64,000 nucleotides of DNA, from contig NZ_JAKFUM010000002.1 of the NCBI RefSeq assembly GCF_021732705.1, positions 124,001 to 188,000 on the forward strand, written 5' to 3'. The notes beneath the pieces are model-generated. The model was not told the DNA's origin and ran no database searches. It saw only the letters and a program-made list of their open reading frames with translations. Shown here piece after piece: positions 1 through 64,000 of this stretch (position 1 is its first letter; every line of letters starts with the position of its first letter). The stretch comes from Nevskia sp. Lineage in GTDB: Bacteria > Pseudomonadota > Gammaproteobacteria > Nevskiales > Nevskiaceae. The translations under genes and the position numbers were made by a program.

Positions 1-1146
1 CTGCACGGTGAGATCGGTGCCGGCCAGCGCCATCGAGACCGGCTTCACTGCCAGCAGCGGCGTCAGCAGCGCGAAAGCGCGCTGCACCAGCGCCTGCCGC
101 TGGTACTGCTGCCAGAGTTCGCCGTAGCGCCGATCCATCACCAGCGCGCCGTAGCGCTCGCCTTCCGACAGCGCGATGCCGTCGAAATTGATCGGCAGAT
201 CCTCGATCCGGCTGACGCCGTACTGCTTGAACAGCGCGGCCTTGACGCTGCTCAGCCGCGCGTCCTCGGCATCGTGACCACTGATGCCGTTGCGGACGTC
301 GTCGGCCAGCACCTTGCGGAAGCTGGCCACGGTCGGCACCGGTGCGAGGTGGTTGGCGGCGTCCACCGCGAGGCGCGGCAGCAGCAGGCTGGACAGCAGC
401 CAGAAGCCGAGCAGCACGACCAGCGCCTGTCGCGAGGACGGCGCCCGCGCCGACACCGCCAGCGTGATGCCGGCGAAGGCGATGAAGTACAGCAGGTAAC
501 CGACGCTCATCAGCGCCAGCCGCAGCAGATCGATCGCGCCATGGCCGCTGACCAGCAGCGCCGCCGAACCGATCACGGCCACCGGCACCAGGATCGCCAG
601 CAGGCTCGCGCTCAGGCCCAGCGCCTTGCCGAGCACCAGCGCCCGGCGCGTCACGCCGACACTCAGCAACTGCCGGAACGTGCCGTTCTCGCGTTCACCG
701 CTGAAGCCGGCGAACGCCACGAGAATGATCAGCAGCGGCACCAGCAGCTGCAGCACCAGGGCAGCGGTCAGTTCGCCGAACACCGGCAGCAGCGCGGCAT
801 CGTCGGCCGGCCGCGCGCGCGACGGCGTCTGGACATGCGCTTCCAGATACACGGCGCTGCCGGCATACGGGTTGACGCCTTCGTCGACGAACGCCAGCGC
901 TCCCTGTGGCTTGAAGATGTAGCGCCCGAAGTGCGCCGCGCTGTGCGGGTTGAGCTTGCCCTGCGACAGCCAGATGCGCGTGTCTTCCGCCTGCGCGGTC
1001 TTGCGCGCCGCGTCGGCCCGGGCCTGATGCTGCAGCCCGACGGCCAGTGCCAGCAGCAGCAGGCCGATCAGGATGGCGCCGGCAAGGCGCACCTGCCCGC
1101 CACGCCAGGTGTCGAGGATCTCTCGACGGGCGATGGTGATGATCAC
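1..1146 (-). CDS. ABC-2 type transporter permease, DUF3526-like (3' end outside window)
   Basis: The reading frame starts at a GTG at 1146 (M-I-I-T-I-A-R-R-E-I) and stays open for 382 codons to the window edge, so the C-terminus is missing. A hydrophobic helix lies at residues 21-38. A long periplasmic stretch follows, then further membrane segments, including one rich in Leu/Ile/Val just before the motif FSGERENGTFRQLLS. That motif is typical of ABC-2 permeases, where it follows the first helix of the core. The layout (N-terminal helix, large external loop, core helices) matches DUF3526-type permeases, which usually pair with a second permease and an ATPase; these would lie left of the window. 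Substrate unknown. The strand call is firm and the family call good. Confidence 0.8.
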   Translation of the reverse strand, partial: MIITIARREILDTWRGGQVRLAGAILIGLLLLALAVGLQHQARADAARKTAQAEDTRIWLSQGKLNPHSAAHFGRYIFKPQGALAFVDEGVNPYAGSAVYLEAHVQTPSRARPADDAALLPVFGELTAALVLQLLVPLLIILVAFAGFSGERENGTFRQLLSVGVTRRALVLGKALGLSASLLAILVPVAVIGSAALLVSGHGAIDLLRLALMSVGYLLYFIAFAGITLAVSARAPSSRQALVVLLGFWLLSSLLLPRLAVDAANHLAPVPTVASFRKVLADDVRNGISGHDAEDARLSSVKAALFKQYGVSRIEDLPINFDGIALSEGERYGALVMDRRYGELWQQYQRQALVQRAFALLTPLLAVKPVSMALAGTDLTVQ

Positions 1147-1694
1147 GTTGTGAATCCCCGGTACCGCGTGAAAGGAGTGACGCCGCCGGCCGCGTCGAAC
1201 GCGCGTCACGGCTTCGTTCGCACAAGTGCGGACGTATGAAATTTATATCTTACGTGTGACACATCGGCGATTGATCGCGATCAGCGGCGTCGCGCCGCAT
1301 CGGCGCTGCTCGGCGCGGCGCGGCCAGGGCTCGGCGGCGTCCCGTGCAAATCACTGATAACGAAATATTTTTTGCGCGGCAGATGCCGGGTGCGCGGTCG
1401 GTGACCAGGTGATGGCGCCGTCCCAGCGCGATGTCACCGACGGCGGCATCGCGCCGGTGCCTGCCCGTCGGGACGCCGTTCGACGCGTCATTGACCGATG
1501 TCGCTGGCGTCGGCGCCCCACCGCAAAACCCGTGTTAAGCGAAGTCACGACATCGTATGATCGGCAGCTCTCCCGACGTGCTGACCGTGCTCATGGCCTG
1601 TTTCCGGTTTCTCCGTTCGTGCGCCGCGGTGCGCCGCGACACCTGGCGGCTGCCGTGGCCGGTTGCGCCATTGGCACCAACGCGGGTGCCGCAG
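1147..1694. other. Intergenic stretch between permease and hupE-like gene
   Basis: About 550 bases hold no gene I can support. A short AT-rich patch near 1235-1260 lies upstream of the leftward permease and may hold its promoter. The rightward hupE-like frame stays open back to an ATG at 1557, but a TATGAT hexamer at 1556-1561 looks more like a -10 box than a coding start. The signal peptide also begins at 1695. No cobalamin or nickel riboswitch motif was recognised. Confidence 0.4.
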
Positions 1695-2264
1695 ATGGTG
1701 CTTGCGGCGCTGCTGCTGATTCCGTCGCTGGCCATGGCCCACAGCGGCGCCGGTGGTCTGAACGGCTTCCTCAGCGGCTTCCTGCACCCGGTCTCGGGCC
1801 TCGATCACGTCGTCGCCATGGTGGCGGTCGGCATTTGGGGCGCGCAGCTCGGCGCGCCGGCACTGTGGGTGCTGCCGGCGACGTTCCCGGTGGTGATGGC
1901 GTTCGGCGGCGTGCTGGGCGTTTACGGCGTGCCGCTGCCGGCCATCGAATACGGCATCGCCGGCTCCGGCATCGTGCTGGGCCTCCTGATCGTCTTCGCC
2001 GTGCGCCTGCCGCTGTCGCTGGCCGGCATCGTGGTGGCGATCTTCGCCATCTTCCATGGCTATGCCCATGGCGCGGAACTGCCGTCGTCGATCGATCCGA
2101 TCTCGTACTCCGGCGGCTTCGTGCTGGCCACCGGCCTGCTGCACCTCGGCGGCATCGCCATCGGCCTGCTCGATCACTGGAAGGCCGGCGCGCTGTTCAT
2201 GCGCGCCTGCGGCGCGGGCATCGCGATGGTCGGCTTCCATTTCCTGCGAGAAGCGCTTGCCTAG
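1695..2264 (+). CDS. HupE/UreJ-family membrane protein (first of pair)
   Basis: A 189-residue integral membrane protein of the HupE/UreJ family, whose members are linked to nickel or cobalt uptake. The chosen start gives a clean signal peptide (MVLAALLLIPSLAMA, then HSG). Upstream in-frame ATGs at 1557 and 1593 would add a charged extension without family character. The diagnostic segment HPVSGLDHVVAMVAVG is present just after the signal peptide, and FHGYAHGAE follows in the fourth helix; these His/Asp residues are the presumed metal ligands. About six membrane segments are visible. It lies 19 bases before a second, shorter-motif relative and is probably in an operon with it. Metal specificity cannot be read from the sequence. 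Confidence 0.85.
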   Translation: MVLAALLLIPSLAMAHSGAGGLNGFLSGFLHPVSGLDHVVAMVAVGIWGAQLGAPALWVLPATFPVVMAFGGVLGVYGVPLPAIEYGIAGSGIVLGLLIVFAVRLPLSLAGIVVAIFAIFHGYAHGAELPSSIDPISYSGGFVLATGLLHLGGIAIGLLDHWKAGALFMRACGAGIAMVGFHFLREALA

Positions 2265-2283
2265 CCGTCGTCGGAGACTACCG

Positions 2284-2877
2284 ATGGGCTGGCTGAGCCT
2301 GCTGCTGGCGCTGCTGCCACTGCACGCGGACGCCCATCTCGGCGGCGTCAAGACCGATGATTTCTGGCTGGGCGTGCTGCACCCGCTGACCACGCTGGAG
2401 AACGCGCTGGCGATGCTGGCGCTTGGCCTGCTGGCCGGTCAGAACGGGGAAAAGGCCGGGCTCCGGGTGGCTGGCGTCTTCGCGCTGGCGATGACCGCCG
2501 GTGCCGTGCTCGGCATGCTCGGGCTCGCCGGAGCCGGGGCGACGTGGGCCAGCCTGCTTTCGCTGATCGTGCTCGGCGGACTGGTGGCGCTGGCCCTGCC
2601 ACTGCGCCCGTCGCTGCTGATCGGTCTCGCCGTGCTGTGCGGCCTCGCCCATGGCGCGACCAACGGCGTCGAGATCGTGCCCCCGGTCAAGCCCGTGCTG
2701 TTCATTTCCGGGCTGACCATCGCCGGCTTCATGGCGACGTTCTACGCCATGTTCGTCATGCTGCACGTCAAGCCATGGTGGCTGCGCATCGGCGTCCGCG
2801 TGGCCGGCAGCTGGATTGCGGCGATCGGGCTGCTGGTGACCGCGCTGAACAGTCTCGGCAGGCCGTCCGGCCTGTAG
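2284..2877 (+). CDS. HupE/UreJ-like membrane protein with degenerate metal motif
   Basis: A 197-residue membrane protein with a cleavable leader (MGWLSLLLALLPLHADA) and about six hydrophobic segments. It follows the first hupE-like gene by 19 bases and has a GGAGA ribosome site at about 2275. It is recognisably a relative: HPLTTLENALAMLALG sits where the family has HPxxGxDHxxAMxxxG, and LAHGATNGVE where the family has HGxAHGxE. The Asp-His pair of the first motif is replaced by Glu-Asn, so one of the expected metal ligands is missing. It may form a heteromer with the first protein, or may have drifted to another role. Confidence 0.78.
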   Translation: MGWLSLLLALLPLHADAHLGGVKTDDFWLGVLHPLTTLENALAMLALGLLAGQNGEKAGLRVAGVFALAMTAGAVLGMLGLAGAGATWASLLSLIVLGGLVALALPLRPSLLIGLAVLCGLAHGATNGVEIVPPVKPVLFISGLTIAGFMATFYAMFVMLHVKPWWLRIGVRVAGSWIAAIGLLVTALNSLGRPSGL

Positions 2878-2899
2878 CGCACCGCGCAGCCAGCGCGCG

Positions 2900-3199
2900 T
2901 CAGCCGGCCTTGTCGTCCGGCGTCTCGTGGTCTTCCCACAGGCCTTTCTGCTTCTCGCAGGCCGCACGGCTGCGGATGTCCGGATGGTCGACCGACTTGC
3001 CGCTGGCGTCGGCGATGTGACAGTGCAGCTCATGATGCGACCAGTTGCCGCCCTTGGCCTTGCAGTCCGACTTGCGGGTCAGCGACTTGTCGTCGACCGA
3101 AACGCCTTCGGCATTCGTCACATGGCAGTGGGCGCTGTGCGCGGCGGCGGAACCGGCGAACAGCAGGGCGATGACGGTCAAAGCAATCTGGGATTTCAT
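2900..3199 (-). CDS. Small periplasmic His/Cys protein with internal duplication
   Basis: A 99-residue protein with a Sec signal peptide (about residues 1-20, ending AAA|HSAHCH). The mature part is two copies of one motif: HCHV, Gly, SVDD, a Cys, KGGNWSHHE; then HCHI, Gly, SVDH, a Cys, KGLWEDHE. Each unit has two or three His, two Cys and a Trp, which suggests metal or redox binding; this is inference. The gene ends 22 bases from the stop of the second hupE-like gene and is convergent with it. The neighbourhood suggests a link to transition-metal handling. No named family was recognised. Confidence 0.75.
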   Translation of the reverse strand: MKSQIALTVIALLFAGSAAAHSAHCHVTNAEGVSVDDKSLTRKSDCKAKGGNWSHHELHCHIADASGKSVDHPDIRSRAACEKQKGLWEDHETPDDKAG

Positions 3200-3423
3200 C
3201 GAGTCTCTCGATCGGATGGCGGGAACGGCCGGACGCCGGCTGTCGCGGATGGCAGCAGTCTGTCGGCGGAAACGGCGATCGGCAATCGGTTGAAGTCAAT
3301 GCCGATTCGGCGGGTCCTGTGCTGTCGGCCGCCGTTCCCGACGATCACGGCGTTGCCGCCGCAGTCGTCCGGACCCGCGGCCCCGCCGGGACGGGCCGCG
3401 CCCGGCCGTGGCTCGGGCGAGCG

Positions 3424-4905
3424 TCAGAACGCGCTGTAGGTCAGCTGCACGAACAGCAGGTTCGAGGTACCGCCCCGCCCGGCCTCGCGCAGGAACTCGC
3501 CCGCCTTGAAATAGGCGTACAGGACCTCGGTCTGGAAGTGCCGGGACTGCCGCCAGACCACGCGCGCGTCGACCTCGTGGCCGAGATAGGTCCCGCTCCG
3601 ACCACTGGGATCGCGCAGCCCGGTGTTGTTCCAGCGGTCGGTCGCCGAATTCAGCGAATACCAGTTGAAGCCGGCGTCGAGCTGCAGGTCTCGGGTCGGC
3701 GAGATCTCGATCCTCACCTTCGGCGCTTCCAGGTTCTCGAACACGAAATAATCGTTCTGCGAGAACGGCCGTGCGAAGCCGAACAGGCGCTCGAATCGGC
3801 CGCTCTGGCTGTCGGTCGGGTTGTCGTCGCCGGACGCGTAGTTGTACGCGGCGCTCAGCCGCGGCTTCCACGGATGGGCGAAGGTGTAGCCGAGTTCGCC
3901 GGTGTAGGCCTGCGAGTCCTGCTTGCGCGGACCGTCGTTGCCGCGCTGGCGGTAGTACGAGAAGTCGTAGTCGAAGCCGGTCTTGGCGACGACGCCGTAG
4001 CCGCGCACGCCCAGGGTATGGATTTCGCGTTCGACGCCGCTCGGCGCCCGCTCGCCGTCCTGCTTCAGCACCAGATACAGCGGCTGCACGGTGATGATGT
4101 TGGAGAACTGGCGGTAGTCGCCGATCACGCCGACCAGCGTGTTGGCCTTGTCGCGGCGATCGAAGCCGTTGTCGTCGCGCAGCACCGGCTGCAGCAGCAG
4201 CGCATCGACCTGCCAGGCATCGGACTGCTTGCCGAGGATCGCCCGGATGCCGTCGAAGTTGTTGGTGGTATTGCGGAATTCGTTGCGCGCCAGCAGTCGC
4301 CGATCCAGATATTCGAACGCCTGCCGGCCGAATTTCACGCTCAGCTGCTGGTTCGCCAGCCACGACTGCTTGAAGAACAGCTCGCCGTAGAGCTGGATCG
4401 GTTCCTGGAGATTGGTATCGCGCACGTCGCGCGCGAAATCGGTGTTGTAGCGCCGCGCATCGCTGAACTCGACGGTGAAGCGCAACGGATCGAACCGGTT
4501 CTTGACCGCGAGAAAGGCGCGCGTGCGCAGCAGGAACGGCTGGTCGACGGTGTTGATGCTGCGCCGGAAATCGTTGTCGCGAATCTCGAAACGGGTGCGG
4601 TGGTCGAGGCCGATGTCGAGCCAGTCGATGTCGCCGAAGCCGTCGAGCTTGCCGAGCCAGGTCTGGTTCAGCTGCTGTACGTACGACGGCGGCTCGCTGA
4701 CGCGACGGGTGCCGTAGCTGCGGCGTTCGACGTAGTAGTTCCGGCTGTCTGCGGTGGCGCCATCGGCCGGAACCGGGTCCGCGGCCCGCACCGTCGCGCA
4801 CGGCACGCCGGTGGCGGCAACGATCGGAAGACCGACCGCGACAGCGCGCAGCAGGGTGGACTGCCACCGACGTGCCGTGGCCGGACTCAACAGGCGAGTG
4901 TTCAT
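3424..4905 (-). CDS. Alginate-export (AlgE-type) family outer-membrane porin
   Basis: A 493-residue outer-membrane beta-barrel. The ATG at 4905 gives a signal sequence running through VRAADPVPADG; the frame is open further upstream but without signal character. The protein has the features of the alginate_export family: DHRTRFEIRDNDF early in the barrel, RRYNTDFARDV, KFGRQAFEYLDRRLLARNEF, many alternating aromatic strands, and a terminal Phe (LTYSAF) as the barrel-assembly signal. Members in non-alginate producers act as general or unknown-substrate porins, so no substrate is claimed. It is transcribed toward the small His/Cys gene with a 224-base gap. Confidence 0.82.
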   Translation of the reverse strand: MNTRLLSPATARRWQSTLLRAVAVGLPIVAATGVPCATVRAADPVPADGATADSRNYYVERRSYGTRRVSEPPSYVQQLNQTWLGKLDGFGDIDWLDIGLDHRTRFEIRDNDFRRSINTVDQPFLLRTRAFLAVKNRFDPLRFTVEFSDARRYNTDFARDVRDTNLQEPIQLYGELFFKQSWLANQQLSVKFGRQAFEYLDRRLLARNEFRNTTNNFDGIRAILGKQSDAWQVDALLLQPVLRDDNGFDRRDKANTLVGVIGDYRQFSNIITVQPLYLVLKQDGERAPSGVEREIHTLGVRGYGVVAKTGFDYDFSYYRQRGNDGPRKQDSQAYTGELGYTFAHPWKPRLSAAYNYASGDDNPTDSQSGRFERLFGFARPFSQNDYFVFENLEAPKVRIEISPTRDLQLDAGFNWYSLNSATDRWNNTGLRDPSGRSGTYLGHEVDARVVWRQSRHFQTEVLYAYFKAGEFLREAGRGGTSNLLFVQLTYSAF

Positions 4906-4992
4906 CTGCGCGGGACCTGGAAGGGCCGCAGACAATCCCGGCTTTTGCCGCGCGATGCAAGTGCTTGACGCCGGTCGGGCCACCCACCTCCG

Positions 4993-5022
4993 AAAACGAG
5001 CAAGGCCCCTGTCGGGGCCTTG
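4993..5022 (-). terminator. Rho-independent terminator of the TonB receptor gene
   Basis: A perfect 9-bp stem (CAAGGCCCC / GGGGCCTTG) with a 4-base loop at 5001-5022. Reading leftward it is followed by CTCGTTTT. It lies 50 bases past the stop of the receptor gene at 5073. Confidence 0.8.
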
Positions 5023-5072
5023 TCGTGACAACGGCGCCGGCCGGAACCGGCGCCTGGTCAGGTGCTGCTGGC

Positions 5073-7628
5073 TCAGAACTCGGTGCGGAACGTCACGCCG
5101 AAGGTCCGCGGATCGCCCGGCTGGCCGACGTAGACGCCAGTGCCACCGAAGCCCGGCGACAGCAGTTCGAGGTACTCCTTGTCGAGCAGGTTGCGCGACC
5201 AGAACCACAGGTCCCAGCCGTTGGCGCTGCGGAAGCCGATGCGGGCGTTCACCAGTTCGTAGCCCTCGACGTTCAGCACCGTCGACGGCGTGGCCGATGA
5301 CGAGAAGCCCGAGCGGTAGCTGACATCGACGCCGAAGAAGAAGTCGCCTTCGCGCTTCAGGAACGAGGTCGGCGTGAAGAACTCGCCGCCAAAGCTGGTC
5401 GAGAACTTCGAGATGCCCGGCAGACGCTGGCCGGAAACGTCCTGAATGTCGTTCGGGCGTGCCCGGCCGGTGTTTTCCAGCGACAGCGGCGCGTTGGTGA
5501 ACCGCACGTACTTGCCGTCGGTGTAGGCCGCCGACACGTAGGTGCTGAAGTGCTGACCGATCCGCGCATTGCCGTCGAACTCGACGCCGCGAACGCGAAC
5601 CTTGTCGGCATTGGCGAGATAACCGCGCGACGTCGCCGCCGTGTTGTCCTGCACCTGCGCCTGGAAGTCCTTGATGTCGGTGTTGTACAGCGACAGGTTG
5701 GCGGTCACGCGGCGGAACGGCCGGGTCTTGATGCCGATCTCGTAGTGCGTCACTTCTTCCGGCGCGACGGTGGCGAGATCGAGGCGCGGCTGGTTGTTAT
5801 CGGTCGGCACGCCGGCCGTGTTCAGACCCACGGTCTTGAAGCTGCGCGAGTAGGTGGCGTAGGTATCGACGTTGTCGATCGGGTTGTAGGCGATCGTGAT
5901 CTGGCCGGACACGTTGGTGTCGTCGATGTCGGCGAAGTAGGTCTGCTGCGGCAGCTGGGCCAGCTGCACGGCGCGCAAGGTCGGGTTGTTGCGGGTGTCC
6001 TGACCGCCGGTCACCTGCGCGTCGTAGTCGACTTCCTTGCGGTCGTAGTTCAGACGCAGACCCGGCAGCACGCGAATCTGGTCGGTGAGCTTCCACTCGA
6101 GCTGGCCGAACAGCGCGGCGCTGTCGAAGATCGACTTGACGTCGATCTGCTGGGTCAAACCATCCAGGAGCGCGGCGTTGTTGGCGTTCGCGGTGCCCGC
6201 CAGCAGGTAGCGCGAGGCCGCCGAACCGAGCGCCGTGGTCTGGCGCGGATTCGACTTGATCGTCTGGCGGAAGCCGAACAGGCCCACCACGTAGTTGATG
6301 TCCTTGGTGATGTCGCCGGCGAAGCGGAATTCCTGCGAAATCTGCTGCTGGTACGAGGTTGCGGCCGAGACCGTGTTGACCGGAATGCCGAGGAAGTCAC
6401 GATCGTTCGACGGGTTCCAGTCCCAGAGGCGGTACGCGCTGATCGAGCTGAACTTGCCGTAGTCGGAGGTCCAGTCGACCGTCACCGAGCCGCCACCGAG
6501 GTCCTGATACGAACGGATCGGGGAATCGACGTCGGTGAGGCGGGCGAACGGGTTGAAGCTCGGCGGGGTGTAGTTCAGCGACGCTGCGATCGCGGCGTAC
6601 TGGCGGTTCGCCGCGCGCAGCGTCGGCGTGACGCCGGCGACGACCTGCGTGTAGCCCTCCGGCCGCTGGCTCGTCCAGTCGGCCGACGCGGTGATGGTCA
6701 CGTCTTCCGAGGCTTTGATCAGGAACTGACCGCGGATGCCGAGGTTGCTGAGGTCGTTCAGATCGTCCTGAGTGCGGACGTTGTAGAGGAAGCCGTCGCG
6801 CTGCGTCCCGACGAACGAGATGCGGGCGGCCACATTGTCCGACAGCGGGCCGGTCAGCGAGGCCTTGGCCTGAATGAACGTGTAGTTGCCGTAGGACAGC
6901 TCGACCGTCGAGCCCGGCGTGAAGCTCGGCTTCCTGGTGGTGACGTTGACCGCACCGGCCGTGGTGTTCTTGCCGTACAGCGTGCCCTGCGGGCCGCGCA
7001 GCACTTCGATCTGATCGATGTCGATGAAATCCAGCGTGGCGGCGGCCGGACGGGCGTAATAGACACCGTCGATGTACAGGCCGACACCCTGCTCGATGCC
7101 GTCGTTGGTCAGGCCGTACGGCGCACCGAGGCCGCGAATGTTCAGAGCCGAGTTGCGCGGGTTGGTCGAGTAGAACTGCACGCTCGGCAGCACTTCCTTC
7201 AGGCGGTTGACGTTGAAGCCGCCGATTTCGTTGAGAAAATCGCCACCGATGACCGACACGGCGATCGGCACCTTCTGCACGCTTTCGGTCTTGCGACGCG
7301 CGGTGACCTGCACTTCCTCGAGCACGGCCGCGACGCGGCTGCCCGACTTGCCGGCCTGCGCCACCTCGGCCTGCGCGACTTCGGACTGGGCCACTTCGGC
7401 CTGTGCGACCTCGGTCTGGGCAACATCGACAGCGGCCACGCCGACCGATTCGGCGGTGGTGGCCGGTGCGGTGGCATCGGTGGCGGCACCCGCAGCCTGC
7501 GCCGTGGCGCCGAACAGGAACAGGGCGCTGATCGAGGCGGCAGTCCCCAACGGCAGGCGACGACGCAGCCGGCGCGGCGCCGGCGAAGTCGGAACATCAC
7601 GGGAAAGCAGGGTGTCTGGGGTACTCAT
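5073..7628 (-). CDS. TonB-dependent receptor, divergent from sulfate transporter
   Basis: An 851-residue outer-membrane receptor. An Arg-rich N-terminus is followed by a signal helix (about 27-46). Next come an unusual VAQxE pentapeptide run (about 69-92) and a TonB-box-like segment EEVQVTARRKTES (about 104-116). The plug follows, with VLRGPQGTLYGKNTTAGAVN, and then a 22-strand-type barrel ending in FRTEF. Such receptors import bulky substrates with energy from TonB-ExbBD. It is transcribed away from sbp-cysTWA across a 289-base AT-rich spacer. A sulfur-starvation role (for example uptake of sulfonates or sulfate esters) is therefore plausible, but the sequence alone does not fix the substrate. 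Confidence 0.9.
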   Translation of the reverse strand: MSTPDTLLSRDVPTSPAPRRLRRRLPLGTAASISALFLFGATAQAAGAATDATAPATTAESVGVAAVDVAQTEVAQAEVAQSEVAQAEVAQAGKSGSRVAAVLEEVQVTARRKTESVQKVPIAVSVIGGDFLNEIGGFNVNRLKEVLPSVQFYSTNPRNSALNIRGLGAPYGLTNDGIEQGVGLYIDGVYYARPAAATLDFIDIDQIEVLRGPQGTLYGKNTTAGAVNVTTRKPSFTPGSTVELSYGNYTFIQAKASLTGPLSDNVAARISFVGTQRDGFLYNVRTQDDLNDLSNLGIRGQFLIKASEDVTITASADWTSQRPEGYTQVVAGVTPTLRAANRQYAAIAASLNYTPPSFNPFARLTDVDSPIRSYQDLGGGSVTVDWTSDYGKFSSISAYRLWDWNPSNDRDFLGIPVNTVSAATSYQQQISQEFRFAGDITKDINYVVGLFGFRQTIKSNPRQTTALGSAASRYLLAGTANANNAALLDGLTQQIDVKSIFDSAALFGQLEWKLTDQIRVLPGLRLNYDRKEVDYDAQVTGGQDTRNNPTLRAVQLAQLPQQTYFADIDDTNVSGQITIAYNPIDNVDTYATYSRSFKTVGLNTAGVPTDNNQPRLDLATVAPEEVTHYEIGIKTRPFRRVTANLSLYNTDIKDFQAQVQDNTAATSRGYLANADKVRVRGVEFDGNARIGQHFSTYVSAAYTDGKYVRFTNAPLSLENTGRARPNDIQDVSGQRLPGISKFSTSFGGEFFTPTSFLKREGDFFFGVDVSYRSGFSSSATPSTVLNVEGYELVNARIGFRSANGWDLWFWSRNLLDKEYLELLSPGFGGTGVYVGQPGDPRTFGVTFRTEF

Positions 7629-7917
7629 CGTCTTCGGAGCAGTGAAAAGCCGTTGGAGGTGTCGTGGCGCCAGAGACTACCGATCTTAAAAAGAAAAATT
7701 AAATATCCAAAAGCGCTAATAAAAGACGCAGAAAATGCTGACGGTTTCCTTTTTTATTCGGTTATCGAATAATTGGTCGGACGGCGGACCGGGGGCTTAT
7801 GTTTCTTTATGCTTCCAAATAATCGAAACAGTCTTTTTTGTTCTAACGCCGTGCCGACGCACTGCCGCCCTGTGTCACTCTGTTATTAATGCGCGCCCGC
7901 CACCTGACCCGACCCGC
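7629..7917. promoter_or_regulatory. Divergent promoter region, TonB receptor / sulfate transporter
   Basis: An AT-rich 289-base spacer that stands out from its GC-rich surroundings, especially 7680-7830. It must hold the promoters for both directions. A perfect inverted repeat, TTATTCG-N5-CGAATAA, lies at 7754-7772 and contains the T-N11-A spacing typical of LysR-family operators. CysB is the obvious candidate because a cysB gene lies at 56750 and CysB controls sulfate uptake in relatives. This assignment is inference. Confidence 0.5.
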
Positions 7918-8931
7918 ATGAACGTCCGCCCACTGCTGTCACGACTGATCCGCCCCGCGCTCGCCGCCGTTCTCGCGGGTACGGCCGCCGTCGGCCACGC
8001 CGATCTGCTCAATGTCAGCTATGACCCGACCCGCGAGCTGTACAAGGCGGTCAACGCCGAGTTCTCGGCCGACTGGAAGGCCAAGTCCGGCAAGGGCACA
8101 CGGATCCAGACCTCGCATGGCGGGTCCGGCAAGCAGGCGCGGTCCGTGATCGACGGCCTCGAAGCCGACGTCGTGACCCTAGCGCTGGCCTACGACATCG
8201 ATTCGATCGCCGAACGCGCGAAGCTGCTGCCGACCAACTGGCAGCAGCGCCTGCCGAACAACTCGTCGCCGTACACGTCGACCATCGTGTTCCTGGTGCG
8301 CAAGGGCAACCCGAAGAACATCAAGGACTGGGACGACCTGATCAAGCCGGGCATCGCGGTGATCACGCCGAACCCGAAGACGTCCGGTGGCGCGCGCTGG
8401 AACTATCTGGCGGCCTGGGGCTACGCGCTGCGCAAGTACGGCAACGATCCGGCCAAGGCCGAGGCCTTCGTCGCCAAGCTGTTCAAGAACGTGCCGGTGC
8501 TCGACACCGGTGCCCGCGGATCGACCACCACCTTCGTCCAGCGCGGTCTCGGCGACGTGCTGATCGCGTGGGAAAACGAAGCGTTCCTGTCGGTGGAAGA
8601 ACTCGGCCCGGACAAGTTCGACATCGTCGCCCCGCCGCTGTCGATCCTGGCCGAACCGCCGGTGGCGCTGGTCGACGTCAATGTCGACAAGCACGGCACC
8701 CGCAAGGAAGCCGAGGCCTACCTGCAGTATCTGTACACGCCGGCGGCCCAGAAGCTGATCGCCCGCAACTTCTATCGCCCGTATCGGCCGGAAAACGCCG
8801 ACCCGGCCGACCTTGCCCGCTTCCCGAAGATCGAGCTGTTCAAGCTGAACGACGTGTTCGGCTCGTGGGCCAAGGTGCAGGCCACCCACTTCGCCGATGG
8901 CGGCGTGCTCGACCGGATTCTTGCAAAGTAG
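7918..8931 (+). CDS. sbp: Sulfate ABC transporter, periplasmic sulfate-binding protein
   Basis: A 337-residue binding protein with a signal peptide ending [20 protein letters not shown]. The [14 protein letters not shown] start and the segments [30 protein letters not shown] and [11 protein letters not shown] are hallmarks of Sbp/CysP and line the sulfate site. The ATG at 7918 was preferred because the upstream in-frame extension lacks any leader and crosses the promoter region. It heads the order sbp-cysT-cysW-cysA. Sbp and CysP (thiosulfate) are hard to tell apart by sequence, so thiosulfate may also be bound. Confidence 0.95.
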
Positions 8932-9003
8932 CGCGCTGGACCCCGCCGCCGGCGCCAGCGCCGTGCGGCCCGGGCATTTCACGACCTTTCGATTCCCGAC
9001 ACG

Positions 9004-9849
9004 ATGAGCGCCACCGCCACGCTGCCTGCCCGGCGCCCGACGAAGCGAGCCATACCGGGCCTTGGGCCGACGCTGGGCTTTTCGTTGTTCTACCTCGGCC
9101 TGATCGTGCTGATTCCGCTGGCCGGAGTCTTCTTCAAGGCCTCCGGCCTCGGCGTCAGCGGCATCTGGCACGTGATCACGTCCGAGCGCGTGCTGGCGGC
9201 CCTGCGCCTGAGCTTCGGTGCCGCGCTGATCGCGGCACTGATCAACGTCGTGTTCGGGTCGATCGTGGCCTGGGTCTTCGTCCGCTATGACTTTGTCGGC
9301 AAGCGCCTGTTCGATGCCTTCATCGACCTGCCGTTCGCGCTGCCGACGGCGGTGGCCGGCATCGCGCTGACGGCGCTGTACTCGCCGAACGGCTGGATCG
9401 GCTCGCTGGTGGAGCCGCTCGGCATCAAGATCGCGTACACCCCGCTCGGCGTGATCGTGGCGATGACCTTCATCGGCCTGCCGTTCATCGTGCGGACGGT
9501 GGAGCCGGTGCTGCGGGAAGTCGACCGGGATCTGGAAGAGGCCGCCGCCACCCTCGGCGCCTGGCGCTGGCAGACGGTGGTCCGGGTGATTGCGCCGGCG
9601 GTGTTTCCGTCGGTGGTCACCGGCTTCGCGCTGGCCTTTGCCCGTGCCGTCGGCGAGTACGGCTCGGTGATCTTCATCGCCGGCAACTTTCCGCTGGTGT
9701 CGGAAATCGCGCCGCTGCTGATCATCATCAAGCTCGAGGAGTTCGACTATCAGGGCGCCACCGCGGTGGCCGCGACGATGCTGGTGATCTCGTTCGTGCT
9801 GCTGCTGATCGTCAACCTGCTGCAGGCCTGGGTGAGGAAGCGCTCGTGA
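9004..9849 (+). CDS. cysT: Sulfate ABC transporter permease CysT (CysU)
   Basis: A 281-residue inner-membrane permease with about six helices and the cytoplasmic EAA loop [18 protein letters not shown], which docks with the ATPase. [22 protein letters not shown] is typical of CysT (CysU). It follows sbp by 72 bases. It overlaps cysW by four bases (GTGA), so translation is probably coupled. With CysW it forms the sulfate/thiosulfate channel. Confidence 0.95.
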
Positions 9850-10751
9850 GCCAGATCGAAAACACCGCGCCCGCCGACCCGGCCCCGATTCCGTTCGAGC
9901 CACTGAAGCAGACCAACTCGGTCGTCACCGAAGCGACGTGGGTCCGCTGGCTCCTGATCGCCATCGGCGTGGCCTTCCTGAGCCTGTTCCTGATGCTGCC
10001 GCTGCTGTCGGTGTTCGTCGAAGCGCTGCGCAAGGGCTTCGGGCCGTTCTTCGACGCCTTCAGCGATTCCGACACCATCGCGGCGATCAAGCTGACGCTG
10101 CTCGCCGCAGCCATCGCGGTGCCGCTGAACCTCGTGTTCGGGTTGTGCGCGGCCTGGGCGATCACCAAGTTCGAGTTCCGCGGCAAGCAGTTGCTGATCA
10201 CCCTGATCGATCTGCCGTTCTCGGTGTCGCCGGTCGTGGCCGGCCTGATCTATGTGCTGATCTTCGGCGCGCAGGGCTGGGCCCAGCCGTGGTTCGGCGA
10301 CCACGTCGGCAAGGTGCTGTTCGCCGTCCCCGGCATCGTGCTGGCGACGATCTTCGTGACCTTCCCGTTCATCGCCCGCGAGCTGATTCCGCTGATGCAG
10401 GAACAGGGCACGGAAGACGAGCAGGCGGCGCTGAGCCTGGGCGCCACCGGCTGGCAGACCTTCACCCGGGTCACCCTGCCGAACATCAAGTGGGGCCTGC
10501 TGTACGGCGTGCTGCTGTGCAATGCCCGCGCGATGGGCGAGTTCGGCGCGGTCAGTGTCGTGTCCGGCCACATTCGCGGGCTGACCAACACCATGCCGCT
10601 GCACATCGAGATTCTGTACAACGAGTACGAGTTCGTTGCCGCGTTCGCCGTGGCCTCGCTGCTGGCGATGCTGGCCATGGTGACCTTGGCCGCCAAGTCG
10701 TTCCTCGAGTGGCGCTACGCCGACCAGCTTGCCGCCTCGCGCCGCCACTGA
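9846..10751 (+). CDS. cysW: Sulfate ABC transporter permease CysW
   Basis: A 301-residue permease starting at GTG 9846, inside the cysT stop. The EAA loop is [20 protein letters not shown], and the segment [21 protein letters not shown] is characteristic of CysW. About six membrane helices follow a hydrophilic N-terminus of roughly 30 residues. It partners CysT to form the membrane part of the sulfate importer. Confidence 0.95.
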
Positions 10752-10839
10752 CGCGCCGTCCCGCTTCGGCGGAGAATCACGAAACACCGTTCTCCACCGC
10801 GTTCCGACTCCCATCTGACGCTTCCTGCCTCACGAGCCC

Positions 10840-11991
10840 ATGGACATCAAGATTCGCGCCGTTCACAAGCACTACGGCAGCTTCCACGCGCTGCGCGGCA
10901 TCGATCTCGACATCGAATCCGGCGAACTGCTGGCGCTGCTCGGACCATCGGGCTCGGGCAAGACCACCCTGTTGCGCGCGATCGCCGGCCTGGAGCCGCT
11001 CGATGCCGGTCAGGTGCTGTTCGGCGACATCGATGCCACTTCGCTGACCGTGCAGGATCGCAAGGTCGGCTTCGTGTTCCAGCAGTACGCGCTGTTCAAG
11101 CACATGACGGTGTTCGACAACGTCGCGTTCGGTCTCACCGTGCGTCCCAAGCACGAGCGTCCGTCGACGTCCGAGATCGCCAAGCGCGTCGGCGACCTGC
11201 TGGAACTGGTGCAGCTCGGCGGCCTCGAAAAGCGCTATCCGGCGCAGCTGTCCGGCGGCCAGAAGCAGCGCGTGGCGCTGGCCCGCGCGCTGGCGATCGA
11301 GCCGCGCGTGCTCTTGCTCGACGAGCCGTTCGGCGCGCTCGATGCCAAGGTTCGCAAGGACCTGCGGCGCTGGCTGCGCAAGCTGCACCGCGAAACCGGC
11401 TACACCACGATCTTCGTCACGCACGATCAGGAAGAAGCGCTGGAACTGGCCGATCGCGTCGTCGTGATGAGCCGCGGCCGGATCGAGCAGGTCGGCTCGA
11501 CCGATCAGGTCTATGACTATCCGCAGACGCCGTTCGTGTTCGATTTCCTCGGCTCGCCGAACGTGCTGCCAGCGGTCGTGCGCGATGGCCACGTCTACCT
11601 CGATGGCGCGACCGCGCCGCTTGACTCGTACAGCGGCCCGCTCCTGGGCCCGGTCGACCTGTACGCAAGACCGGACGATTTCCGCGTGGTCCACTCCGAC
11701 CCGGCCGGACTCGCCGGCACTGTCGTGGAAACCCAGCGCACCGGCGTGCTGATCCGCCTGACCATCACGCTGGCCGCTGGCGGCCACGGCATCGAGATCG
11801 AGATTCCGAACCCGGACCCGGAAATGCAGGTCTGGGGCGCTGGCGACACGATCAGCGTGCGGCCCGCGCACTTCAGCGTGTTCGCGGTCGGCACCCCGGC
11901 CAATGGCACCGCCTCGCAGGCCCCGGCGGCGACGACGCCGGGTCTTGGGACCTCCCACACGGTGGTGGAAAGCCGTTCGCGCGGTCGTTGA
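10840..11991 (+). CDS. cysA: Sulfate ABC transporter ATP-binding protein CysA
   Basis: A 383-residue ATPase. Walker A is GPSGSGKTT at 35-43, the signature is [15 protein letters not shown] at about 136, and Walker B is [14 protein letters not shown]. The switch His lies in [13 protein letters not shown]-terminal TOBE-like regulatory domain spans about 240-350, then a Pro/Ala/Thr-rich tail. The gap after cysW is 88 bases. It energises sulfate uptake through CysT and CysW. Confidence 0.95.
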
Positions 11992-12024
11992 CCGCCAGCT
12001 ACCGAAAACTTTCACCAAGGACGG

Positions 12025-12058
12025 CCTGCTGTTTGCTTAGACTTGAGCGAACAGCAGG
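12025..12058 (+). promoter_or_regulatory. Leader hairpin between cysA and the FAD gene
   Basis: A 13-bp stem with one G-T pair (left arm 12025-12037, right arm 12046-12058) and an 8-base loop. There is no T-run, so it is a poor Rho-independent terminator. Its right arm runs into the purine-rich ribosome site (CAGGGAG) of the gene at 12071. It could stabilise the end of the cysA message or modulate translation of the next gene. Confidence 0.4.
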
Positions 12059-12070
12059 GAGTCGTCAGGG

Positions 12071-13513
12071 ATGGGCAATCAGGCAAGCAAACCGGTGATC
12101 GCGATCATCGGCGGCGGATTCAGCGGCACGATGATCGCGGTGCACCTGCTGCGGACGGCCGTGACGCCGCTGCGCATCGTGCTGATCGAACGTCATGACG
12201 AACCGGGGCGCGGCGTCGCCTATCGCGATCAGCCGGAATGCCATCTGCTGAACGTGCGCGCCGAGGCCATGAGCGCGTTTCCGGCCGAGCCGGACCATTT
12301 CCTGAACTGGCTGAACACGACGTACAGCCCGTGCCACCCGGTCGGCACCACCGAATTCGTGCCGCGCCGGCTGTACGGCGCCTACGTCCAGTCGATTCTG
12401 GAGCAGGCGCGCAGCACCGCCCGCCGCGGCGTGAGCCTGGAACAGCGCGCGGACGAGGTGCTGGGCCTGCGCCGCACCGAGGCCGGCACCCGCCTGCGGT
12501 TGAAGACCGGCGCCACGCTGAACGTGCAGCAGGTGGTGCTGGCGCTCGGCAATCCGGGGCCGGCCGATCCGCCGATCAGCGATGCCACGTTCTATTCGAG
12601 CGCCCGCTATCAGGGCCATGCCTGGTCGACCCAGGGCCTGCTGTCGATCCAGCGCGACGATTCGGTGCTGCTGATCGGTTCCGGCCTGACCACCCTGGAC
12701 TGGCTCGCCGCACTGCGCGATCGCGGTCATCGCGGTCAGGTACATGTGGTGTCGCGTCGCGGCCTGATGCCGCAACTGCATCGCGCCGCGCCGGCCCATC
12801 ACCTGAGTTTCGACCCGTTGAGCCTGCCGCCGCGCGTATCGCTGCTGCTGAAACGCCTGCGCAGCGAAATCGAGGCTGCCGAGGCGAAAGGCGGCGACTG
12901 GCGCGGCGTGATCGACAGCCTGCGCCCGTATACGCAGCGCCTGTGGCAGCGCCTGCCGGCCGCCGAGCAGCGGCGCTTCCTGCGCCACGTCCGCCCGTAC
13001 TGGGAAATCCATCGCCACCGCGCCGCACCCAAGGTCGTCGAAACCGTCTACGAACTGATGCGCGCCGGCCGCCTGCAGACGATGGCGGCACGCCTGCTCG
13101 GCTTCGAGGAAACCGCGGACAGCGTCAACGTGCTGCTGCAGCCCCGCGGCACCGAAAAGCTCGTGACCCGCACGGTGCAGCGCGTGATCAACTGCACGGG
13201 CCCGGAATCGAACTACCGCCGTCTGAACCATCCGCTGGTGCGCGATCTGCGCGAACAGGGGCTGATCGAAGCCGATGCCCTCGGCCTCGGCCTGAACACC
13301 GACGATCACGGCGCGCTGCGAGCGACCACCGGCGAGGTTTCGCGCTGGCTGTACACGCTGGGCCCGTCACGCAAGGGCCAGCTCTGGGAAACCACCGCGG
13401 TGCCGGAAATCCGCGTTCAGGCGCAAGCGCTGGCGCACCGGATGCTGGCGGAACTGCCGAGCGTCACCGTGGACCGCGCCGTACGGAAGCTGGAGCTGCG
13501 CTCGCAGCCCTGA
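12071..13513 (+). CDS. FAD/NAD(P)-binding protein (NAD_binding_9 type)
   Basis: A 480-residue soluble protein with an N-terminal dinucleotide fold IAIIGGGFSGTMIAVHLL (about 10-27). A second Rossmann segment, SVLLIGSGLTTLDWLAAL, lies at about 198-215, and INCTGPESNYRR lies near the C-terminus. This arrangement fits the FAD/NAD(P)-binding family related to HpaB-independent monooxygenases and YdhS-like proteins; the exact reaction is unknown. It follows cysA by 79 bases and may be read with the sulfate genes, which hints at a sulfur-linked oxidoreductase. The link rests only on position. Confidence 0.8.
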   Translation: MGNQASKPVIAIIGGGFSGTMIAVHLLRTAVTPLRIVLIERHDEPGRGVAYRDQPECHLLNVRAEAMSAFPAEPDHFLNWLNTTYSPCHPVGTTEFVPRRLYGAYVQSILEQARSTARRGVSLEQRADEVLGLRRTEAGTRLRLKTGATLNVQQVVLALGNPGPADPPISDATFYSSARYQGHAWSTQGLLSIQRDDSVLLIGSGLTTLDWLAALRDRGHRGQVHVVSRRGLMPQLHRAAPAHHLSFDPLSLPPRVSLLLKRLRSEIEAAEAKGGDWRGVIDSLRPYTQRLWQRLPAAEQRRFLRHVRPYWEIHRHRAAPKVVETVYELMRAGRLQTMAARLLGFEETADSVNVLLQPRGTEKLVTRTVQRVINCTGPESNYRRLNHPLVRDLREQGLIEADALGLGLNTDDHGALRATTGEVSRWLYTLGPSRKGQLWETTAVPEIRVQAQALAHRMLAELPSVTVDRAVRKLELRSQP

Positions 13514-13611
13514 AACCCGGCACGCGGCGATCCGATGATCGTCGCGTCTGCGTGACACCGGCCGGCCGATGACCGTCGCGTCGGCTACCGACGCCGGCGT
13601 CGCGCGATCGA

Positions 13612-14286
13612 TCAGCAGTAGTCCGGATGCCGCCAACGACTCACTTCTTGCGCCCGCCGATCGGCCCCGGCGGCGCTGGACAGGCACAGCACGGTGTAGC
13701 TGAGCTCGCCGTGGTGCTCGATCAGGTAGTCGTCGCGACCGTCGCCGTCGGCATCGCCGACCCAGATCGCCGCATACGCTTCCGGGCGTCGCGACGCCAC
13801 GTCATCCGCCATCGGCGTGCGGTCTGCAACCCCGACCCGGCAGGTGGGCGGACCGTCCTCGCGCGATACACAGGTATCGACGATCGCCAGATTCGACGGC
13901 AGCGAAAGCGTGCTGTGTCGGCCATCCGCGTGCTCGGTCAGGCCGCGGCCGGTGAAGCCATGCGGAGACAGTCCCGGCACGTTGCGAAGGACATAGGCCG
14001 GCTTGATGGCGCCCTTCGCGACGATCTTGAACAGCGACTGGCCGGAGCCCTCGCCGAAGTAGAGGTCGCCATCGACCGCCTGCGCCTCGACCGTGACCGG
14101 GCGAAGCGCAAACCGATGGTTGTCGAGCCGGTAGAACCCCAGCCAACCGTCGGCGCTCGGCACGTCGGCGGGATGGACAGTGGTCTCAGGCGCGAGCATT
14201 TCGGGCGCCGCCGGTGGCAGCGCGTCGGCAGCCGCGATCAGGGCCAAGCCACCCAACCTGAGAACCCACGGTTTCCGCAGCTTCAT
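13612..14286 (-). CDS. Secreted hypothetical protein with FG-GAP-like calcium motif
   Basis: A 224-residue protein of unknown function. The start MKLRKPWVLRLGGLALIAAADA is a signal peptide; an in-frame ATG three codons upstream is less likely. Near the C-terminus, WVGDADGDGRDDYLIEHHG has the DxDxDGxxD pattern of FG-GAP or dockerin-like calcium loops. Four Cys (CVS, TCRVG, VLCLSS, DYC at the very end) could form disulfides. It stands alone, convergent with the FAD gene. Confidence 0.65.
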   Translation of the reverse strand: MKLRKPWVLRLGGLALIAAADALPPAAPEMLAPETTVHPADVPSADGWLGFYRLDNHRFALRPVTVEAQAVDGDLYFGEGSGQSLFKIVAKGAIKPAYVLRNVPGLSPHGFTGRGLTEHADGRHSTLSLPSNLAIVDTCVSREDGPPTCRVGVADRTPMADDVASRRPEAYAAIWVGDADGDGRDDYLIEHHGELSYTVLCLSSAAGADRRAQEVSRWRHPDYC

Positions 14287-14382
14287 CGCGCACACTCCTT
14301 ATGCCGAACGACGTGCGGATGCTGCGCCGGTCGACGTCAGGCCGGCAATCGCCGGCGGGCCTCGACTGCGATGCAGGTGACG

Positions 14383-14847
14383 CTTGGCACTTCATGCCGG
14401 ACAAGCGCGTGGGGCTTGGGGCCCCGCGCACTTTTTCCGTTCGCCGCGCTCGGCTCAGGCTTCCGGACGCATCTGCGGAAGCGAGCCCGGGATTTCAGGA
14501 AGTGCCAGTGGCACTTCCTGCCGGGCGAGCGCGTGGGGCTGGGGCCCCGCGCACTTTTTCCGTTCGCCGCGCTCGGCTCAGGCTTCCGGACGCATCTGCG
14601 GAAGCGAGCCCGGGATTTCAGAAAGTGCCAGTGGCACTTCCTGCCGGGCGAGCGCGTGGGGCTGGGGCCCCGCGCGCTTTTTCCGTTCGCCGCGCGCGGC
14701 TCAGGCTTCCGGACGCATCTGCGGAAGCGAGCCCGGGATTTCAGGAAGTGCCAGTGGCACTTCCTGCCGGGCGAGCGCGTGGGGCTGGGGCCCCGCGCGC
14801 TTTTTCCGTTCGCCGCGCTCGGCTCAGGCTTCCGGACGCATCTGCGG
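14383..14847. repeat. Tandem 123-bp repeat array grown from the lysS 3' end
   Basis: Three full units begin at 14405 (124 bp), 14529 and 14652 (123 bp each). A fourth partial unit at 14775 runs into the lysS gene. A degenerate fragment precedes them at 14383-14404. Each unit holds a 24-bp block (14455-14478, 14578-14601, 14701-14724) identical to the last 24 bases of lysS (14824-14847, encoding PQMRPEA-stop). Two of the full units also hold the 23-bp palindrome AGGAAGTGCCA-G-TGGCACTTCCT (first copy 14497-14519); another copy has one changed base. The units are near identical, so the expansion is recent. An open frame of 41-residue periods exists only because 123 is divisible by three. Confidence 0.92.
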
Positions 14848-16326
14848 GAAAAGCAGCACGTCGCGGATCGACGGCGAGTCGGTCAGGAACATGACCAGAC
14901 GGTCGATGCCGATGCCGACGCCGGCCGTCGGCGGCAGACCGTATTCGAGGGCGCGAATGTAGTCGGCATCAAAGTGCATCGCCTCGATGTCGCCGGCGTC
15001 CTTGGCTTCGACCTGCTTCCTGAAGCGTTCGGCCTGATCGTCCGGGTCATTCAGCTCGGAGAAGCCGTTGGCGACTTCGCGGCCGCCGACGAAGAACTCG
15101 AAGCGATCGGTGACGTCCGGGTTGCTGTCGGAGCGACGCGCCAGCGGCGAGACCTCGGTCGGGTATTCGGTGATGAAGGTCGGCTGGATCAGGTTGCCTT
15201 CGACCGTCTTCTCGAACAGCTCGGTCAGGAGCTTGCCGGCACCCATGTCCGGCTTCACCGGCACGTGCAGTACGCGGCAGGCTTCGGCGAGGTATTCGCG
15301 ATCGGCCAGACGGCTGCGGTCGAGGTCCGGATTGCGTTCGGCCACGGCGTCGGTCATCGACACGCGGCGGAATGGCTGCGACAGGTCGAATTCCACGCCC
15401 TGATAGCTCAGCTGCGTCGTCCCGAGCGTGGCACGGGCCGATTCACGGATCAGCGCTTCGACCAGATCCATCGCCTCGATGTAGTCGGCGTAGGCCTGAT
15501 AGAACTCCAGCATCGTGAATTCGGGGTTGTGCCGGGTGCTCAGGCCTTCGTTGCGGAAGTTGCGGTTGATCTCATAGACCCGCTCGAAGCCGCCGACGAC
15601 CAGCCGCTTCAGGTACAGCTCCGGCGCGATGCGCAGGAACAGGTCACGGTCGAGCGCGTTGTGATGGGTCACGAACGGGCGCGCGGTGGCGCCGCCGGCG
15701 ATCGGCTGCAGCATCGGCGTCTCGACCTCGACGAAGCCCAGCGCATCGAGATGCGCACGGATCGTGCGCACGGTGCCGGCGCGAATCTGGAACGTGCGCC
15801 GCACCTCCGGATTGACGATCAGATCGACGTAGCGCTGGCGGTAGCGAATTTCGGTATCGGTGAGCCCCGCCCACTTCTCCGGCAGCGGCCGCACGGTCTT
15901 GACCAGCAGTTCGATCGCATCGGCCTTCACCGACAGCTCGCCGGTCTTGGTCCGGAACATCGTGCCGGCCACCCCGATGATGTCGCCGACGTCCCAAGTC
16001 TTGAACTCGGCATAGCGTTCGGCGCCGACGGCATCGGTCTGCACGAACGCCTGGACGCGGCCGCTCATGTCCTGGATCTGGGCAAAGCTGGCCTTGCCCA
16101 TCACGCGCTTCGCGATCAGGCGGCCGGCCAGCACATGGCGGCCGCTCGCGGCTTCGACCTCGGCGGTTTCGGCCAGCGCGCCGTAGCGGTTATGGAGTTC
16201 GTCGGCCAGCGTATCGCGGCGGTAGCCGTTCGGAAACGCCTGACCGGCCGCGCGGAGCTTTTCGAGCTTTTCGCGGCGCGTCGCAATGATGTGATTCTCG
16301 TCCTGCGGCTTCTGGTCGTCGGTCAT
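14824..16326 (-). CDS. lysS: Lysyl-tRNA synthetase, class II
   Basis: A 500-residue class II enzyme that charges tRNA-Lys. The N-terminal OB-fold anticodon domain spans about 60-160. Class II motif 1 lies around residues 180-200 ([19 protein letters not shown]). Motif 2 is [18 protein letters not shown] and motif 3 is [13 protein letters not shown], which holds the catalytic Arg. The length matches E. coli LysS. It follows prfB in the same direction with a 61-base gap, as in many proteobacteria. The start codon is directly preceded by nine C residues and no Shine-Dalgarno sequence is seen. The last 24 bases of the gene recur in the adjacent tandem array. Confidence 0.97.
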
Positions 16327-16387
16327 GGGGGGGGGTGAAACTCGTGCAGCTGAACAGGGGATGACGCCGCGAACGGCGTCCGGTGCT

Positions 16388-17483
<1,096 letters not shown>

Positions 17484-17511
17484 GATGAAACCGGGAAGTT
17501 GAGGGGCGCGC

Positions 17512-17540
17512 AGTATAGTCAAGGGCGCGCAGGCGGTCAT
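17512..17540 (-). promoter_or_regulatory. Sigma-70 type promoter for prfB
   Basis: On the minus strand ATGACC (-35, 17540-17535) and TATACT (-10, 17517-17512) are separated by exactly 17 bases. The predicted transcription start is about 20 bases upstream of the prfB GTG. Confidence 0.55.
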
Positions 17541-17713
17541 TTTCAGGTTTTCGCGCCGCAGGCCCTTGGCCGGCCGGAAGTCTGGCCCCGCAACTTGAAC
17601 AGTTGTCCGCCATGCGAGGCGCGTGATAAAAACCGCTTCGCGAAAAAGTCGCGGCATTGCCGTGTGCGGCACCGCCTTCCTACAAAATTGTCAACAAAAT
17701 CGCAGGGGACCCG

Positions 17714-19147
17714 ATGAACAACTTCCGCATCCGACCCTATGGCCTGCTGCTGGTCGCCATGGGCACGGGGGTGACTGCCACCGCCGCCAACGCTGATGCT
17801 GGCGACCGTCGCTTCTATGTCGCGCCGCTGGGTTCCTACACCATCGCCGACAACAATCGGGGCGGCGACAACGGCTACGGCGGCAGCATCGCCGTCGGCA
17901 AGCGTTTCACCGATGCGCTGGAACTCGAACTGCTCGGCTTCTACACCAACTACCAGTCGAAGGGCAGCGTGCCGGACGCGCGCCTGTACGGCGCCGGCGG
18001 TGCCGCGAACCTGTTCCCGTTCTCGTCGTCGCCGATCTTCGGTGGCCTGCATTTCCACCTCGGCGTGGCGCGCGGTCAGGGCAAGGATTCGCCGGGCCTG
18101 CGTCCGGACTACACCAGCACCGTGTTCGACGCCGGCATCGGCTACGACTTCGTGCTGACCAGCTCGTCGTTCGGTCCGTTCGCACCGGGCATCGCGCTGC
18201 GCGCCCAGGCGCTGTACCGCCATGACGCCCACGGCACCGACCAGGTCGGTACCGGCAACAACCAGTATTTCCAGGACGTGGTGTTCAACCTCGGCTTCCG
18301 CATTCCGCTGGGCGGCCGCAGCTCGCCGGCTCCGGTCGCGCCGACCGAGGAAGTCGCCGTTGTGCCGGTCGAGGAAGCCCCGGCTGAAGCCGCACCGGAA
18401 GCCCCGGCCGCCGCTCCGCCGTGCGAGCCGCCGGTTCCGGGCCAGCCGATCAACCTCGACGGCTGCAAGGAAGGCGACACCATCGTGCTGCGTGGCGTGA
18501 ACTTCGAGTTCAACAAGGCCAACCTGACCCTGAACGCGAAGGCGCTGCTGGATCCGGTGGCCGATGCGCTGATCGCGCGTCCGGGCATCAAGGTCGAAGT
18601 CGACGGTCACACCGACTCGAAGGGCAGCGACGCCTACAACCAGAAGCTGTCCGATGCCCGCGCCGCATCGGTCATGCAGTACCTGGTGAGCCGCGGTGTC
18701 GAGGCCGGCCGCCTGACCAGCAAGGGCTTCGGCGAATCGAAGCCGATTGCCGACAACGCGACCGACGAAGGCCGCGAAATCAACCGTCGCGTCGAACTGA
18801 CGATCACAGACGACGGCAGCGCGGCGGCGGCTCCGGAAGCGACTGCCGAGGCGGCGCCGGCTGAACCGGCGGCCGAGGCCGCCCCGGCCGACGCACCGGC
18901 GGACGCCGCCCCCGCCGAAGCGGCGCCGGCCGATGCGCCAGCCGCCGATGCAGCCCCGGCCGATGCCCAGGCAGCGGATGCAGCACCTGCGGATGCTGCG
19001 GCAGAGGCCGCACCTGCGGACGCGGCGCCGGAGGATGCCGCGCCGGCCGAGGCAGCGCCGGAAGAAGTCGCACCGGCCGATGCAGCGCCGGCGGATGCTT
19101 CGGCCGAAGCCCCGGCCGAAGCGCCGGCGGAAACGCCGGCGAACTGA
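17714..19147 (+). CDS. OmpA-family outer-membrane protein with Ala/Pro/Asp/Glu tail
   Basis: A 477-residue protein. The ATG at 17714 has a good ribosome site (GCAGGGGA) and a signal peptide ending ANA|DAGDRRFYV. Residues about 20-210 form a beta-barrel with AxxYRHDAHGTDQVGTGNNQYF-like strands. A Pro/Ala/Glu linker with one Cys pair follows. Then comes the OmpA peptidoglycan-binding domain (about 255-365), with VNFEFNKANLT, VDGHTDSKGSDAYNQKLSDAR and GFGESKPIADN. Unusually, the domain is not C-terminal: a tail of about 105 residues made almost only of Ala, Pro, Asp and Glu follows to the end. It probably tethers the outer membrane to the cell wall. Confidence 0.9.
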   Translation: MNNFRIRPYGLLLVAMGTGVTATAANADAGDRRFYVAPLGSYTIADNNRGGDNGYGGSIAVGKRFTDALELELLGFYTNYQSKGSVPDARLYGAGGAANLFPFSSSPIFGGLHFHLGVARGQGKDSPGLRPDYTSTVFDAGIGYDFVLTSSSFGPFAPGIALRAQALYRHDAHGTDQVGTGNNQYFQDVVFNLGFRIPLGGRSSPAPVAPTEEVAVVPVEEAPAEAAPEAPAAAPPCEPPVPGQPINLDGCKEGDTIVLRGVNFEFNKANLTLNAKALLDPVADALIARPGIKVEVDGHTDSKGSDAYNQKLSDARAASVMQYLVSRGVEAGRLTSKGFGESKPIADNATDEGREINRRVELTITDDGSAAAAPEATAEAAPAEPAAEAAPADAPADAAPAEAAPADAPAADAAPADAQAADAAPADAAAEAAPADAAPEDAAPAEAAPEEVAPADAAPADASAEAPAEAPAETPAN

Positions 19148-19207
19148 GTCCTGACGCAGCGGGCGATCCGGCAACGGATCGCCGATGTCGCCGCTGCAGA
19201 GTCACCG

Positions 19208-19240
19208 GCCCCGCATCAGTCGCCTGATGCGGGGCTTTTT
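19208..19240 (+). terminator. Rho-independent terminator of the ompA-like gene
   Basis: A perfect 12-bp stem (GCCCCGCATCAG / CTGATGCGGGGC) with a 4-base TCGC loop followed by five T residues. It lies 61 bases after the stop codon. Confidence 0.93.
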
Positions 19241-19253
19241 CATGGCCGAGCGA

Positions 19254-19484
19254 TCAGCCCGCGCGACGGCCGTAGACGTGGATCGTCGGCAGGGTGCCGA
19301 GATCGGCGACCAGGCGCGCCGGCGCCGCATCCTGGCTTGCGTAGACGTTTTCGCCGTCGGTGCCGGCCTTGATCAGCGCCAGTGCGAACGACATGTGGAA
19401 GGCCACCGCCGCGGTGACGGCGGCGGCATAGAGCAGGATCGGGTTTTCACCGTGGCTGGTGAGGCGGTTGCGGATGGTGGTCAT
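19254..19484 (-). CDS. Small single-span membrane protein, unknown
   Basis: A 76-residue frame with one hydrophobic segment (about residues 16-40, ILLYAAAVTAAVAFHMSFAL), a short charged N-terminus and a polar C-terminus ending HVYGRRAG. A purine-rich site (CCGAGAGACGCC) precedes the ATG. It is convergent with the ompA-like gene. No family was recognised; it may be a real small protein, and base use is in line with neighbours. Confidence 0.5.
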   Translation of the reverse strand: MTTIRNRLTSHGENPILLYAAAVTAAVAFHMSFALALIKAGTDGENVYASQDAAPARLVADLGTLPTIHVYGRRAG

Positions 19485-19733
19485 GGCGTCTCTCGGTCGG
19501 AGGGCCCGAAGTCCCGGGCCAGGGTGGTCGTGTCGTGCGCCGCTTCTGTTGTCGGCACGTTTTGGATGCGGCGGAAGTGCCCGCCGGATTAAAGCGATTC
19601 GCAGAAATTTTCGTGACGCCAGTCACTTGCGTGAGCCGAGTGTCCGCGGTCACGGCGGATCTGTCCGGGGACAGCGCCGCGAACCCCTTTGGCGGCGCAA
19701 ACGGGTGCCCGGCCCCCGTTCGCTATAATCACG

Positions 19734-19739
19734 CCCTTC
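19734..19739 (+). promoter_or_regulatory. Candidate -10 box upstream of miaB
   Basis: A perfect TATAAT lies 15 bases before the miaB ATG. No convincing -35 hexamer was found at 16-18 bases, so the promoter may depend on an activator or lie elsewhere. Confidence 0.4.
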
Positions 19740-19754
19740 CCTCCCCGCTTCGCC

Positions 19755-21125
19755 ATGAGCACGACCCCGCCCTCCAAGGTCTTCATCAAGACGTTTGGCT
19801 GCCAGATGAACGAGTACGACTCGTCGAAGATGGCGGACGTGCTGAAGGCTGCGCGCGGCTATGAGCAGACGCAGGAACTCGACGACGCCGACCTCGTGCT
19901 GCTGAACACCTGCTCGGTGCGCGAAAAGGCGTCGGAGAAAGTGTTCTCCGACCTCGGCAAGCTGAAAGCCTGGAAGGCCGCGAAGCCGGGCCGCATGGTC
20001 GGCGTCGGCGGCTGTGTCGCCAGTCAGGAAGGCGATGCCATCATCCGGCGCGCACCGGCCGTGGATCTGGTGTTCGGCCCGCAGACGCTGCACCGGCTGC
20101 CGGAGCTGATCGACCAGACGCAGCGCACGCAGCGCCCGGCGATCGACGTGCGCTTCCCGGAAATCGAGAAGTTCGACCGCCTGCCGGAACCGCGCGCCGA
20201 AGGCGTCACCGCCTATGTCTCGATCATGGAAGGCTGCTCGAAGTACTGCACGTTCTGCATCGTGCCGTACACGCGTGGCGAGGAAATCTCCCGCCCGCTC
20301 GACGACGTGTTGGCCGAAGTCGATGCGCTGCTCGCGCAGGGCGTGCGCGAGATCACCCTGCTCGGCCAGAACGTCAATGCCTACAACGGGGCGATGGGCG
20401 ACGGTGGCCGCTGCGATCTGGCACTGCTGCTGCACATCCTCGCCCGCTTCGACGGCCTGGGCCGCGTGCGCTACACGACCTCGCACCCGGCGCATTTCAC
20501 CGATGCGCTGATCGAGGCCTACGGCGCGATCCCCCAACTCGACAACCAGCTTCATCTGCCGGTGCAGAGCGGTTCCGACCGCATCCTGGCGATGATGAAG
20601 CGCGGCTACACGCAGGCCGAGTACCTGCAGAAGATCACGCGCCTGCGCAAGCTGCGTCCGACGATCAGCCTGTCGACCGATCTCATCGTCGGCTTCCCGG
20701 GCGAGACCGACGACGACTTCGAGCAGACGATGCAGCTGATCCAGCTCGCGAAGTTCGACGCCGCGTTCTCGTTCGTCTACTCGCCGCGCCCGGGAACCCC
20801 GGCCGCGAACCTGCGCGACAGCGTGCCGGCCGACGTCAAGCAGGCGCGGCTCGAACGGGTGCAGGCCGCGGTTCGTGCCCATGGCGATGCCTTCGCCGCA
20901 CGCCTCGTCGGCACCGTGCAGTCGGTGCTGGTCACCGGTGCCTCGCGCCGTGGCAACGGCCAGCTCACCGGCAAGACGCCGTGCAACCGCGCGATCAATT
21001 TCGATGGCCCGGCGATCGGCGGCGAACGACTGATCGGCCAGTTCGTCGAGGTGCGCGTGACCGACAGCCTGACCAATTCCCTGCGTGGCGACATCGTCGT
21101 TGCCGACGCCGCCCTGATGTCCTGA
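19755..21125 (+). CDS. miaB: tRNA-2-methylthio-N6-isopentenyladenosine37 synthase
   Basis: A 456-residue radical-SAM methylthiotransferase that adds the 2-methylthio group to i6A37 of tRNAs reading U-starting codons. The N-terminal UPF0004 domain holds three cluster Cys ([30 protein letters not shown]). The radical SAM motif is [15 protein letters not shown]. The C-terminal TRAM domain includes [16 protein letters not shown]. The earlier in-frame ATG at 19689 would add a stretch with no family match. It leads the conserved order miaB-phoH-ybeY-corC, nine bases before phoH. Confidence 0.97.
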
Positions 21126-21134
21126 ACTGGCCTC

Positions 21135-22181
21135 TTGAACAAGACCCCCTACGAATTGAACACGCCGAGCCTGAGCCAAGCGGATCCGGTCGCGATCTCG
21201 CGCCGCGACTTCACGCTGGAACCGGACGATGCCCTTCGCATCGCCAATCTGAACGGCGCGTTCGACTCGCACCTGCGTTCGCTCGAAGTCGGCCTCGGCA
21301 TCGAGATCCGCAATCGCGGCAATCGCTATGTCGTGATCGGCCCGGAAGACGAGGCCGACGCCGGCGAAGCGGCGCTGCAGGCGCTGTACGAGCAGACCGA
21401 AGACGGCCCGATCGACGCCGAACACGTGCACATGACCTTGCGCGAGTTCTCGCCGCGCAACCGCCTGAGCGCGATCCCCGGCGCCCGCCATGGCGACGAC
21501 GTGGTGATTCGCACCAAGCGCGGCGTGGTGCGCGGCCGCTCGGCGCTGCAGAAGGCCTACCTGGCCGACATCGCGAACAACGTGCTGAGCTTCGGCATCG
21601 GCCCGGCCGGTACCGGCAAGACCTATCTGGCGGTCGCCAGCGCCGTCGAGGCGCTGGAACGCGATCGCGTGCGCAAGCTGGTCCTGGTGCGTCCGGCGGT
21701 CGAGGCTGGCGAGAAGCTCGGCTTCCTGCCGGGCGACATGGCGCAGAAGATCGATCCCTATCTGCGCCCGCTGTACGACGCGCTGTACGAAATGCTCGGC
21801 TTCGAGAAGGTGGCGCGGCTGATCGAGCGCAGCGTGATCGAGGTTGCGCCGCTCGCGTTCATGCGCGGCCGCACCTTGAACGAAGCCTTCGTGATTCTCG
21901 ACGAGGCGCAGAACACCACGGTCGAGCAGATGAAGATGTTCCTGACGCGCCTCGGCTTCGGATCGGTGGCCGTGGTCACCGGCGACGTCACCCAGATCGA
22001 CCTGCCGAAGCATGTGCCGTCCGGCCTGACACACGCGATGAACGTGCTGCGCGGCGTCGGCGAAATCGGCTTCACCCAGTTCGGATCGAGCGATGTCGTG
22101 CGTCATCCGCTGGTGCAGACCATCGTTCGCGCCTACGAGGATTACGAGGCCAGCGAACGGGCTTCCAAGGACTACCGCTGA
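21135..22181 (+). CDS. ybeZ: PhoH-like ATPase (YbeZ)
   Basis: A 348-residue PhoH-family protein. Walker A is [14 protein letters not shown] (about 155-167) and Walker B is [13 protein letters not shown]. The segment [18 protein letters not shown] is diagnostic of YbeZ. YbeZ works with the endoribonuclease YbeY in RNA processing. The first plausible start is a TTG at 21135, ten bases past the miaB stop; a later start is possible, but the first 50 residues look family-like. It is part of the miaB-ybeZ-ybeY-corC run. Confidence 0.92.
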
Positions 22182-22191
22182 GATTCAGGGA

Positions 22192-22647
22192 ATGAGCGTC
22201 AGCCACAACATCACGATTCAGCGCCGGGTGCCGCCGGCCGGCGTGCCGGCACCGGCCGCGCTGCGCGAGTGGGCGCTCGCCGCGCTCGGGCATACCCACG
22301 GCGAGCTGACGATCCGCATCGTCGACGAAGCCGAAAGCGCGCAGCTCAACAGCCGCTATCGCGGCAAGGACTACCCGACCAACGTGCTGTCGTTCCCGTA
22401 CGACGCCGAGGGCTTCGAGGAAACCGAAGACGGCCCGCCGCTGGGCGATCTGGCAATCTGCGCGCCCGTGGTGGCACGCGAGGCCGACGAGCAGGGCAAG
22501 GACCCGCGCGCGCACTGGGCGCACATGGTCGTGCATGGCGTGCTGCACCTGCTGGGTCGCGATCATCTCGACGACGCCGAAGCCGAGGAAATGGAAGCCG
22601 AGGAGCGCACGATCCTCGCCGGGCTCGGCTTTCCGGATCCGTACTGA
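22192..22647 (+). CDS. ybeY: Endoribonuclease YbeY (rRNA maturation)
   Basis: A 151-residue zinc-dependent endoribonuclease needed for 16S rRNA 3'-end maturation and ribosome quality control. The metal site [11 protein letters not shown] (HxxxHxxGxDH) is intact near residue 115. [18 protein letters not shown] is the conserved central segment. The ATG at 22192 follows a CAGGGA site; the frame is open upstream but overlaps ybeZ. It sits ten bases after ybeZ. Confidence 0.95.
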
Positions 22648-22732
22648 CGGCGCCAGCCGCCGCAAAGCCCCTCGCAGGCCGACGCAAGCCGCCACAAAGC
22701 CTCGGAAAAGCGCTGTTCGGCAGCGCCACGGA

Positions 22733-22751
22733 AGCGCAAACCGTTTGCGCT
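22733..22751. promoter_or_regulatory. Perfect palindrome upstream of corC
   Basis: AGCGCAAAC-C-GTTTGCGCT, with 9-bp arms around one central base, in the 225-base gap between ybeY and corC. No T-run follows. It may be an operator; it could also be the foot of a terminator-like structure. Confidence 0.4.
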
Positions 22752-22872
22752 AGACTTCGTCAACCCTCCAGAGCGCGCGCGGCCCGGTCCGTTGCGCGCC
22801 ACGACGCTCTCCGCCGAACGCGGCCGCTGCACCGCGGCGTTCGGCATGGTTCTTGGTATCACCTTCTGCTTT

Positions 22873-23733
22873 ATGAACGACGGCCCCAGTAGCCCGCACA
22901 CCGAACGCGACCACGATGCCGGCCCCGCCAGCTGGTGGCGGCGCCTGACCCAGCGTCTGGCCGGTGGCCCGCGCACCCGCGAGGACCTGAACGACCTGCT
23001 CGACGGGGCCCACGAATCCGGGTTGGTCGACGCCGATGCCGCGTCGATGATCCGCGGTGTGTTCGAGACCGGACAATTGCAGGTGCGCGACATCATGGTG
23101 CCGCGCGCGCAGATGGTGGTGGTCGAGCGCGACTGGCCGCTGGAGCAGCTGCTGCGCGAAGTGGTCGACGCGGGTCACTCGCGCTTTCCGGTGATCGGCG
23201 ATTCGCGCGACGAGATCATCGGCATCCTGCTGGCGAAGGACCTGCTGCGCTTCACCTCGTCCGATGTCGAGACGTTCGATTTGAACCGCTGGCTGCGGCC
23301 GGTGGCGTTCGTGCCGGAATCCAAGCGCGTCAACGTGCTGCTGAAGGACTTCCGCAAGAGTCGCAATCACATGGCGCTGGTCGCCGACGAGTACGGCGGC
23401 GTCGCCGGCCTGGTCACGATCGAGGACGTGCTCGAGCAGATCGTCGGCGAGATCGACGACGAGCACGACGAATCCGAAAGCGCGCAGATCCAGAAGCAGG
23501 ACGATCGCCGCTTCCTGGTGCAGGGCCTGACGCCGATCGACGAGTTCAACCGCTACTTCAATGCCGAGTTCTCGGACGAGGATTTCGACACCGTCGGTGG
23601 CCTCGTCATGCACGAGCTGGGTCACATGCCGCGCCGTGGCGAAAGCATCCAGATCGACCGTTTCCAGTTCAATGTGCAGCGGGCCGACAGCCGTCGCGTG
23701 CATCTGCTGCAGGTGATGCTGTCGCAGACTTGA
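22873..23733 (+). CDS. ybeX: CorC/HlyC-family CBS protein (YbeX)
   Basis: A 286-residue cytosolic protein with two CBS domains (about 70-195; VRDIMVPRAQMVVVERDWPL and the GGVAGLVTIEDVLEQIVGEI signature). A C-terminal transporter-associated CorC_HlyC domain follows (about 205-285). The family was linked to magnesium/cobalt efflux and, as YbeX, to ribosome metabolism. The ATG at 22873 matches the family start. The operon position after ybeY is conserved in proteobacteria. Confidence 0.93.
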   Translation: MNDGPSSPHTERDHDAGPASWWRRLTQRLAGGPRTREDLNDLLDGAHESGLVDADAASMIRGVFETGQLQVRDIMVPRAQMVVVERDWPLEQLLREVVDAGHSRFPVIGDSRDEIIGILLAKDLLRFTSSDVETFDLNRWLRPVAFVPESKRVNVLLKDFRKSRNHMALVADEYGGVAGLVTIEDVLEQIVGEIDDEHDESESAQIQKQDDRRFLVQGLTPIDEFNRYFNAEFSDEDFDTVGGLVMHELGHMPRRGESIQIDRFQFNVQRADSRRVHLLQVMLSQT

Positions 23734-23774
23734 GCGTTGTCTCCACCCACCTGACCCCGGATCGGATCGTAAGG

Positions 23775-25064
23775 ATGCTGCCGCGCCTGTCGTGTCTCGT
23801 GATGAGCTGGCCCGCCCGGCTCCGGAAGGCGGCGCTGGCCGCATGGCTGTTCGTGCTGGTGCCGCTGCAGCTCGCCGCGGCGCCGTTCGCGCCGAGCAAC
23901 CTCCCGGCCGAGAACCTGACCGCCAGCATCGTCACGTTCCAGCCCGGCACTGCGTACTGGCAGCGCTTCGGCCACAACGCGTTGCTGCTGCGGGAAGCCG
24001 CCACCGGCACCGCGATCACGTTCAACTACGGCATCTTCGATTTCGGCGCGCCGAACTTCTTCGCCAACTTCGCGCGCGGCCACATGGTCTATCGCGTGGT
24101 GCCAAACCATCTGCAGAACGATCTCGTCGGCTATCAGGCCGAGGGTCGCTGGGCGGTCGAGCAGCGGCTGAATCTCGATGCCCGACAGGTCGGCCTGCTG
24201 CGCGACTATCTCGAATGGAACGTGCTGCCGGACAACACGAACTATCGCTACGACTATTTCCTGTCGAACTGCTCGACCCGCGTGCGCGATGCGCTGGACT
24301 ATGCGATGGGCGGCCAGCTGAAGTCGCAGCTGCAGGGCCGCGCGACATCGGCGACCTATCGCAGCGAAGCCACGCGGCTGATTTCGCCCGATGCGCTGCT
24401 GATGGCGGCGATGGATCTGGCGCTCGGCCCGACCGCCGATCAGCCGATCGATCTCTGGCAGCAGAGCTTCGCGCCGCTGGTGCTGATGCAGGCGCTGCGC
24501 ACGTCGACCGTCAGCGACGCCGGCGGTCGCACCTTGGCCTTGGTCGGCCACGAAGTGCGCCTGCTGAACGGCAGCACCGCGCATGACCCGCCGGACCGAG
24601 CGCCGGACCTGCGCCTGCAGTTCCTGATGCTGGGCCTGCTGCTCGCCGCGATCCTGATCGGCCTGTCGCAAGTCCGCGCGCTGGCCACCGCCCGCTGGGC
24701 GTTCATGCTGATCGCGTCGACCTTCGTCCTGCTGTGCGGAGCCGGCGGCGCGATTCTCGCTGCGCTGTGGGGCTTTACCGAGCACTGGGCCGGCTGGCGC
24801 AACGAAAGCCTGCTGCTGATCAACCCGCTGTGCCTGCTGCTGCTGCCGGCGCTGCTGATGTACCCGCGCCTGCGCTGGCGGCCGGCGCTGTTCACGCGGC
24901 GTGTGGCCCTCGTGATCGTCATCATCGCGCTGGCGGCGCTGCTGCTGCGGGAACTGCCGGGCATGGCGCAGTCGAACCTGCACTGGGCGCTGCTGGTGTT
25001 GCCGGTGCACGCCGCCATCGCCCTGATCTTCGCGCGAGCGAAGCGGCCGGACGACGAGTTCTGA
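23775..25064 (+). CDS. DUF4105 (Lnb N-terminal periplasmic) membrane protein
   Basis: A 429-residue protein with a signal or anchor helix (about 16-35). A periplasmic DUF4105 domain follows (about 40-270), with FGHNALLLREAATG, FNYGIFDFGAPNFFANFARG and the catalytic-type segment YDYFLSNCSTRVRDALD. About five C-terminal membrane helices end the protein. DUF4105 is an NlpC/P60-like Cys-His fold, and Lnb proteins of this fold are lipoprotein N-acyl transferases in Gram-positives. It occupies the position after corC where lnt (apolipoprotein N-acyltransferase) sits in E. coli. A role in lipoprotein processing is an inference from fold and position. Confidence 0.82.
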   Translation: MLPRLSCLVMSWPARLRKAALAAWLFVLVPLQLAAAPFAPSNLPAENLTASIVTFQPGTAYWQRFGHNALLLREAATGTAITFNYGIFDFGAPNFFANFARGHMVYRVVPNHLQNDLVGYQAEGRWAVEQRLNLDARQVGLLRDYLEWNVLPDNTNYRYDYFLSNCSTRVRDALDYAMGGQLKSQLQGRATSATYRSEATRLISPDALLMAAMDLALGPTADQPIDLWQQSFAPLVLMQALRTSTVSDAGGRTLALVGHEVRLLNGSTAHDPPDRAPDLRLQFLMLGLLLAAILIGLSQVRALATARWAFMLIASTFVLLCGAGGAILAALWGFTEHWAGWRNESLLLINPLCLLLLPALLMYPRLRWRPALFTRRVALVIVIIALAALLLRELPGMAQSNLHWALLVLPVHAAIALIFARAKRPDDEF

Positions 25065-25105
25065 ACCGCGTTGCCCCGCCCCCGCACCTTCCGCCCGAGC
25101 CGACC

Positions 25106-25573
25106 ATGACGATCGCCTGCACCGAATCCCTGCTGGACCAGTTGCCGGAAACTGACCGCGCGCTGATCGCCGCCGCCCGCGCCGTCGCCGCGAACGCCCA
25201 TGCGCCTTACTCGAAGTTCCATGTCGGTGCGGCTGGGCGCTACGCCAGCGGCGAGACCGTGGTCGGCGCCAACTTCGAGAACGCCTCGTTCGGCCTGAGC
25301 CTGTGCGCGGAGACGGTGATGATCGCCACCGCCAGCGCCCAGGGCCGCTTGCGCGAGCTGACCGCCGTCGCGATCTTTGCCGACGGCGATCTCGATGGCG
25401 CCGACATCGGCGCCTTCATCGCGCCGTGCGGCCGCTGCCGCCAGATCCTCGCCGAAGCCGTCGGCCTGTGCGGGCGTGATCTCGACGTGCTGATGATGTC
25501 GATGGATGGCTCCAACCGCGTCCGCCGCACCACGGCGAAGGCGCTGCTGCCGCTGGCGTTCGGTGCTGGCTGA
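25106..25573 (+). CDS. cdd: Cytidine deaminase
   Basis: A 155-residue pyrimidine salvage enzyme of the small homotetrameric type, converting cytidine or deoxycytidine to the uridine form. Zinc and catalytic residues are seen in SLCAETVMIA (C-A-E) and APCGRCRQIL (PCxxC). APYSKFHVGAA and ENASFGLSLCAE match the family substrate pocket. The Glu-Thr after the catalytic Ala replaces the commoner Glu-Arg. It lies 41 bases after the DUF4105 gene. Confidence 0.93.
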   Translation: MTIACTESLLDQLPETDRALIAAARAVAANAHAPYSKFHVGAAGRYASGETVVGANFENASFGLSLCAETVMIATASAQGRLRELTAVAIFADGDLDGADIGAFIAPCGRCRQILAEAVGLCGRDLDVLMMSMDGSNRVRRTTAKALLPLAFGAG

Positions 25574-25662
25574 AGCCTGCGGTCGCCGTCGAGCAGACTG
25601 CGCGAACGGCTGAGCGCAGCATCGGTCCAAGCGGTAATCCTTTCCCGCTACGAGATCCCCCG

Positions 25663-26226
25663 ATGACCCCGAGCTTCCCCGCTTCCCGAACGCGCCTGCG
25701 TCCGCTGCTGCTGACCGCGTTCACTGCCGCGCTGCTGTCCGCCTGCGCCGGCTCGCCGGCGCGACCGCCGATCCAGACGGCTGCCAACGTCGACCTGCCG
25801 CGCTTCATGGGCGACTGGTACGTGATCGCCTACACGCCGACCTTCATCGACAAGGACGGCTACAACCAGATCGAAAGCTACAAGCTCAACGAAGACGGAA
25901 CCGTCGCCACCACCTTCACGTTCCGCGATGGCGGCTTCGACGGCAAGCCAAAGAAGTACCAGCCGAAAGGCTTCGTCGTGCCCGGCACCGGCAACGCCGA
26001 ATGGGGCATGCAGTTCATCTGGCCGTTCAAGGGCGAATACCTGATCACCGAACTGGCCGACGACTATTCCAGCGTGGTCATCGCCCGCAACAAGCGCGAT
26101 CTGGTCTGGCTGCTGGCGCGCAAACCACAGATGAGCGATGCCGACTACCAGCGCCATCTCGACCGCATCGCCGCAATGGGCTACGACCTGTCGAAGGTCA
26201 AGCGTGTGCCGCAGCAGTGGCCGTGA
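25663..26226 (+). CDS. Lipocalin-family outer-membrane lipoprotein (Blc-like)
   Basis: A 187-residue lipoprotein: a signal peptide with lipobox LLSAC (Cys about 27), then one lipocalin barrel with the G-x-W motif in FMGDWYVIAYTP. NAEWGMQFIWPFKGEYLITELADDYSSVVIARNKRD covers the later strands and matches bacterial Blc. Such proteins bind lysophospholipids or other lipids at the outer membrane. It follows cdd by 89 bases. Confidence 0.9.
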   Translation: MTPSFPASRTRLRPLLLTAFTAALLSACAGSPARPPIQTAANVDLPRFMGDWYVIAYTPTFIDKDGYNQIESYKLNEDGTVATTFTFRDGGFDGKPKKYQPKGFVVPGTGNAEWGMQFIWPFKGEYLITELADDYSSVVIARNKRDLVWLLARKPQMSDADYQRHLDRIAAMGYDLSKVKRVPQQWP

Positions 26227-26266
26227 GCAGCTGAGCGGTTCCGAGCAACCATCGCCCCACCCCGGC

Positions 26267-26905
26267 TCAGTTCGCCAGAATCTCCGCCCGCACATCGCGC
26301 GGCACACGCGGCGGCGGTCGTGGCGGACGCGGGCCGGTTGGCACGCCCGGATTGAGGCCAGGATTGACTACCGGCTTGCTCGGGACATTGCCGTTGTAGC
26401 CGGAGCCGGGCGGCAGGTACGGCCCGCGATCATTGCGGGGGCGGAACGGCACGAACACCGGATAGGCAGGTTCGAGCACGATGCAGCGGCCGTCACCGTC
26501 ATAGGCCTCGCAGTCGGCGCGACGCGGGGGCAGCGCCGGGCTCAGCGCGGCGGTGGCGGCCTGTGATTCGGTTTGTGCCCGCAGGCGTGCGGCCTCGGCG
26601 TCATCAGCGGCCGCCTGCTCGCGGCGCTCGGCGGACTTCTGATCGAGAAAGCGCTGGTAGCGGGCGCTGACCGCCGCGCCATCCTCCGCCGGCGGCGGCG
26701 CGTTCGGCACGACCTCGCCTTCTCGGCCATCGCGCGCTTCGCGGGTGCCCGGCGATTTCGCGCAGGGCTGGTCCTGGAAGATCGGCGAATTGTCGAGCGC
26801 GTGGCAGCGGTAGATGGTGCCGTCGGCGGCGATGGCCGATGACGGGGCGCAGGCCGCGAGCATCAGCAGCCCGGCCGCCGTCAGTCGCTGGGTTATGGCG
26901 TTCAT
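26267..26905 (-). CDS. DUF4124-containing lipoprotein, unknown function
   Basis: A 212-residue protein with a lipobox (LLMLAAC, Cys about 19). A short DUF4124-like segment follows (TIYRCHALDNSPIFQDQPC). An Ala/Glu/Arg-rich, coil-forming middle (about 85-125) comes next, then a Pro/Gly/Asn-rich C-terminus. The frame continues upstream, but only antisense-like residues precede the ATG at 26905. It lies downstream of the LplT-PlsC gene with a 44-base gap and may share its message. Confidence 0.75.
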   Translation of the reverse strand: MNAITQRLTAAGLLMLAACAPSSAIAADGTIYRCHALDNSPIFQDQPCAKSPGTREARDGREGEVVPNAPPPAEDGAAVSARYQRFLDQKSAERREQAAADDAEAARLRAQTESQAATAALSPALPPRRADCEAYDGDGRCIVLEPAYPVFVPFRPRNDRGPYLPPGSGYNGNVPSKPVVNPGLNPGVPTGPRPPRPPPRVPRDVRAEILAN

Positions 26906-26949
26906 GTCTATTTGGACCCCGCTCGTCCCGTGAAATTCCGGCGCGACCC

Positions 26950-28833
26950 TCAGCCGCGCGTGCCGCGCATCGCCCGCACCTTGGCTTCGAGCGCGGCGGC
27001 GGTCAATCCGTCCGGCGCAATCGGCGCGTCGCCGACCAGTTCGATCTCCGCCCGGAACCGGCGCGGCAGGCGCGCGCGGCGCATCCGCGTGTCGAGGCGC
27101 GACCACATGCTGCCCCACAGTCCGCGCACGGCGAGCGGCACGACCGGCACCGGCGTCCGGGCGAGGATCTTCTCGATGCCCGGCTTGAATGGCTGGATGT
27201 CGCCATCCGGCGTCAGGCCGCCTTCCGGGAACAGGCCGATGATCTCGCCGTTCTTCAGCGCCCGGTCGATTTCTTCGTAGGCGCGTTCGAGCATCACCGG
27301 GTCTTCCTTGAACGGCGCAATCGGGATCGCGCGCGCGGTGCGGAACATGAAGTTCATCACCGGCACCTTGAAGATCTTGTGGTACATCACGAAGCGCAGC
27401 GGCCGGCGCACGCTGCCGCCGACGATCAGCGCATCGACGAACGACACATGGTTGCAGACGACGATCGCCGGCCCTTCTTCCGGAATGTTCTCGAGGCCCG
27501 ACACGCGGATGCGATACAGCACGCGGATCAGCATCCACGCCATGAACCGCATCAGGAATTCCGGCACGAGGCCGTAGATGAAGACCGCGACCCCGGCGTT
27601 CAGGATCGCTGCCGCCAGAAACAGCTGCGGGATGTTCAGGCCGGCCTTCAACAGCACGATCGCAAGGATCGCCGACGCGACCATGAACGCCGCATTCAGG
27701 ATGTTGTTGCCGGCGATGATCCGCGAGCGGTGGCTGGCTTCCGACCGCGTCTGGATCAGCGCGTACAGCGGCACGATGAACAGGCCGCCGGACACGCCGA
27801 TCAGGGTCAGGTCGATCAGCAGTCGCACACTGCCGGGCTGCGCCAGCCACGCGGCAGCACCCAGCCCCGTCGCCGTCGCATTGCCGGGCGCTGCGAAGTA
27901 CAGATCGATGCCGAACAGCGACAGGCCGATCGAACCGAGCGGCACCAACCCGATCTCGACCTTGTGGCCGGACAGCCGCTCGCACAGCAGCGAACCGAGG
28001 CCGATGCCGAACGAGAACACCGTCAGCAGCACGGTCACCACTTCCTCGTTGCCGCCGAGATTCAGCTTGGTCCAGTTCGGCAGTTGCGCGAGGAACGTCG
28101 CGCCGTAGAACCAGAACCACGAGATGCCGAGCACCGACAGGAACACCGTACGATTGCCGCGCAGGAACGCGATGTTGCGGCCGGTTTCGGTGAACGCGTT
28201 CCAGTTGATCTCGAGTGCCGGCGCGGCCGCCGGCGCGTCCGGAATCGCGCGAGCCGCCACGTACCCGAGAACCGCCACGCCCACGACCACCGCGCTGACG
28301 CCGGCCAGCCCGAACGACTGCGCGATCAGCCAGCCGCCGAGCATGGTGCCAAGCAGGATTGCGAGGAACGTTGCCGCCTCGACCCAGGCGTTGCCGGTGA
28401 TCAGCTCGGACGGGTGCAGCGCCTGCGGCAGGATCGAATACTTCACCGGCCCGAACACCGCCGCCTGCGCACCCATCAGGAACAGCACGGCGAGCAGGAA
28501 CGGCACGTGGCCGAGATACAGGCCGACGACGCCGAGCAGCATGATGCCGATCTCGGCCAGCTTGATCCACCGGATCAGCTGCGATTTCTCATGCTTTTCA
28601 GCCAGTTGCCCGGCCGTGGCGGAGAACAGGAAGAACGGCAGGATGAACAGGCCGGCGGCGAGGTTCACGTACAGGTTGATCTGATCCTGGCTCAGGCCGG
28701 CGATGCCGAAGCTGACCAGAATCACCAGCGCATTCTTGAACACGTTGTCGTTGAACGCGCCGAGTGTCTGGGTCCAGAAGAACGGGCCGAATCGGCGGGT
28801 GCCGAGCAGGTTTTCGCGCGGGTGCTCTTGCAT
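26950..28833 (-). CDS. Fused lysophospholipid transporter (MFS) and acyltransferase
   Basis: A 627-residue inner-membrane protein. Residues 1 to about 410 form an LplT-like MFS transporter with about 12 helices, starting TLGAFNDNVFKNALVIL. Residues about 425-615 form a PlsC-type 1-acylglycerophosphate acyltransferase with CNHVSFVDALI (HxxxxD catalytic pair) and FPEGGLTPDG. It resembles the first two-thirds of the LplT-Aas system that reacylates lysophospholipids. The AMP-forming acyl-ACP synthetase domain found in longer fusions is absent. It is divergent from the acyl-CoA dehydrogenase. Confidence 0.9.
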   Translation of the reverse strand: MQEHPRENLLGTRRFGPFFWTQTLGAFNDNVFKNALVILVSFGIAGLSQDQINLYVNLAAGLFILPFFLFSATAGQLAEKHEKSQLIRWIKLAEIGIMLLGVVGLYLGHVPFLLAVLFLMGAQAAVFGPVKYSILPQALHPSELITGNAWVEAATFLAILLGTMLGGWLIAQSFGLAGVSAVVVGVAVLGYVAARAIPDAPAAAPALEINWNAFTETGRNIAFLRGNRTVFLSVLGISWFWFYGATFLAQLPNWTKLNLGGNEEVVTVLLTVFSFGIGLGSLLCERLSGHKVEIGLVPLGSIGLSLFGIDLYFAAPGNATATGLGAAAWLAQPGSVRLLIDLTLIGVSGGLFIVPLYALIQTRSEASHRSRIIAGNNILNAAFMVASAILAIVLLKAGLNIPQLFLAAAILNAGVAVFIYGLVPEFLMRFMAWMLIRVLYRIRVSGLENIPEEGPAIVVCNHVSFVDALIVGGSVRRPLRFVMYHKIFKVPVMNFMFRTARAIPIAPFKEDPVMLERAYEEIDRALKNGEIIGLFPEGGLTPDGDIQPFKPGIEKILARTPVPVVPLAVRGLWGSMWSRLDTRMRRARLPRRFRAEIELVGDAPIAPDGLTAAALEAKVRAMRGTRG

Positions 28834-29069
28834 GCGGGGTCTCGTCCTGAAGACGGCCGAAGCGTGGCATGAAGCCTCTGTCGCGGCCAGACAGCCACCG
28901 TAGGGCCGGATCGGCCCGAACGACGCGGCGAGCCGATGTGCGGGTCGATCGGCGCGCTCCGCATCGCGGCCCGAACGAATCCGTGCGGATGTCGATCGGT
29001 AAGCCGACGTACCGCCATCGACGCGCTATCGTGTCGCCCTCGCAATCGCAACATGAACGGATCACGCCC

Positions 29070-30319
<1,250 letters not shown>

Positions 30320-30323
<4 letters not shown>

Positions 30324-31162
30324 CCCGCGTCTTCATCACCGGCGGTGCCTCAGGCCTCGGCCGCGCACTGGCCGAAGCCTATGCCCGCGATGGCGCGAAG
30401 GTCTGCATCGGCGACGTCAACGCGATGCGGGGCAGCGAAACCCTGGCCGCTCTCGATGCGATGGGCGCCACCGCGCATTACCTGCCATGCGATGTCACGA
30501 AGGAAGCCGATCTCGAAGCCGCCGCCGCGTGGCTGCAGACCCATTGGGGCGGCGTCGATCTGGTGTTCAACAACGCCGGCGTCGCCGATGCCGGCGGCAT
30601 CGACGAGATGCCGATGGCCGACTGGCACTGGATGGTCGACATCAACCTGCTCGGGGTCGTGCGCGGCTGCAAGGTGTTCGCGCCGATGATGAAGGCGCAG
30701 GGCAGCGGCCATCTGGTCAACGTCGCATCGATGGCGGGGCTGATCCATCCGCCGATGATGTCGGCCTACAACGCGACCAAGGCAGCGGTCGTCGCGCTCA
30801 GCGAAACCCTGCAGGCCGAGCTGTTCCCGCACGGCATCAAGGTCAGTGTCGTCTGCCCGGCGTTCTTCCGGACCAACCTCGCCGAATCGGTGCGCACCGC
30901 CAACAGCGACATGGCGGCAATCACCAAGAAGCTGGTCAACAAGTCGAAGATCGGTGCCGACGAGATCGCGGCACTGGTCAAGGCCAGCGTCGCCAAGGGC
31001 GATTTCCACGTGCTGACGCATCCGCGCGAAAAGCGCATCTGGCTGTTCAAGCGCGCCGTGCCGTTCCAGGTCTATGCCGCGGCGATGCGGCGGCAGATGG
31101 CGAAGATGATGAAGAAGCGGCCCGCTGCGCCGGTGCCGTCAGCGGACGCCCACAAGGCCTGA
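30320..31162 (+). CDS. Short-chain dehydrogenase/reductase
   Basis: A 280-residue classical SDR. The cofactor motif is TGGASGLGRA (about 7-16), followed by LVFNNAGVADAG. The catalytic Ser is in VNVASMAG, and the Tyr-Lys pair is in MSAYNATKAAV. A Lys/Arg-rich C-terminal helix (RRQMAKMMKKR) may associate with membrane. It is coupled to the acyl-CoA dehydrogenase, suggesting oxidation or reduction of a hydroxyacyl or ketone intermediate of the same lipid-related substrate. Confidence 0.9.
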
Positions 31163-31225
31163 TCAACCCCACCGGTACCGCGAGCCGCCGAGCAGCGGCG
31201 CGCGGCTCCGCATTGACGCGTCAGT

Positions 31226-31249
31226 CGATATATATGACGCTACATATCG
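31226..31249. promoter_or_regulatory. ModE-type operator upstream of modA
   Basis: An inverted repeat CGATATATA-N6-TACATATCG (8 of 9 arm positions pair) 23 bases before modA. It matches the known ModE box layout, with AT-rich TATA arms flanked by CG and a 6-7 base spacer. ModE with bound molybdate represses modABC in relatives, and a modE gene lies at 33502-34332. Confidence 0.75.
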
Positions 31250-31271
31250 TATTGACTGAAGCCTCGCCGCC

Positions 31272-32048
31272 ATGTTCCGGATTGCCCGCGCTGCCCGCCT
31301 GATCGGCTTCGCCCTGCTGGTCGTCACGGCAGCCCGCACGGAGGCCGAAGACGCGGTGCGCGTGTTCGCGGCCGCCAGCCTGACCAACGCCCTGAACGAC
31401 ATCGGCAAGCAGTGGGCCGATGCGGGTCACCGAACGCCGAGCCTCGCGTATGGCGCGAGTTCGGCGCTGGCGCGGCAGATTGCCGCCGGCGCGCCGGCCG
31501 ATGTCTTCGCATCCGCCGATCAGATGTGGATGGAGCACGTCGCGCAGAGGGGCAAGGTTGCCACCGGCTCGCGGATCAACATGCTCGGTAACACGCTGGT
31601 GCTGATCGCGCCGAAAGGCCGCGCATTCTCCGTGAAGATGGACACCGGCTTCGACATCGCCGGCGCCTTCACCGGCAAGCTCTGCACCGGCGAGCCCGGC
31701 GTGGTGCCGGTCGGCATCTATGCCAGGCAAAGCCTCGAAGCACTCGGCTGGTGGCAAGCGCTGCAAGGCCGGATCGTCGGCACCGACGACGTGCGCACCG
31801 CGCTCGCCTTCGTCGAACGCGGCGAATGCCCGGTCGGCATTGTCTACGCCACCGATGCCGCGATCAGCGACAAGGTCGACGTGCTGGCGACTTTTCCGTC
31901 CGCGAGCCACTCGCCGATCGTCTACCCGTTCGCGCTGATCGCCGGCGCGCGCCCGGAAGCCGTCGCCTTCCTGACGTATCTCAGGACCTCGCCAGCGGCG
32001 GCCGCCACGTTCCGGCGCCACGGTTTCGCCGTGCTCGCGCAGCCGTGA
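31272..32048 (+). CDS. modA: Molybdate ABC transporter, periplasmic binding protein
   Basis: A 258-residue binding protein with a signal peptide (about 1-26, ending TEA|EDAVRVF). VFAAASLTNALNDIGKQW, YGASSALARQI and PADVFASADQMWM are the standard molybdate-pocket segments of ModA. ECPVGIVYATDA is the conserved hinge-side segment. It heads modABC behind a ModE-type operator. Confidence 0.95.
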   Translation: MFRIARAARLIGFALLVVTAARTEAEDAVRVFAAASLTNALNDIGKQWADAGHRTPSLAYGASSALARQIAAGAPADVFASADQMWMEHVAQRGKVATGSRINMLGNTLVLIAPKGRAFSVKMDTGFDIAGAFTGKLCTGEPGVVPVGIYARQSLEALGWWQALQGRIVGTDDVRTALAFVERGECPVGIVYATDAAISDKVDVLATFPSASHSPIVYPFALIAGARPEAVAFLTYLRTSPAAAATFRRHGFAVLAQP

Positions 32049-32067
32049 CCCGGGTTCCGATCACGCA

Positions 32068-32787
32068 ATGAACCTGACTCCCGAGGAATGGCAGGCGCTG
32101 GCCCTGTCGACCCGTGTCGCCTTTTTCGCCACGCTGATCTGCCTGCCGTCCGGCATCGCGCTGGCGTGGTGGCTGGCGCGTCGCGATTTTCCCGGCAAGC
32201 TGCTGGTCGACGCGCTCGTGCAGTTGCCGATGGTGTTGCCGCCGGTCGTGCCCGGCTATCTGCTGTTGCTGCTGCTCGGCACGCAGGGGCCGGTCGGGCA
32301 CTGGCTGGAAGCGACGTTCGGCATCGTGCTGGCGTTCACCTGGAAAGGCGCGGTGCTGGCCTCGGCGGTGATGGCGTTTCCGCTGATGGTGCAGCCGGTC
32401 AAGCTGGCGTTCCGGATGATCGACCAGCGCCTCGAACAGGCCGCGAGCACGCTCGGCGCGCGACCGTGGCGGGTGTTCGCGACGGTGACGCTGCCGCTCG
32501 CCGCCCCCGGCATCATCGCCGGCACCTTGCTGACGTTCTCGCGCAGCCTCGGCGAATTCGGCGCGACGATGGCCTTCGTCGGCAACATTCCTGGCGAAAC
32601 CCGGACCCTGCCGCTCGCGATCTACAGCTACACCCACGTGCCGGGCGGCGAAGCGGCGGCGATGCGGCTGACGGGGCTCTCGATCGCGCTGGCCTTCGTC
32701 GCGCTGATCGCGAGCCACCTGATCACGCGGCGCACCGAGCGCCTGCTCGGCCAGTTCGATTCGAGGGGGCGCGATGGCCGCGCCTGA
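32068..32787 (+). CDS. modB: Molybdate ABC transporter permease
   Basis: A 239-residue permease with about five or six helices. The EAA-type loop EQAASTLGARPWRVFATVTLP contacts ModC. LPMVLPPVVPGYLLL and SRSLGEFGATMAFVGNIPGETRTLPLAIY are typical of ModB. It starts 19 bases after modA and its end overlaps modC by 14 bases. Confidence 0.95.
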   Translation: MNLTPEEWQALALSTRVAFFATLICLPSGIALAWWLARRDFPGKLLVDALVQLPMVLPPVVPGYLLLLLLGTQGPVGHWLEATFGIVLAFTWKGAVLASAVMAFPLMVQPVKLAFRMIDQRLEQAASTLGARPWRVFATVTLPLAAPGIIAGTLLTFSRSLGEFGATMAFVGNIPGETRTLPLAIYSYTHVPGGEAAAMRLTGLSIALAFVALIASHLITRRTERLLGQFDSRGRDGRA

Positions 32788-33472
32788 GTCCGTCGCCGCC
32801 GCGCAGCAGGCTGCGCCGGAGCTCGCGTTCGATCTGCGCTTCACGCGCGGGGCCTTCACCGTGCAGGCGGCCGCGACCATCGGCCGCGGCGTCACCGGCA
32901 TCTGCGGGCCGTCCGGCTCCGGCAAGAGCACGCTGCTGGCGCTGATCGCCGGTCTGCTGAAGCCGCAGCACGGCAGTCTGCACTTCGGCCACGACACGCT
33001 GGTCGATACCGCCAACAAGCGCTTCGTTCCGGCGTGGCAGCGGCATTTCGGCCTCGTGTTCCAGGACGGCCAGCTGTTCCCGCATTTGAGCGTGCGCGAC
33101 AACCTGCTGTACGGCTGGCGCCGGCTGGAACCGGGCACGCGGCGCTACGAACTGCGGCAGATCGCCGAACTGCTCGACATCGCGCCGCTGCTCGACCGGC
33201 GGCCGCTTCAGCTCTCCGGCGGCGAGCGCCAGCGCGTGGCGCTGGGCCGGGCGCTGCTGTACTCGCCGCGCCTGCTGCTGCTGGACGAGCCGCTATCGTC
33301 GCTCGATGACCGCCTGAAGCAGCAGATCCTGCCGTTCCTGAAGCGCATCAAGCTCGAGACGGGCATCCCGATGATCTATGTCAGCCATGCGCTGGCGGAG
33401 GTCGATTTCCTGGCCGATCGCGTGCTGACTGTCGACGCGGGGCGCCTCTCCGGAGCTGGTGCCACGCGCTGA
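32774..33472 (+). CDS. modC: Molybdate ABC transporter ATPase, short form
   Basis: A 232-residue ATPase. Walker A is GPSGSGKST, the signature is LSGGERQRVALGRALL, Walker B is RLLLLDEPLSSLDD and the switch is YVSHALAEVDF. Family members of about 350 residues carry a C-terminal TOBE/MOP molybdate-binding domain; here the protein stops right after the ATPase core (VDAGRLSGAGATR). Feedback by bound molybdate at ModC should therefore be absent. A free-standing molbindin is encoded at 55767. It overlaps modB and is convergent with modE. Confidence 0.93.
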   Translation: MAAPESVAAAQQAAPELAFDLRFTRGAFTVQAAATIGRGVTGICGPSGSGKSTLLALIAGLLKPQHGSLHFGHDTLVDTANKRFVPAWQRHFGLVFQDGQLFPHLSVRDNLLYGWRRLEPGTRRYELRQIAELLDIAPLLDRRPLQLSGGERQRVALGRALLYSPRLLLLDEPLSSLDDRLKQQILPFLKRIKLETGIPMIYVSHALAEVDFLADRVLTVDAGRLSGAGATR

Positions 33473-33495
33473 CCGCGGCAACCGCTGCGCGTGGC
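33461..33495. terminator. Hairpin between convergent modC and modE
   Basis: 9-bp arms GCCACGCGC / GCGCGTGGC around a 17-base loop that covers the modC stop. No T-run follows on either strand, so termination activity is uncertain. Confidence 0.35.
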
Positions 33496-33501
33496 CCGAC
33501 G

Positions 33502-34332
33502 CTACAGGCTGACGCCGAGGATCACGCTCGACGCCTTGAAGATCGCGGTGGCCGGCATGCCCGCCACCAGCGCCAGTTCCTGCGCCGAGGTGTTGGTGAT
33601 GATCGCGGCGACCGAATTGCCGCCACCGAGCGCGATGACCACTTCCGTGTTGACCGCGCCCGGCGTGATCTGGCGCACCGTGCCGCGCAGCTGATTGCGG
33701 GCGGACAGCTTGAGGTGCGGGCCGTCGCCGCTTTCGGTCGCCACGATCACCCAGGACGCCTTGACCAGCGCCACCGCCGGCGAACCGAGTTTCAGGCCGA
33801 GGTTCTCGGCACTTTCGTGCGTGACGGTCGCGGCAATCCGGTCGCCGCCGGACAGTTCGAGCTCGACCTCGTCGTTGACCGCACCGGCCTTGATCGCGAC
33901 CACGGTGCCGGAAAAATGGTTGCGCGCGCTGGTCATCATGGTCAGTCGTCCGAGGATCGTCAGGTCCTGCTGCTTGTGACCGCCGCCGCTCTCGATGCGG
34001 GCATTCATCATCGACAGGAAGCGCTGGTTCTCCGCTTCCACGGCGCGAAACGTGGCAACCAGTTGCTGCCCGCGCGCGGTCAGCACGGTGCCGCCGCCGC
34101 CCTTGCCGCCCTTGGTCCGCGCCACCAGCGGCGCATCGGCGAGGTTGTTCATCGCATCCACCGCATCCCAGGCCGCCTTGTAGCTCAGATGCACCGCGCG
34201 GGCCGCAGCCGAAATCGAGCGGGTCTCGCCGATCGCGGCGAGCAGTTCCATCCAGCGCTTGCTGGTGGAAACGCCGGCGCGCAGCTCGACCGTGGTCGCA
34301 CTGCCAACGACGATCGGTGCCGGATCGGTCAT
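33502..34332 (-). CDS. modE: Molybdate-responsive regulator ModE
   Basis: A 276-residue regulator. The N-terminal winged helix is at about 15-120 (RWMELLAAIGETRSISAAAR, SYKAAWDAVDAMNN). Two tandem MOP/TOBE domains follow at about 135-200 and 210-275, starting SARNHFSGTVVAIKAGAVND and SARNQLRGTVRQITPGAVN. This is the E. coli ModE layout. The protein is expected to bind the inverted repeat at 31226-31249. It is convergent with modABC. Confidence 0.95.
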   Translation of the reverse strand: MTDPAPIVVGSATTVELRAGVSTSKRWMELLAAIGETRSISAAARAVHLSYKAAWDAVDAMNNLADAPLVARTKGGKGGGGTVLTARGQQLVATFRAVEAENQRFLSMMNARIESGGGHKQQDLTILGRLTMMTSARNHFSGTVVAIKAGAVNDEVELELSGGDRIAATVTHESAENLGLKLGSPAVALVKASWVIVATESGDGPHLKLSARNQLRGTVRQITPGAVNTEVVIALGGGNSVAAIITNTSAQELALVAGMPATAIFKASSVILGVSL

Positions 34333-34336
34333 GCGC

Positions 34337-35743
34337 TCACATCACGCCGCTGGCGACTTCCGGAATCTGTTCGAGTGCGTCCTCGATGATCTCCAGCGAA
34401 TGCAGGCACTCCTCCCGGGTCGAGATGCCGCCGAGGCAGACCCGCACCGCTTCCGGCGCCGGACCGGTGACGGTGAAGGCGTCGGACACCACGACACCGA
34501 CGCCGCTGGCGCGCAGATGGGTCGAGAACTCGATGCGGTTCCACGGCGGCGGCACGTTCAGCCACAGGTGGAACGCTTCCGGATCGGCCTTGAAATCGGC
34601 CCGGCGCAGGATCTTCCGGGCCAGCGCCTGCCGCGCGCGCGACTCGTCGCGGATCGCGTCGGTGGCCTGCTTCACGGTGCCGTCGTTGATCCACTGCGTG
34701 GCGAGGAACGTCGTGATCGGCGACGCCATCACGCTCGACGTGCGCAGGCTCGACGCGAGGCGCGCCGTGTAGCGCGTGTTCGGCGCCGCGAGATAGCCGA
34801 CGCGCAGGCCGGCACCGACGCACTTGGCGAAGCCGGTGACATGAAAGGTCAGCTCCGGCGCCAGCACGGCCAGCGGCGTCGGCGGCGCACTCGGCAGGAA
34901 TCCGTAGGCATCGTCCTCGATGATCGGTACCGAATAGCGGCGCGCGATCTCGACGATCGCTTCGCGACGCGCCTGCGACATCGTCACCGTGGTCGGGTTC
35001 AGCATCGTCGGATTGCAGTACAGCGCCTTCGGCAGCAGCGAGGCGCAGGCGGCGCCGAAGGCTTCCGGATCGATGCCTTCGTCGTCGCACGGCAAGCCCA
35101 TCAGGCGAATGCCAAGCTGGGCCGCGAGGCCCTTCACGCCGGGATACGTGACCGATTCGCAGCAGATGGTCTCGCCGGCGCGCGCCAGCACGCTGAACAG
35201 CGACAGCAGTGCCGACTGCACGCCGGGCACCACCAGCACGCGATTCGGCGGCAGCGCCGGAATGCGCTCGCCGAGCCAGCGGGCACCGGCTTCGCGATCC
35301 GCCGGACCGCCGCCGAATTCCTGATAGCGCAGCAGCGCGTGCAGGTCCGGCACCTCGCGCAGGGATCCGAGCCCGTTGCGCAGCATCTGGTGGATCGCCG
35401 ATTCCTGCGGCTCCGGCGGCATGTTCATGGTCATGTCGATCAGGCCCACGGCCGCCGGCGAGCGCACCACCGTCGACGGCACCGGCGTGGCGGGCACCAC
35501 GAACGTGCCGCGGCCGGCCTGGGAATCGATCAGCTTGCGCCGCTGCGCTTCGGCATAGCCGCGCGAGACGGTGGTGAAGTTCAGGTCGAGATGCTTGGCC
35601 AGCGCGCGCAGCGGTGGCAGGCGCTGCTCGGCGGCGAGGCGGCCGGCGGCGATGTCCTCAGCGATGGCGTCGGCAATCGCGAGATATGCCGGCTTGGTGC
35701 TGGCGCGGATCATCGCGGCCCAGCGGTTCGGCGTCGTGCCCAT
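34337..35743 (-). CDS. MocR-type regulator: GntR helix-turn-helix fused to aminotransferase fold
   Basis: A 468-residue protein. The GntR winged helix is at about 10-80 (ADAIAEDIAAGRLAAEQRLPPLRALAKHLDLNFTTVSRGYA). The fold-type I aminotransferase domain is at about 110-460, with CNPTMLNPTTVTMSQARR, the Asp/Tyr of IIEDDAYGFLPS and the PLP Lys in VTGFAKCVGAG. MocR proteins sense PLP or an amino compound and often bind direct repeats. The gene is divergent from the second nitG copy across a 348-base spacer, and four bases separate it from modE. It is a candidate regulator of the nit region; its ligand is unknown. Confidence 0.9.
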   Translation of the reverse strand: MGTTPNRWAAMIRASTKPAYLAIADAIAEDIAAGRLAAEQRLPPLRALAKHLDLNFTTVSRGYAEAQRRKLIDSQAGRGTFVVPATPVPSTVVRSPAAVGLIDMTMNMPPEPQESAIHQMLRNGLGSLREVPDLHALLRYQEFGGGPADREAGARWLGERIPALPPNRVLVVPGVQSALLSLFSVLARAGETICCESVTYPGVKGLAAQLGIRLMGLPCDDEGIDPEAFGAACASLLPKALYCNPTMLNPTTVTMSQARREAIVEIARRYSVPIIEDDAYGFLPSAPPTPLAVLAPELTFHVTGFAKCVGAGLRVGYLAAPNTRYTARLASSLRTSSVMASPITTFLATQWINDGTVKQATDAIRDESRARQALARKILRRADFKADPEAFHLWLNVPPPWNRIEFSTHLRASGVGVVVSDAFTVTGPAPEAVRVCLGGISTREECLHSLEIIEDALEQIPEVASGVM

Positions 35744-36091
35744 CGTGGCTGTCCTGTCGTGCGGCGCCGCGTTAGTCGCTGCACCGGGAACGGGCAGCGG
35801 CAACTGCGGATTGGAGTTCGGTGGGCCATCGCGAGACGTGCAGCCGCCGCGAGATGGCGGATCGAACCGACGCCTGGCGCGGTGCCGTCGCCTACGGCGT
35901 TGCCGGGCGGCCAACAAATATCACGTCATTTCATCGGTCTGGCGCAATGATCGCACGATGATCGCAGACCAGAAAGCGGGCCTTGGCACATCGCTTGCGC
36001 GGGTTCGATCACTGCGCCGTGCAAGGCGCAGCAATTCGATCAGGCAGCATTGTCCGAGGGCTGCCGCTCGCATCCGCACAGGAGACTGGAC
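35744..36091. other. Divergent spacer, mocR-like gene / second nitG
   Basis: A 348-base non-coding stretch. The right half holds the sigma-54 type promoter and direct repeat described separately. The left half holds a short AT-rich patch (35913-35932) that may serve the leftward regulator gene. Nothing else was recognised. Confidence 0.5.
35948..35998 (+). promoter_or_regulatory. Sigma-54 promoter with TGATCGCA direct repeat, second nitG
   Basis: TTGGCAC (35983-35989) and TTGC (35995-35998) give the -24/-12 elements with exactly ten bases between GG and GC. Upstream lies TGATCGCA-N3-TGATCGCA at 35948-35966, both copies perfect, ending 17 bases before TGGCAC. The leader to the ATG at 36092 is about 82 nt. 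The same arrangement precedes nitB, and a one-copy version precedes the porin gene. Confidence 0.8.
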
Positions 36092-36379
36092 ATGCCCGAA
36101 GTCCATTTCCGCGTTCGCTGGCCCGATCACACGGCCACGCGCTGCTATTCCCCGTCCACCACGATTCGCCGCACGCTTGGTGCCGGCCGCAGCTTCCCGC
36201 TGGGCGAGTTCGTCGAGATCAGCCGCGCCGCGCTCGAACGCGGCAGCGAGCGAGTGCGCCGCAAGCACGGCTTCGCCTGCGGCCGGGCGGAAATGCAGAT
36301 CGCGATCATCGAAAGCTTTGCCGCGCGCTACGCCGGTCAGCCGGATGCGCGGGTGACGATCGAGGCGTACGAGGAATAA
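36092..36379 (+). CDS. MSMEG_0570-family nitrogen-starvation protein, second copy
   Basis: A 95-residue protein that closely resembles NitG at 43848. Both start MPE, then RF/HF-x-VRWPDxT, C-Y-SPS-T-I-R, then a PL-x-x-F-V-x-x-S-x-AAL segment and S-ERVR-x-x-x-G-(Y/F)-AC. No catalytic motif is evident, and the two Cys are shared by both copies. The ATG at 36092 follows an AGGAGA site, matching the family length. The gene stands alone outside the nit operon behind its own sigma-54 type promoter, divergent from a MocR-type regulator. Confidence 0.88.
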   Translation: MPEVHFRVRWPDHTATRCYSPSTTIRRTLGAGRSFPLGEFVEISRAALERGSERVRRKHGFACGRAEMQIAIIESFAARYAGQPDARVTIEAYEE

Positions 36380-36494
36380 GGCTGCCTCGCGGTGCCTGCG
36401 CACAAGATCAAGACGCAGACGGAAGCGACGCCCTGCCCTTCCACCCGCGTGACCTGCCTCGAGCGTGCCCCCCAGCGGGCCTGTCGGCTTTCGA

Positions 36495-36896
36495 TCAGGC
36501 AGCCACCGGCTTGGCCAGCTTGCCGGCGCTCAGCAGGTAGGCAAAGGTCGAGGCATAACCGATCACCGTCGCCGGGATCGCCGAGAACACTGGCAGATTC
36601 GCGGCCAGCGCCATGCAGGCCGTGGTCGCTCCGACGACGATCGCCGGCCACATCGCACCCGGCAACGGCACGGGCACGTTGAGAATGATCAGCGATGCCA
36701 CCGACGCCAGCACCACGCCGAGGCTGCCGCAGATCACCCGATTCTTGAACGCCTCCTTGCTGCCGCCGAGGGCGACACCCATGCAGGTGGCGAGGAATAC
36801 GGCCCAGATGAAGAACAAGCCGTAGGACAGCGCGAGGCAGGTGAGCAGCGCACCGATCACACCGAGCGGAACCGCAAGCGCATTGACGAATTTCAT
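36495..36896 (-). CDS. DUF1097 inner-membrane protein
   Basis: A 133-residue membrane protein with about five helices; it starts MKFVNALAVPLGVIGALL and ends SAGKLAKPVAA. FFIWAVFLATCMGVALGGSKEAF matches the DUF1097 (YcdZ-like) family of unknown function. It lies downstream of the porin gene on the same strand, separated by 209 bases with a long hairpin. Co-expression with the porin and a role in transport of the nit substrate or product are inferences from position only. Confidence 0.8.
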   Translation of the reverse strand: MKFVNALAVPLGVIGALLTCLALSYGLFFIWAVFLATCMGVALGGSKEAFKNRVICGSLGVVLASVASLIILNVPVPLPGAMWPAIVVGATTACMALAANLPVFSAIPATVIGYASTFAYLLSAGKLAKPVAA

Positions 36897-37000
36897 GAAG
36901 TGACTTCTCGGCAATTGGATGAGCAACGAAGGAATGGAAACTTCATGACGAGAACGGCCGGATGCCCGCAGCAGCGCGCGAGACCCGCAGGTCACAAAGA

Positions 37001-37039
37001 CCGGATGCCTGACGCGGCCGTTTCACGGCAGGCATCCGG
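37001..37039 (-). terminator. Hairpin between porin and DUF1097 genes
   Basis: Perfect 11-bp arms CCGGATGCCTG / CAGGCATCCGG around a 17-base loop. Read leftward it is followed by TCTTTGTG, a weak T-run. It probably acts as a partial terminator or message-stabilising element that lowers DUF1097 expression relative to the porin. Confidence 0.55.
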
Positions 37040-37105
37040 GTACCGCGACAACTCGGTTGCAGCCCATCGATCAACGCGACGGCGCGCGTCGACCTCACGC
37101 AAACA

Positions 37106-38407
37106 TCAGAACGAGATGAAGAAACCGAAGTTGAAGTTCGAGGTATCGACGGTCTGATTGTTGTTGGCCTTGGACTTGGCGTCGGTGTACTCGCTGGTCA
37201 GCGTCAGGTTCGGCAGCAGCTTGTGGTACAGGCCGACCGTGTACTTGCTGTTGGCCTTCAGCAGCGTGCCGCCATCGACATCGCCATCGGTCGAGTTCAG
37301 GCGGCTGATGCCGTAGTTCGCGCCGAGCGTGGTCTTGCCGTAGGTGTACGTCGCCTGGATGTAGCCGCCTTGCGAGATGCGCGCCTTGCCGGTCGGCGAA
37401 AAGCCTTCGATGAAGTACGAGTACGCCCCCAGACCTTCGCCGTAGTAGTAGTGACCCACGAGTGCGGCGCCGCCGTACGCGACCTTGCCGGTGAAGTCGA
37501 CACCGATCGCGACCGGGTTGCTGTCGGTCAGTACGGCACCGCCGCCCGGCGCGGTCAGCTCGTGCTTCTGGTACAGGCCGCTGAATGAGCCGAAGCCGTT
37601 GAGACCCTTGGCATCGCCGAACTTGTACTTCACCTGGCCCTGCAAGCCCGGCGCCGGCTTGGCGGAACTGGACGAACTGGCGCTGATGCCGGTCACGCTC
37701 AAGCTGTCCAGCGGCTGGAAGATGCCGATCGCACCGCTCAGGCCGCCGAAGTCCGGCGAGAGGTAGGTGATGCCGGCGTTCGGGGTCGAGAACAGATGGC
37801 CGAAGCCGATGGTGCCGAGCGTGGTGTTCGCCGGCGACAGCGCCGTGCGGACGCTGGCGACACCGACGGCGATCAGGGTGATGTCGTTGACGATCGCATC
37901 GAAGCCGAGGAACGAGTAGTCGCGGCCGATCTTCAGCGTGCCGAGCGACTTGTTGCCGAACGTCGCGTACAGCTGGCGAACATCGAGATTCGGCGTGCCG
38001 AGGGCCACGTTGCCCGAGCCGCCGGTCTGGATGTTCGGGCCGTTGCCGAACGCGAAATCATTGTTCGCGACACCCGGGTAGAAGCCGTAGTACACCGCCG
38101 AATCGATGCCTTCGAACGTGGTCTTCACGCCGAGCACGATGCCGTTCGGCAGGTTGCCGGAGTTCAGGCTCGACGCGTGGTTCGACGCGCCTGGCGGTGC
38201 GGCGCACAGCAGGCTGCCGGCCACCGCACCGGGCGTCTTGTCGCAGGTCGTGAACGTGTAGTTGGTGTTGACGTTGCCCGTGACGCTGAACGTCACGCCA
38301 TTGGTTTCGACGGCGAAGGCCTGGGCGGCACCGCTGATGCCGAGGCCAGTGCCGAGGAACAGCAGGGCGGCGCTGCCGCGCGTCAGGATGCGGGTATTGC
38401 AGGTCAT
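37106..38407 (-). CDS. Gram-negative porin, outer membrane
   Basis: A 433-residue beta-barrel with a signal peptide (about 1-30, ending AQA|FAVETNGVTF) and C-terminal FGFFISF. The eyelet-type segment RQLYATFGNKSLGTLKIGRDYSFLG, the Gly/Asn-rich loops and the alternating strands fit the general porin family of beta- and gammaproteobacteria. A short Ser run (SASSSSSAK) lies mid-barrel. It is divergent from the nit operon across 990 bases and carries its own sigma-54 type promoter with the TGATCGCA box, so it is probably the outer-membrane entry route tied to the nit pathway. Confidence 0.88.
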   Translation of the reverse strand: MTCNTRILTRGSAALLFLGTGLGISGAAQAFAVETNGVTFSVTGNVNTNYTFTTCDKTPGAVAGSLLCAAPPGASNHASSLNSGNLPNGIVLGVKTTFEGIDSAVYYGFYPGVANNDFAFGNGPNIQTGGSGNVALGTPNLDVRQLYATFGNKSLGTLKIGRDYSFLGFDAIVNDITLIAVGVASVRTALSPANTTLGTIGFGHLFSTPNAGITYLSPDFGGLSGAIGIFQPLDSLSVTGISASSSSSAKPAPGLQGQVKYKFGDAKGLNGFGSFSGLYQKHELTAPGGGAVLTDSNPVAIGVDFTGKVAYGGAALVGHYYYGEGLGAYSYFIEGFSPTGKARISQGGYIQATYTYGKTTLGANYGISRLNSTDGDVDGGTLLKANSKYTVGLYHKLLPNLTLTSEYTDAKSKANNNQTVDTSNFNFGFFISF

Positions 38408-38494
38408 GGTTTGACTCCCTTGTGGTTGAGCGATCGGATGCCGCGTGGCTGAAGGTCGAACCGGCAGCCCGTGCCGGATTCGCTGATCGCCGGA

Positions 38495-38533
38495 GCAACC
38501 GATATGCCAACTGTTTCGTTTTTTATGCGATCA
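38495..38533 (-). promoter_or_regulatory. Sigma-54 promoter with TGATCGCA box, porin gene
   Basis: Reading leftward, TTGGCAT (38510-38504) and TTGC (38498-38495) have ten bases between GG and GC. TGATCGCA lies at 38533-38526, ending 16 bases before TGGCAT. Only one box copy is present here. The leader to the porin ATG is about 77 nt. The -24 element differs from consensus at its last base (T for C). Confidence 0.72.
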
Positions 38534-38670
38534 CTTGACCCAAATGTTTCGCAATGTGTTGCTGCTCAAGGGAATTCCGGGCCGAACAATTTTTTCGGAA
38601 GCGTCGCCCGCCCGGCGAACGAGGGACGACGCGTCGCGACGCGGGCAGACCGCATTGCGGTGACGGGTTT

Positions 38671-38703
38671 TAGAGTTCAATGAATTGATTTTATTGAACT
38701 TTA
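38671..38703. promoter_or_regulatory. Long inverted repeat in porin-nit spacer
   Basis: Arms TAGAGTTCAAT and ATTGAACTTTA (one mismatch) flank an 11-base AT-rich spacer. It could be an operator for a dimeric regulator; it lies about 160 bases upstream of the porin sigma-54 promoter, a usual distance for an enhancer site. Confidence 0.45.
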
Positions 38704-38773
38704 ACCGGATACACCGTGCGGCTCGCCGGATCTTCGCCAGCCTCGCCACATCGCGCGGGCCGCTGCGGCATTC

Positions 38774-38792
38774 GCGATCACACAGCGATCAC
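38774..38792 (-). promoter_or_regulatory. Distal TGATCGC direct repeat facing the porin
   Basis: Reading leftward, TGATCGCT-GTG-TGATCGCG: two seven-base matches to the octamer with the same 11-bp period as at the nitB and second-nitG promoters. It lies about 260-280 bases upstream of the porin -24 element. Confidence 0.5.
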
Positions 38793-39262
38793 GCTGCTCG
38801 GAGACACCGCGGTGCCCGACCGGACGGCGCTTGCACCACAACGGATCGCACGCAGAACACCGTGCAACAGTCAGTCGACTTGAAATCGCGATCTATCAAT
38901 CACTTGGGGTGATTGTTTCATCGTGGTGCGCATTCGCGCGATCACGGTGCCGCGCCAGGCGCTGCCACGCATGCCGCTCGATCGGATCGACCGACTCTTG
39001 CCCTGTGGTTTCGAGCGTGCAGCGGCTCGCGGCTGGCGAAGGGCATTCACGCGCGATGCGCCGGAATCCTCGAGAAAAACAGGCCCTGTCGATCTCGCGG
39101 GACTTGTGCACCGTTCGCGAGCACCCATTCGGACCGCCTGCGCCGTTTTCTGGCATGCGCAGGCAAGGCAAGTCGTCCGCGTGGCGACGCGGCGCGATCA
39201 CGAACGGCGGCGACCGCAGCCACAGGCCGCAAATCTCCTGAAAAACCAACAGTCTTGCCGAT

Positions 39263-39312
39263 TGATCGCATTTTGATCGCATTTTCGGGCGAAGCGATGG
39301 CACACGGCTTGC
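39263..39312 (+). promoter_or_regulatory. Sigma-54 promoter with TGATCGCA direct repeat, nit operon
   Basis: TGATCGCA-TTT-TGATCGCA at 39263-39281 has both copies perfect and an 11-bp period. Sixteen bases later come TGGCAC (39298-39303) and TTGC (39309-39312), with ten bases between GG and GC. The leader to the nitB ATG is about 85 nt. Confidence 0.82.
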
Positions 39313-39397
39313 GATGACCCTTCCGTGCAGCCGGACCCGGCGCACAGCCCGCCGTCCCGCAGACCCCACCGCCGATTCCCAACAGGAGCAAACGCCA

Positions 39398-39877
39398 ATG
39401 CCAGCCGTCACCACCCCGCCGACCAAGAAGGGCGATTTCTTCGTCGATTACGAACAGAAGGTTTTCGAAGATGTGAAGGCCAAGCCGGGCGAGAAGGCGC
39501 TGGTCACCTTCCACACCGTCGCCTTCGAAGGTTCGATCGGCCTCGTCAACATCCTTCAGGCCAAGCGCCTGCAGCGCAAGGGCTTCGAGACCTCGATCCT
39601 GCTGTACGGCCCGGGCGTGACCTTGGGCATCCAGCGCGGCTTCCCGACCATCGGCGATGAAGCCTTCCCCGGCGCGCAGAACTTCTCCGGCCAGCTGAAC
39701 GCGTTCATGGCCGAAGGCGGCAAGGTCTATTGCTGCCGCTTCGCGCTGCAGATGCTGTACGGCCACGGCGAGCATTCGCTGCTGCCGGGAATCATTCCGA
39801 TCAACCCGCTCGATGTCCTGGACCTGTGCCTGCTGCATCGCGAAGGCGCGTTCGTGATCCACACCTGGACGGTCTGA
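39398..39877 (+). CDS. nitB: NitB, MSMEG_0572/Sll0783-family nitrogen-starvation protein
   Basis: A 159-residue soluble protein, first gene of the Nit1C-type operon. It has a DsrE-like pattern: [40 protein letters not shown], and a conserved Cys pair in [17 protein letters not shown]. The family is strongly induced by nitrogen starvation in cyanobacteria and mycobacteria; its biochemical role is unknown. A good AGGAG ribosome site precedes the ATG. A large hairpin with a T-run separates it from nitC. Nit names follow the Nit1C cluster of cyanide-assimilating Pseudomonas. Confidence 0.92.
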
Positions 39878-39895
39878 AGCCGGTTTCTTCCTGCC

Positions 39896-39976
39896 CCACC
39901 CGCTGATCGTGCCCGTCGTGACCACGTTCCCCAATGCGTGCGAACGACGCTCGATCAGCCGGGTGGCGGCGTTTTT
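39896..39976 (+). terminator. Attenuator-like hairpin between nitB and nitC
   Basis: Outer arms at 39896-39909 and 39952-39966 pair over 14 bp with a single bulged G. Inner arms at 39914-39926 and 39937-39949 pair imperfectly (CGTCGT/ACGACG and CACG/CGTG). TTTTT follows at 39972-39976 after a short GC stretch. It is probably a leaky terminator or a 3'-end protector that sets nitB above nitC-H. Confidence 0.65.
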
Positions 39977-40022
39977 GCTGCATTGAACTCGCGGCCACCC
40001 GCCCTCCGCCACGGACCCCGCC

Positions 40023-41069
40023 ATGCCCGCCAGAAACATCGTCAGAGTCGCCGCCGCCCAGCTGAATCCGGTGCTCGACTCCGCGACCGGCACCGTCGAC
40101 AAGGTGCTGGAAGCGATCGCCGACGCCGCGCGTGAAGGCGCGCAGCTGATCGTGTTTCCGGAAACGGTGGTCCCGTACTACCCCTATTTCTCGTTCGTCA
40201 CGCCCGCCGTCTCGATGGGCGCGATCCATCTGAAGCTCTATGAACACTCACCGAGCATTCCCGGGCCGGTGACCGATGCCATTGCTGCCGCCGCCAAGGC
40301 GGCCGGCATGGTCGTCGTTCTTGGCGTCAACGAGCGTGACCACGGCACGCTTTACAACGCGCAGGTGATCTTCGATGCCGACGGCACGATGCTGCTCAAG
40401 CGCCGCAAGATCACCCCGACCTACCACGAGCGCATGGTCTGGGGCATGGGCGACGGCGCCGGCCTGAAGGTCGTAGACACCGCTGTCGGCCGGATCGGCG
40501 CGCTGGCCTGCTGGGAGCACTACAACCCGCTGGCCCGCTACGCGCTGATGGCCCAGCACGAGGAAATCCACTGCTCGCAGTTCCCGGGCTCGCTGGTCGG
40601 CCCGATCTTCGCGGACCAGATGGAAGTGACGATGCGTCACCACGCGCTGGAATCCGGCTGCTTCGTGGTCAACGCCACCGCCTGGCTGACGCCGGAGCAA
40701 AAAGCGGCGCAGGCGCCGACGCCGGAGCTGGAAAAAGCCTTCGCCGGCGGCTGCTACACCGCGATCATCACGCCGGAGGGCCGCCACGTGGTCGAACCGC
40801 TGCGCGACGGCGAAGGGCTGCTGATCGCCGACTGCGACCTCAACCTGATCACCAAGCGCAAGCGGATGATGGATTCGGTCGGCCATTACGCGCGCCCGGA
40901 AATCTTAAGTCTGGTGCTGGATTCGCGCGCCACCACCCCCGCATCCGGTCTGCCTGCCGCCACTGCACCGCTGCCGATCACCGTTCAGGACAACGCCGAA
41001 CAGGCGCCGTCCGAGCGCGTCGTTGCGCTTCCATCCGCCACCGACGCCCGCAAAACGGCGCTGCGCTGA
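40023..41069 (+). CDS. nitC: NitC, Nit6803-type nitrilase
   Basis: A 348-residue carbon-nitrogen hydrolase. The catalytic triad is Glu47 ([17 protein letters not shown]), Lys129 ([18 protein letters not shown]) and Cys163 ([19 protein letters not shown]). It belongs to the nitrilase 1C subgroup of Nit1C clusters. In Pseudomonas fluorescens NCIMB 11764 the cluster, including NitC, is needed for growth on cyanide as nitrogen source. Nit6803 enzymes hydrolyse various nitriles in vitro. The last 50 or so residues (Pro/Ala-rich) extend past the core. The in vivo substrate is not settled. Confidence 0.95.
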
Positions 41070-41111
41070 TTCTTGCTTCACCGCATCACCCGTTCACTGC
41101 CGGAGCTGTCC

Positions 41112-42236
41112 ATGGAACCCGCCAACACCTCGCAGTTGCTGACCGAGCTGCAATCGCAGGGGCTGCGTCTGGCCGATGACAGCGCCGGAGCGCCCAGCCG
41201 CCGCGGCGGTGCCGGACCCAGCGATCACAAGGCCGTGACCATTGACGGCCGCACGATCATGGTCCCGGTGCATTCGGCCGATGCGCGTGCGTCCGCGTTC
41301 GAAGTCGGCCTGCCGCGCGCCGATGGCGGCGTCACGCTCAAGCGCAACAGCATTCCGATCAAGGAAATCTCGTTTCCGAAGCAGCCCCGCTTCTACAAGC
41401 TGCAGACCTTCGATGGCGTGCCGTACTGGAAGATCGCGACCCTGCATGGCGCCGACGTGCTGGCGACCACCGTGCTGCAGACCTGCGTGCGCTACGGCCG
41501 CCGCAGCACCTCGTGCCAGTTCTGCGCGATCGGCGAATCGCTGAAGGGCGATCGCACGATCAACCGCAAGACGCCGGAACAGCTCGGCGAAGTGGCGCGC
41601 GCGGCGATGCTGCTCGACGGCATCCAGCACATGGTGATGACCACCGGCACGCCGAACTTCACCGATCGCGGCGCGGAAATCCTGCGCGAAAGCGCGTTCG
41701 GCGTGAAGGCGGCAACCGTCAACCACGCTGGCTTTGCCAGCGGCCTGCCGATCCAGGGCCAGTGCGAGCCGCCGGATGATCCGCGCTGGTACCAGCGGAT
41801 GAAGAACGCCGGCATCGACACGCTCGGCATGCACATCGAAGCGGTGTCGCAGTCGGTGCGCGAGCAGATCATGCCGGGCAAGGCGACGGTCACCGTCGAT
41901 CACTACCTGACCGCGTTCGAGCAGGCGGTCGCCGTGTTCGGTCGCGGCCAGGTGTCGACCTACATCCTGTACGGATTGGGCGACACCCGCGAAGCGGTGC
42001 TGTCGATGAGCGAAAAGCTGATCACGCTCGGCGTCTACCCGTTCGTGGTGCCGTTCGTGCCGATCGCCGGCACGCCGCTGGAAAACCAGCGCTCGCCGGA
42101 TGCCGCGGAGATGCGCGAGCTGCTGGCCCCGCTTGGCAGGATGCTGGTGAGCGGCGGGCTCAAGTCGGCCGAGATCAAGGCCGGCTGCGGCAAGTGCGGC
42201 GCCTGCTCGTCGCTGTCCGCCTACGAGAAGGCCTAA
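41112..42236 (+). CDS. nitD: NitD, MSMEG_0568-family radical SAM protein
   Basis: A 374-residue radical SAM enzyme of unknown reaction. The cluster Cys are spaced C125-X9-C135-X2-C138 (TCVRYGRRSTSCQFCAIG) rather than the usual CX3CX2C. A second Cys set, C359-X2-C362-X2-C365 (CGKCGACSS), lies near the C-terminus and may hold an auxiliary cluster. The ATG at 41112 gives the family start; an earlier non-ATG start is possible. The stop lies three bases before nitE. Confidence 0.92.
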   Translation: MEPANTSQLLTELQSQGLRLADDSAGAPSRRGGAGPSDHKAVTIDGRTIMVPVHSADARASAFEVGLPRADGGVTLKRNSIPIKEISFPKQPRFYKLQTFDGVPYWKIATLHGADVLATTVLQTCVRYGRRSTSCQFCAIGESLKGDRTINRKTPEQLGEVARAAMLLDGIQHMVMTTGTPNFTDRGAEILRESAFGVKAATVNHAGFASGLPIQGQCEPPDDPRWYQRMKNAGIDTLGMHIEAVSQSVREQIMPGKATVTVDHYLTAFEQAVAVFGRGQVSTYILYGLGDTREAVLSMSEKLITLGVYPFVVPFVPIAGTPLENQRSPDAAEMRELLAPLGRMLVSGGLKSAEIKAGCGKCGACSSLSAYEKA

Positions 42237-42239
42237 GCG

Positions 42240-42818
42240 ATGCGCGCCGCCGACTGGATTCCCGCCTGCGCCGCCAGCGAAACCGTCGCCGACTATCGGC
42301 CGGTCGAGTACCGCGTGAAGCTGGCGACCGAAGCCTGGGAACTGCGCGAAGCGCGCGCCTTGCGCCGCGCGGTGTTCTGCGCCGAGCAACGCTTGTTCAA
42401 CTTCACCGATGCCGACGATGTCGATGACGACAAAGCTGCAATCACGCTGGTCGCCGTGTCCTGCATCCACAGCATGTCCGAGGATGTGGTCGGCACGGTG
42501 AGAGTCCACGCGCTCGGCAACGATGTCTGGCAAGGCTCGCGGCTCGCCGTGCGCCGCGACTATCGCGGCCAGGCCTGGCTCGGCAGCGAGCTGATCCACC
42601 TCGCCGTCAGCCTCGCCCATGCGCGCGGCGCGCAGCGCTTCGTCGCCCAGGTCCAGCAGCAGAACGTGGCGCTGTTCGAGCGCCTGCACTGGCGCGCCCT
42701 GGAAGCGATCGAACTGCGAGGGCGACCGCACTGGCGGATGGAAGCGGATCTCGCGCATTACCCGCCGTGCGGAAGTGTCGAGCGCGGCTTCATCACAACC
42801 TTGCGGAGTGCCGCGTGA
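42240..42818 (+). CDS. nitE: NitE, MSMEG_0567/Sll0786-family GNAT acetyltransferase
   Basis: A 192-residue GNAT-fold protein. The acetyl-CoA loop region is LAVRRDYRGQAWLGSELIHLA (R-x-x-x-G-x-A/G pattern). The N-terminal helix EARALRRAVFCAEQRLF resembles autoinducer-synthase-like GNATs that bind a substrate near FCxEQ. Substrate unknown. It starts three bases after nitD and overlaps nitF by four bases (GTGA). Confidence 0.9.
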   Translation: MRAADWIPACAASETVADYRPVEYRVKLATEAWELREARALRRAVFCAEQRLFNFTDADDVDDDKAAITLVAVSCIHSMSEDVVGTVRVHALGNDVWQGSRLAVRRDYRGQAWLGSELIHLAVSLAHARGAQRFVAQVQQQNVALFERLHWRALEAIELRGRPHWRMEADLAHYPPCGSVERGFITTLRSAA

Positions 42819-43819
42819 GCGCGTCGCTGTCGCAATTGATCGCCGCCCTGCACTGCAGCCGCGGGGTTGCCCACAAGCGCGACATCAGTGCCGTGGTTGC
42901 CGCACTCGGCATTGGTGGCGACAGCGCCATCAAGGTCGGCGATGACTGCGCGGCGATCCCTGACCCGTCCGGCGACGGCTGGCTGCTGCTGGCGATCGAA
43001 GGCTTCCTGACCGAGTTCGTCGAGCGCGAACCGCGCTTCGCCGGCTGGTGCGGCGTGATGGTCAATGTCTCGGACATCTATGCGATGGGCGGCCGGCCGA
43101 TCGCCGTCGTCGATGCGATCTGGAGCCGCGATGCCGTGCACGGCAAAGCGATCCTCGACGGCATGGCCGAGGCAGCACGCGTCTACGGCGTGCCAGTGGT
43201 CGGCGGTCATGCCAATGCCCGCGCCGGCCATGAGCAACTGTCGGTGGCGATCCTCGGTCGCGCCAGCGCGCTGCTGTCGAGCTTCGACGCGAAGCCCGGC
43301 GATGTGCTGATCGCCGCCACCGACCTGCGGGGCGGCTATCGCCCGCATTTCTCGAACTGGGACGCCGCCAGCGGCAGCGACCCGGAACGCCTGCGCGGCG
43401 ATCTCGACATCCTGCCGACACTCGCCGAAGACCGGCTGTGCTGTGCCGCCAAGGACATCAGCAATGCCGGCCTGCTCGGCACGCTGCTGATGCTGCTGGA
43501 GTGCTCGAACGTCGGGGCCGAGGTCGATCTCGATCAGGTACCGATGCCGGCGGACGCTGACCCGCTGCGCTGGCTGCTGCACACCTTTCCGAGCTACGGC
43601 TTCCTGCTGGCGGTGCGGCCGAGCAAGGTCGACGACGTGCTGGCGCGTTTCCTCGCGCGCGACATCTCGGCATCCGCCATCGGCCGTTGCACGGCGGCGC
43701 GACAACTCCATCTGACCGACGACGGCGACCGCGCGCTGGCCTGGGATTTCGAGCAGCAACCGCTGATCGGCTGCGCGCCGACGATCGCAGCACCGGTCGC
43801 ACAGCGCCGCGCCGCCTGA
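42815..43819 (+). CDS. nitF: NitF, Sll0787-family AIR synthase-like protein
   Basis: A 334-residue protein of the PurM/SelD/ThiL superfamily that binds ATP. The N-terminal AIRS domain has the metal/nucleotide segment KVGDDCAAIP and MVNVSDIYAMGGRPIAVVDA; the C-terminal domain starts CAAKDISNAGLLGTLLML. Relatives phosphorylate or activate small substrates. It starts at GTG 42815 inside the nitE stop; the in-frame ATG upstream overlaps nitE by 52 bases and is less likely. The Nit1C context supports the call. Confidence 0.92.
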   Translation: MSASLSQLIAALHCSRGVAHKRDISAVVAALGIGGDSAIKVGDDCAAIPDPSGDGWLLLAIEGFLTEFVEREPRFAGWCGVMVNVSDIYAMGGRPIAVVDAIWSRDAVHGKAILDGMAEAARVYGVPVVGGHANARAGHEQLSVAILGRASALLSSFDAKPGDVLIAATDLRGGYRPHFSNWDAASGSDPERLRGDLDILPTLAEDRLCCAAKDISNAGLLGTLLMLLECSNVGAEVDLDQVPMPADADPLRWLLHTFPSYGFLLAVRPSKVDDVLARFLARDISASAIGRCTAARQLHLTDDGDRALAWDFEQQPLIGCAPTIAAPVAQRRAA

Positions 43820-43847
43820 TCACGACCCTTCATCCTTTCGAATCCCG

Positions 43848-44132
43848 ATGCCTGAACTCCGCTTCGAAGTCCGTTGGCCCGATGACACCACGACGCTGTG
43901 CTATTCGCCGTCATCGACGATCCGCGACTACTTCACGCCCGGCCAGCCGTATCCGCTGAAGGACTTCGTGCGCCTGAGCCAGGCCGCGCTGCATCTGGCC
44001 AGCGAGCGCGTGCGTCAGCGTTACGGGTACGCCTGTTCGAGTGCCGCGCACCAGATGTCCGAAATCGAACGGCGCGCCAGCCAATACCAGACCGATCCCG
44101 CCGCGACGGTCACCGTCGTCCGCTTCAGTTGA
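43848..44132 (+). CDS. nitG: NitG, MSMEG_0570-family nitrogen-starvation protein
   Basis: A 94-residue protein of unknown function, the operon copy of the pair. It starts MPELRFEVRWPDDTTTLCYS and ends with a short basic-polar strand. It shares FEVRWPDxT, the CYSPSSTIR block and SERVRQRYGYACSSA with the second copy at 36092. Because the two are so alike, one may be a subunit exchange partner or a regulator of the other. It lies 28 bases after nitF. Confidence 0.93.
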   Translation: MPELRFEVRWPDDTTTLCYSPSSTIRDYFTPGQPYPLKDFVRLSQAALHLASERVRQRYGYACSSAAHQMSEIERRASQYQTDPAATVTVVRFS

Positions 44133-44163
44133 TTGCCGCGCCTCACGCACACCCCTGGAATCC

Positions 44164-45465
44164 ATGAACGCCATGACTCGCTCGCTGCCACCCAACCACT
44201 ACCCCGTCATCGTCATCGGTGGCGGCCAGGCCGGCCTGTCGGCAAGCTGGCATCTGAAGCAGCGCGGCATCGCCCACGTGGTGTTCGAGAAGCAGCGCAT
44301 CGCCCATGAATGGCGCGAGCATCGCTGGGATTCGTTCTGTCTGGTCACGCCGAACTGGCAGTGCACGCTGCCCGGCTTCCCGTATCAGGGCAACGATCCG
44401 TACGGCTTCATGCTGAAGGACGAGATCGTCCAGTACATCGAGGCCTTCGTCGCGAGCTTCGAGCCACCGGTGCTTGAAGGCGTTGCCGTCACCCGCGTCA
44501 GTCAGAACGACGGCGGTGGTTACACCGTGATGACCTCGATCGGCGAGTACACGGCCAATGAAGTGATCGTCGCCAGCGGCGCGTATCAGGTGCCGGTCAA
44601 GCCGGCCAGCGCCGAGCGCCTGCCGCAGACGATGCTGCAGATGCATGCGCCGCAGTACCGGAATGCCGATGCGCTGCCGCCCGGCGCGGTGCTGATCGTC
44701 GGCACCGGCCAGAGCGGCTGCCAGATCGCCGAGGACCTGCATCTCGCCGGGCGCAAGGTGCACCTGTGCGTCGGCGGTGCGCCACGCGCACCGCGCCGCT
44801 ATCGCGGCAAGGATGCCGTCGAGTGGCTGAACCAGATGGGCTATTACGACATCGGAATTCACGAGCATCCGAACAAGGAGCGCGTGCGCTCGAAGTCCAA
44901 CCACTACCTCACCGGCCGTGACGGCGGCCGCGAGATCGACCTGCGCAAGTTCGCGTCCGAAGGCATGGAACTGTATGGCCGGCTCGACGACATTCGCGGC
45001 ACCACGATCACCGTCAAGCCGGATCTGGAAAAGAACCTCGACAGCGCCGACGCGACCCTGGAATCGATCAAGGACAGCATCGACGCCTACATCGCCCGCG
45101 CCGGCATCGACGCGCCGACCGAGCCGCGCTATGTGCCGGTTTGGAAGCCGACCGCCGAGCGCACGGCGTTCGACTTCGCCGAAGCCGGCATCACCACGGT
45201 GATCTGGTGCATCGGCTACAAGGCCGACTTCCGCTGGATCGACGTGCCGGTGTTCGACGGCCGCGGCTACCCCGGGCACGATCGCGGCATCACCACCGTA
45301 CCCGGCCTGTATTTCATCGGCCTGCCGTGGCTGTACACCTGGGGCTCGGGCCGCTTCTCCGGCGTGGCGCGGGATGCCCAGCACATCGTCGATCGGATCG
45401 CGTCACGGCTGCACAGCACGCCGCGGGTGGCGACCGGCCTGAATGCGCTGGCGCTGGGCAGCTAG
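44164..45465 (+). CDS. nitH: NitH, MSMEG_0569-family flavin-dependent oxidoreductase
   Basis: A 433-residue FAD/NADPH enzyme of the flavin monooxygenase type, last gene of the operon. The FAD motif is VIGGGQAGLSASWHL (about 18-32) and the NADPH motif is VGTGQSGCQIAEDL (about 182-195). WREHRWDSFCLVTPNWQCTLPGFPY and GLPWLYTWGSGRFSGVARDA are family-specific. In the Nit1C model it oxygenates or oxidises the pathway intermediate. The glycosyltransferase (MSMEG_0565 type) found in some clusters is not present here. Confidence 0.93.
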   Translation: MNAMTRSLPPNHYPVIVIGGGQAGLSASWHLKQRGIAHVVFEKQRIAHEWREHRWDSFCLVTPNWQCTLPGFPYQGNDPYGFMLKDEIVQYIEAFVASFEPPVLEGVAVTRVSQNDGGGYTVMTSIGEYTANEVIVASGAYQVPVKPASAERLPQTMLQMHAPQYRNADALPPGAVLIVGTGQSGCQIAEDLHLAGRKVHLCVGGAPRAPRRYRGKDAVEWLNQMGYYDIGIHEHPNKERVRSKSNHYLTGRDGGREIDLRKFASEGMELYGRLDDIRGTTITVKPDLEKNLDSADATLESIKDSIDAYIARAGIDAPTEPRYVPVWKPTAERTAFDFAEAGITTVIWCIGYKADFRWIDVPVFDGRGYPGHDRGITTVPGLYFIGLPWLYTWGSGRFSGVARDAQHIVDRIASRLHSTPRVATGLNALALGS

Positions 45466-45485
45466 ACGACGCGGCCGGCCGGCGG

Positions 45486-45971
45486 TCATTCGTCGTACGG
45501 GTCCTTGACCTTCGGCAGGATCAGGTCGCGGGTGCAGAACAGGAACTTCGACACGACTTCGCGGTGCGGCAACGGATGCGGCAGTTCGAAGCGCTCGACA
45601 CCCTTGGCGCGCTTCACTTCGAGGCGCCCGCCGACCGTCGACAGCTCGCGCACGAGCAGCGCGAGGGCATCGTCATCGCCGAGCAGCGCTTCGGCGCGCA
45701 GGGTTTCGCCAGCACGCGGCGCCACCTTCTTCAGCATCTTCGCGGTATCGGCACTCGGCGTGACCAGACGCGCCGAGCGCACGCCGACGCCGGTCACCGC
45801 GAGCGCGGTGACAAAGCCTTCCGGCGTCTCTCGTTTCTCCAGCACGGCGACGAGGCCCTGCGCCGGGTCGTCGAAACGCATCGCGCAGACACCGGGCTGC
45901 GGCGGCTGCAGATCGCGCACGGCAGTGGCGTTCCATGTGACGGTCAGCAGCAGCGAGGCCAGCAGGTTCAT
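45486..45971 (-). CDS. Secreted hypothetical, paralogue of the next gene upstream
   Basis: A 161-residue protein with a short signal-like N-terminus (MNLLASLLLTVTWNATA). It shares with the protein at 46017 the segments GxVTALAVTGxGV, ETLRAEALLxDxDAxALLxREL and ELPHPLP followed by a conserved CxxDL near the end. Both have two Cys at matching places (PGVCAMRFDD and LFCTRDL). No known family was recognised. It is the last of three leftward genes and convergent with nitH. Confidence 0.65.
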   Translation of the reverse strand: MNLLASLLLTVTWNATAVRDLQPPQPGVCAMRFDDPAQGLVAVLEKRETPEGFVTALAVTGVGVRSARLVTPSADTAKMLKKVAPRAGETLRAEALLGDDDALALLVRELSTVGGRLEVKRAKGVERFELPHPLPHREVVSKFLFCTRDLILPKVKDPYDE

Positions 45972-46016
45972 CGGATGCTCCGAAAGGAAGTGGCGTGTCG
46001 CGCGTCGGCATCCAGC

Positions 46017-46478
46017 TCAGGGCTGGACCAGATCGCCGGCGCAGTTCAGATAGCCGCCGGTGACGTCGCGCGGCAGCGGATGCGGCAGTTCATGATGACT
46101 TTCGGTGCCGTTCCGCGAAACGGTGAGCTGGCCGCCGGCCACCGCCAGATCGCGAATCAGCAGCGCGCCGGCATCGCGATCTTCCAGCAGTGCTTCGGCA
46201 CGAAACTGTTCGGTGGCGCGCGCCGCGACGGGCTGCAGCACTCGCGCGCTATCGACGCTGGCGGTCTGCAGCCGCGCGTCGGTGACTCCGGCACCGGTGA
46301 CCGCCAGTGCGGTGACGATGCCTGTCGGCGTCACGCGCTTCTCGATCAGCAGTGACAGGTCGGCCGCGGCGTCGTCGTAGCGGATCACGCAGGCCACCGG
46401 CATCGACGATCCGGGCTGCCGGCCGAGATCGGCAATCGCCTGCGCCTGCCAGGCCGCCAGCAGCACGGCCAGACTCAT
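46017..46478 (-). CDS. Secreted hypothetical, paralogue of the next gene downstream
   Basis: A 153-residue protein. MSLAVLLAAWQAQA is a likely leader. The Cys pair (VACVIRYDD, LNCAGDL) and the ELPHPLP motif match the protein at 45486, so the two arose by tandem duplication. The start ATG overlaps the stop of the upstream hydrolase by four bases, so both are translated together. Function unknown. Confidence 0.7.
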   Translation of the reverse strand: MSLAVLLAAWQAQAIADLGRQPGSSMPVACVIRYDDAAADLSLLIEKRVTPTGIVTALAVTGAGVTDARLQTASVDSARVLQPVAARATEQFRAEALLEDRDAGALLIRDLAVAGGQLTVSRNGTESHHELPHPLPRDVTGGYLNCAGDLVQP

Positions 46479-47392
46479 GGCGTGCCGAGCCGCTCGTGGA
46501 ACGCGAGGAAGGCGTCGAGTACGGCCTCCGGCGCTTCGGTCTGCGGGTAGTGGCCGATGGTCGGCAGCAGCACGATGTCCGGATTCGGGATCAGCTCGCG
46601 GTAGCGCTCGGCCATGTGCGCGCCGGAGATCGGATCGAGGGCGCCGTCGATGAAGCGGCGTGGCACGCCGGTGTGCTGCAGCGCGCCGACCCAGCGTTCG
46701 CGGTTCGCGCGGCGCTCCGGGATGTAGCGGATCAGCCGGTGCATGTTGCGCTGACCGCGGTTGAAATCGATCGTGCGCCAGAACGCCCGCAGTTCCTCGG
46801 TCGACGGCTTCGTGTCCGGTCCGAACACGGCCGAGAACTTCGGCATGAAGTTCTGCTCGGTGGTCAGCCACGAGATCAGCGGCCCGATCGGCGACAGCAG
46901 CAGCTTCTGCACGCGTGCGGCCCGATGGGTTTCCGGAAACAGGCCGCCGTTCAGGAGAACCACGGACTGCAGGATCAGCGAATCGTCGCCGCGGGCGCGA
47001 CGGTCCTCGTGCCGCGCGATCAGTTCCTGCGCGACGGTGTCGCCGTAGTCGTGGGCGAAGATGTGGAATCGGGTGATGCCGCGCGCACGCAGCAGCGATT
47101 CGAACAAGTCGGCCTGGTCGAATATGGAGTAGTGGTAACCGCGTGGCTTGGCAGAAAACCCGAAGCCGATCATGTCCGGCGACAGCACGCGGGCGAAGCG
47201 CCGCTGCAGTGCCGACCACAGTGGCTGCCAGTCGAACGACGAGGTCGGAAAGCCGTGGATGCAGATCAGCGTCTCGCCGCCGGCAGCGGTCGGGCGGCCG
47301 GCTTCGGCGAGAAAGACTGTGTGGCCCCGGTGGTCGACCTGCCTCCCGGCGCGCTGCCACGCTTCCAGTCGCTGCAAATGACTCATCGACAT
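46475..47392 (-). CDS. Alpha/beta hydrolase, epoxide hydrolase/dehalogenase-like
   Basis: A 305-residue alpha/beta hydrolase. The oxyanion segment is CIHGFPTSSFDW, and the nucleophile elbow HDYGDTV has Asp, as in epoxide hydrolases and haloalkane dehalogenases. The acid lies in IDGALDPISG and the catalytic His in PTIGHYPQTEAPE. A cap domain spans about 150-240. The ATG at 47392 or 47386 gives a normal length. It leads a three-gene leftward operon. Substrate not readable. Confidence 0.88.
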   Translation of the reverse strand: MSMSHLQRLEAWQRAGRQVDHRGHTVFLAEAGRPTAAGGETLICIHGFPTSSFDWQPLWSALQRRFARVLSPDMIGFGFSAKPRGYHYSIFDQADLFESLLRARGITRFHIFAHDYGDTVAQELIARHEDRRARGDDSLILQSVVLLNGGLFPETHRAARVQKLLLSPIGPLISWLTTEQNFMPKFSAVFGPDTKPSTEELRAFWRTIDFNRGQRNMHRLIRYIPERRANRERWVGALQHTGVPRRFIDGALDPISGAHMAERYRELIPNPDIVLLPTIGHYPQTEAPEAVLDAFLAFHERLGTP

Positions 47393-47736
47393 TCCTGATC
47401 GCGGGCGCCCGACCGCCGGGCGCTCGCGGCACTGTACCGGTCGTCGACCCTGATCGCGAATGGAACGTCACCGTGCACCGGAATTGGGCGCGCGGACGCG
47501 GTGCTGCGCGGAATCGGTTCATTTCCGAGCGACGCGAAGTGGAGACCACGCGTCGCTCCAGTCGGCGTCAACGTAACGTTCAAGCGCCTTCTATGCGCTT
47601 GTTTACATTGCTTAACGAATCTGTAATAACTCGCGTACGGGTGATTGGGCTGCTCGGGTGGGGCAGCCGAAAGGGACACGTCGACGACCACGATAAGGTC
47701 GCGGCGCTTATCAATTTTTCTTAGTTCGGGGGTTAC
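47393..47736. promoter_or_regulatory. Divergent spacer upstream of second TonB receptor
   Basis: A 344-base AT-richer region. An inverted repeat CAAGCGC-N7-GCGCTTG lies at 47581-47601. Just after it, TTGTTT (47600-47605) and TGTAAT (47622-47627) are 16 bases apart and may form a sigma-70 promoter for the receptor. No Fur box was recognised. Confidence 0.4.
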
Positions 47737-50736
47737 ATGAGCAAGCACAGATGGGCTCGCACGGCGAGTCGGGGCAGCGCGTTCGTCGCGCTTGCATCCA
47801 TTGCATCGCCTGCGCTGCATGCGCAGGAAGGCGCACCGGCAGCGCCTGCGGCGCCAGGTGAAGTCAAGGCACTGAATGAAGTCACGGTCACCGGTTCGCG
47901 CATCAAGCGCGACGGTTTCGTGTCGCCGACTCCATTGACGGTGATCAAGGCCGAGGACATCAAGGCCAGCGGCGCGACCACGATCGGCGAACTGCTGACC
48001 AACACGTCGCAGCTCGCATCGACGTTCACGCTGTCGAACTCCAATCGGTTCATCGGCACGGCCGGTCTGAACCTGCTCGACCTGCGCAACCTCGGCACCT
48101 CGCGCACGCTGGTGCTGGTCAACGGTCGTCGCCATGTCGGCGGCTCGGCCGGCGACACCGCCGTCGACGTCAACACGATTCCGATCGAACTGATCGAACG
48201 CGTCGAAATCATCACCGGCGGTGCCTCGGCCATTTACGGTGCCGATGCCGTCACCGGCGTCGTCAACTTCATCCTGAAGGACAGCTTCAGCGGCTTCACG
48301 GCGCGCGCGCAGTCCGGCAAGGCGGACGACAGCGACTTCTCCCGTACCCTGTTCGGCTTCACCGCCGGCCGCAATTTCGATGGCGATCGCGGCAATGCCG
48401 TCGTCTCGTTCGAAACCACGCAGCAGGATCGCCTGGTTGCCACCGAGCGCAAGTCGACGCGGATCCAGACCACGACCATCGTGCGTCCGAACGATCCGTT
48501 CAACACCCAGTACATCGGCCTGAACGGCGGCAACTACGCGATCACCGCGGGCGGTCGCTTCACGACCACCAACAGTGCCACCACCGGCACGCCGTACGTG
48601 TTCAATCCGGATGGTTCGGTCCGCCTGCAGAACATCGGCAACCTGGCCGATGGCACCCGCTCCGTCGCCGGCACCAACTGCCTGAACTGCGACTATTTCG
48701 ACAGCCGTCGTCATACCGACCTGCAGCCGGACTTCGACACGTACAACTTCAACACGGTGTTCAGCTACAAGCTGACCGACTACGCCCGTGTCTTCACTGA
48801 AGCCAAGTACTCGCGCAACAAGGTCTTCACCCTGACGCAGCCGGCCTTCAATGCCGGCAACTCGGCCCCGGCCAGCAACAGCCGCCCGATCCGCATCGCG
48901 TCGGACAACGCCTACATCGGCGCTGACCTGCGGCAGATCCTGACGGCGAACAACCTGAGCTTCATCAACGTCACGCGCCTGAACTTCGACGCCGGCTTCC
49001 GCGGCGAAGACATCTCGCGCGAGACCAGCCGACTGGTCGTCGGTGTCGACGGTACGCTGTGGGACAAGTGGGACTACACGCTGTCCGGCAACTACGGTCG
49101 CCTGTCCGAGCGTCGTGACAACCTCAACAATCGCATCAACGACCGCTTCTTCCTGTCGACCGATGCCGTGCGCAACTCGGCGGGCCAGATCGTCTGCCGC
49201 GCCACGATCGACCCGAACGCGGTCGTTCCGGGCACGCAGGCCGCGAACGGCACCGGTGGTCGTCGTCCGTCGCAGAACGACATCAACGGTTGCGTGCCAA
49301 CCACGGTGTTTGGCGACGGCCGGCTTGATCCTCGCGCAGCCGCCTACTTCAACAGCCGCGCGTTGTCGTCATCGACGGTCGAGCAGGGCGTGTTGAGCGG
49401 CTCGTTCGGCACCAACGACCTGATCGACCTGTGGGGCGCCGGCTCGATCGGCACCGCCGCAGGCTTCGAGTTCCGCAACGAAAAGAGCGTGCAGACCACC
49501 GACTCGCTCGCTGCCACCGGTGCCACGTTCCTGAACGTGATCCCGGGCTCGGGCGGCAACTACAACGTCGCGGAAGGCTTCGCCGAAGTCGACGTGCCGC
49601 TGCTGAAGGATCTGCCGCTGATCAAGTCGCTGAACGCGAACGCCGCAGCCCGTTACGCCGACTACAACACCATCGGCTCGACGCTGGCCTACAAGTTCAC
49701 GCTCGACTGGACCGTGACCGAAGACGCGCTGTTCCGCGGTTCGTATTCCCGCGCACTGCGTGCTCCGAACATCGGCGAACTGTTCTCGCCGCAGAGCCAG
49801 AACTTCTTCGCGATCAACGATCCGTGCTCGCAGCAGTTCCGCACCACGGCACCGAACCGCGCCGTGCGTGATGCCAACTGCGCCGCGCTCGGCATTCCGG
49901 CGAACTACGTGTCGACCGTCACCGCGACCCGTCAGGGCGTGTCGGGCGGCAACCCGGACCTCGACCGCGAACGCAGCACGGCGTACACCGCCGGTCTGGT
50001 GCTGACGCCGCGCTACATCAAGAACTTCGGCGTGTCGATCGACTACTGGTCGATCCAGATCGATGACGTCATCAACTCGACGAGCGGCCAGCAGATTGCC
50101 AACCGTTGCGTCGACGCTGCCGGCGGCATCAACAACGAGTTCTGCGGCCGCGCCCAGCGTGCGCCGGGCACCGATCCGAACCAGCCGTACGAGATCATCT
50201 TCATCACGCAGACCTTGCAGAACCTGACGAAGCTGAAGGCTCGCGGCATCGACCTGAACGTCAACTACACGACGCCGGTTCCGTATGTCGGCGGCAGCCT
50301 GTTCCTGACCGCCACCGGCACCCGCCTGCTCGAACGCCGCTTCTTCCCGTTCCAGGGCGAGAACTCGAGCGAGCAGTACAACGGCCTGCTCGGCGATCCG
50401 GAATGGGATTTCCAGTTCAGCGCGACCTATCGCCTGAAGCCGGTCCGTTTCCGTGCCAACGTGCATCTGCTGGATGACCAGATCATCGGTCCGACCACGC
50501 GTGCCTCGTTCAACGCGAACCAGAACCAGCGCAATCCGATCTTCACCGGCGTCAAGATCTACACCGACTTCAACGTCGCGTACGAGATCACCAAGAACCT
50601 CGAGTTCTACACCGGCATCAACAATGCCTTCGAGGAAAATGGTCCGCTCGGCCAGGTCGGCAATGGCGCCGGTTCGGCGATCTTCGACAACATCGGCCGT
50701 TACTACTACGGCGGCATCAACGTGAAGTTCAAGTAA
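47737..50736 (+). CDS. TonB-dependent receptor, large Caulobacter/Xanthomonas-type
   Basis: A 999-residue outer-membrane receptor. The signal peptide ends about ALHA|QEGAPAAP. A TonB-box-like ALNEVTVTGSRIKRDG follows. The plug has LLNTSQLAST, RTLVLVNGRRHVGG, VDVNTIPIELIERVEIITGG and ASAIYGADAVTGVVN. The barrel ends GGINVKFK. The RIKR after the TonB box and the ASAIYGADAVTGVVN block define the large receptor group abundant in Caulobacter, Xanthomonas and sphingomonads, often for sugars or aromatics. Four Cys sit in extracellular loops. Substrate unknown. Confidence 0.92.
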   Translation: MSKHRWARTASRGSAFVALASIASPALHAQEGAPAAPAAPGEVKALNEVTVTGSRIKRDGFVSPTPLTVIKAEDIKASGATTIGELLTNTSQLASTFTLSNSNRFIGTAGLNLLDLRNLGTSRTLVLVNGRRHVGGSAGDTAVDVNTIPIELIERVEIITGGASAIYGADAVTGVVNFILKDSFSGFTARAQSGKADDSDFSRTLFGFTAGRNFDGDRGNAVVSFETTQQDRLVATERKSTRIQTTTIVRPNDPFNTQYIGLNGGNYAITAGGRFTTTNSATTGTPYVFNPDGSVRLQNIGNLADGTRSVAGTNCLNCDYFDSRRHTDLQPDFDTYNFNTVFSYKLTDYARVFTEAKYSRNKVFTLTQPAFNAGNSAPASNSRPIRIASDNAYIGADLRQILTANNLSFINVTRLNFDAGFRGEDISRETSRLVVGVDGTLWDKWDYTLSGNYGRLSERRDNLNNRINDRFFLSTDAVRNSAGQIVCRATIDPNAVVPGTQAANGTGGRRPSQNDINGCVPTTVFGDGRLDPRAAAYFNSRALSSSTVEQGVLSGSFGTNDLIDLWGAGSIGTAAGFEFRNEKSVQTTDSLAATGATFLNVIPGSGGNYNVAEGFAEVDVPLLKDLPLIKSLNANAAARYADYNTIGSTLAYKFTLDWTVTEDALFRGSYSRALRAPNIGELFSPQSQNFFAINDPCSQQFRTTAPNRAVRDANCAALGIPANYVSTVTATRQGVSGGNPDLDRERSTAYTAGLVLTPRYIKNFGVSIDYWSIQIDDVINSTSGQQIANRCVDAAGGINNEFCGRAQRAPGTDPNQPYEIIFITQTLQNLTKLKARGIDLNVNYTTPVPYVGGSLFLTATGTRLLERRFFPFQGENSSEQYNGLLGDPEWDFQFSATYRLKPVRFRANVHLLDDQIIGPTTRASFNANQNQRNPIFTGVKIYTDFNVAYEITKNLEFYTGINNAFEENGPLGQVGNGAGSAIFDNIGRYYYGGINVKFK

Positions 50737-50760
50737 GCCTCGGCGCTTACCGCAGCACGA

Positions 50761-50786
50761 AAAAGCCCGGCATTGCCGGGCTTTTT
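50761..50786. terminator. Bidirectional Rho-independent terminator
   Basis: An 11-bp stem AAAAGCCCGGC / GCCGGGCTTTT with a three-base loop. T-runs flank it on both strands, so it serves the receptor gene (+) and the aldolase-like gene (-), which ends at 50811. Confidence 0.93.
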
Positions 50787-50810
50787 CTTGGGCGCTCGGT
50801 ATCGAACGCG

Positions 50811-51599
50811 TCAGTCGCGGTACGACGGATCGATCCGGTCGAGCTTGCGCAGCAGCCCCGGCCAGACGAGGCCGGCGCCCAGACCCTTCGTCACCTGCGC
50901 CAACTGCGCCTTGGCACCGTCGAGGATCGGCTGCGGAATCCGGATCAGCTCGCCGCCGCCGGCTTGTGCCTTGATCTGGATCGCGCAGGCGCTTTCGAAG
51001 ATGTACATCGACAGCCAGGCCTCGGCCGGCGAGCTGCCAACGGTCAGCAGGCCGTGGTTGCGCAGCATCAGGAAAGTGTTGTGGCCGAGATCGCGGACCA
51101 GCCGCGGCTTCTCATCATCGTTCAGCGCCACGCCTTCGTAGTCGTGATACGCAAGGCCGGCCTGCACGAAGATCGACTGCTGCGAGATCGGCAGGAAGCC
51201 CTCCTTCTGCGCCGAGACCGCGATGCCGTTCGCCGAGTGCACGTGCAGCACGCACTGCGCGTCGGCGCGGGCAGCGTGGATCGCGCTGTGGATGGTGAAG
51301 CCGGCCGGATTGACCGGGAACGGCGAGTCCATGACCTTGCGGCCGTCGAGATCGATCTTGACCAGGCTCGACGCGGTGATCTCGTCGAACAGGAAGCCGT
51401 ACGGGTTGATCAGGAAGTGGTGATCGTCACGGCCCGGCGCCGACGGCACCTTGGCCGAGATGTGGGTGAACACGAGGTCTGACCAGCCGAACAGCGCGAC
51501 CAGCCGGTAGGCGGCAGCAAGATCGACTCTCAGCGCCCATTCCTCCGGCGACACCTGGTCGCGGACACTGGGAATCTGCAGCTTTTCGTGGGCAGTCAT
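50811..51599 (-). CDS. Class II aldolase/adducin-family protein
   Basis: A 262-residue protein with the class II aldolase fold. Zinc ligands are seen in LHVHSANGIAVS and the His of LMLRNHGLLTVG; DHHFLINPYGFLFDEITASSLVKIDLDG is the conserved N-terminal block. The ATG at 51599 follows a GAGGAG site eight bases away; longer starts lack one. Families of this fold cleave or isomerise sugar phosphates, but this adducin-like subgroup is mostly uncharacterised. It lies downstream of the aminotransferase on the same strand, with a terminator between. Confidence 0.88.
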   Translation of the reverse strand: MTAHEKLQIPSVRDQVSPEEWALRVDLAAAYRLVALFGWSDLVFTHISAKVPSAPGRDDHHFLINPYGFLFDEITASSLVKIDLDGRKVMDSPFPVNPAGFTIHSAIHAARADAQCVLHVHSANGIAVSAQKEGFLPISQQSIFVQAGLAYHDYEGVALNDDEKPRLVRDLGHNTFLMLRNHGLLTVGSSPAEAWLSMYIFESACAIQIKAQAGGGELIRIPQPILDGAKAQLAQVTKGLGAGLVWPGLLRKLDRIDPSYRD

Positions 51600-51659
51600 C
51601 GGGGTCTCCTCGGTCGTGGCCATGGCGGCTCTGGTCAGCGCAGACGATGCCACGCGGCC

Positions 51660-51696
51660 AACAAAAAAGGCAGCGCGGGAGGACCGCGCTGCCTTT
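51660..51696 (-). terminator. Rho-independent terminator of the aminotransferase gene
   Basis: 13-bp arms AAAGGCAGCGCGG / CCGCGCTGCCTTT with a five-base loop; leftward the stem ends in six T residues. It lies 84 bases after the aminotransferase stop. Confidence 0.92.
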
Positions 51697-51779
51697 CGCT
51701 TGCCTGCTCGAATCCGTTCGCCGCAGGTCGGGCTTCCGCCGGACCCGCGAACGCTCGGATCAGCCGGCCCGCCGCTCGC

Positions 51780-52976
51780 TCAAACCGTTTCGAGCGTCGC
51801 CGTCGCGACCCGGCTGCGGCCGCTGATCGCGGCAAGCGCGTTCAGCACCCGTTCGACATGCTGCTCGCTGCAGCTCTGACCCATCAGGCCGATGCGCCAG
51901 ACCTTGCCGGCGAAATCGCCGAGGCCGCCGCCGATCTCGACCCCGAACTCGTTCAGCAGACGGCCGCGACCGGCGGCGTCGTCGATCCCTTCCGGAATCC
52001 AGACCGAGTTCAGCTGCGGCAGGCGCTCGCCTTCCGGCACCACATAGCGGAAGCCCAGCGCTTCGAGCCCGTCGGCCAGCTGCTTGTGCACGCGCGCATG
52101 CCGCGCCCAGCTCGCTTCGAGGCCTTCCTCGTGCAGGATCAGCAGCGATTCATGCAGGCCGAACAGGGCGTTGACCGGTGCCGTGTGGTGATAAGTGCGC
52201 CGCGCGGTGGAGTTGCCGCCGCTGCCCCAGTAGCTCATCACCAGCGCCAGATCCTGGAACCACGAGACGACCGGCGTCTTGCGCGCCTTCACGCGCTCGA
52301 CCGCCCGCGACGAGTAGCTGACCGGCGACAGGCCCGGCGGCGCCGACAGGCACTTCTGCGTCGCGCTGTACACGGCGTCGATGCCCCAGGCATCGACTTC
52401 CAGCGGCACGCCGGCGAGCGAGGTCACGGCATCGCACAGCGACAGCGCACCGTACTGATGGGCCAGCGCGCTGAGCGCCTTGGCATCGGACAGCGCGCCG
52501 GTCGAGGTTTCCGCCTGCACGAACGCGACGACGCGAGTGCCCGGATTGGCCTTCAGCGCCGCTTCGACACCTTCCAGATCGACGGCACGGCCCCACGGCG
52601 TGGCGACCTTCACCACCTTGGCACCGGCACGCTCGGCCATGCTGACCATGCGGCCGCCGAAGACGCCGTTGACGCAGATGATGATGGTGTCGCCCGGCTC
52701 GACCAGGTTGATGACGCTGGTCTCCATGCCGATCGAGCCCGGTGCCGAGATCGCGAACGTCAGATCGTTCTCGGTGCGGAAGGTCGCGCGCAGCAGCAGC
52801 TTGATCTCGTCCATCAGCCGGACGAATTCCGGATCGAGGTGGCCGATGGTGTTCTGCGCCATCGCGGCCAGCACGCGCGGGTGGACATCGGACGGGCCCG
52901 GACCCATCAGGACCCGTTTCGGGGCCGAAAACGCGCCGACCGAGGCCAACACGCCACTGCGGGCGGCGGCGCTCAT
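51780..52976 (-). CDS. Alanine/serine-glyoxylate aminotransferase family protein
   Basis: A 398-residue PLP enzyme of aminotransferase class V. LMGPGPSDVHPRVLAAM and IGHLDPEFVRLMDEIK are the family N-terminus. SAPGSIGMETSVINLVEPGD contacts the cofactor phosphate, and the PLP Lys is in YSATQKCLSAPPGL. Relatives transfer amino groups to glyoxylate from Ala, Ser or (S)-ureidoglycine (PucG). The Gln-Lys-Cys context does not decide between them. No purine-catabolic genes are adjacent. Confidence 0.9.
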   Translation of the reverse strand: MSAAARSGVLASVGAFSAPKRVLMGPGPSDVHPRVLAAMAQNTIGHLDPEFVRLMDEIKLLLRATFRTENDLTFAISAPGSIGMETSVINLVEPGDTIIICVNGVFGGRMVSMAERAGAKVVKVATPWGRAVDLEGVEAALKANPGTRVVAFVQAETSTGALSDAKALSALAHQYGALSLCDAVTSLAGVPLEVDAWGIDAVYSATQKCLSAPPGLSPVSYSSRAVERVKARKTPVVSWFQDLALVMSYWGSGGNSTARRTYHHTAPVNALFGLHESLLILHEEGLEASWARHARVHKQLADGLEALGFRYVVPEGERLPQLNSVWIPEGIDDAAGRGRLLNEFGVEIGGGLGDFAGKVWRIGLMGQSCSEQHVERVLNALAAISGRSRVATATLETV

Positions 52977-53396
52977 GACGCGCGCTCCGAACGCGGCAAC
53001 GAGCGGGAAAGCGGCTGCGACGCCGCAAGGTTCAGTGAGGACAAGGCGTTGGCGCGCATCGGATACCTGCCGGTGGTAGTGGAATCCCGTGCATCTGGAA
53101 CAGGCTGCTGCCGATACTCGCGTCTACCGTCTCGTCTCGACGCCGCGGCACTGAGGCCTGCTGACACATGCTGCATATATGCTTTTATTAGCCGAAAGCC
53201 GAGGTCAAAACGGCGACCGGCACTGCAGTACAAGCCTCAGGCGCTTTCGCGTCAAGGGTTTTGCAACTGTCGGGGTCTGTCGCAATCGGCTGTAGGACAG
53301 CCGATGGCTGTCGTGAAGGCCGCATCTTGCCGCTTGGAAAGCCCGCAGCCATGCGGCATCGTCGCAGCATCTCCGACCTCGATCCGGTGCCGTTCG
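52977..53396. other. Divergent spacer, aminotransferase / DUF2461
   Basis: About 420 bases with no supported gene. A 10-bp palindrome GCATATATGC lies at 53173-53182 in a short AT-rich patch and probably belongs to the promoter of the leftward aminotransferase. Short open frames here lack family features. Confidence 0.4.
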
Positions 53397-54134
53397 ATGG
53401 CGAAAGCCCAGCCGTATTTCACTCCGAAGTCCCTCGCCTTCCTGCGCGATCTCGCGGCCAACAACAACCGCGCGTGGTTCACCGCGAACAAGGCCGAATA
53501 CGAGCAGCACGTGAAGCTGCCGTTCCTGCGGCTGATCGGCGATCTCGATGCGCCGCTGAAGGAACTGAGCGGGCATTACGTGGCGAACCCGAAGCCGGTC
53601 GGCGGCTCGATGTTCCGGATCTACCGCGATACCCGCTTCGCGGCCGACAAGACGCCGTACAAGCCCTGGGCGGGCGCCAGCTTCTACCATCAGGCCACGC
53701 GTGCGGTGACGCGCGGCGGCGACGCCGATCAGGGCACGATGGGTCGGCTCGATGCACCCGGCTTCTACCTGCATCTGGAGCCCGGCGGCACCTTCGTCGG
53801 CGGCGGGCTGTGGCATCCGCAGCCGGAAACGCTGAAGCGCATCCGCGCCTATCTGCTGAACAACCCGGCGAGCTGGAAAGCGGCCACGCGCTCGGCCGCG
53901 TTCAGGAAGACCTTCGGCACCTTGGGCGGCGACAGCATGAAGCGCGTGCCGCTCGGCTTCGACCCGGCGCACGAGCTGATCGACGACATCAAGCGCAAGG
54001 ATTTCGTCTGCTCCGCACCCCTGGCCGACGAGGCGCTGTTCGCGCCGGACCTGCCGAAGACGATCATCAAGCACTTCAAGCTCGCCAGCCCGCTGATCGA
54101 CTGGCTGTGCGGCGCACTGGACCTGGATTTCTGA
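53397..54134 (+). CDS. DUF2461 (TIGR02453) protein
   Basis: A 245-residue cytosolic protein. FLRDLAANNNRAWFTANKAEYEQ, FRIYRDTRFAADKTPYKPWAGASF and PGFYLHLEPGGTFVGGGLWHP are the conserved family blocks. DUF2461 has no established biochemical function. The ATG at 53397 starts MAKAQPYFTPKSLAFL; the frame remains open far upstream on this strand only because the opposite aminotransferase gene lacks stops in it. Convergent with cysG. Confidence 0.88.
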   Translation: MAKAQPYFTPKSLAFLRDLAANNNRAWFTANKAEYEQHVKLPFLRLIGDLDAPLKELSGHYVANPKPVGGSMFRIYRDTRFAADKTPYKPWAGASFYHQATRAVTRGGDADQGTMGRLDAPGFYLHLEPGGTFVGGGLWHPQPETLKRIRAYLLNNPASWKAATRSAAFRKTFGTLGGDSMKRVPLGFDPAHELIDDIKRKDFVCSAPLADEALFAPDLPKTIIKHFKLASPLIDWLCGALDLDF

Positions 54135-54143
54135 ACCGCCGAG

Positions 54144-54179
54144 GCCGCCGCCGCAGACCGTGATTCAGTCGGCGGCGGC
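54144..54179. terminator. GC-rich hairpin between convergent genes
   Basis: Arms GCCGCCGCC / GGCGGCGGC with an 18-base loop between the DUF2461 and cysG stops. It has no T-run; termination by this element is uncertain. Confidence 0.35.
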
Positions 54180-54184
54180 AGCGC

Positions 54185-55576
54185 TCACCGCCACGCCAGC
54201 CGATCGCGCAGCGTCACCACTTCGCCGACGATGACCATGCTGGCGCCCTTGACCCCGGCGGCGATCACCTCGGCCGGCAGGGTCGCCAAGGTGCCGGTCA
54301 GCACGCGCTGCTTTGCCGAAGTGCCTTCCTCGATCAGCGCGACCGGCCAGTCGCCCGGCAGACCGTGCTCGATCAACTTGGCGCACAGCATCGGCAGCGA
54401 GCCGAGGCCCATGTAGATCGCGAGGGTCTGGCCGGGCCGGGCCAGTGCGTCCCACGGCAAGGTCAGCTGGCCGTCGGCGCGTGGGTGGCCGGTGACGAAG
54501 ATGCAGGCCTGGGCGTAGTCGCGGTGGGTCAGCGGGATGCCGGCGTAGGTCGAGCAGCCGCTGGCGGCGGTGATGCCGGGCACGACCTGGAACGGAATCC
54601 CGGCCTGCGCCAGCCGTTCGATCTCCTCGCCGCCGCGGCCGAAGATGAACGGATCGCCGCCCTTGAGGCGCAGCACGCGCTTGCCCTGCCGCGCGAGGCG
54701 GACCAGTTCCTCGTTGATCTCGTCCTGCGGCACCGTGTGCTGGTTGCGCCGCTTGCCGACGAAGATGCGCTCGGCATCGCGCCGCACCAGATCGAGGATG
54801 CCCTGCCCGAGCAGCCGGTCGTACAGCACGACATCGGCCTGCTGCATCAGGCGCAGCGCGCGAAACGTCAGCAGATCCGGATCGCCCGGCCCGGCGCCGA
54901 CCAGATAGACCTCGCCGAGCGGGGTGTCATCGGCCAGCAACTGATCGAGCACGGCGTCGGCCGCCGCGGTGTCGCCGCGCAGCACGGCTTCGGCGCCGGC
55001 GCTGTCGAGGAAACGTTCCCACAGCGCACGCCGGGCCGGGGTGGCGAGCACGGCCTTGACCTGGTCGCGCCGGCTCTGGGTGTAGGCGGCGAGGTCGCCG
55101 TAGGTCTGCGGCAGCGCCGCTTCCAGCCGCTCGCGCAGCCGCCGGGCCAGCACCGGCGCGGCACCGCCGGTGGAGATCGCGACGGTCAGCGGCGGGCGTT
55201 CGATGATCGCCGGCGTGATGAAGGTGCTCGGTTCCGGGTCATCGACGACGTTGACCGGGATGTTGCGCGACCGCGCCTCGGCCGCCACCTGCCGATTCAG
55301 TGTCTGGTCGTCGGTGGCCGCGATCACGAGCCGCGCGCCGTCGAGCTGTTGCGGCTCGAAGGCCTCGGCGAGATGGCGCACGCGGCCGGCTGACGCGAGT
55401 GCGGCGACTTCCGGATTCAGCTCGCGCGCGACGACGTCGGCCTGCGGCCCGGCCTTCAGCAGCAGGCGCAGCTTGCGCGCGGCGATCTCGCCGCCGCCGA
55501 CGACGACGATGCGGGCATCGTCCAGCCGCAGCGTGATCGGGAAATAGCGCGGCGTGGCGTCGACGGAATCGGTCAT
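54185..55576 (-). CDS. cysG: Siroheme synthase (multifunctional)
   Basis: A 463-residue fusion making siroheme from uroporphyrinogen III. The N-terminal dehydrogenase/ferrochelatase part (about 1-215) has ARIVVVGGGEIAARKLRLLL and NVVDDPEPSTFITPAI. The C-terminal SUMT methyltransferase part (about 217-460) has VYLVGAGPGDPDLLTFRALR, GKRRNQHTVPQDEINEELV and LRLKGGDPFIFGRGGEEI. It supplies siroheme to the nitrite/sulfite reductase at 57908. Confidence 0.97.
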   Translation of the reverse strand: MTDSVDATPRYFPITLRLDDARIVVVGGGEIAARKLRLLLKAGPQADVVARELNPEVAALASAGRVRHLAEAFEPQQLDGARLVIAATDDQTLNRQVAAEARSRNIPVNVVDDPEPSTFITPAIIERPPLTVAISTGGAAPVLARRLRERLEAALPQTYGDLAAYTQSRRDQVKAVLATPARRALWERFLDSAGAEAVLRGDTAAADAVLDQLLADDTPLGEVYLVGAGPGDPDLLTFRALRLMQQADVVLYDRLLGQGILDLVRRDAERIFVGKRRNQHTVPQDEINEELVRLARQGKRVLRLKGGDPFIFGRGGEEIERLAQAGIPFQVVPGITAASGCSTYAGIPLTHRDYAQACIFVTGHPRADGQLTLPWDALARPGQTLAIYMGLGSLPMLCAKLIEHGLPGDWPVALIEEGTSAKQRVLTGTLATLPAEVIAAGVKGASMVIVGEVVTLRDRLAWR

Positions 55577-55766
55577 GGCGGCAGCAGTCGGAGAGCCGGA
55601 ATTCTGAGCGAATTTCGACGGCCGGGGAGCCGTTGGTCACTTCCGATCAAAATTACTTACATTGAATAACAAAATGCTTTTATAGTTCTTTATTGCATAA
55701 CTCGACGCGCCTACAGTGCCGCATCAAATCGCCAGCCCGTCGTTTTTCGAAAAAAAGGAATAAGCA

Positions 55767-55982
55767 ATGGTCATCCACGCCATCAACAGCCGCAACCAGC
55801 TGCAGGGTCGCATCGTCGAGATCGTGCTCGGCCCGGTGGTGTCCGAAGTCGATGTCGAAACCGACTCCGGCATCGTCACCTCGATCGTCACCACCCGTTC
55901 GATCCGCAATCTGAATCTGCAGGTCGGACAGGACGTGCTCGCGATCTTCAAGGCCACGGAAGTGATGATCGCCAAGATCTGA
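55767..55982 (+). CDS. mop: Molbindin (single MOP/TOBE domain)
   Basis: A 71-residue protein made of one MOP domain: SARNQ-like INSRNQLQGRIVEIVLG, then VTSIVTTRSIRNLNLQVGQDV and IFKATEVMIAKI. Such molbindins assemble as hexamers, bind molybdate or tungstate in the cytosol and buffer it. AGGAA before ATAAGCA-ATG is a fair ribosome site. The upstream 190 bases are AT-rich, unlike the surroundings. The C-terminal domain missing from ModC is of the same fold, so this protein may cover its sensing or storage function. Confidence 0.92.
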   Translation: MVIHAINSRNQLQGRIVEIVLGPVVSEVDVETDSGIVTSIVTTRSIRNLNLQVGQDVLAIFKATEVMIAKI

Positions 55983-56034
55983 CGGCGGCGTCCCGGCTCG
56001 AAACACGTTTGCAAGTGACGGAAAACATTCGCGC

Positions 56035-56646
56035 ATGTGCCTGATCATCCATCAACCCGAGGGCGCCGTGACGCCCGTGGCGCTGCTGCGCTCGGCGGCG
56101 GAATACAACCCGGACGGCTTCGGATTCATGGGTTTCGATCATGCCGGCCGCACGCGCATCGAGCGCTCCGGCGAGCAGGGGCTGGCGCTGGCCACGCGGC
56201 TGGCCGACGAGTTCGCCGGCCGCAACTGCGTGTTCCACTTTCGGCGCCGCACGCGCGGTTCGTCGAACGACGAGAACCTGCATCCGTTCAAGGTCGCGCC
56301 GGGGTTGTACCTGATGCACAACGGCACGGCGCGGGTCGAAATCCGCCTGGCCGGCCGCTCCGACACCTGGCATCTGGTCAACGACTACCTCGGGCCGTTC
56401 CTGAGCAGCCGGCGCCGGCTGATCTATGACCGCAGCTTCCGCCACATCCTCAATGCCTGGCTCGGGCCGCAGAACCGGATCGTGTTCCTCGACGAAAGCG
56501 AGGGCCGGATCGAACTGCTGCACCGCGCCGAAGGCCTCGAATGGAACGGCCTGTGGCTCAGCAACGCCCGCTGGGTCGATCGAGCGCTGCTGTCGCTCGA
56601 CGGCACCGACGGCGTCTACCGCGCGACGGACACGGCGTTCTGCTGA
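56035..56646 (+). CDS. Ntn-hydrolase-like protein, class II glutamine amidotransferase fold
   Basis: A 203-residue protein. It begins M-C-L-I-I-H, so removal of Met would expose Cys2 as the N-terminal nucleophile of class II amidotransferases. NPDGFGFMGFD, CVFHFRRRTRGSSNDENLHPF and YLMHNGTA match the glutaminase-domain order (Cys, R-x-x-T, N-G). No synthase domain is attached. It may be a stand-alone amidohydrolase; substrate unknown. It lies 52 bases after mop. Confidence 0.75.
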   Translation: MCLIIHQPEGAVTPVALLRSAAEYNPDGFGFMGFDHAGRTRIERSGEQGLALATRLADEFAGRNCVFHFRRRTRGSSNDENLHPFKVAPGLYLMHNGTARVEIRLAGRSDTWHLVNDYLGPFLSSRRRLIYDRSFRHILNAWLGPQNRIVFLDESEGRIELLHRAEGLEWNGLWLSNARWVDRALLSLDGTDGVYRATDTAFC

Positions 56647-56728
56647 TGCCTCCGGCGATGACAGTCCGCCGCGCTGCCGGCACCTGCAGGCCGATGCCCG
56701 GCCTGGCCGGCGATCACCTCCCTACTGA

Positions 56729-57757
<1,029 letters not shown>

Positions 57758-57805
57758 CGGAATCCGCGCCGGGCCTCGCAGTCGCCCGGCGAACGGCATC
57801 CAAGC

Positions 57806-57868
57806 TCCGGAAAGCACAGTGTTTTCCGGAAAGTTATTAGGATATTCCGGTTCACTGCAATTACAGTG
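57806..57868. promoter_or_regulatory. Inverted repeats upstream of nitrite/sulfite reductase
   Basis: TCCGGAAA-N9-TTTCCGGA at 57806-57830 and CACTG-N6-CAGTG at 57853-57868 frame an AT-rich patch (TTATTAGGATATTCC). The layout fits a regulated promoter for the reductase gene at 57908. CysB binding is a guess. Confidence 0.45.
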
Positions 57869-57907
57869 CGCACCCGCCAGCCACGGGCGGCCTGAGGGTG
57901 GACGTTC

Positions 57908-59578
57908 ATGTATCAGTACGACGAATACGATCAGAAGCTGGTCGACGAGCGCGTTGCCCAGTTCCGCGACCAGACCCAGCGCTTCCTCGCCGGCCAGCTG
58001 CCGGATGACGAATACCGCATGCTGCGGCTGCGCAATGGCCTGTACGTGCAGCGTTTCGCGCCGATGCTGCGCGTCGCCGTGCCGTACGGCCTGCTGGCCT
58101 CCAAGCAGCTGCGCATGCTCGGCCACATCGCCCGCAAGTACGACAAGGGCTACGCCCACCTGACGACGCGCCAGAACGTGCAGTTCAACTGGCCGACGAT
58201 CGAATCGGTGCCGGACATCCTCGCCGACCTCGCGACCGTGCAGATGCACGCGATCCAGACCAGCGGCAACTGCATCCGCAACTTCACCTCGGATCACCTC
58301 GCCGGCGTGGCTGCCGACGAACTGGTCGACCCGCGTCCGTACTGCGAGATCGCGCGCCAGTGGGCGACCTTGCATCCCGAATTCAACTGGCTGCCGCGCA
58401 AGTTCAAGATCGCGATCAGCTCGTCGACCACCGACCGCGCCGCGACGCGCGTGCACGACATCGGCGTCCACATCGTCCGCAACGAAGCCGGCGAACTCGG
58501 CTACACGATGTATGTCGGCGGCGGCCTCGGCCGCACCCCGATCATCGGCGTCAAGATCCGCGACTTCCTGCCGGAAGCCGACCTGCTGAGCTATTGCGAA
58601 GCGGTGCTGCGCGTCTACAACCGCCTCGGCCGTCGCGACAACATCTACAAGGCGCGGATCAAGATCCTGGTCAAGGAAACCGGCCCGGCCAAGTTCGCGG
58701 AACTGGTCGAAGCCGAATGGGCGCAGATCAAGGACGGCTATCTGAAGCTGACGCAGGCCGACCTCGATCGCGTCAAGAAGCACTTCGCGCAGCCGACCTA
58801 CGCGAGCGACGCCGCCGACGACCCGAGCTACTCGCAGCATCTGGCGAGCCACCCGGCGTTCGCGGCCTGGGCGCGCCGCAACATCAAGGCTCACCGCGTG
58901 CCGGGCTACTTCGCCGTGTTCGCGTCGCTGAAGGCCAAGGGCGTGGCGCCCGGCGACATCACCGCCGACCAGTTCGATGCCGTCGCCGATCTGGCCGACC
59001 GCTATTCGTTCGGCGAGGCCCGCGTCACCCACACCCAGAATCTGGTGTTTGCCGACGTGCAGCAGAAGGACCTGTTCGCGGTCTGGCAGGCGCTCGACGC
59101 GATCCAGTTGGCCACGCCGAACATCGGTCTGCTGACCGACGTGATCTGCTGCCCGGGTCTCGATTTCTGCAGCCTGAGCAACGCCAGCTCGATCGCCGTT
59201 GCCGAGGAAATCTTCGAACGGTTCGAAAGCCTCGATGACCAGTACGACATCGGCGAGATGAAGCTGAACATGTCCGGCTGCATGAACGGCTGCGGTCATC
59301 ACAGCGTCGGCAATATCGGCATCCTCGGCGTCGACAAGAAAGGCGAGGAGTGGTATCAGATCACGCTCGGCGGTTCGTCCAGCAACGATGCCAGCCTCGG
59401 CGACCGCACCGGGCCGAGTGTCTCGCGTGCCGACATCGCCGACGCCGTGCAGAACCTGATCGAAACCTATCTCGACGAGCGCGCGAACGAGGACGAAAGC
59501 TTCGTCGCCTGCTATCGCCGCGTCGGCATGACGCCGTTCAAGACCCGGCTGTACGCGCAGGTCGCGGCGGAGGCATGA
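57908..59578 (+). CDS. Nitrite/sulfite reductase, siroheme [4Fe-4S] type
   Basis: A 556-residue hemoprotein with two ferredoxin-like halves. The siroheme/cluster Cys lie in ICCPGLDFCSLSNAS and MSGCMNGCGHHSVGNIG. RRQNVQFNWPTIE-like TTRQNVQFNWPT and the Arg/Lys residues of the anion site are present. It is related to CysI of assimilatory sulfate reduction and to NirA. The CysB, CysG and DUF934 neighbours favour sulfite. No flavoprotein CysJ or PAPS reductase CysH is adjacent. Confidence 0.92.
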   Translation: MYQYDEYDQKLVDERVAQFRDQTQRFLAGQLPDDEYRMLRLRNGLYVQRFAPMLRVAVPYGLLASKQLRMLGHIARKYDKGYAHLTTRQNVQFNWPTIESVPDILADLATVQMHAIQTSGNCIRNFTSDHLAGVAADELVDPRPYCEIARQWATLHPEFNWLPRKFKIAISSSTTDRAATRVHDIGVHIVRNEAGELGYTMYVGGGLGRTPIIGVKIRDFLPEADLLSYCEAVLRVYNRLGRRDNIYKARIKILVKETGPAKFAELVEAEWAQIKDGYLKLTQADLDRVKKHFAQPTYASDAADDPSYSQHLASHPAFAAWARRNIKAHRVPGYFAVFASLKAKGVAPGDITADQFDAVADLADRYSFGEARVTHTQNLVFADVQQKDLFAVWQALDAIQLATPNIGLLTDVICCPGLDFCSLSNASSIAVAEEIFERFESLDDQYDIGEMKLNMSGCMNGCGHHSVGNIGILGVDKKGEEWYQITLGGSSSNDASLGDRTGPSVSRADIADAVQNLIETYLDERANEDESFVACYRRVGMTPFKTRLYAQVAAEA

Positions 59579-60081
59579 GCATGACCCTGATTCGCAACCT
59601 GCAGCTCGATGCCGACGACTATGCGCGGCTGGCCGATGACGCGCCGTTGCCGGCGTCCGGCAAGGTCATCGTCAGCCTCGCCCGCTGGCAGCAGGATCAC
59701 GCCACGCTGGCCGCGTCCGGCCTGACCATCGGCGTGCAGGTGCCGAACACGGTCGATGTCGCCGCCGTGCTGCCAACCCTGGCCGACCGGCCGCTGATCG
59801 CGCTCGAGTTTCCGGCGTTCCCCGATGGCCGCGCCTACTCGCAGGCGCGCCTGCTGGCGGAGCGCTTCCAGTTCCGCGGCGAACTGCGCGCCACCGGCAA
59901 GGCCGTGGTCCGCGATCAGATCGGCTTCATGGCGCGCTGCGGCTTCACCAGCTTCGAACTGCGCGAAGGTCAGGACCCGGCCGCGTGTCTGGCCGCGGTC
60001 CACGAATTCACCGTGCCCTACCAGCAGGCCGCCGACGCGGTGACGCCGATCTTCGTCCAGCGCCGCCGCAGCGGGCAGTGA
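59575..60081 (+). CDS. DUF934 protein linked to sulfite reduction
   Basis: A 168-residue soluble protein starting MSMTLIRNLQLDADDY. GVQVPNTVDVAAVLPTLADRP, FPAFPDGRAYSQARLL and RDQIGFMARCGFTSFELREGQD are DUF934 hallmarks. In many beta- and gammaproteobacteria it lies between cysI and cysH, and it is thought to serve assimilatory sulfate reduction without a defined reaction. It overlaps the reductase by four bases (ATGA). Here cysH does not follow; moaA does. Confidence 0.9.
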   Translation: MSMTLIRNLQLDADDYARLADDAPLPASGKVIVSLARWQQDHATLAASGLTIGVQVPNTVDVAAVLPTLADRPLIALEFPAFPDGRAYSQARLLAERFQFRGELRATGKAVVRDQIGFMARCGFTSFELREGQDPAACLAAVHEFTVPYQQAADAVTPIFVQRRRSGQ

Positions 60082-60153
60082 CGCGCATCAAGTGCGCGCC
60101 CATCGGCTGAAAGCAGCATAAGCGCGCGCTGCCATCACGCCGATGGCAAGCCG

Positions 60154-60159
60154 TATAAT
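60154..60159 (+). promoter_or_regulatory. -10 box immediately before moaA
   Basis: TATAAT ends five bases before the moaA ATG, so a transcript from it would start at or next to the start codon. No good -35 hexamer is seen. moaA may also be read through from the DUF934 gene 83 bases upstream. Confidence 0.4.
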
Positions 60160-60164
60160 GGCGG

Positions 60165-61190
60165 ATGACCTTGCTGCCCCGCCCGACCGCCACGCCTCCG
60201 GCCCCGATCCACGATCGGTTCGGCCGCATCAAGCGCAAGCTGCGGATTTCGCTGACGGATCGCTGCAATTTCCGCTGCCCGTACTGCATGCCGGAAACCC
60301 CGGAATTCATGGAACGGGCCGATCGCCTGAGCCGCCCGGAGCTGTCGCGCATCCTGATGCTGTTCGTCGCCGAACTCGGCGTGAACCGGCTGCGCCTGAC
60401 CGGTGGCGAGCCGCTGCTGCGGCGTGACCTCGAAGGCATCATCGAAGACGCGCAGGCGCTGCGCGCGTTCGGGCTCGAACGGATCAGCCTGACGACCAAT
60501 GCCGCACTGCTCGAAAAGCGCGCCGCCGGGCTGAAAACTGCCGGCGTCGATGACCTGAACATCAGCCTCGATGCGATCGACCCGACGATCTTCGCGAAGC
60601 TTTCCGGTGGCCGTTCGATCAAGCCGGTGCTCGCCGGCATTCCCGCCGCCCGCGACGCCGGCATCCCGATCAAGCTGAACGCGGTGATCATCCGCGGCAT
60701 CAACGAAGGCGAAATCCTGCCGCTGGCCCGTTACGCCGCGCGCGAACGGTTGCCGTTGCGCTACATCGAATTCATGCCGCTCGACGGCCGTGGCGAATGG
60801 ACGCGCGAAAGAGTCGTGCCGCAGGCCGACATCCTGGCCGCGCTGCGCACCGAATTCGCCGTCCATGCGCTGCCGCGCTCGAACGATCCCGCGGCGTACT
60901 ACGAACTCGACGACGGCAATGCCCAGAAAAACGACGTCGGCATCATCGCCACCGTCAGCAACCCGTTCTGCGCCAGCTGCGACCGCCTGCGGATCACCGC
61001 CGACGGCTCGCTGTACCCGTGCCTGTTCTCGAAGACCGGCATCAGCCTGCGCGATCCGATGCGCCGCGGCGCCGACGATGCGGCGCTCGCGCAGCTGATC
61101 CGCACCACGGTCTGGAACAAGGACGCCGGCTACGCAGCCAATCCGGGCTATTCGGATCGGCCGATCGCGATGAACTCGTTGGGTGGGTGA
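60165..61190 (+). CDS. moaA: GTP 3',8-cyclase (molybdenum cofactor biosynthesis)
   Basis: A 341-residue radical SAM enzyme for the first step of molybdopterin synthesis. The SAM cluster is C34-X3-C38-X2-C41 (CNFRCPYC), and GTP binding uses LRLTGGEPLLR. The C-terminal cluster has FCASCDRLRITADGSLYPC. The conserved Gly-Gly C-terminus needed for activity is present (NSLGG). It has about ten more N-terminal residues than E. coli MoaA. It heads moaA, a repeat ORF, moaD, moaE and moaC. Confidence 0.96.
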   Translation: MTLLPRPTATPPAPIHDRFGRIKRKLRISLTDRCNFRCPYCMPETPEFMERADRLSRPELSRILMLFVAELGVNRLRLTGGEPLLRRDLEGIIEDAQALRAFGLERISLTTNAALLEKRAAGLKTAGVDDLNISLDAIDPTIFAKLSGGRSIKPVLAGIPAARDAGIPIKLNAVIIRGINEGEILPLARYAARERLPLRYIEFMPLDGRGEWTRERVVPQADILAALRTEFAVHALPRSNDPAAYYELDDGNAQKNDVGIIATVSNPFCASCDRLRITADGSLYPCLFSKTGISLRDPMRRGADDAALAQLIRTTVWNKDAGYAANPGYSDRPIAMNSLGG

Positions 61191-61194
61191 GCCG

Positions 61195-61398
61195 ATGCGC
61201 TTTGCAATCACTGATTGCTGCATCGGCGAACGCCCGAGCGCTGGCGCGAGGGCCGGACACGCCATGCGCTTTGCCATCACCGATCGCTGCATCGGCGAAC
61301 GCCCGAGCGCTGGCGCGAGGGCCGGACACGCCATGCGCTTTGCCATCACCGATCGCTGCATCGGCGAACGCCCGAGCGCTGGCGCGAGGGCCGGGTAA
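61195..61398 (+). CDS. Possible repeat small protein (3 x 23 residues)
   Basis: The 69-bp repeat keeps frame and encodes MRFAITDRCIGERPSAGARAGHA three times, 67 residues in all, ending TAA four bases before moaD. Each unit starts with Met. A weak GGTGAG site precedes the first ATG, and spacing fits an operon gene. The minus strand is also open, so it may simply be an expanded non-coding repeat. No family was recognised. Confidence 0.3.
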   Translation: MRFAITDCCIGERPSAGARAGHAMRFAITDRCIGERPSAGARAGHAMRFAITDRCIGERPSAGARAG

Positions 61399-61401
61399 GC
61401 G
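61195..61401. repeat. Three tandem 69-bp repeats between moaA and moaD
   Basis: Units start at 61195, 61264 and 61333, each 69 bp and nearly identical; the first differs at a few bases. They begin four bases after the moaA stop and end at the moaD start. Each unit begins ATGCGCTTTG, and moaD begins ATGCGCATCA, so slippage or duplication around the moaD start region may have seeded the array. Confidence 0.93.
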
Positions 61402-61647
61402 ATGCGCATCACCGTCGAGTGCTACGGCGCCAGCGCGCGCTGGTGCGGATCGGACGCGATCACGCTGGACCTCGCGACCGGCGCCACCGGCAATGACGCG
61501 CTCGATGCCCTCGCCGACCGCTTTCCGGATTTCGCGGCCCGTCGCAGCAACGTGGCGATTGCCAGCGGTGACGCCATCGCCTCGCCGACCGCGCCGCTGG
61601 CCGATGGCGACGTGATCGCGCTGATTCCGCCGGTCAGCGCCGGTTGA
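61402..61647 (+). CDS. moaD: Molybdopterin synthase small subunit
   Basis: An 81-residue ubiquitin-fold sulfur carrier. ITLDLATGATGNDALDALADRFP and LADGDVIALIPPVSAG match MoaD. The C-terminal Gly is thiocarboxylated by MoeB and inserted into the MoaE active site. Here the last three residues are Ser-Ala-Gly, where the family nearly always ends Gly-Gly. It lies four bases before moaE. Confidence 0.92.
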   Translation: MRITVECYGASARWCGSDAITLDLATGATGNDALDALADRFPDFAARRSNVAIASGDAIASPTAPLADGDVIALIPPVSAG

Positions 61648-61651
61648 TGCG

Positions 61652-62101
61652 ATGAGCGAACTCCGGTCCCGACCGCGCCTGCGCGACGGTGCGCTGAACC
61701 TCGCCGACTGGCTCGCCGAACCGCAGCCGGCCACTGCCGGCGCGCTGAACGTGTTCGCCGGCACCGTCCGCAACACGCACGAAGGCCATGCCGTCGGCAG
61801 CATGACCTACCACGCCCATCGCGCGCTTGCGGAAGCGCGGCTGCGCGAAATCGAAGCCGCGGCGGAAGCGCGCTTCGGGGTCAGCGCGCTCGTGGCGCAT
61901 GCGGTCGGCAAGCTCGAGATCGGCGAGATCAGCGTCATCGTCGTGATCCGCGGCGGCCATCGCGCCGAAGGCTTCGAGGCCTGCCGCTGGACCATCGACG
62001 CAATCAAATCGGCCGTGCCGATCTGGAAGGAAGAACACTATCTCGACGGCGAGGCGCGCTTTCTCGAAGGCGTGCCGATCCAGCCGGTGGAATCGCTGTG
62101 A
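61652..62101 (+). CDS. moaE: Molybdopterin synthase large subunit
   Basis: A 149-residue catalytic subunit. FAGTVRNTHEGHAVGSMTYHAH, IGEISVIVVIRGGHRAEGFEACRWTIDAIKSAVPIWKEE and the Lys pair of PIWKEEHYLDG form the known active site that converts precursor Z to molybdopterin with MoaD. It follows moaD by four bases. Confidence 0.95.
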   Translation: MSELRSRPRLRDGALNLADWLAEPQPATAGALNVFAGTVRNTHEGHAVGSMTYHAHRALAEARLREIEAAAEARFGVSALVAHAVGKLEIGEISVIVVIRGGHRAEGFEACRWTIDAIKSAVPIWKEEHYLDGEARFLEGVPIQPVESL

Positions 62102-62117
62102 GTGTCGCCAAGGTCCC

Positions 62118-62199
62118 GTCGTCCCCGCGCAGGCGGGGATCCAGTCTTGCCGACTTCGGTACCGCGCGCACCGTGGATTCCCGCCTTCGCGGGGATGAC
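62118..62199. repeat. REP-like inverted repeat between moaE and moaC
   Basis: Two 26-bp arms at 62118-62143 and 62174-62199 pair with three mismatches around a 30-base loop. The arms hold the core CCCCGCG-N-AGGCGGG next to ATCCA, a pattern common in dispersed intergenic repeats of beta- and gammaproteobacteria. It may be a mobile REP/MITE-like element or a message stabiliser. Confidence 0.85.
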
Positions 62200-62264
62200 G
62201 CCGGAAGTGACCGTCGTCCCCGGTCTTCGCCTGACACCCACCTTTTGAATTCGCTGAAAGCCCC

Positions 62265-62696
62265 ATGAGAGACGTCAGCCCCAAGGAAGTGACCCTGCGC
62301 GTGGCCGTGGCGCAGGCGGTGGTCGACGTGCCGCCGGATGTGCTGCAGCGCCTGAAGGACCGCACGCTGGACAAGGGCGATGCGCTCGAGATTTCCCGCG
62401 CCGCCGGCATTCTGGCCGCCAAGCGCACCTGGGAACTGCTGCCGCTGTGCCATCCGATTCCGGTCGAGCGGCTTGATCTCACGTACACCTTCGGCGCTTC
62501 CAGCGTCACGGTGCTGGTCGAAGTGGCGACCCACGCCCGCACCGGCATCGAGATGGAAGCGCTCACCGCCGCGAGCGTGGCGTCCCTGTGCCTGTACGAC
62601 ATGCTGAAGCCGCATGCCGGCACCGACCTGCGCATCCGCGATGTGCTGCTGCTGAAGAAGACCGGCGGCAAGTCCGGCGATTTCCTGCGCGCCTGA
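62265..62696 (+). CDS. moaC: Cyclic pyranopterin monophosphate synthase
   Basis: A 143-residue enzyme converting the MoaA product to cPMP. ISRAAGILAAKRTWELLPLCHPIPVE, EVATHARTGIEMEALTAASVASLCLYDMLK (with the catalytic Asp and Lys) and LLKKTGGKSGDF are intact. The start MRDVSPKEVTLR lacks about 15 residues that precede this point in E. coli MoaC. The REP-like repeat sits just upstream. Confidence 0.93.
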   Translation: MRDVSPKEVTLRVAVAQAVVDVPPDVLQRLKDRTLDKGDALEISRAAGILAAKRTWELLPLCHPIPVERLDLTYTFGASSVTVLVEVATHARTGIEMEALTAASVASLCLYDMLKPHAGTDLRIRDVLLLKKTGGKSGDFLRA

Positions 62697-62719
62697 CGCG
62701 CGCCTCCCCCACCAGGATC

Positions 62720-63136
62720 ATGACCATGTCCGTTGACGCCACCCGCAAGCTCCTCGCCGACTACTACGGCGCCTTCAACCGCCGCGACTGGCCGACGTTT
62801 CTCGGCCTGCTGACCGACGACGTCATCCACGACGTCAACCAGGGCGGCCGCGAAATCGGCAAGGAGGCGTTCGGCAAGTTCATGGACAAGATGAACCGCT
62901 CGTACTCCGAGGAGATCGTCGACATCTCGATCAACGTCAATCTCGACGGCTCGCGCGCGGCAGTCGAATTCCTCGTGCTCGGCAAGTACCTGAAGACCGA
63001 CGAAGGCCTGCCGGAAGCGAACGGCCAGACCTATCGCCTGCCGGCCGGGGCCTTCTTCGACATTCGCGACGGCAAGGTCGCCCGCGTCACCAACTACTAC
63101 AACCTGAATGACTGGTTGAAGCAGGTCGGGGCCTGA
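62720..63136 (+). CDS. NTF2-like (SnoaL-type) protein
   Basis: A 138-residue protein with the cone-shaped NTF2 fold pattern: LLADYYGAFNRRDWPTFLGLL, HDVNQGGREIGKEAF, and FFDIRDGKVARVTNYYNLNDWL at the end. The start is ATG 62720 or 62726, with AGGA just upstream. Members isomerise steroids or polyketides or have unknown roles; no catalytic assignment is made. It follows moaC by 23 bases. Confidence 0.85.
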   Translation: MTMSVDATRKLLADYYGAFNRRDWPTFLGLLTDDVIHDVNQGGREIGKEAFGKFMDKMNRSYSEEIVDISINVNLDGSRAAVEFLVLGKYLKTDEGLPEANGQTYRLPAGAFFDIRDGKVARVTNYYNLNDWLKQVGA

Positions 63137-63376
63137 GAGCCACATCTTTGCGTTGAGAAACAGCAACGGCAACCGTTAAACGCGGAGGCGCAAAGGGAAA
63201 AGAAAGGACGCAAAGAAAATTGTCGATAAAGCTGAAAGTCGACGCGCGGGCCGTACCGCGCTTCGGCAAAAGGCTTTCGCTGTCCCTCTCTTTGCCGTTC
63301 TCCTCTTGGCTGTTCTTTGCGACTTTGCGTTGAACTTTTGACGTTGCTTTTCAAGCAATCACGAGCGCACGGCCCG
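63137..63376. repeat. Intergenic GCAAAG-rich repeat element
   Basis: A 240-base AT-richer stretch with recurring GCAAAG (left half) and CTTTGC (right half), such as GGCGCAAAGG and GACGCAAAG, then CTTTGCCGTT and CTTTGCGACTTTGCG. It looks like a decayed inverted element of the kind found dispersed in environmental proteobacteria. No gene is supported. Confidence 0.55.
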
Positions 63377-63982
63377 ATGCCTGAACTCAGAATCGAACAA
63401 CTCCGCGGCAGCGAGATCGCGCGCCAGATCGACGCGCTGGCCGACGTGAGGATCAACGTGTTCCGCGCGTTCCCGTACCTGTACGAAGGCTCGCGCGCGT
63501 ACGAGGCGCATTACCTCGATCTGTACGTGAACTGCCCGCGCAGCCTCGCGATCCTGGTTTGGGATGGTGATCGCTGCATCGGCGCCTCGACCGTGCTGCC
63601 GCTGGCCGATGCCGGGGCCGAGGCACAGGCACCGTTCATTGCCGGCGGTCATGCGATCGACGAGATCGACTACTTCGGCGAGTCCGTGTTGCTGCCCGAA
63701 TATCGCGGCCACGGGTTGGGCGTGAAGTTCTTCGAACTGCGCGAAGCGCATGCGGCGGCGCTGGGCCTGAAGGTCTGCGCGTTCTGCGCCGTGCAGCGGC
63801 CGGACGATCATCCGGCCAGGCCCGCCGCCTACGTGCCGAACGATCGCTTCTGGGGCAAGCGCGGCTACGTCAAGGCGCCGGAAATCGTCACCACGTTCTC
63901 GTGGCCGGATATCGGCGAAACCGAGAACACCGCGAAGCCGATGACGTTCTGGCTCCGTCGCCTGCCGGACGCCACGTCATGA
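63377..63982 (+). CDS. GNAT-family N-acetyltransferase
   Basis: A 201-residue GNAT. The acetyl-CoA motif is LLPEYRGHGLGVKFFELREAHAAALG (R/Q-x-x-G-x-G/A). FRAFPYLYEGSRAYEAHYLDLYV is a substrate-side segment seen in GNATs that lie next to amidohydrolases. The ATG at 63377 gives MPELRIEQLRGSEIA. The gene overlaps the next by four bases (ATGA). Confidence 0.88.
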   Translation: MPELRIEQLRGSEIARQIDALADVRINVFRAFPYLYEGSRAYEAHYLDLYVNCPRSLAILVWDGDRCIGASTVLPLADAGAEAQAPFIAGGHAIDEIDYFGESVLLPEYRGHGLGVKFFELREAHAAALGLKVCAFCAVQRPDDHPARPAAYVPNDRFWGKRGYVKAPEIVTTFSWPDIGETENTAKPMTFWLRRLPDATS

Positions 63983-64000
63983 GCATCACGCCGAGCCGCG
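63979..64000 (+). CDS. Start of next gene (truncated by window)
   Basis: An ATG inside the GNAT stop opens a frame MSITPSR that runs off the window. Translational coupling to the GNAT suggests a shared function. Nothing more can be said. Confidence 0.55.

Follow-up and report, generated by a model that had tools for sequence, protein, structure and literature searches.

How is the Nit1C gene cluster of Nevskia sp. controlled, and which regulator reads the sites upstream of it? In Pseudomonas, cyanide assimilation is described as requiring the nitrilase of such clusters (PMC11049912), and Podar et al. 2005 reported that they were unable to recognize any conserved binding sites ahead of the cluster (PMC1199592). 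A sequence-only reading of the 64-kb stretch of DNA analyzed here (the window) had proposed a sigma-54 regulon of three transcription units, with a shared box that might bind a non-canonical partner of sigma-54. From comparison with related loci, we consider it very probable that these units have sigma-54-type promoters carrying MocR operators; the box would be a half-site of a MocR-family regulator encoded divergently beside genes under its control.

Sigma-54-type promoters sharing a direct-repeat box

The seven-gene Nit1C order from nitB to nitH, as stated in PMC1199592, is present in the window, with six genes recognized by NCBIfam and the flavoprotein by Pfam. At E<=1e-5, neither NCBIfam nor Pfam matched the putative porin of 433 aa. 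The features of the locus are listed in Table 1.

Table 1 Genes, boxes and candidate regulatory sites of the Nevskia sp. nit region (positions in the window)
Feature	Position	Strand	Basis
MocR-type regulator gene, 468 aa, divergent from orphan nitG	34340..35743	-	Pfam, NCBIfam; stop at 34337-34339
NtrC-like dyad TGCACCGGGAACGGGCA, candidate enhancer of nitG promoter	35780..35796	+	score 17/20; reached in 1.8% of 500 shuffles
nitG promoter box 1 (TGATCGCA)	35948..35955	+	exact match, alignment of relatives
nitG promoter box 2 (TGATCGCA)	35959..35966	+	exact match, alignment of relatives
Orphan nitG -24/-12 element TGGCACATCGCTTGCG	35984..35999	+	pattern scan, alignment of relatives
Orphan nitG copy (MSMEG_0570 family)	36092..36379	+	TIGR04042, 105.9 bits, cut-off 79.85
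DUF1097 protein, second gene of porin unit	36495..36896	-	PF06496
433-aa protein, named porin in the sequence-only reading	37106..38407	-	open frame
Porin-DUF1097 unit -24/-12 element TGGCATATCGGTTGCT	38494..38509	-	pattern scan, alignment of relatives
Porin promoter, single box (TGATCGCA)	38526..38533	-	exact match, alignment of relatives
Second repeat TGATCGCTGTGTGATCGCG, imperfect, with 11-bp period, well upstream of porin promoter	38773..38791	-	
NtrC-like dyad TGCACCGTTCGCGAGCA, candidate enhancer of nit operon	39107..39123	+	score 17/20; reached in 0.8% of 500 shuffles
nit promoter box 1 (TGATCGCA)	39263..39270	+	exact match, alignment of relatives
nit promoter box 2 (TGATCGCA)	39274..39281	+	exact match, alignment of relatives
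nit operon -24/-12 element TGGCACACGGCTTGCG	39298..39313	+	pattern scan, alignment of relatives
nitB (MSMEG_0572/Sll0783 family), Nit1C first gene	39398..39877	+	TIGR04044, 264.9 bits
Nit6803-family nitrilase	40023..41069	+	TIGR04048
Radical SAM protein, open frame from 41073	41106..42236	+	TIGR04043
GNAT acetyltransferase	42240..42818	+	TIGR04045
AIR synthase-like protein	42824..43819	+	TIGR04049
Operon nitG (MSMEG_0570 family)	43848..44132	+	TIGR04042
Flavin-dependent oxidoreductase, Nit1C gene seven	44164..45465	+	Pfam Pyr_redox_3

The geometry described by the sequence-only reading was recovered in its details. All three units (orphan nitG, porin-DUF1097 and nit) carry a -24/-12 element with GG-N10-GC spacing, and the exact octamer occurs five times in the window, each time beside one of these elements. 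It ends 17 (nitG), 16 (porin) and 16 (nit) bases before TGG, where 16-17 had been given, and it is exactly repeated with an 11-bp period at the nitG and nit promoters. When +1 was taken as 24 nt after the second G, the predicted leaders came to 82 nt (nitG), 76 nt (porin) and 74 nt (nit), where 75-85 nt had been given, and the boxes were placed at about -62/-55 and -51/-44 (nitG), -61/-54 and -50/-43 (nit) and -50/-43 (porin). The repeat far upstream of the porin promoter had no aligned counterpart in the three relatives compared.

Taken singly, both elements are what chance would give: the bare octamer occurs 5 times against 4.15 expected in the window, and the -24/-12 pattern allowing one mismatch 4 times against 2.99, and it is their combination that is unusual. 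The pattern TGATYGCA-N14-19-TGGYAY-N6-TGC had three matches in the 4,531,486-bp genome, all in the window, while the backward-read control had none, which bears out the view that the shared spacing is hard to get by chance. The two-box form was found at two places in the same genome and in 0/368 other genomes of the class sample, where the exact pattern misses the variant repeats of two nit- and MocR-bearing genomes (G303 and G365). The one-box pattern occurred in 16/85 genomes of the host order (control, one match), at nit or nitG promoters in 10 and elsewhere in 6, and missed 24 of the 34 nit-bearing genomes. Though these six genomes and the ordinary single-element frequencies favor chance octamers and -24/-12 look-alikes in a GC-rich genome, the restriction of the composite to three places within the Nevskia sp. 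genome, the lack of the two-box form in the 368 others and the conservation of all three promoters leave this explanation a negligible probability.

When Nevskia-type relatives are aligned, each of the three promoters stands out (seven sequences for nit, six for nitG and four for porin, the last being the window and only three relatives). The exceptions are nit box 1 of L028, which reads CGATTGCA, nitG box 2 of L025, which reads TGATTGCA, and the porin box, which reads TTGATCGT in two of the four sequences. In the 400 bases upstream of nit, a -24/-12 score >=18 was reached at 66/80 loci, compared with a mean of 4.4 and a maximum of 8 in 20 shuffled sets. The conservation of box and promoter upstream of nitB orthologues, proposed earlier as a check, was thus found for both. 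With -24/-12 conserved in orthologues, we regard the GG-N10-GC elements as sigma-54-type promoters. RpoN is encoded in the genome, with three places matched by TIGR02395 over its cut-off.

A divergent MocR-type gene and the distribution of the repeat

The gene next to the orphan nitG promoter, which the sequence-only reading did not mention, encodes a protein with a GntR winged helix (PF00392, residues 20-82) and an aminotransferase class I/II domain (PF00155, residues 131-446). The PLP lysine K307 and the residues D277, Y280, N244 and R434 are invariant in 25/25 aligned homologues, and we take their roles in the pocket by analogy to aspartate aminotransferase. Both domains and these residues place the product in the MocR subfamily, as judged from its sequence. 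MocR regulators are not known to contain an AAA+ domain. The best NCBIfam match was the ectoine regulator EhuR (NF052286), an identity that was rejected at 438.2 bits, under the curated cut-off of 480.

A MocR homologue was found in 81/89 nit loci, and in 71/89 it was divergent and adjacent (<900 bp). The set consists of the 80 closest among 366 relatives, 3 further loci, 5 chosen plasmids and the window itself, and is thus weighted toward close kin; L131-L134 were excluded from all locus counts. The 18 loci outside the 71 are the window, L023-L028, L033, L036, L066, L068, L076, L085, L086, L093, L100, L102 and L104. The count of 71 is low by one, because the second-best match of L033 is a divergent adjacent MocR. 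L024 and L076 have the repeats and no MocR match on the available stretch, which stops at a contig edge, and the MocR of L100, also at such an edge, is partial and lies on the same strand. In the window the MocR gene adjoins the nitG promoter, and the nit promoter is 3.5 kb away. Among the 85 genomes of the host order, nitB is present in 34, and MocR at E<=1e-140 in the same 34 and in 0/51 others; this cut was set after viewing the gap between 4e-144 and 3e-70, and five more genomes match at 1e-60.

The intergenic regions of MocR-nit loci are filled with the repeat ATTGATYGCAT in 11-12-bp steps, and the same-strand spacing peaks at 11-12. The de novo word ATTGATTG (one mismatch) was found in 42/42 non-redundant MocR-nit regions, compared with 30-33/42 for the best word in five shuffled sets. 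Matrices trained on halves, though seeded with ATTGATTGCAT, which the undivided set had suggested, gave at least two sites in 20/21 and 20/21 regions of the opposite halves (shuffled maximum, 3), and the full matrix detected 40/42 regions against 8/739 control windows. Single-site results at Nevskia-type loci are undercounts, because the threshold of 9 misses weaker second copies seen in the alignment. Of the repeat-to-TGG gaps, 54/57 fall in 11 of 61 values, with the preferred values named after the data were seen and neighboring repeats not independent. Sites were found on the MocR side of the intergenic region as well, and MocR seems to regulate its own gene, too.

The half-site also changes with the protein. 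Half-sites fall into two groups according to the residue that precedes R46 in the winged helix, L/M or Q, with mean TGATY fractions of 0.86 (25 clusters) and 0.11 (17 clusters); on the MocR tree this difference amounts in essence to a single split, so the covariation counts as one event. From that tree only the branching within nit-linked rows was used, and the paralogue outgroup (longest frames) was set aside; at least L125, L127 and L129 among its rows have very long branches and look like wrong frames. In GC-rich DNA, spurious frames overwhelmed the synteny clustering, and no result rests on it.

The repeat and the -24/-12 element can be separated. L104 has -24/-12 and no repeat sites, and its genome lacks a MocR at E<=1e-20. 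The repeat is absent from six loci without MocR, of which L104 is the sole close MocR-free control, because the other five belong to other phyla. Conversely, the repeat is present without -24/-12 in the MocR-bearing loci L082, L088, L096, L113 and L115. In the Novosphingobium locus L133, MocR and sites were found and -24/-12 was not; the same search found no -24/-12 in the Acetobacter plasmid L132, which has a distant MocR (35%) on the same strand as nit and two weak sites. The box therefore tracks MocR rather than sigma-54, and it does not seem to be the mark of an unknown sigma-54 partner. Of the proposed regulon, the three sigma-54-type promoters sharing a placed direct-repeat box stand, and the partner suggested for the box gives way to MocR; MocR may directly contact the sigma-54 polymerase, which would be that idea in another form. 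A DNA-bending protein such as IHF that binds the boxes and aids loop formation would suit their place between the candidate enhancer and -24, but the stepped direct repeats, the sites on the MocR side, the absence of boxes at L104 and the half-site changing with the winged helix make it highly improbable.

Candidate activator and proposed mode of action

The genome has an NtrC gene (L002, 690.7 bits against a cut-off of 558.6), and NtrC-like dyads lie upstream of the nitG and nit promoters; at 39107..39123 a looser GCAC-type dyad aligns by eye in 5/6 relatives. The porin promoter had no convincing NtrC-like dyad (p 0.19). Degenerate dyads with a score >=16 were found in 14/42 regions compared with 72/739 control windows (shuffled mean 3.0, maximum 8), which is suggestive of enhancer sites.

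An adjacent AAA+ activator was also sought. In P. pseudoalcaligenes CECT 5344 the Nit1C operon is alike, and the putative divergent regulator NitA is annotated as a Fis-family sigma-54-dependent protein, where the window has a MocR (PMC11049912). The Acinetobacter plasmid L131 likewise carries a gene of this type in divergent orientation to nitB, so that the boxes could be enhancer sites, unusually near the promoter, of an unidentified AAA+ activator. However, the matches at L131, the only NitA-type locus examined, number just three, all weak (8.7-9.2), isolated and on the minus strand, and they form no stepped array, and the repeat accompanies MocR and occurs without -24/-12. No frame with a GAFTGA-type motif was detected in the window or 80 loci, up to 7 kb a side, in a search that would miss variant motifs; the NitA arrangement was rejected for these loci on this ground, and we hold such an activator of the boxes to be very unlikely.

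From these arrangements we infer MocR binding, its sign, its ligand and NtrC as activator. MocR dimers or dimer arrays would occupy the direct repeats ATTGATYGCAT in 11-12-bp steps, both in the interval from about -43 to -62 and additional helical turns farther upstream, with preferred spacings to the sigma-54 promoter. ATP-driven opening under nitrogen shortage would come from an enhancer-binding protein of the AAA+ type, with NtrC as the most likely candidate, and MocR would add a second, substrate-linked input, perhaps cyanide or nitrile. The outcome would be an AND gate that requires both nitrogen starvation and a ligand, related to nitrile or cyanide, which is sensed by way of PLP. We put the chance that MocR is a co-activator at about even, and the complete scheme, in which NtrC is the activator and the sign is positive, is tentative, being rather unlikely to hold in every part. 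PLP reacts with cyanide. It is conceivable, though doubtful, that the PLP-dependent MocR senses cyanide or nitrile directly and acts as a ligand-gated co-activator of the sigma-54 polymerase from helically phased sites, beside a separate AAA+ activator.

On the same operator, MocR might instead be an anti-activator between enhancer and promoter, blocking the loop to the sigma-54 polymerase until ligand releases it; Nac exerts anti-activation of a comparable kind at a sigma-54 promoter. The sites leave the core promoter free and fall in the stretch between the candidate enhancers and -24, and the MocR of the cio cluster is termed a putative repressor (PMC8567248), but the preferred helical steps to -24 (54/57 gaps) exceed the needs of simple blocking, and MpaR is required for expression from promoters whose motif precedes the start site by 61-62 bp (PMC10790758), much like box 1. 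We judge anti-activation quite possible, though short of an even chance.

Under the MocR-operator reading, most sampled nit loci acquire not only a conserved site but also a specific candidate regulator. The arrangement of MocR box and sigma-54-type promoter in many proteobacteria suggests a two-signal switch for nitrile or cyanide use; if true, alpha-, beta- and gammaproteobacterial nit operons would share a mode of sigma-54 control with a non-AAA+ metabolite sensor as the second key. How such a sensor works with sigma-54 becomes directly testable, because many natural promoters pair both at preferred distances.

Comparison with known MocR systems

GabR, TauR, PdxR and EhuR/EutR of the MocR subfamily share the two domains and the PLP lysine with the regulator of the window. 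MocR operators consist of direct and/or inverted repeats whose spacing is one or more helical turns (PMC5320631), and the nit boxes resemble them and would be of this type if the repeat is the MocR operator; the targets differ in carrying -24/-12 promoters. MpaR of Pseudomonas aeruginosa is a cyanide-dependent regulator of MocR type that needs putative PLP-pocket residues, but its motif is a palindromic ATCTGAT at predicted -35/-10 promoters, and the study concerns ccoN4 and neighboring genes, not nit (PMC10790758). The P. pseudoalcaligenes cio MocR likewise diverges from a cluster, though a different one, that includes nitrilase genes and genes related to cyanide, and its repressor label was based by the authors on unpublished data and mutant growth (PMC8567248). 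The MocR of rhizopine catabolism is divergent with paired direct repeats, and its authors did not rule out RpoN; its 11-bp repeats are 13 bp apart, without clear RpoN consensus elements (PMC10107442). In the accessible open-licence literature, the regulon tables of PMC5320631 aside, no MocR was tied to Nit1C or placed at a sigma-54 promoter, and the terms 'nitrilase' and 'sigma54' are absent from the accessible main text of PMC5320631. An unnamed group in its supplementary regulon tables may equal the nit-linked MocR.

Promoters of the nit region

The genome containing the window is 4.53 Mb in size, and its closest nitB kin are six metagenome-assembled genomes (97-98% identity), four of which are labelled Nevskia. 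In the window, a GG-N10-GC -24/-12 element was found at each of three units, namely the nit operon, an orphan nitG and a pair of genes called porin-DUF1097. One or two exact copies of the octamer TGATCGCA (the box) per unit end 16 or 17 bases 5' of TGG, and all three units that the sequence-only reading had described with a shared box at this spacing were located; the boxes lie at about -43 and farther upstream, without touching the core promoter. The octamer alone is at chance level in the window, as is the -24/-12 look-alike alone, and their combination has 3 matches genome-wide, all in the window, with 0 in the control, which bears out the earlier claim that the shared spacing is hard to put down to chance.

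Features of the nit region (window coordinates)
Feature	Position	Strand	Remark
MocR gene	34340-35743	-	divergent from orphan nitG
Orphan nitG copy	36092 (start)	+	separate from Nit1C operon
DUF1097 gene	36495-36896	-	opposite strand to nit; partner of 433-aa gene
433-aa gene ("porin")	37106-38407	-	opposite strand to nit; no family match in NCBIfam/Pfam
Imperfect second 11-bp-period repeat (TGATCGCTGTGTGATCGCG)	38773-38791	-	far upstream of porin promoter
AAACCAACA	39243-39251		just 5' of nit boxes; conserved in 7/7 aligned sequences
Complete Nit1C operon	39398-45465	+	NCBIfam/Pfam matches

When relatives are aligned, boxes and promoters at all three units stand out as identity islands from the diverged intergenic DNA around them. 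Conservation near nitB homologues, which the sequence-only reading had proposed to check, was found for both, and among the nearest 80 of 366 nitB relatives (84,980 species genomes searched), a strong -24/-12 element lies within 400 bases upstream of nitB at 66 loci, versus a shuffled mean of 4.4 and maximum of 8 (20 sets). Stepped repeats are located upstream of the -24/-12 element at nit loci, mostly as TGATCGCA or TGATTGCA in gamma- and betaproteobacteria, as TGAATGNA or TGACTGNA in most alphaproteobacteria, and often as TGTATGNA in Rhodobacterales and Agrobacterium. The exact two-box form occurs in 1 of 369 class-sample genomes, our own, twice, a pattern that misses variant repeats of two nit-bearing genomes in that sample. 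Of 85 genomes in the order, 16 carry the exact one-box pattern (10 at nit or nitG, 6 elsewhere; one control match).

nitB is also common on plasmids, with 515 matching records in the plasmid collection, 374 of them from Klebsiella; the MocR frame is 396 aa in the single Klebsiella record examined versus 466 in Pantoea.

MocR and its proposed repeat sites

Of 89 loci (the window, the 80 nearest, three more and five plasmids), 81 have a homologue of the window MocR, a regulator with a GntR winged helix and a PLP aminotransferase fold; in 71 of the loci, or 72 counting locus L033, it is divergent from and adjacent to nit. In the window and five relatives, MocR adjoins the orphan nitG promoter with boxes in between. 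In the order, 34 of 85 genomes hold nitB, and these 34 and no others hold a strong MocR match (E<=1e-140; threshold set once the gap down to 3e-70 had been seen). No frames with a GAFTGA-type motif were found in the DNA examined around the 80 loci. In Ralstonia (L068:1153-6474), MocR is found away from the nit operon, beside a second acetyltransferase gene (MSMEG_0567 type) that has boxes and a -24/-12, and beside genes for a Pnap_2097-family protein and a methylmalonyl-CoA mutase.

The 71 MocR-nit regions were reduced to 42 non-redundant clusters, all of which contain the top 8-mer ATTGATTG with one mismatch allowed (best word of five shuffled sets, 30-33). A matrix seeded with ATTGATTGCAT converged on ATTGATYGCAT from 241 sites. 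Half-trained matrices found at least two sites in 20/21 and 20/21 of the untrained halves (shuffled maximum 3), and the full matrix in 40/42 regions versus 8/739 control windows of the same loci. Repeats on one strand are most often spaced by 11-12, less often by 21-24 or 31-34. Where a cluster has a -24/-12 element (35 clusters), 54 of the 57 repeats that lie on its strand and within 60 bases of it have a gap to TGG of 16-17, 27-29, 39-41 or 51-53, values that make up 11 of 61 possible and were named after the data were seen; the sites therefore favour fixed helical steps from the promoter. A second site group close to the MocR start in many regions suggests that MocR may regulate itself.

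Distribution of the box relative to MocR and sigma-54

The sequence-only reading had suggested that the box may bind a non-canonical partner of sigma-54. Its specific placement at sigma-54-type promoters held, but judged from its distribution the box appears to track MocR rather than sigma-54. No site at threshold 9 was found in six MocR-free loci (L104, L086, L066, L085, L093 and L102), of which L104 is the telling case because the other five come from other phyla; no MocR was found in the L104 genome at E<=1e-20, and the locus keeps TGGTAT-N5-TTGCA without repeats. Repeats persist in 7 of 42 MocR clusters without a strict -24/-12 (L061, whose -12 reads GA, L059, L082, L088, L096, L113 and L115). 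A residue L or M before MocR R46 goes with TGATY half-sites (25 clusters) and Q with TGA[AC]T or TGTAT (17), a covariation that counts once because the MocR tree shows essentially one split.

Among further loci, no -24/-12 was found at Novosphingobium L133, which has sites and a divergent MocR, or on Acetobacter plasmid L132, which has a distant same-strand MocR and two weak sites; both MocR and sites are absent from Rhodococcus L134. On an Acinetobacter plasmid (L131:2902-4827), a nit cluster carries a divergent sigma-54-type activator gene in place of MocR, an arrangement like that described for Pseudomonas NitA; only three weak isolated minus-strand matches were seen there, and no stepped array. 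MocR and repeats are present at six Rhodobacterales loci (L082, L088, L090, L096, L099 and L115) where no -24/-12 was found, a pattern that would fit a switch of promoter type with the regulator retained.

Proposed inputs and published comparisons

Sigma-54 polymerase requires an AAA+ activator, and our genome encodes NtrC and rpoN (profile matches). NtrC-like dyads scoring at least 16 occur in 14/42 regions versus 72/739 control windows; they lie upstream of the nit (0.8% of shuffles as good) and nitG (1.8%) promoters, and scoring against shuffles gave no convincing dyad upstream of the porin promoter. Based on these genes and dyads, we propose that nitrogen shortage would be signalled through NtrC at the sigma-54-type promoters of nit genes, and that a second, substrate signal would be delivered through MocR. 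Nit MocR retains its PLP lysine and four other pocket residues in 25/25 aligned proteins; one of the four, R434, is by analogy the carboxylate-binding arginine of aminotransferases. Given this conserved pocket, an amino-acid-like ligand such as 3-cyanoalanine would fit as well as cyanide itself.

A precedent for a cyanide-type signal through a MocR is MpaR of P. aeruginosa, which regulates genes in response to cyanide and has a motif 61-62 bp upstream of start sites, its authors noting that PLP and cyanide react spontaneously (PMC10790758). The effect of MocR on nit may be of either sign, activating or repressing, since the cio-cluster MocR of P. pseudoalcaligenes is termed a putative repressor (PMC8567248). 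MocR factors with direct-repeat operators (PMC5320631) and NitA, a sigma-54-family regulator beside Nit1C (PMC11049912), were already published. A search of titles, abstracts and passages of open-access papers turned up no MocR tied to Nit1C and none demonstrated at -24/-12 promoters.

Three rpoN-family matches over the cut-off were recorded in our genome (contig positions C1:508863, C8:183195 and C6:148669 of G000, the first two being stretches L135 and L136); two of the three have genes for enhancer-binding proteins no more than about 5 kb away.
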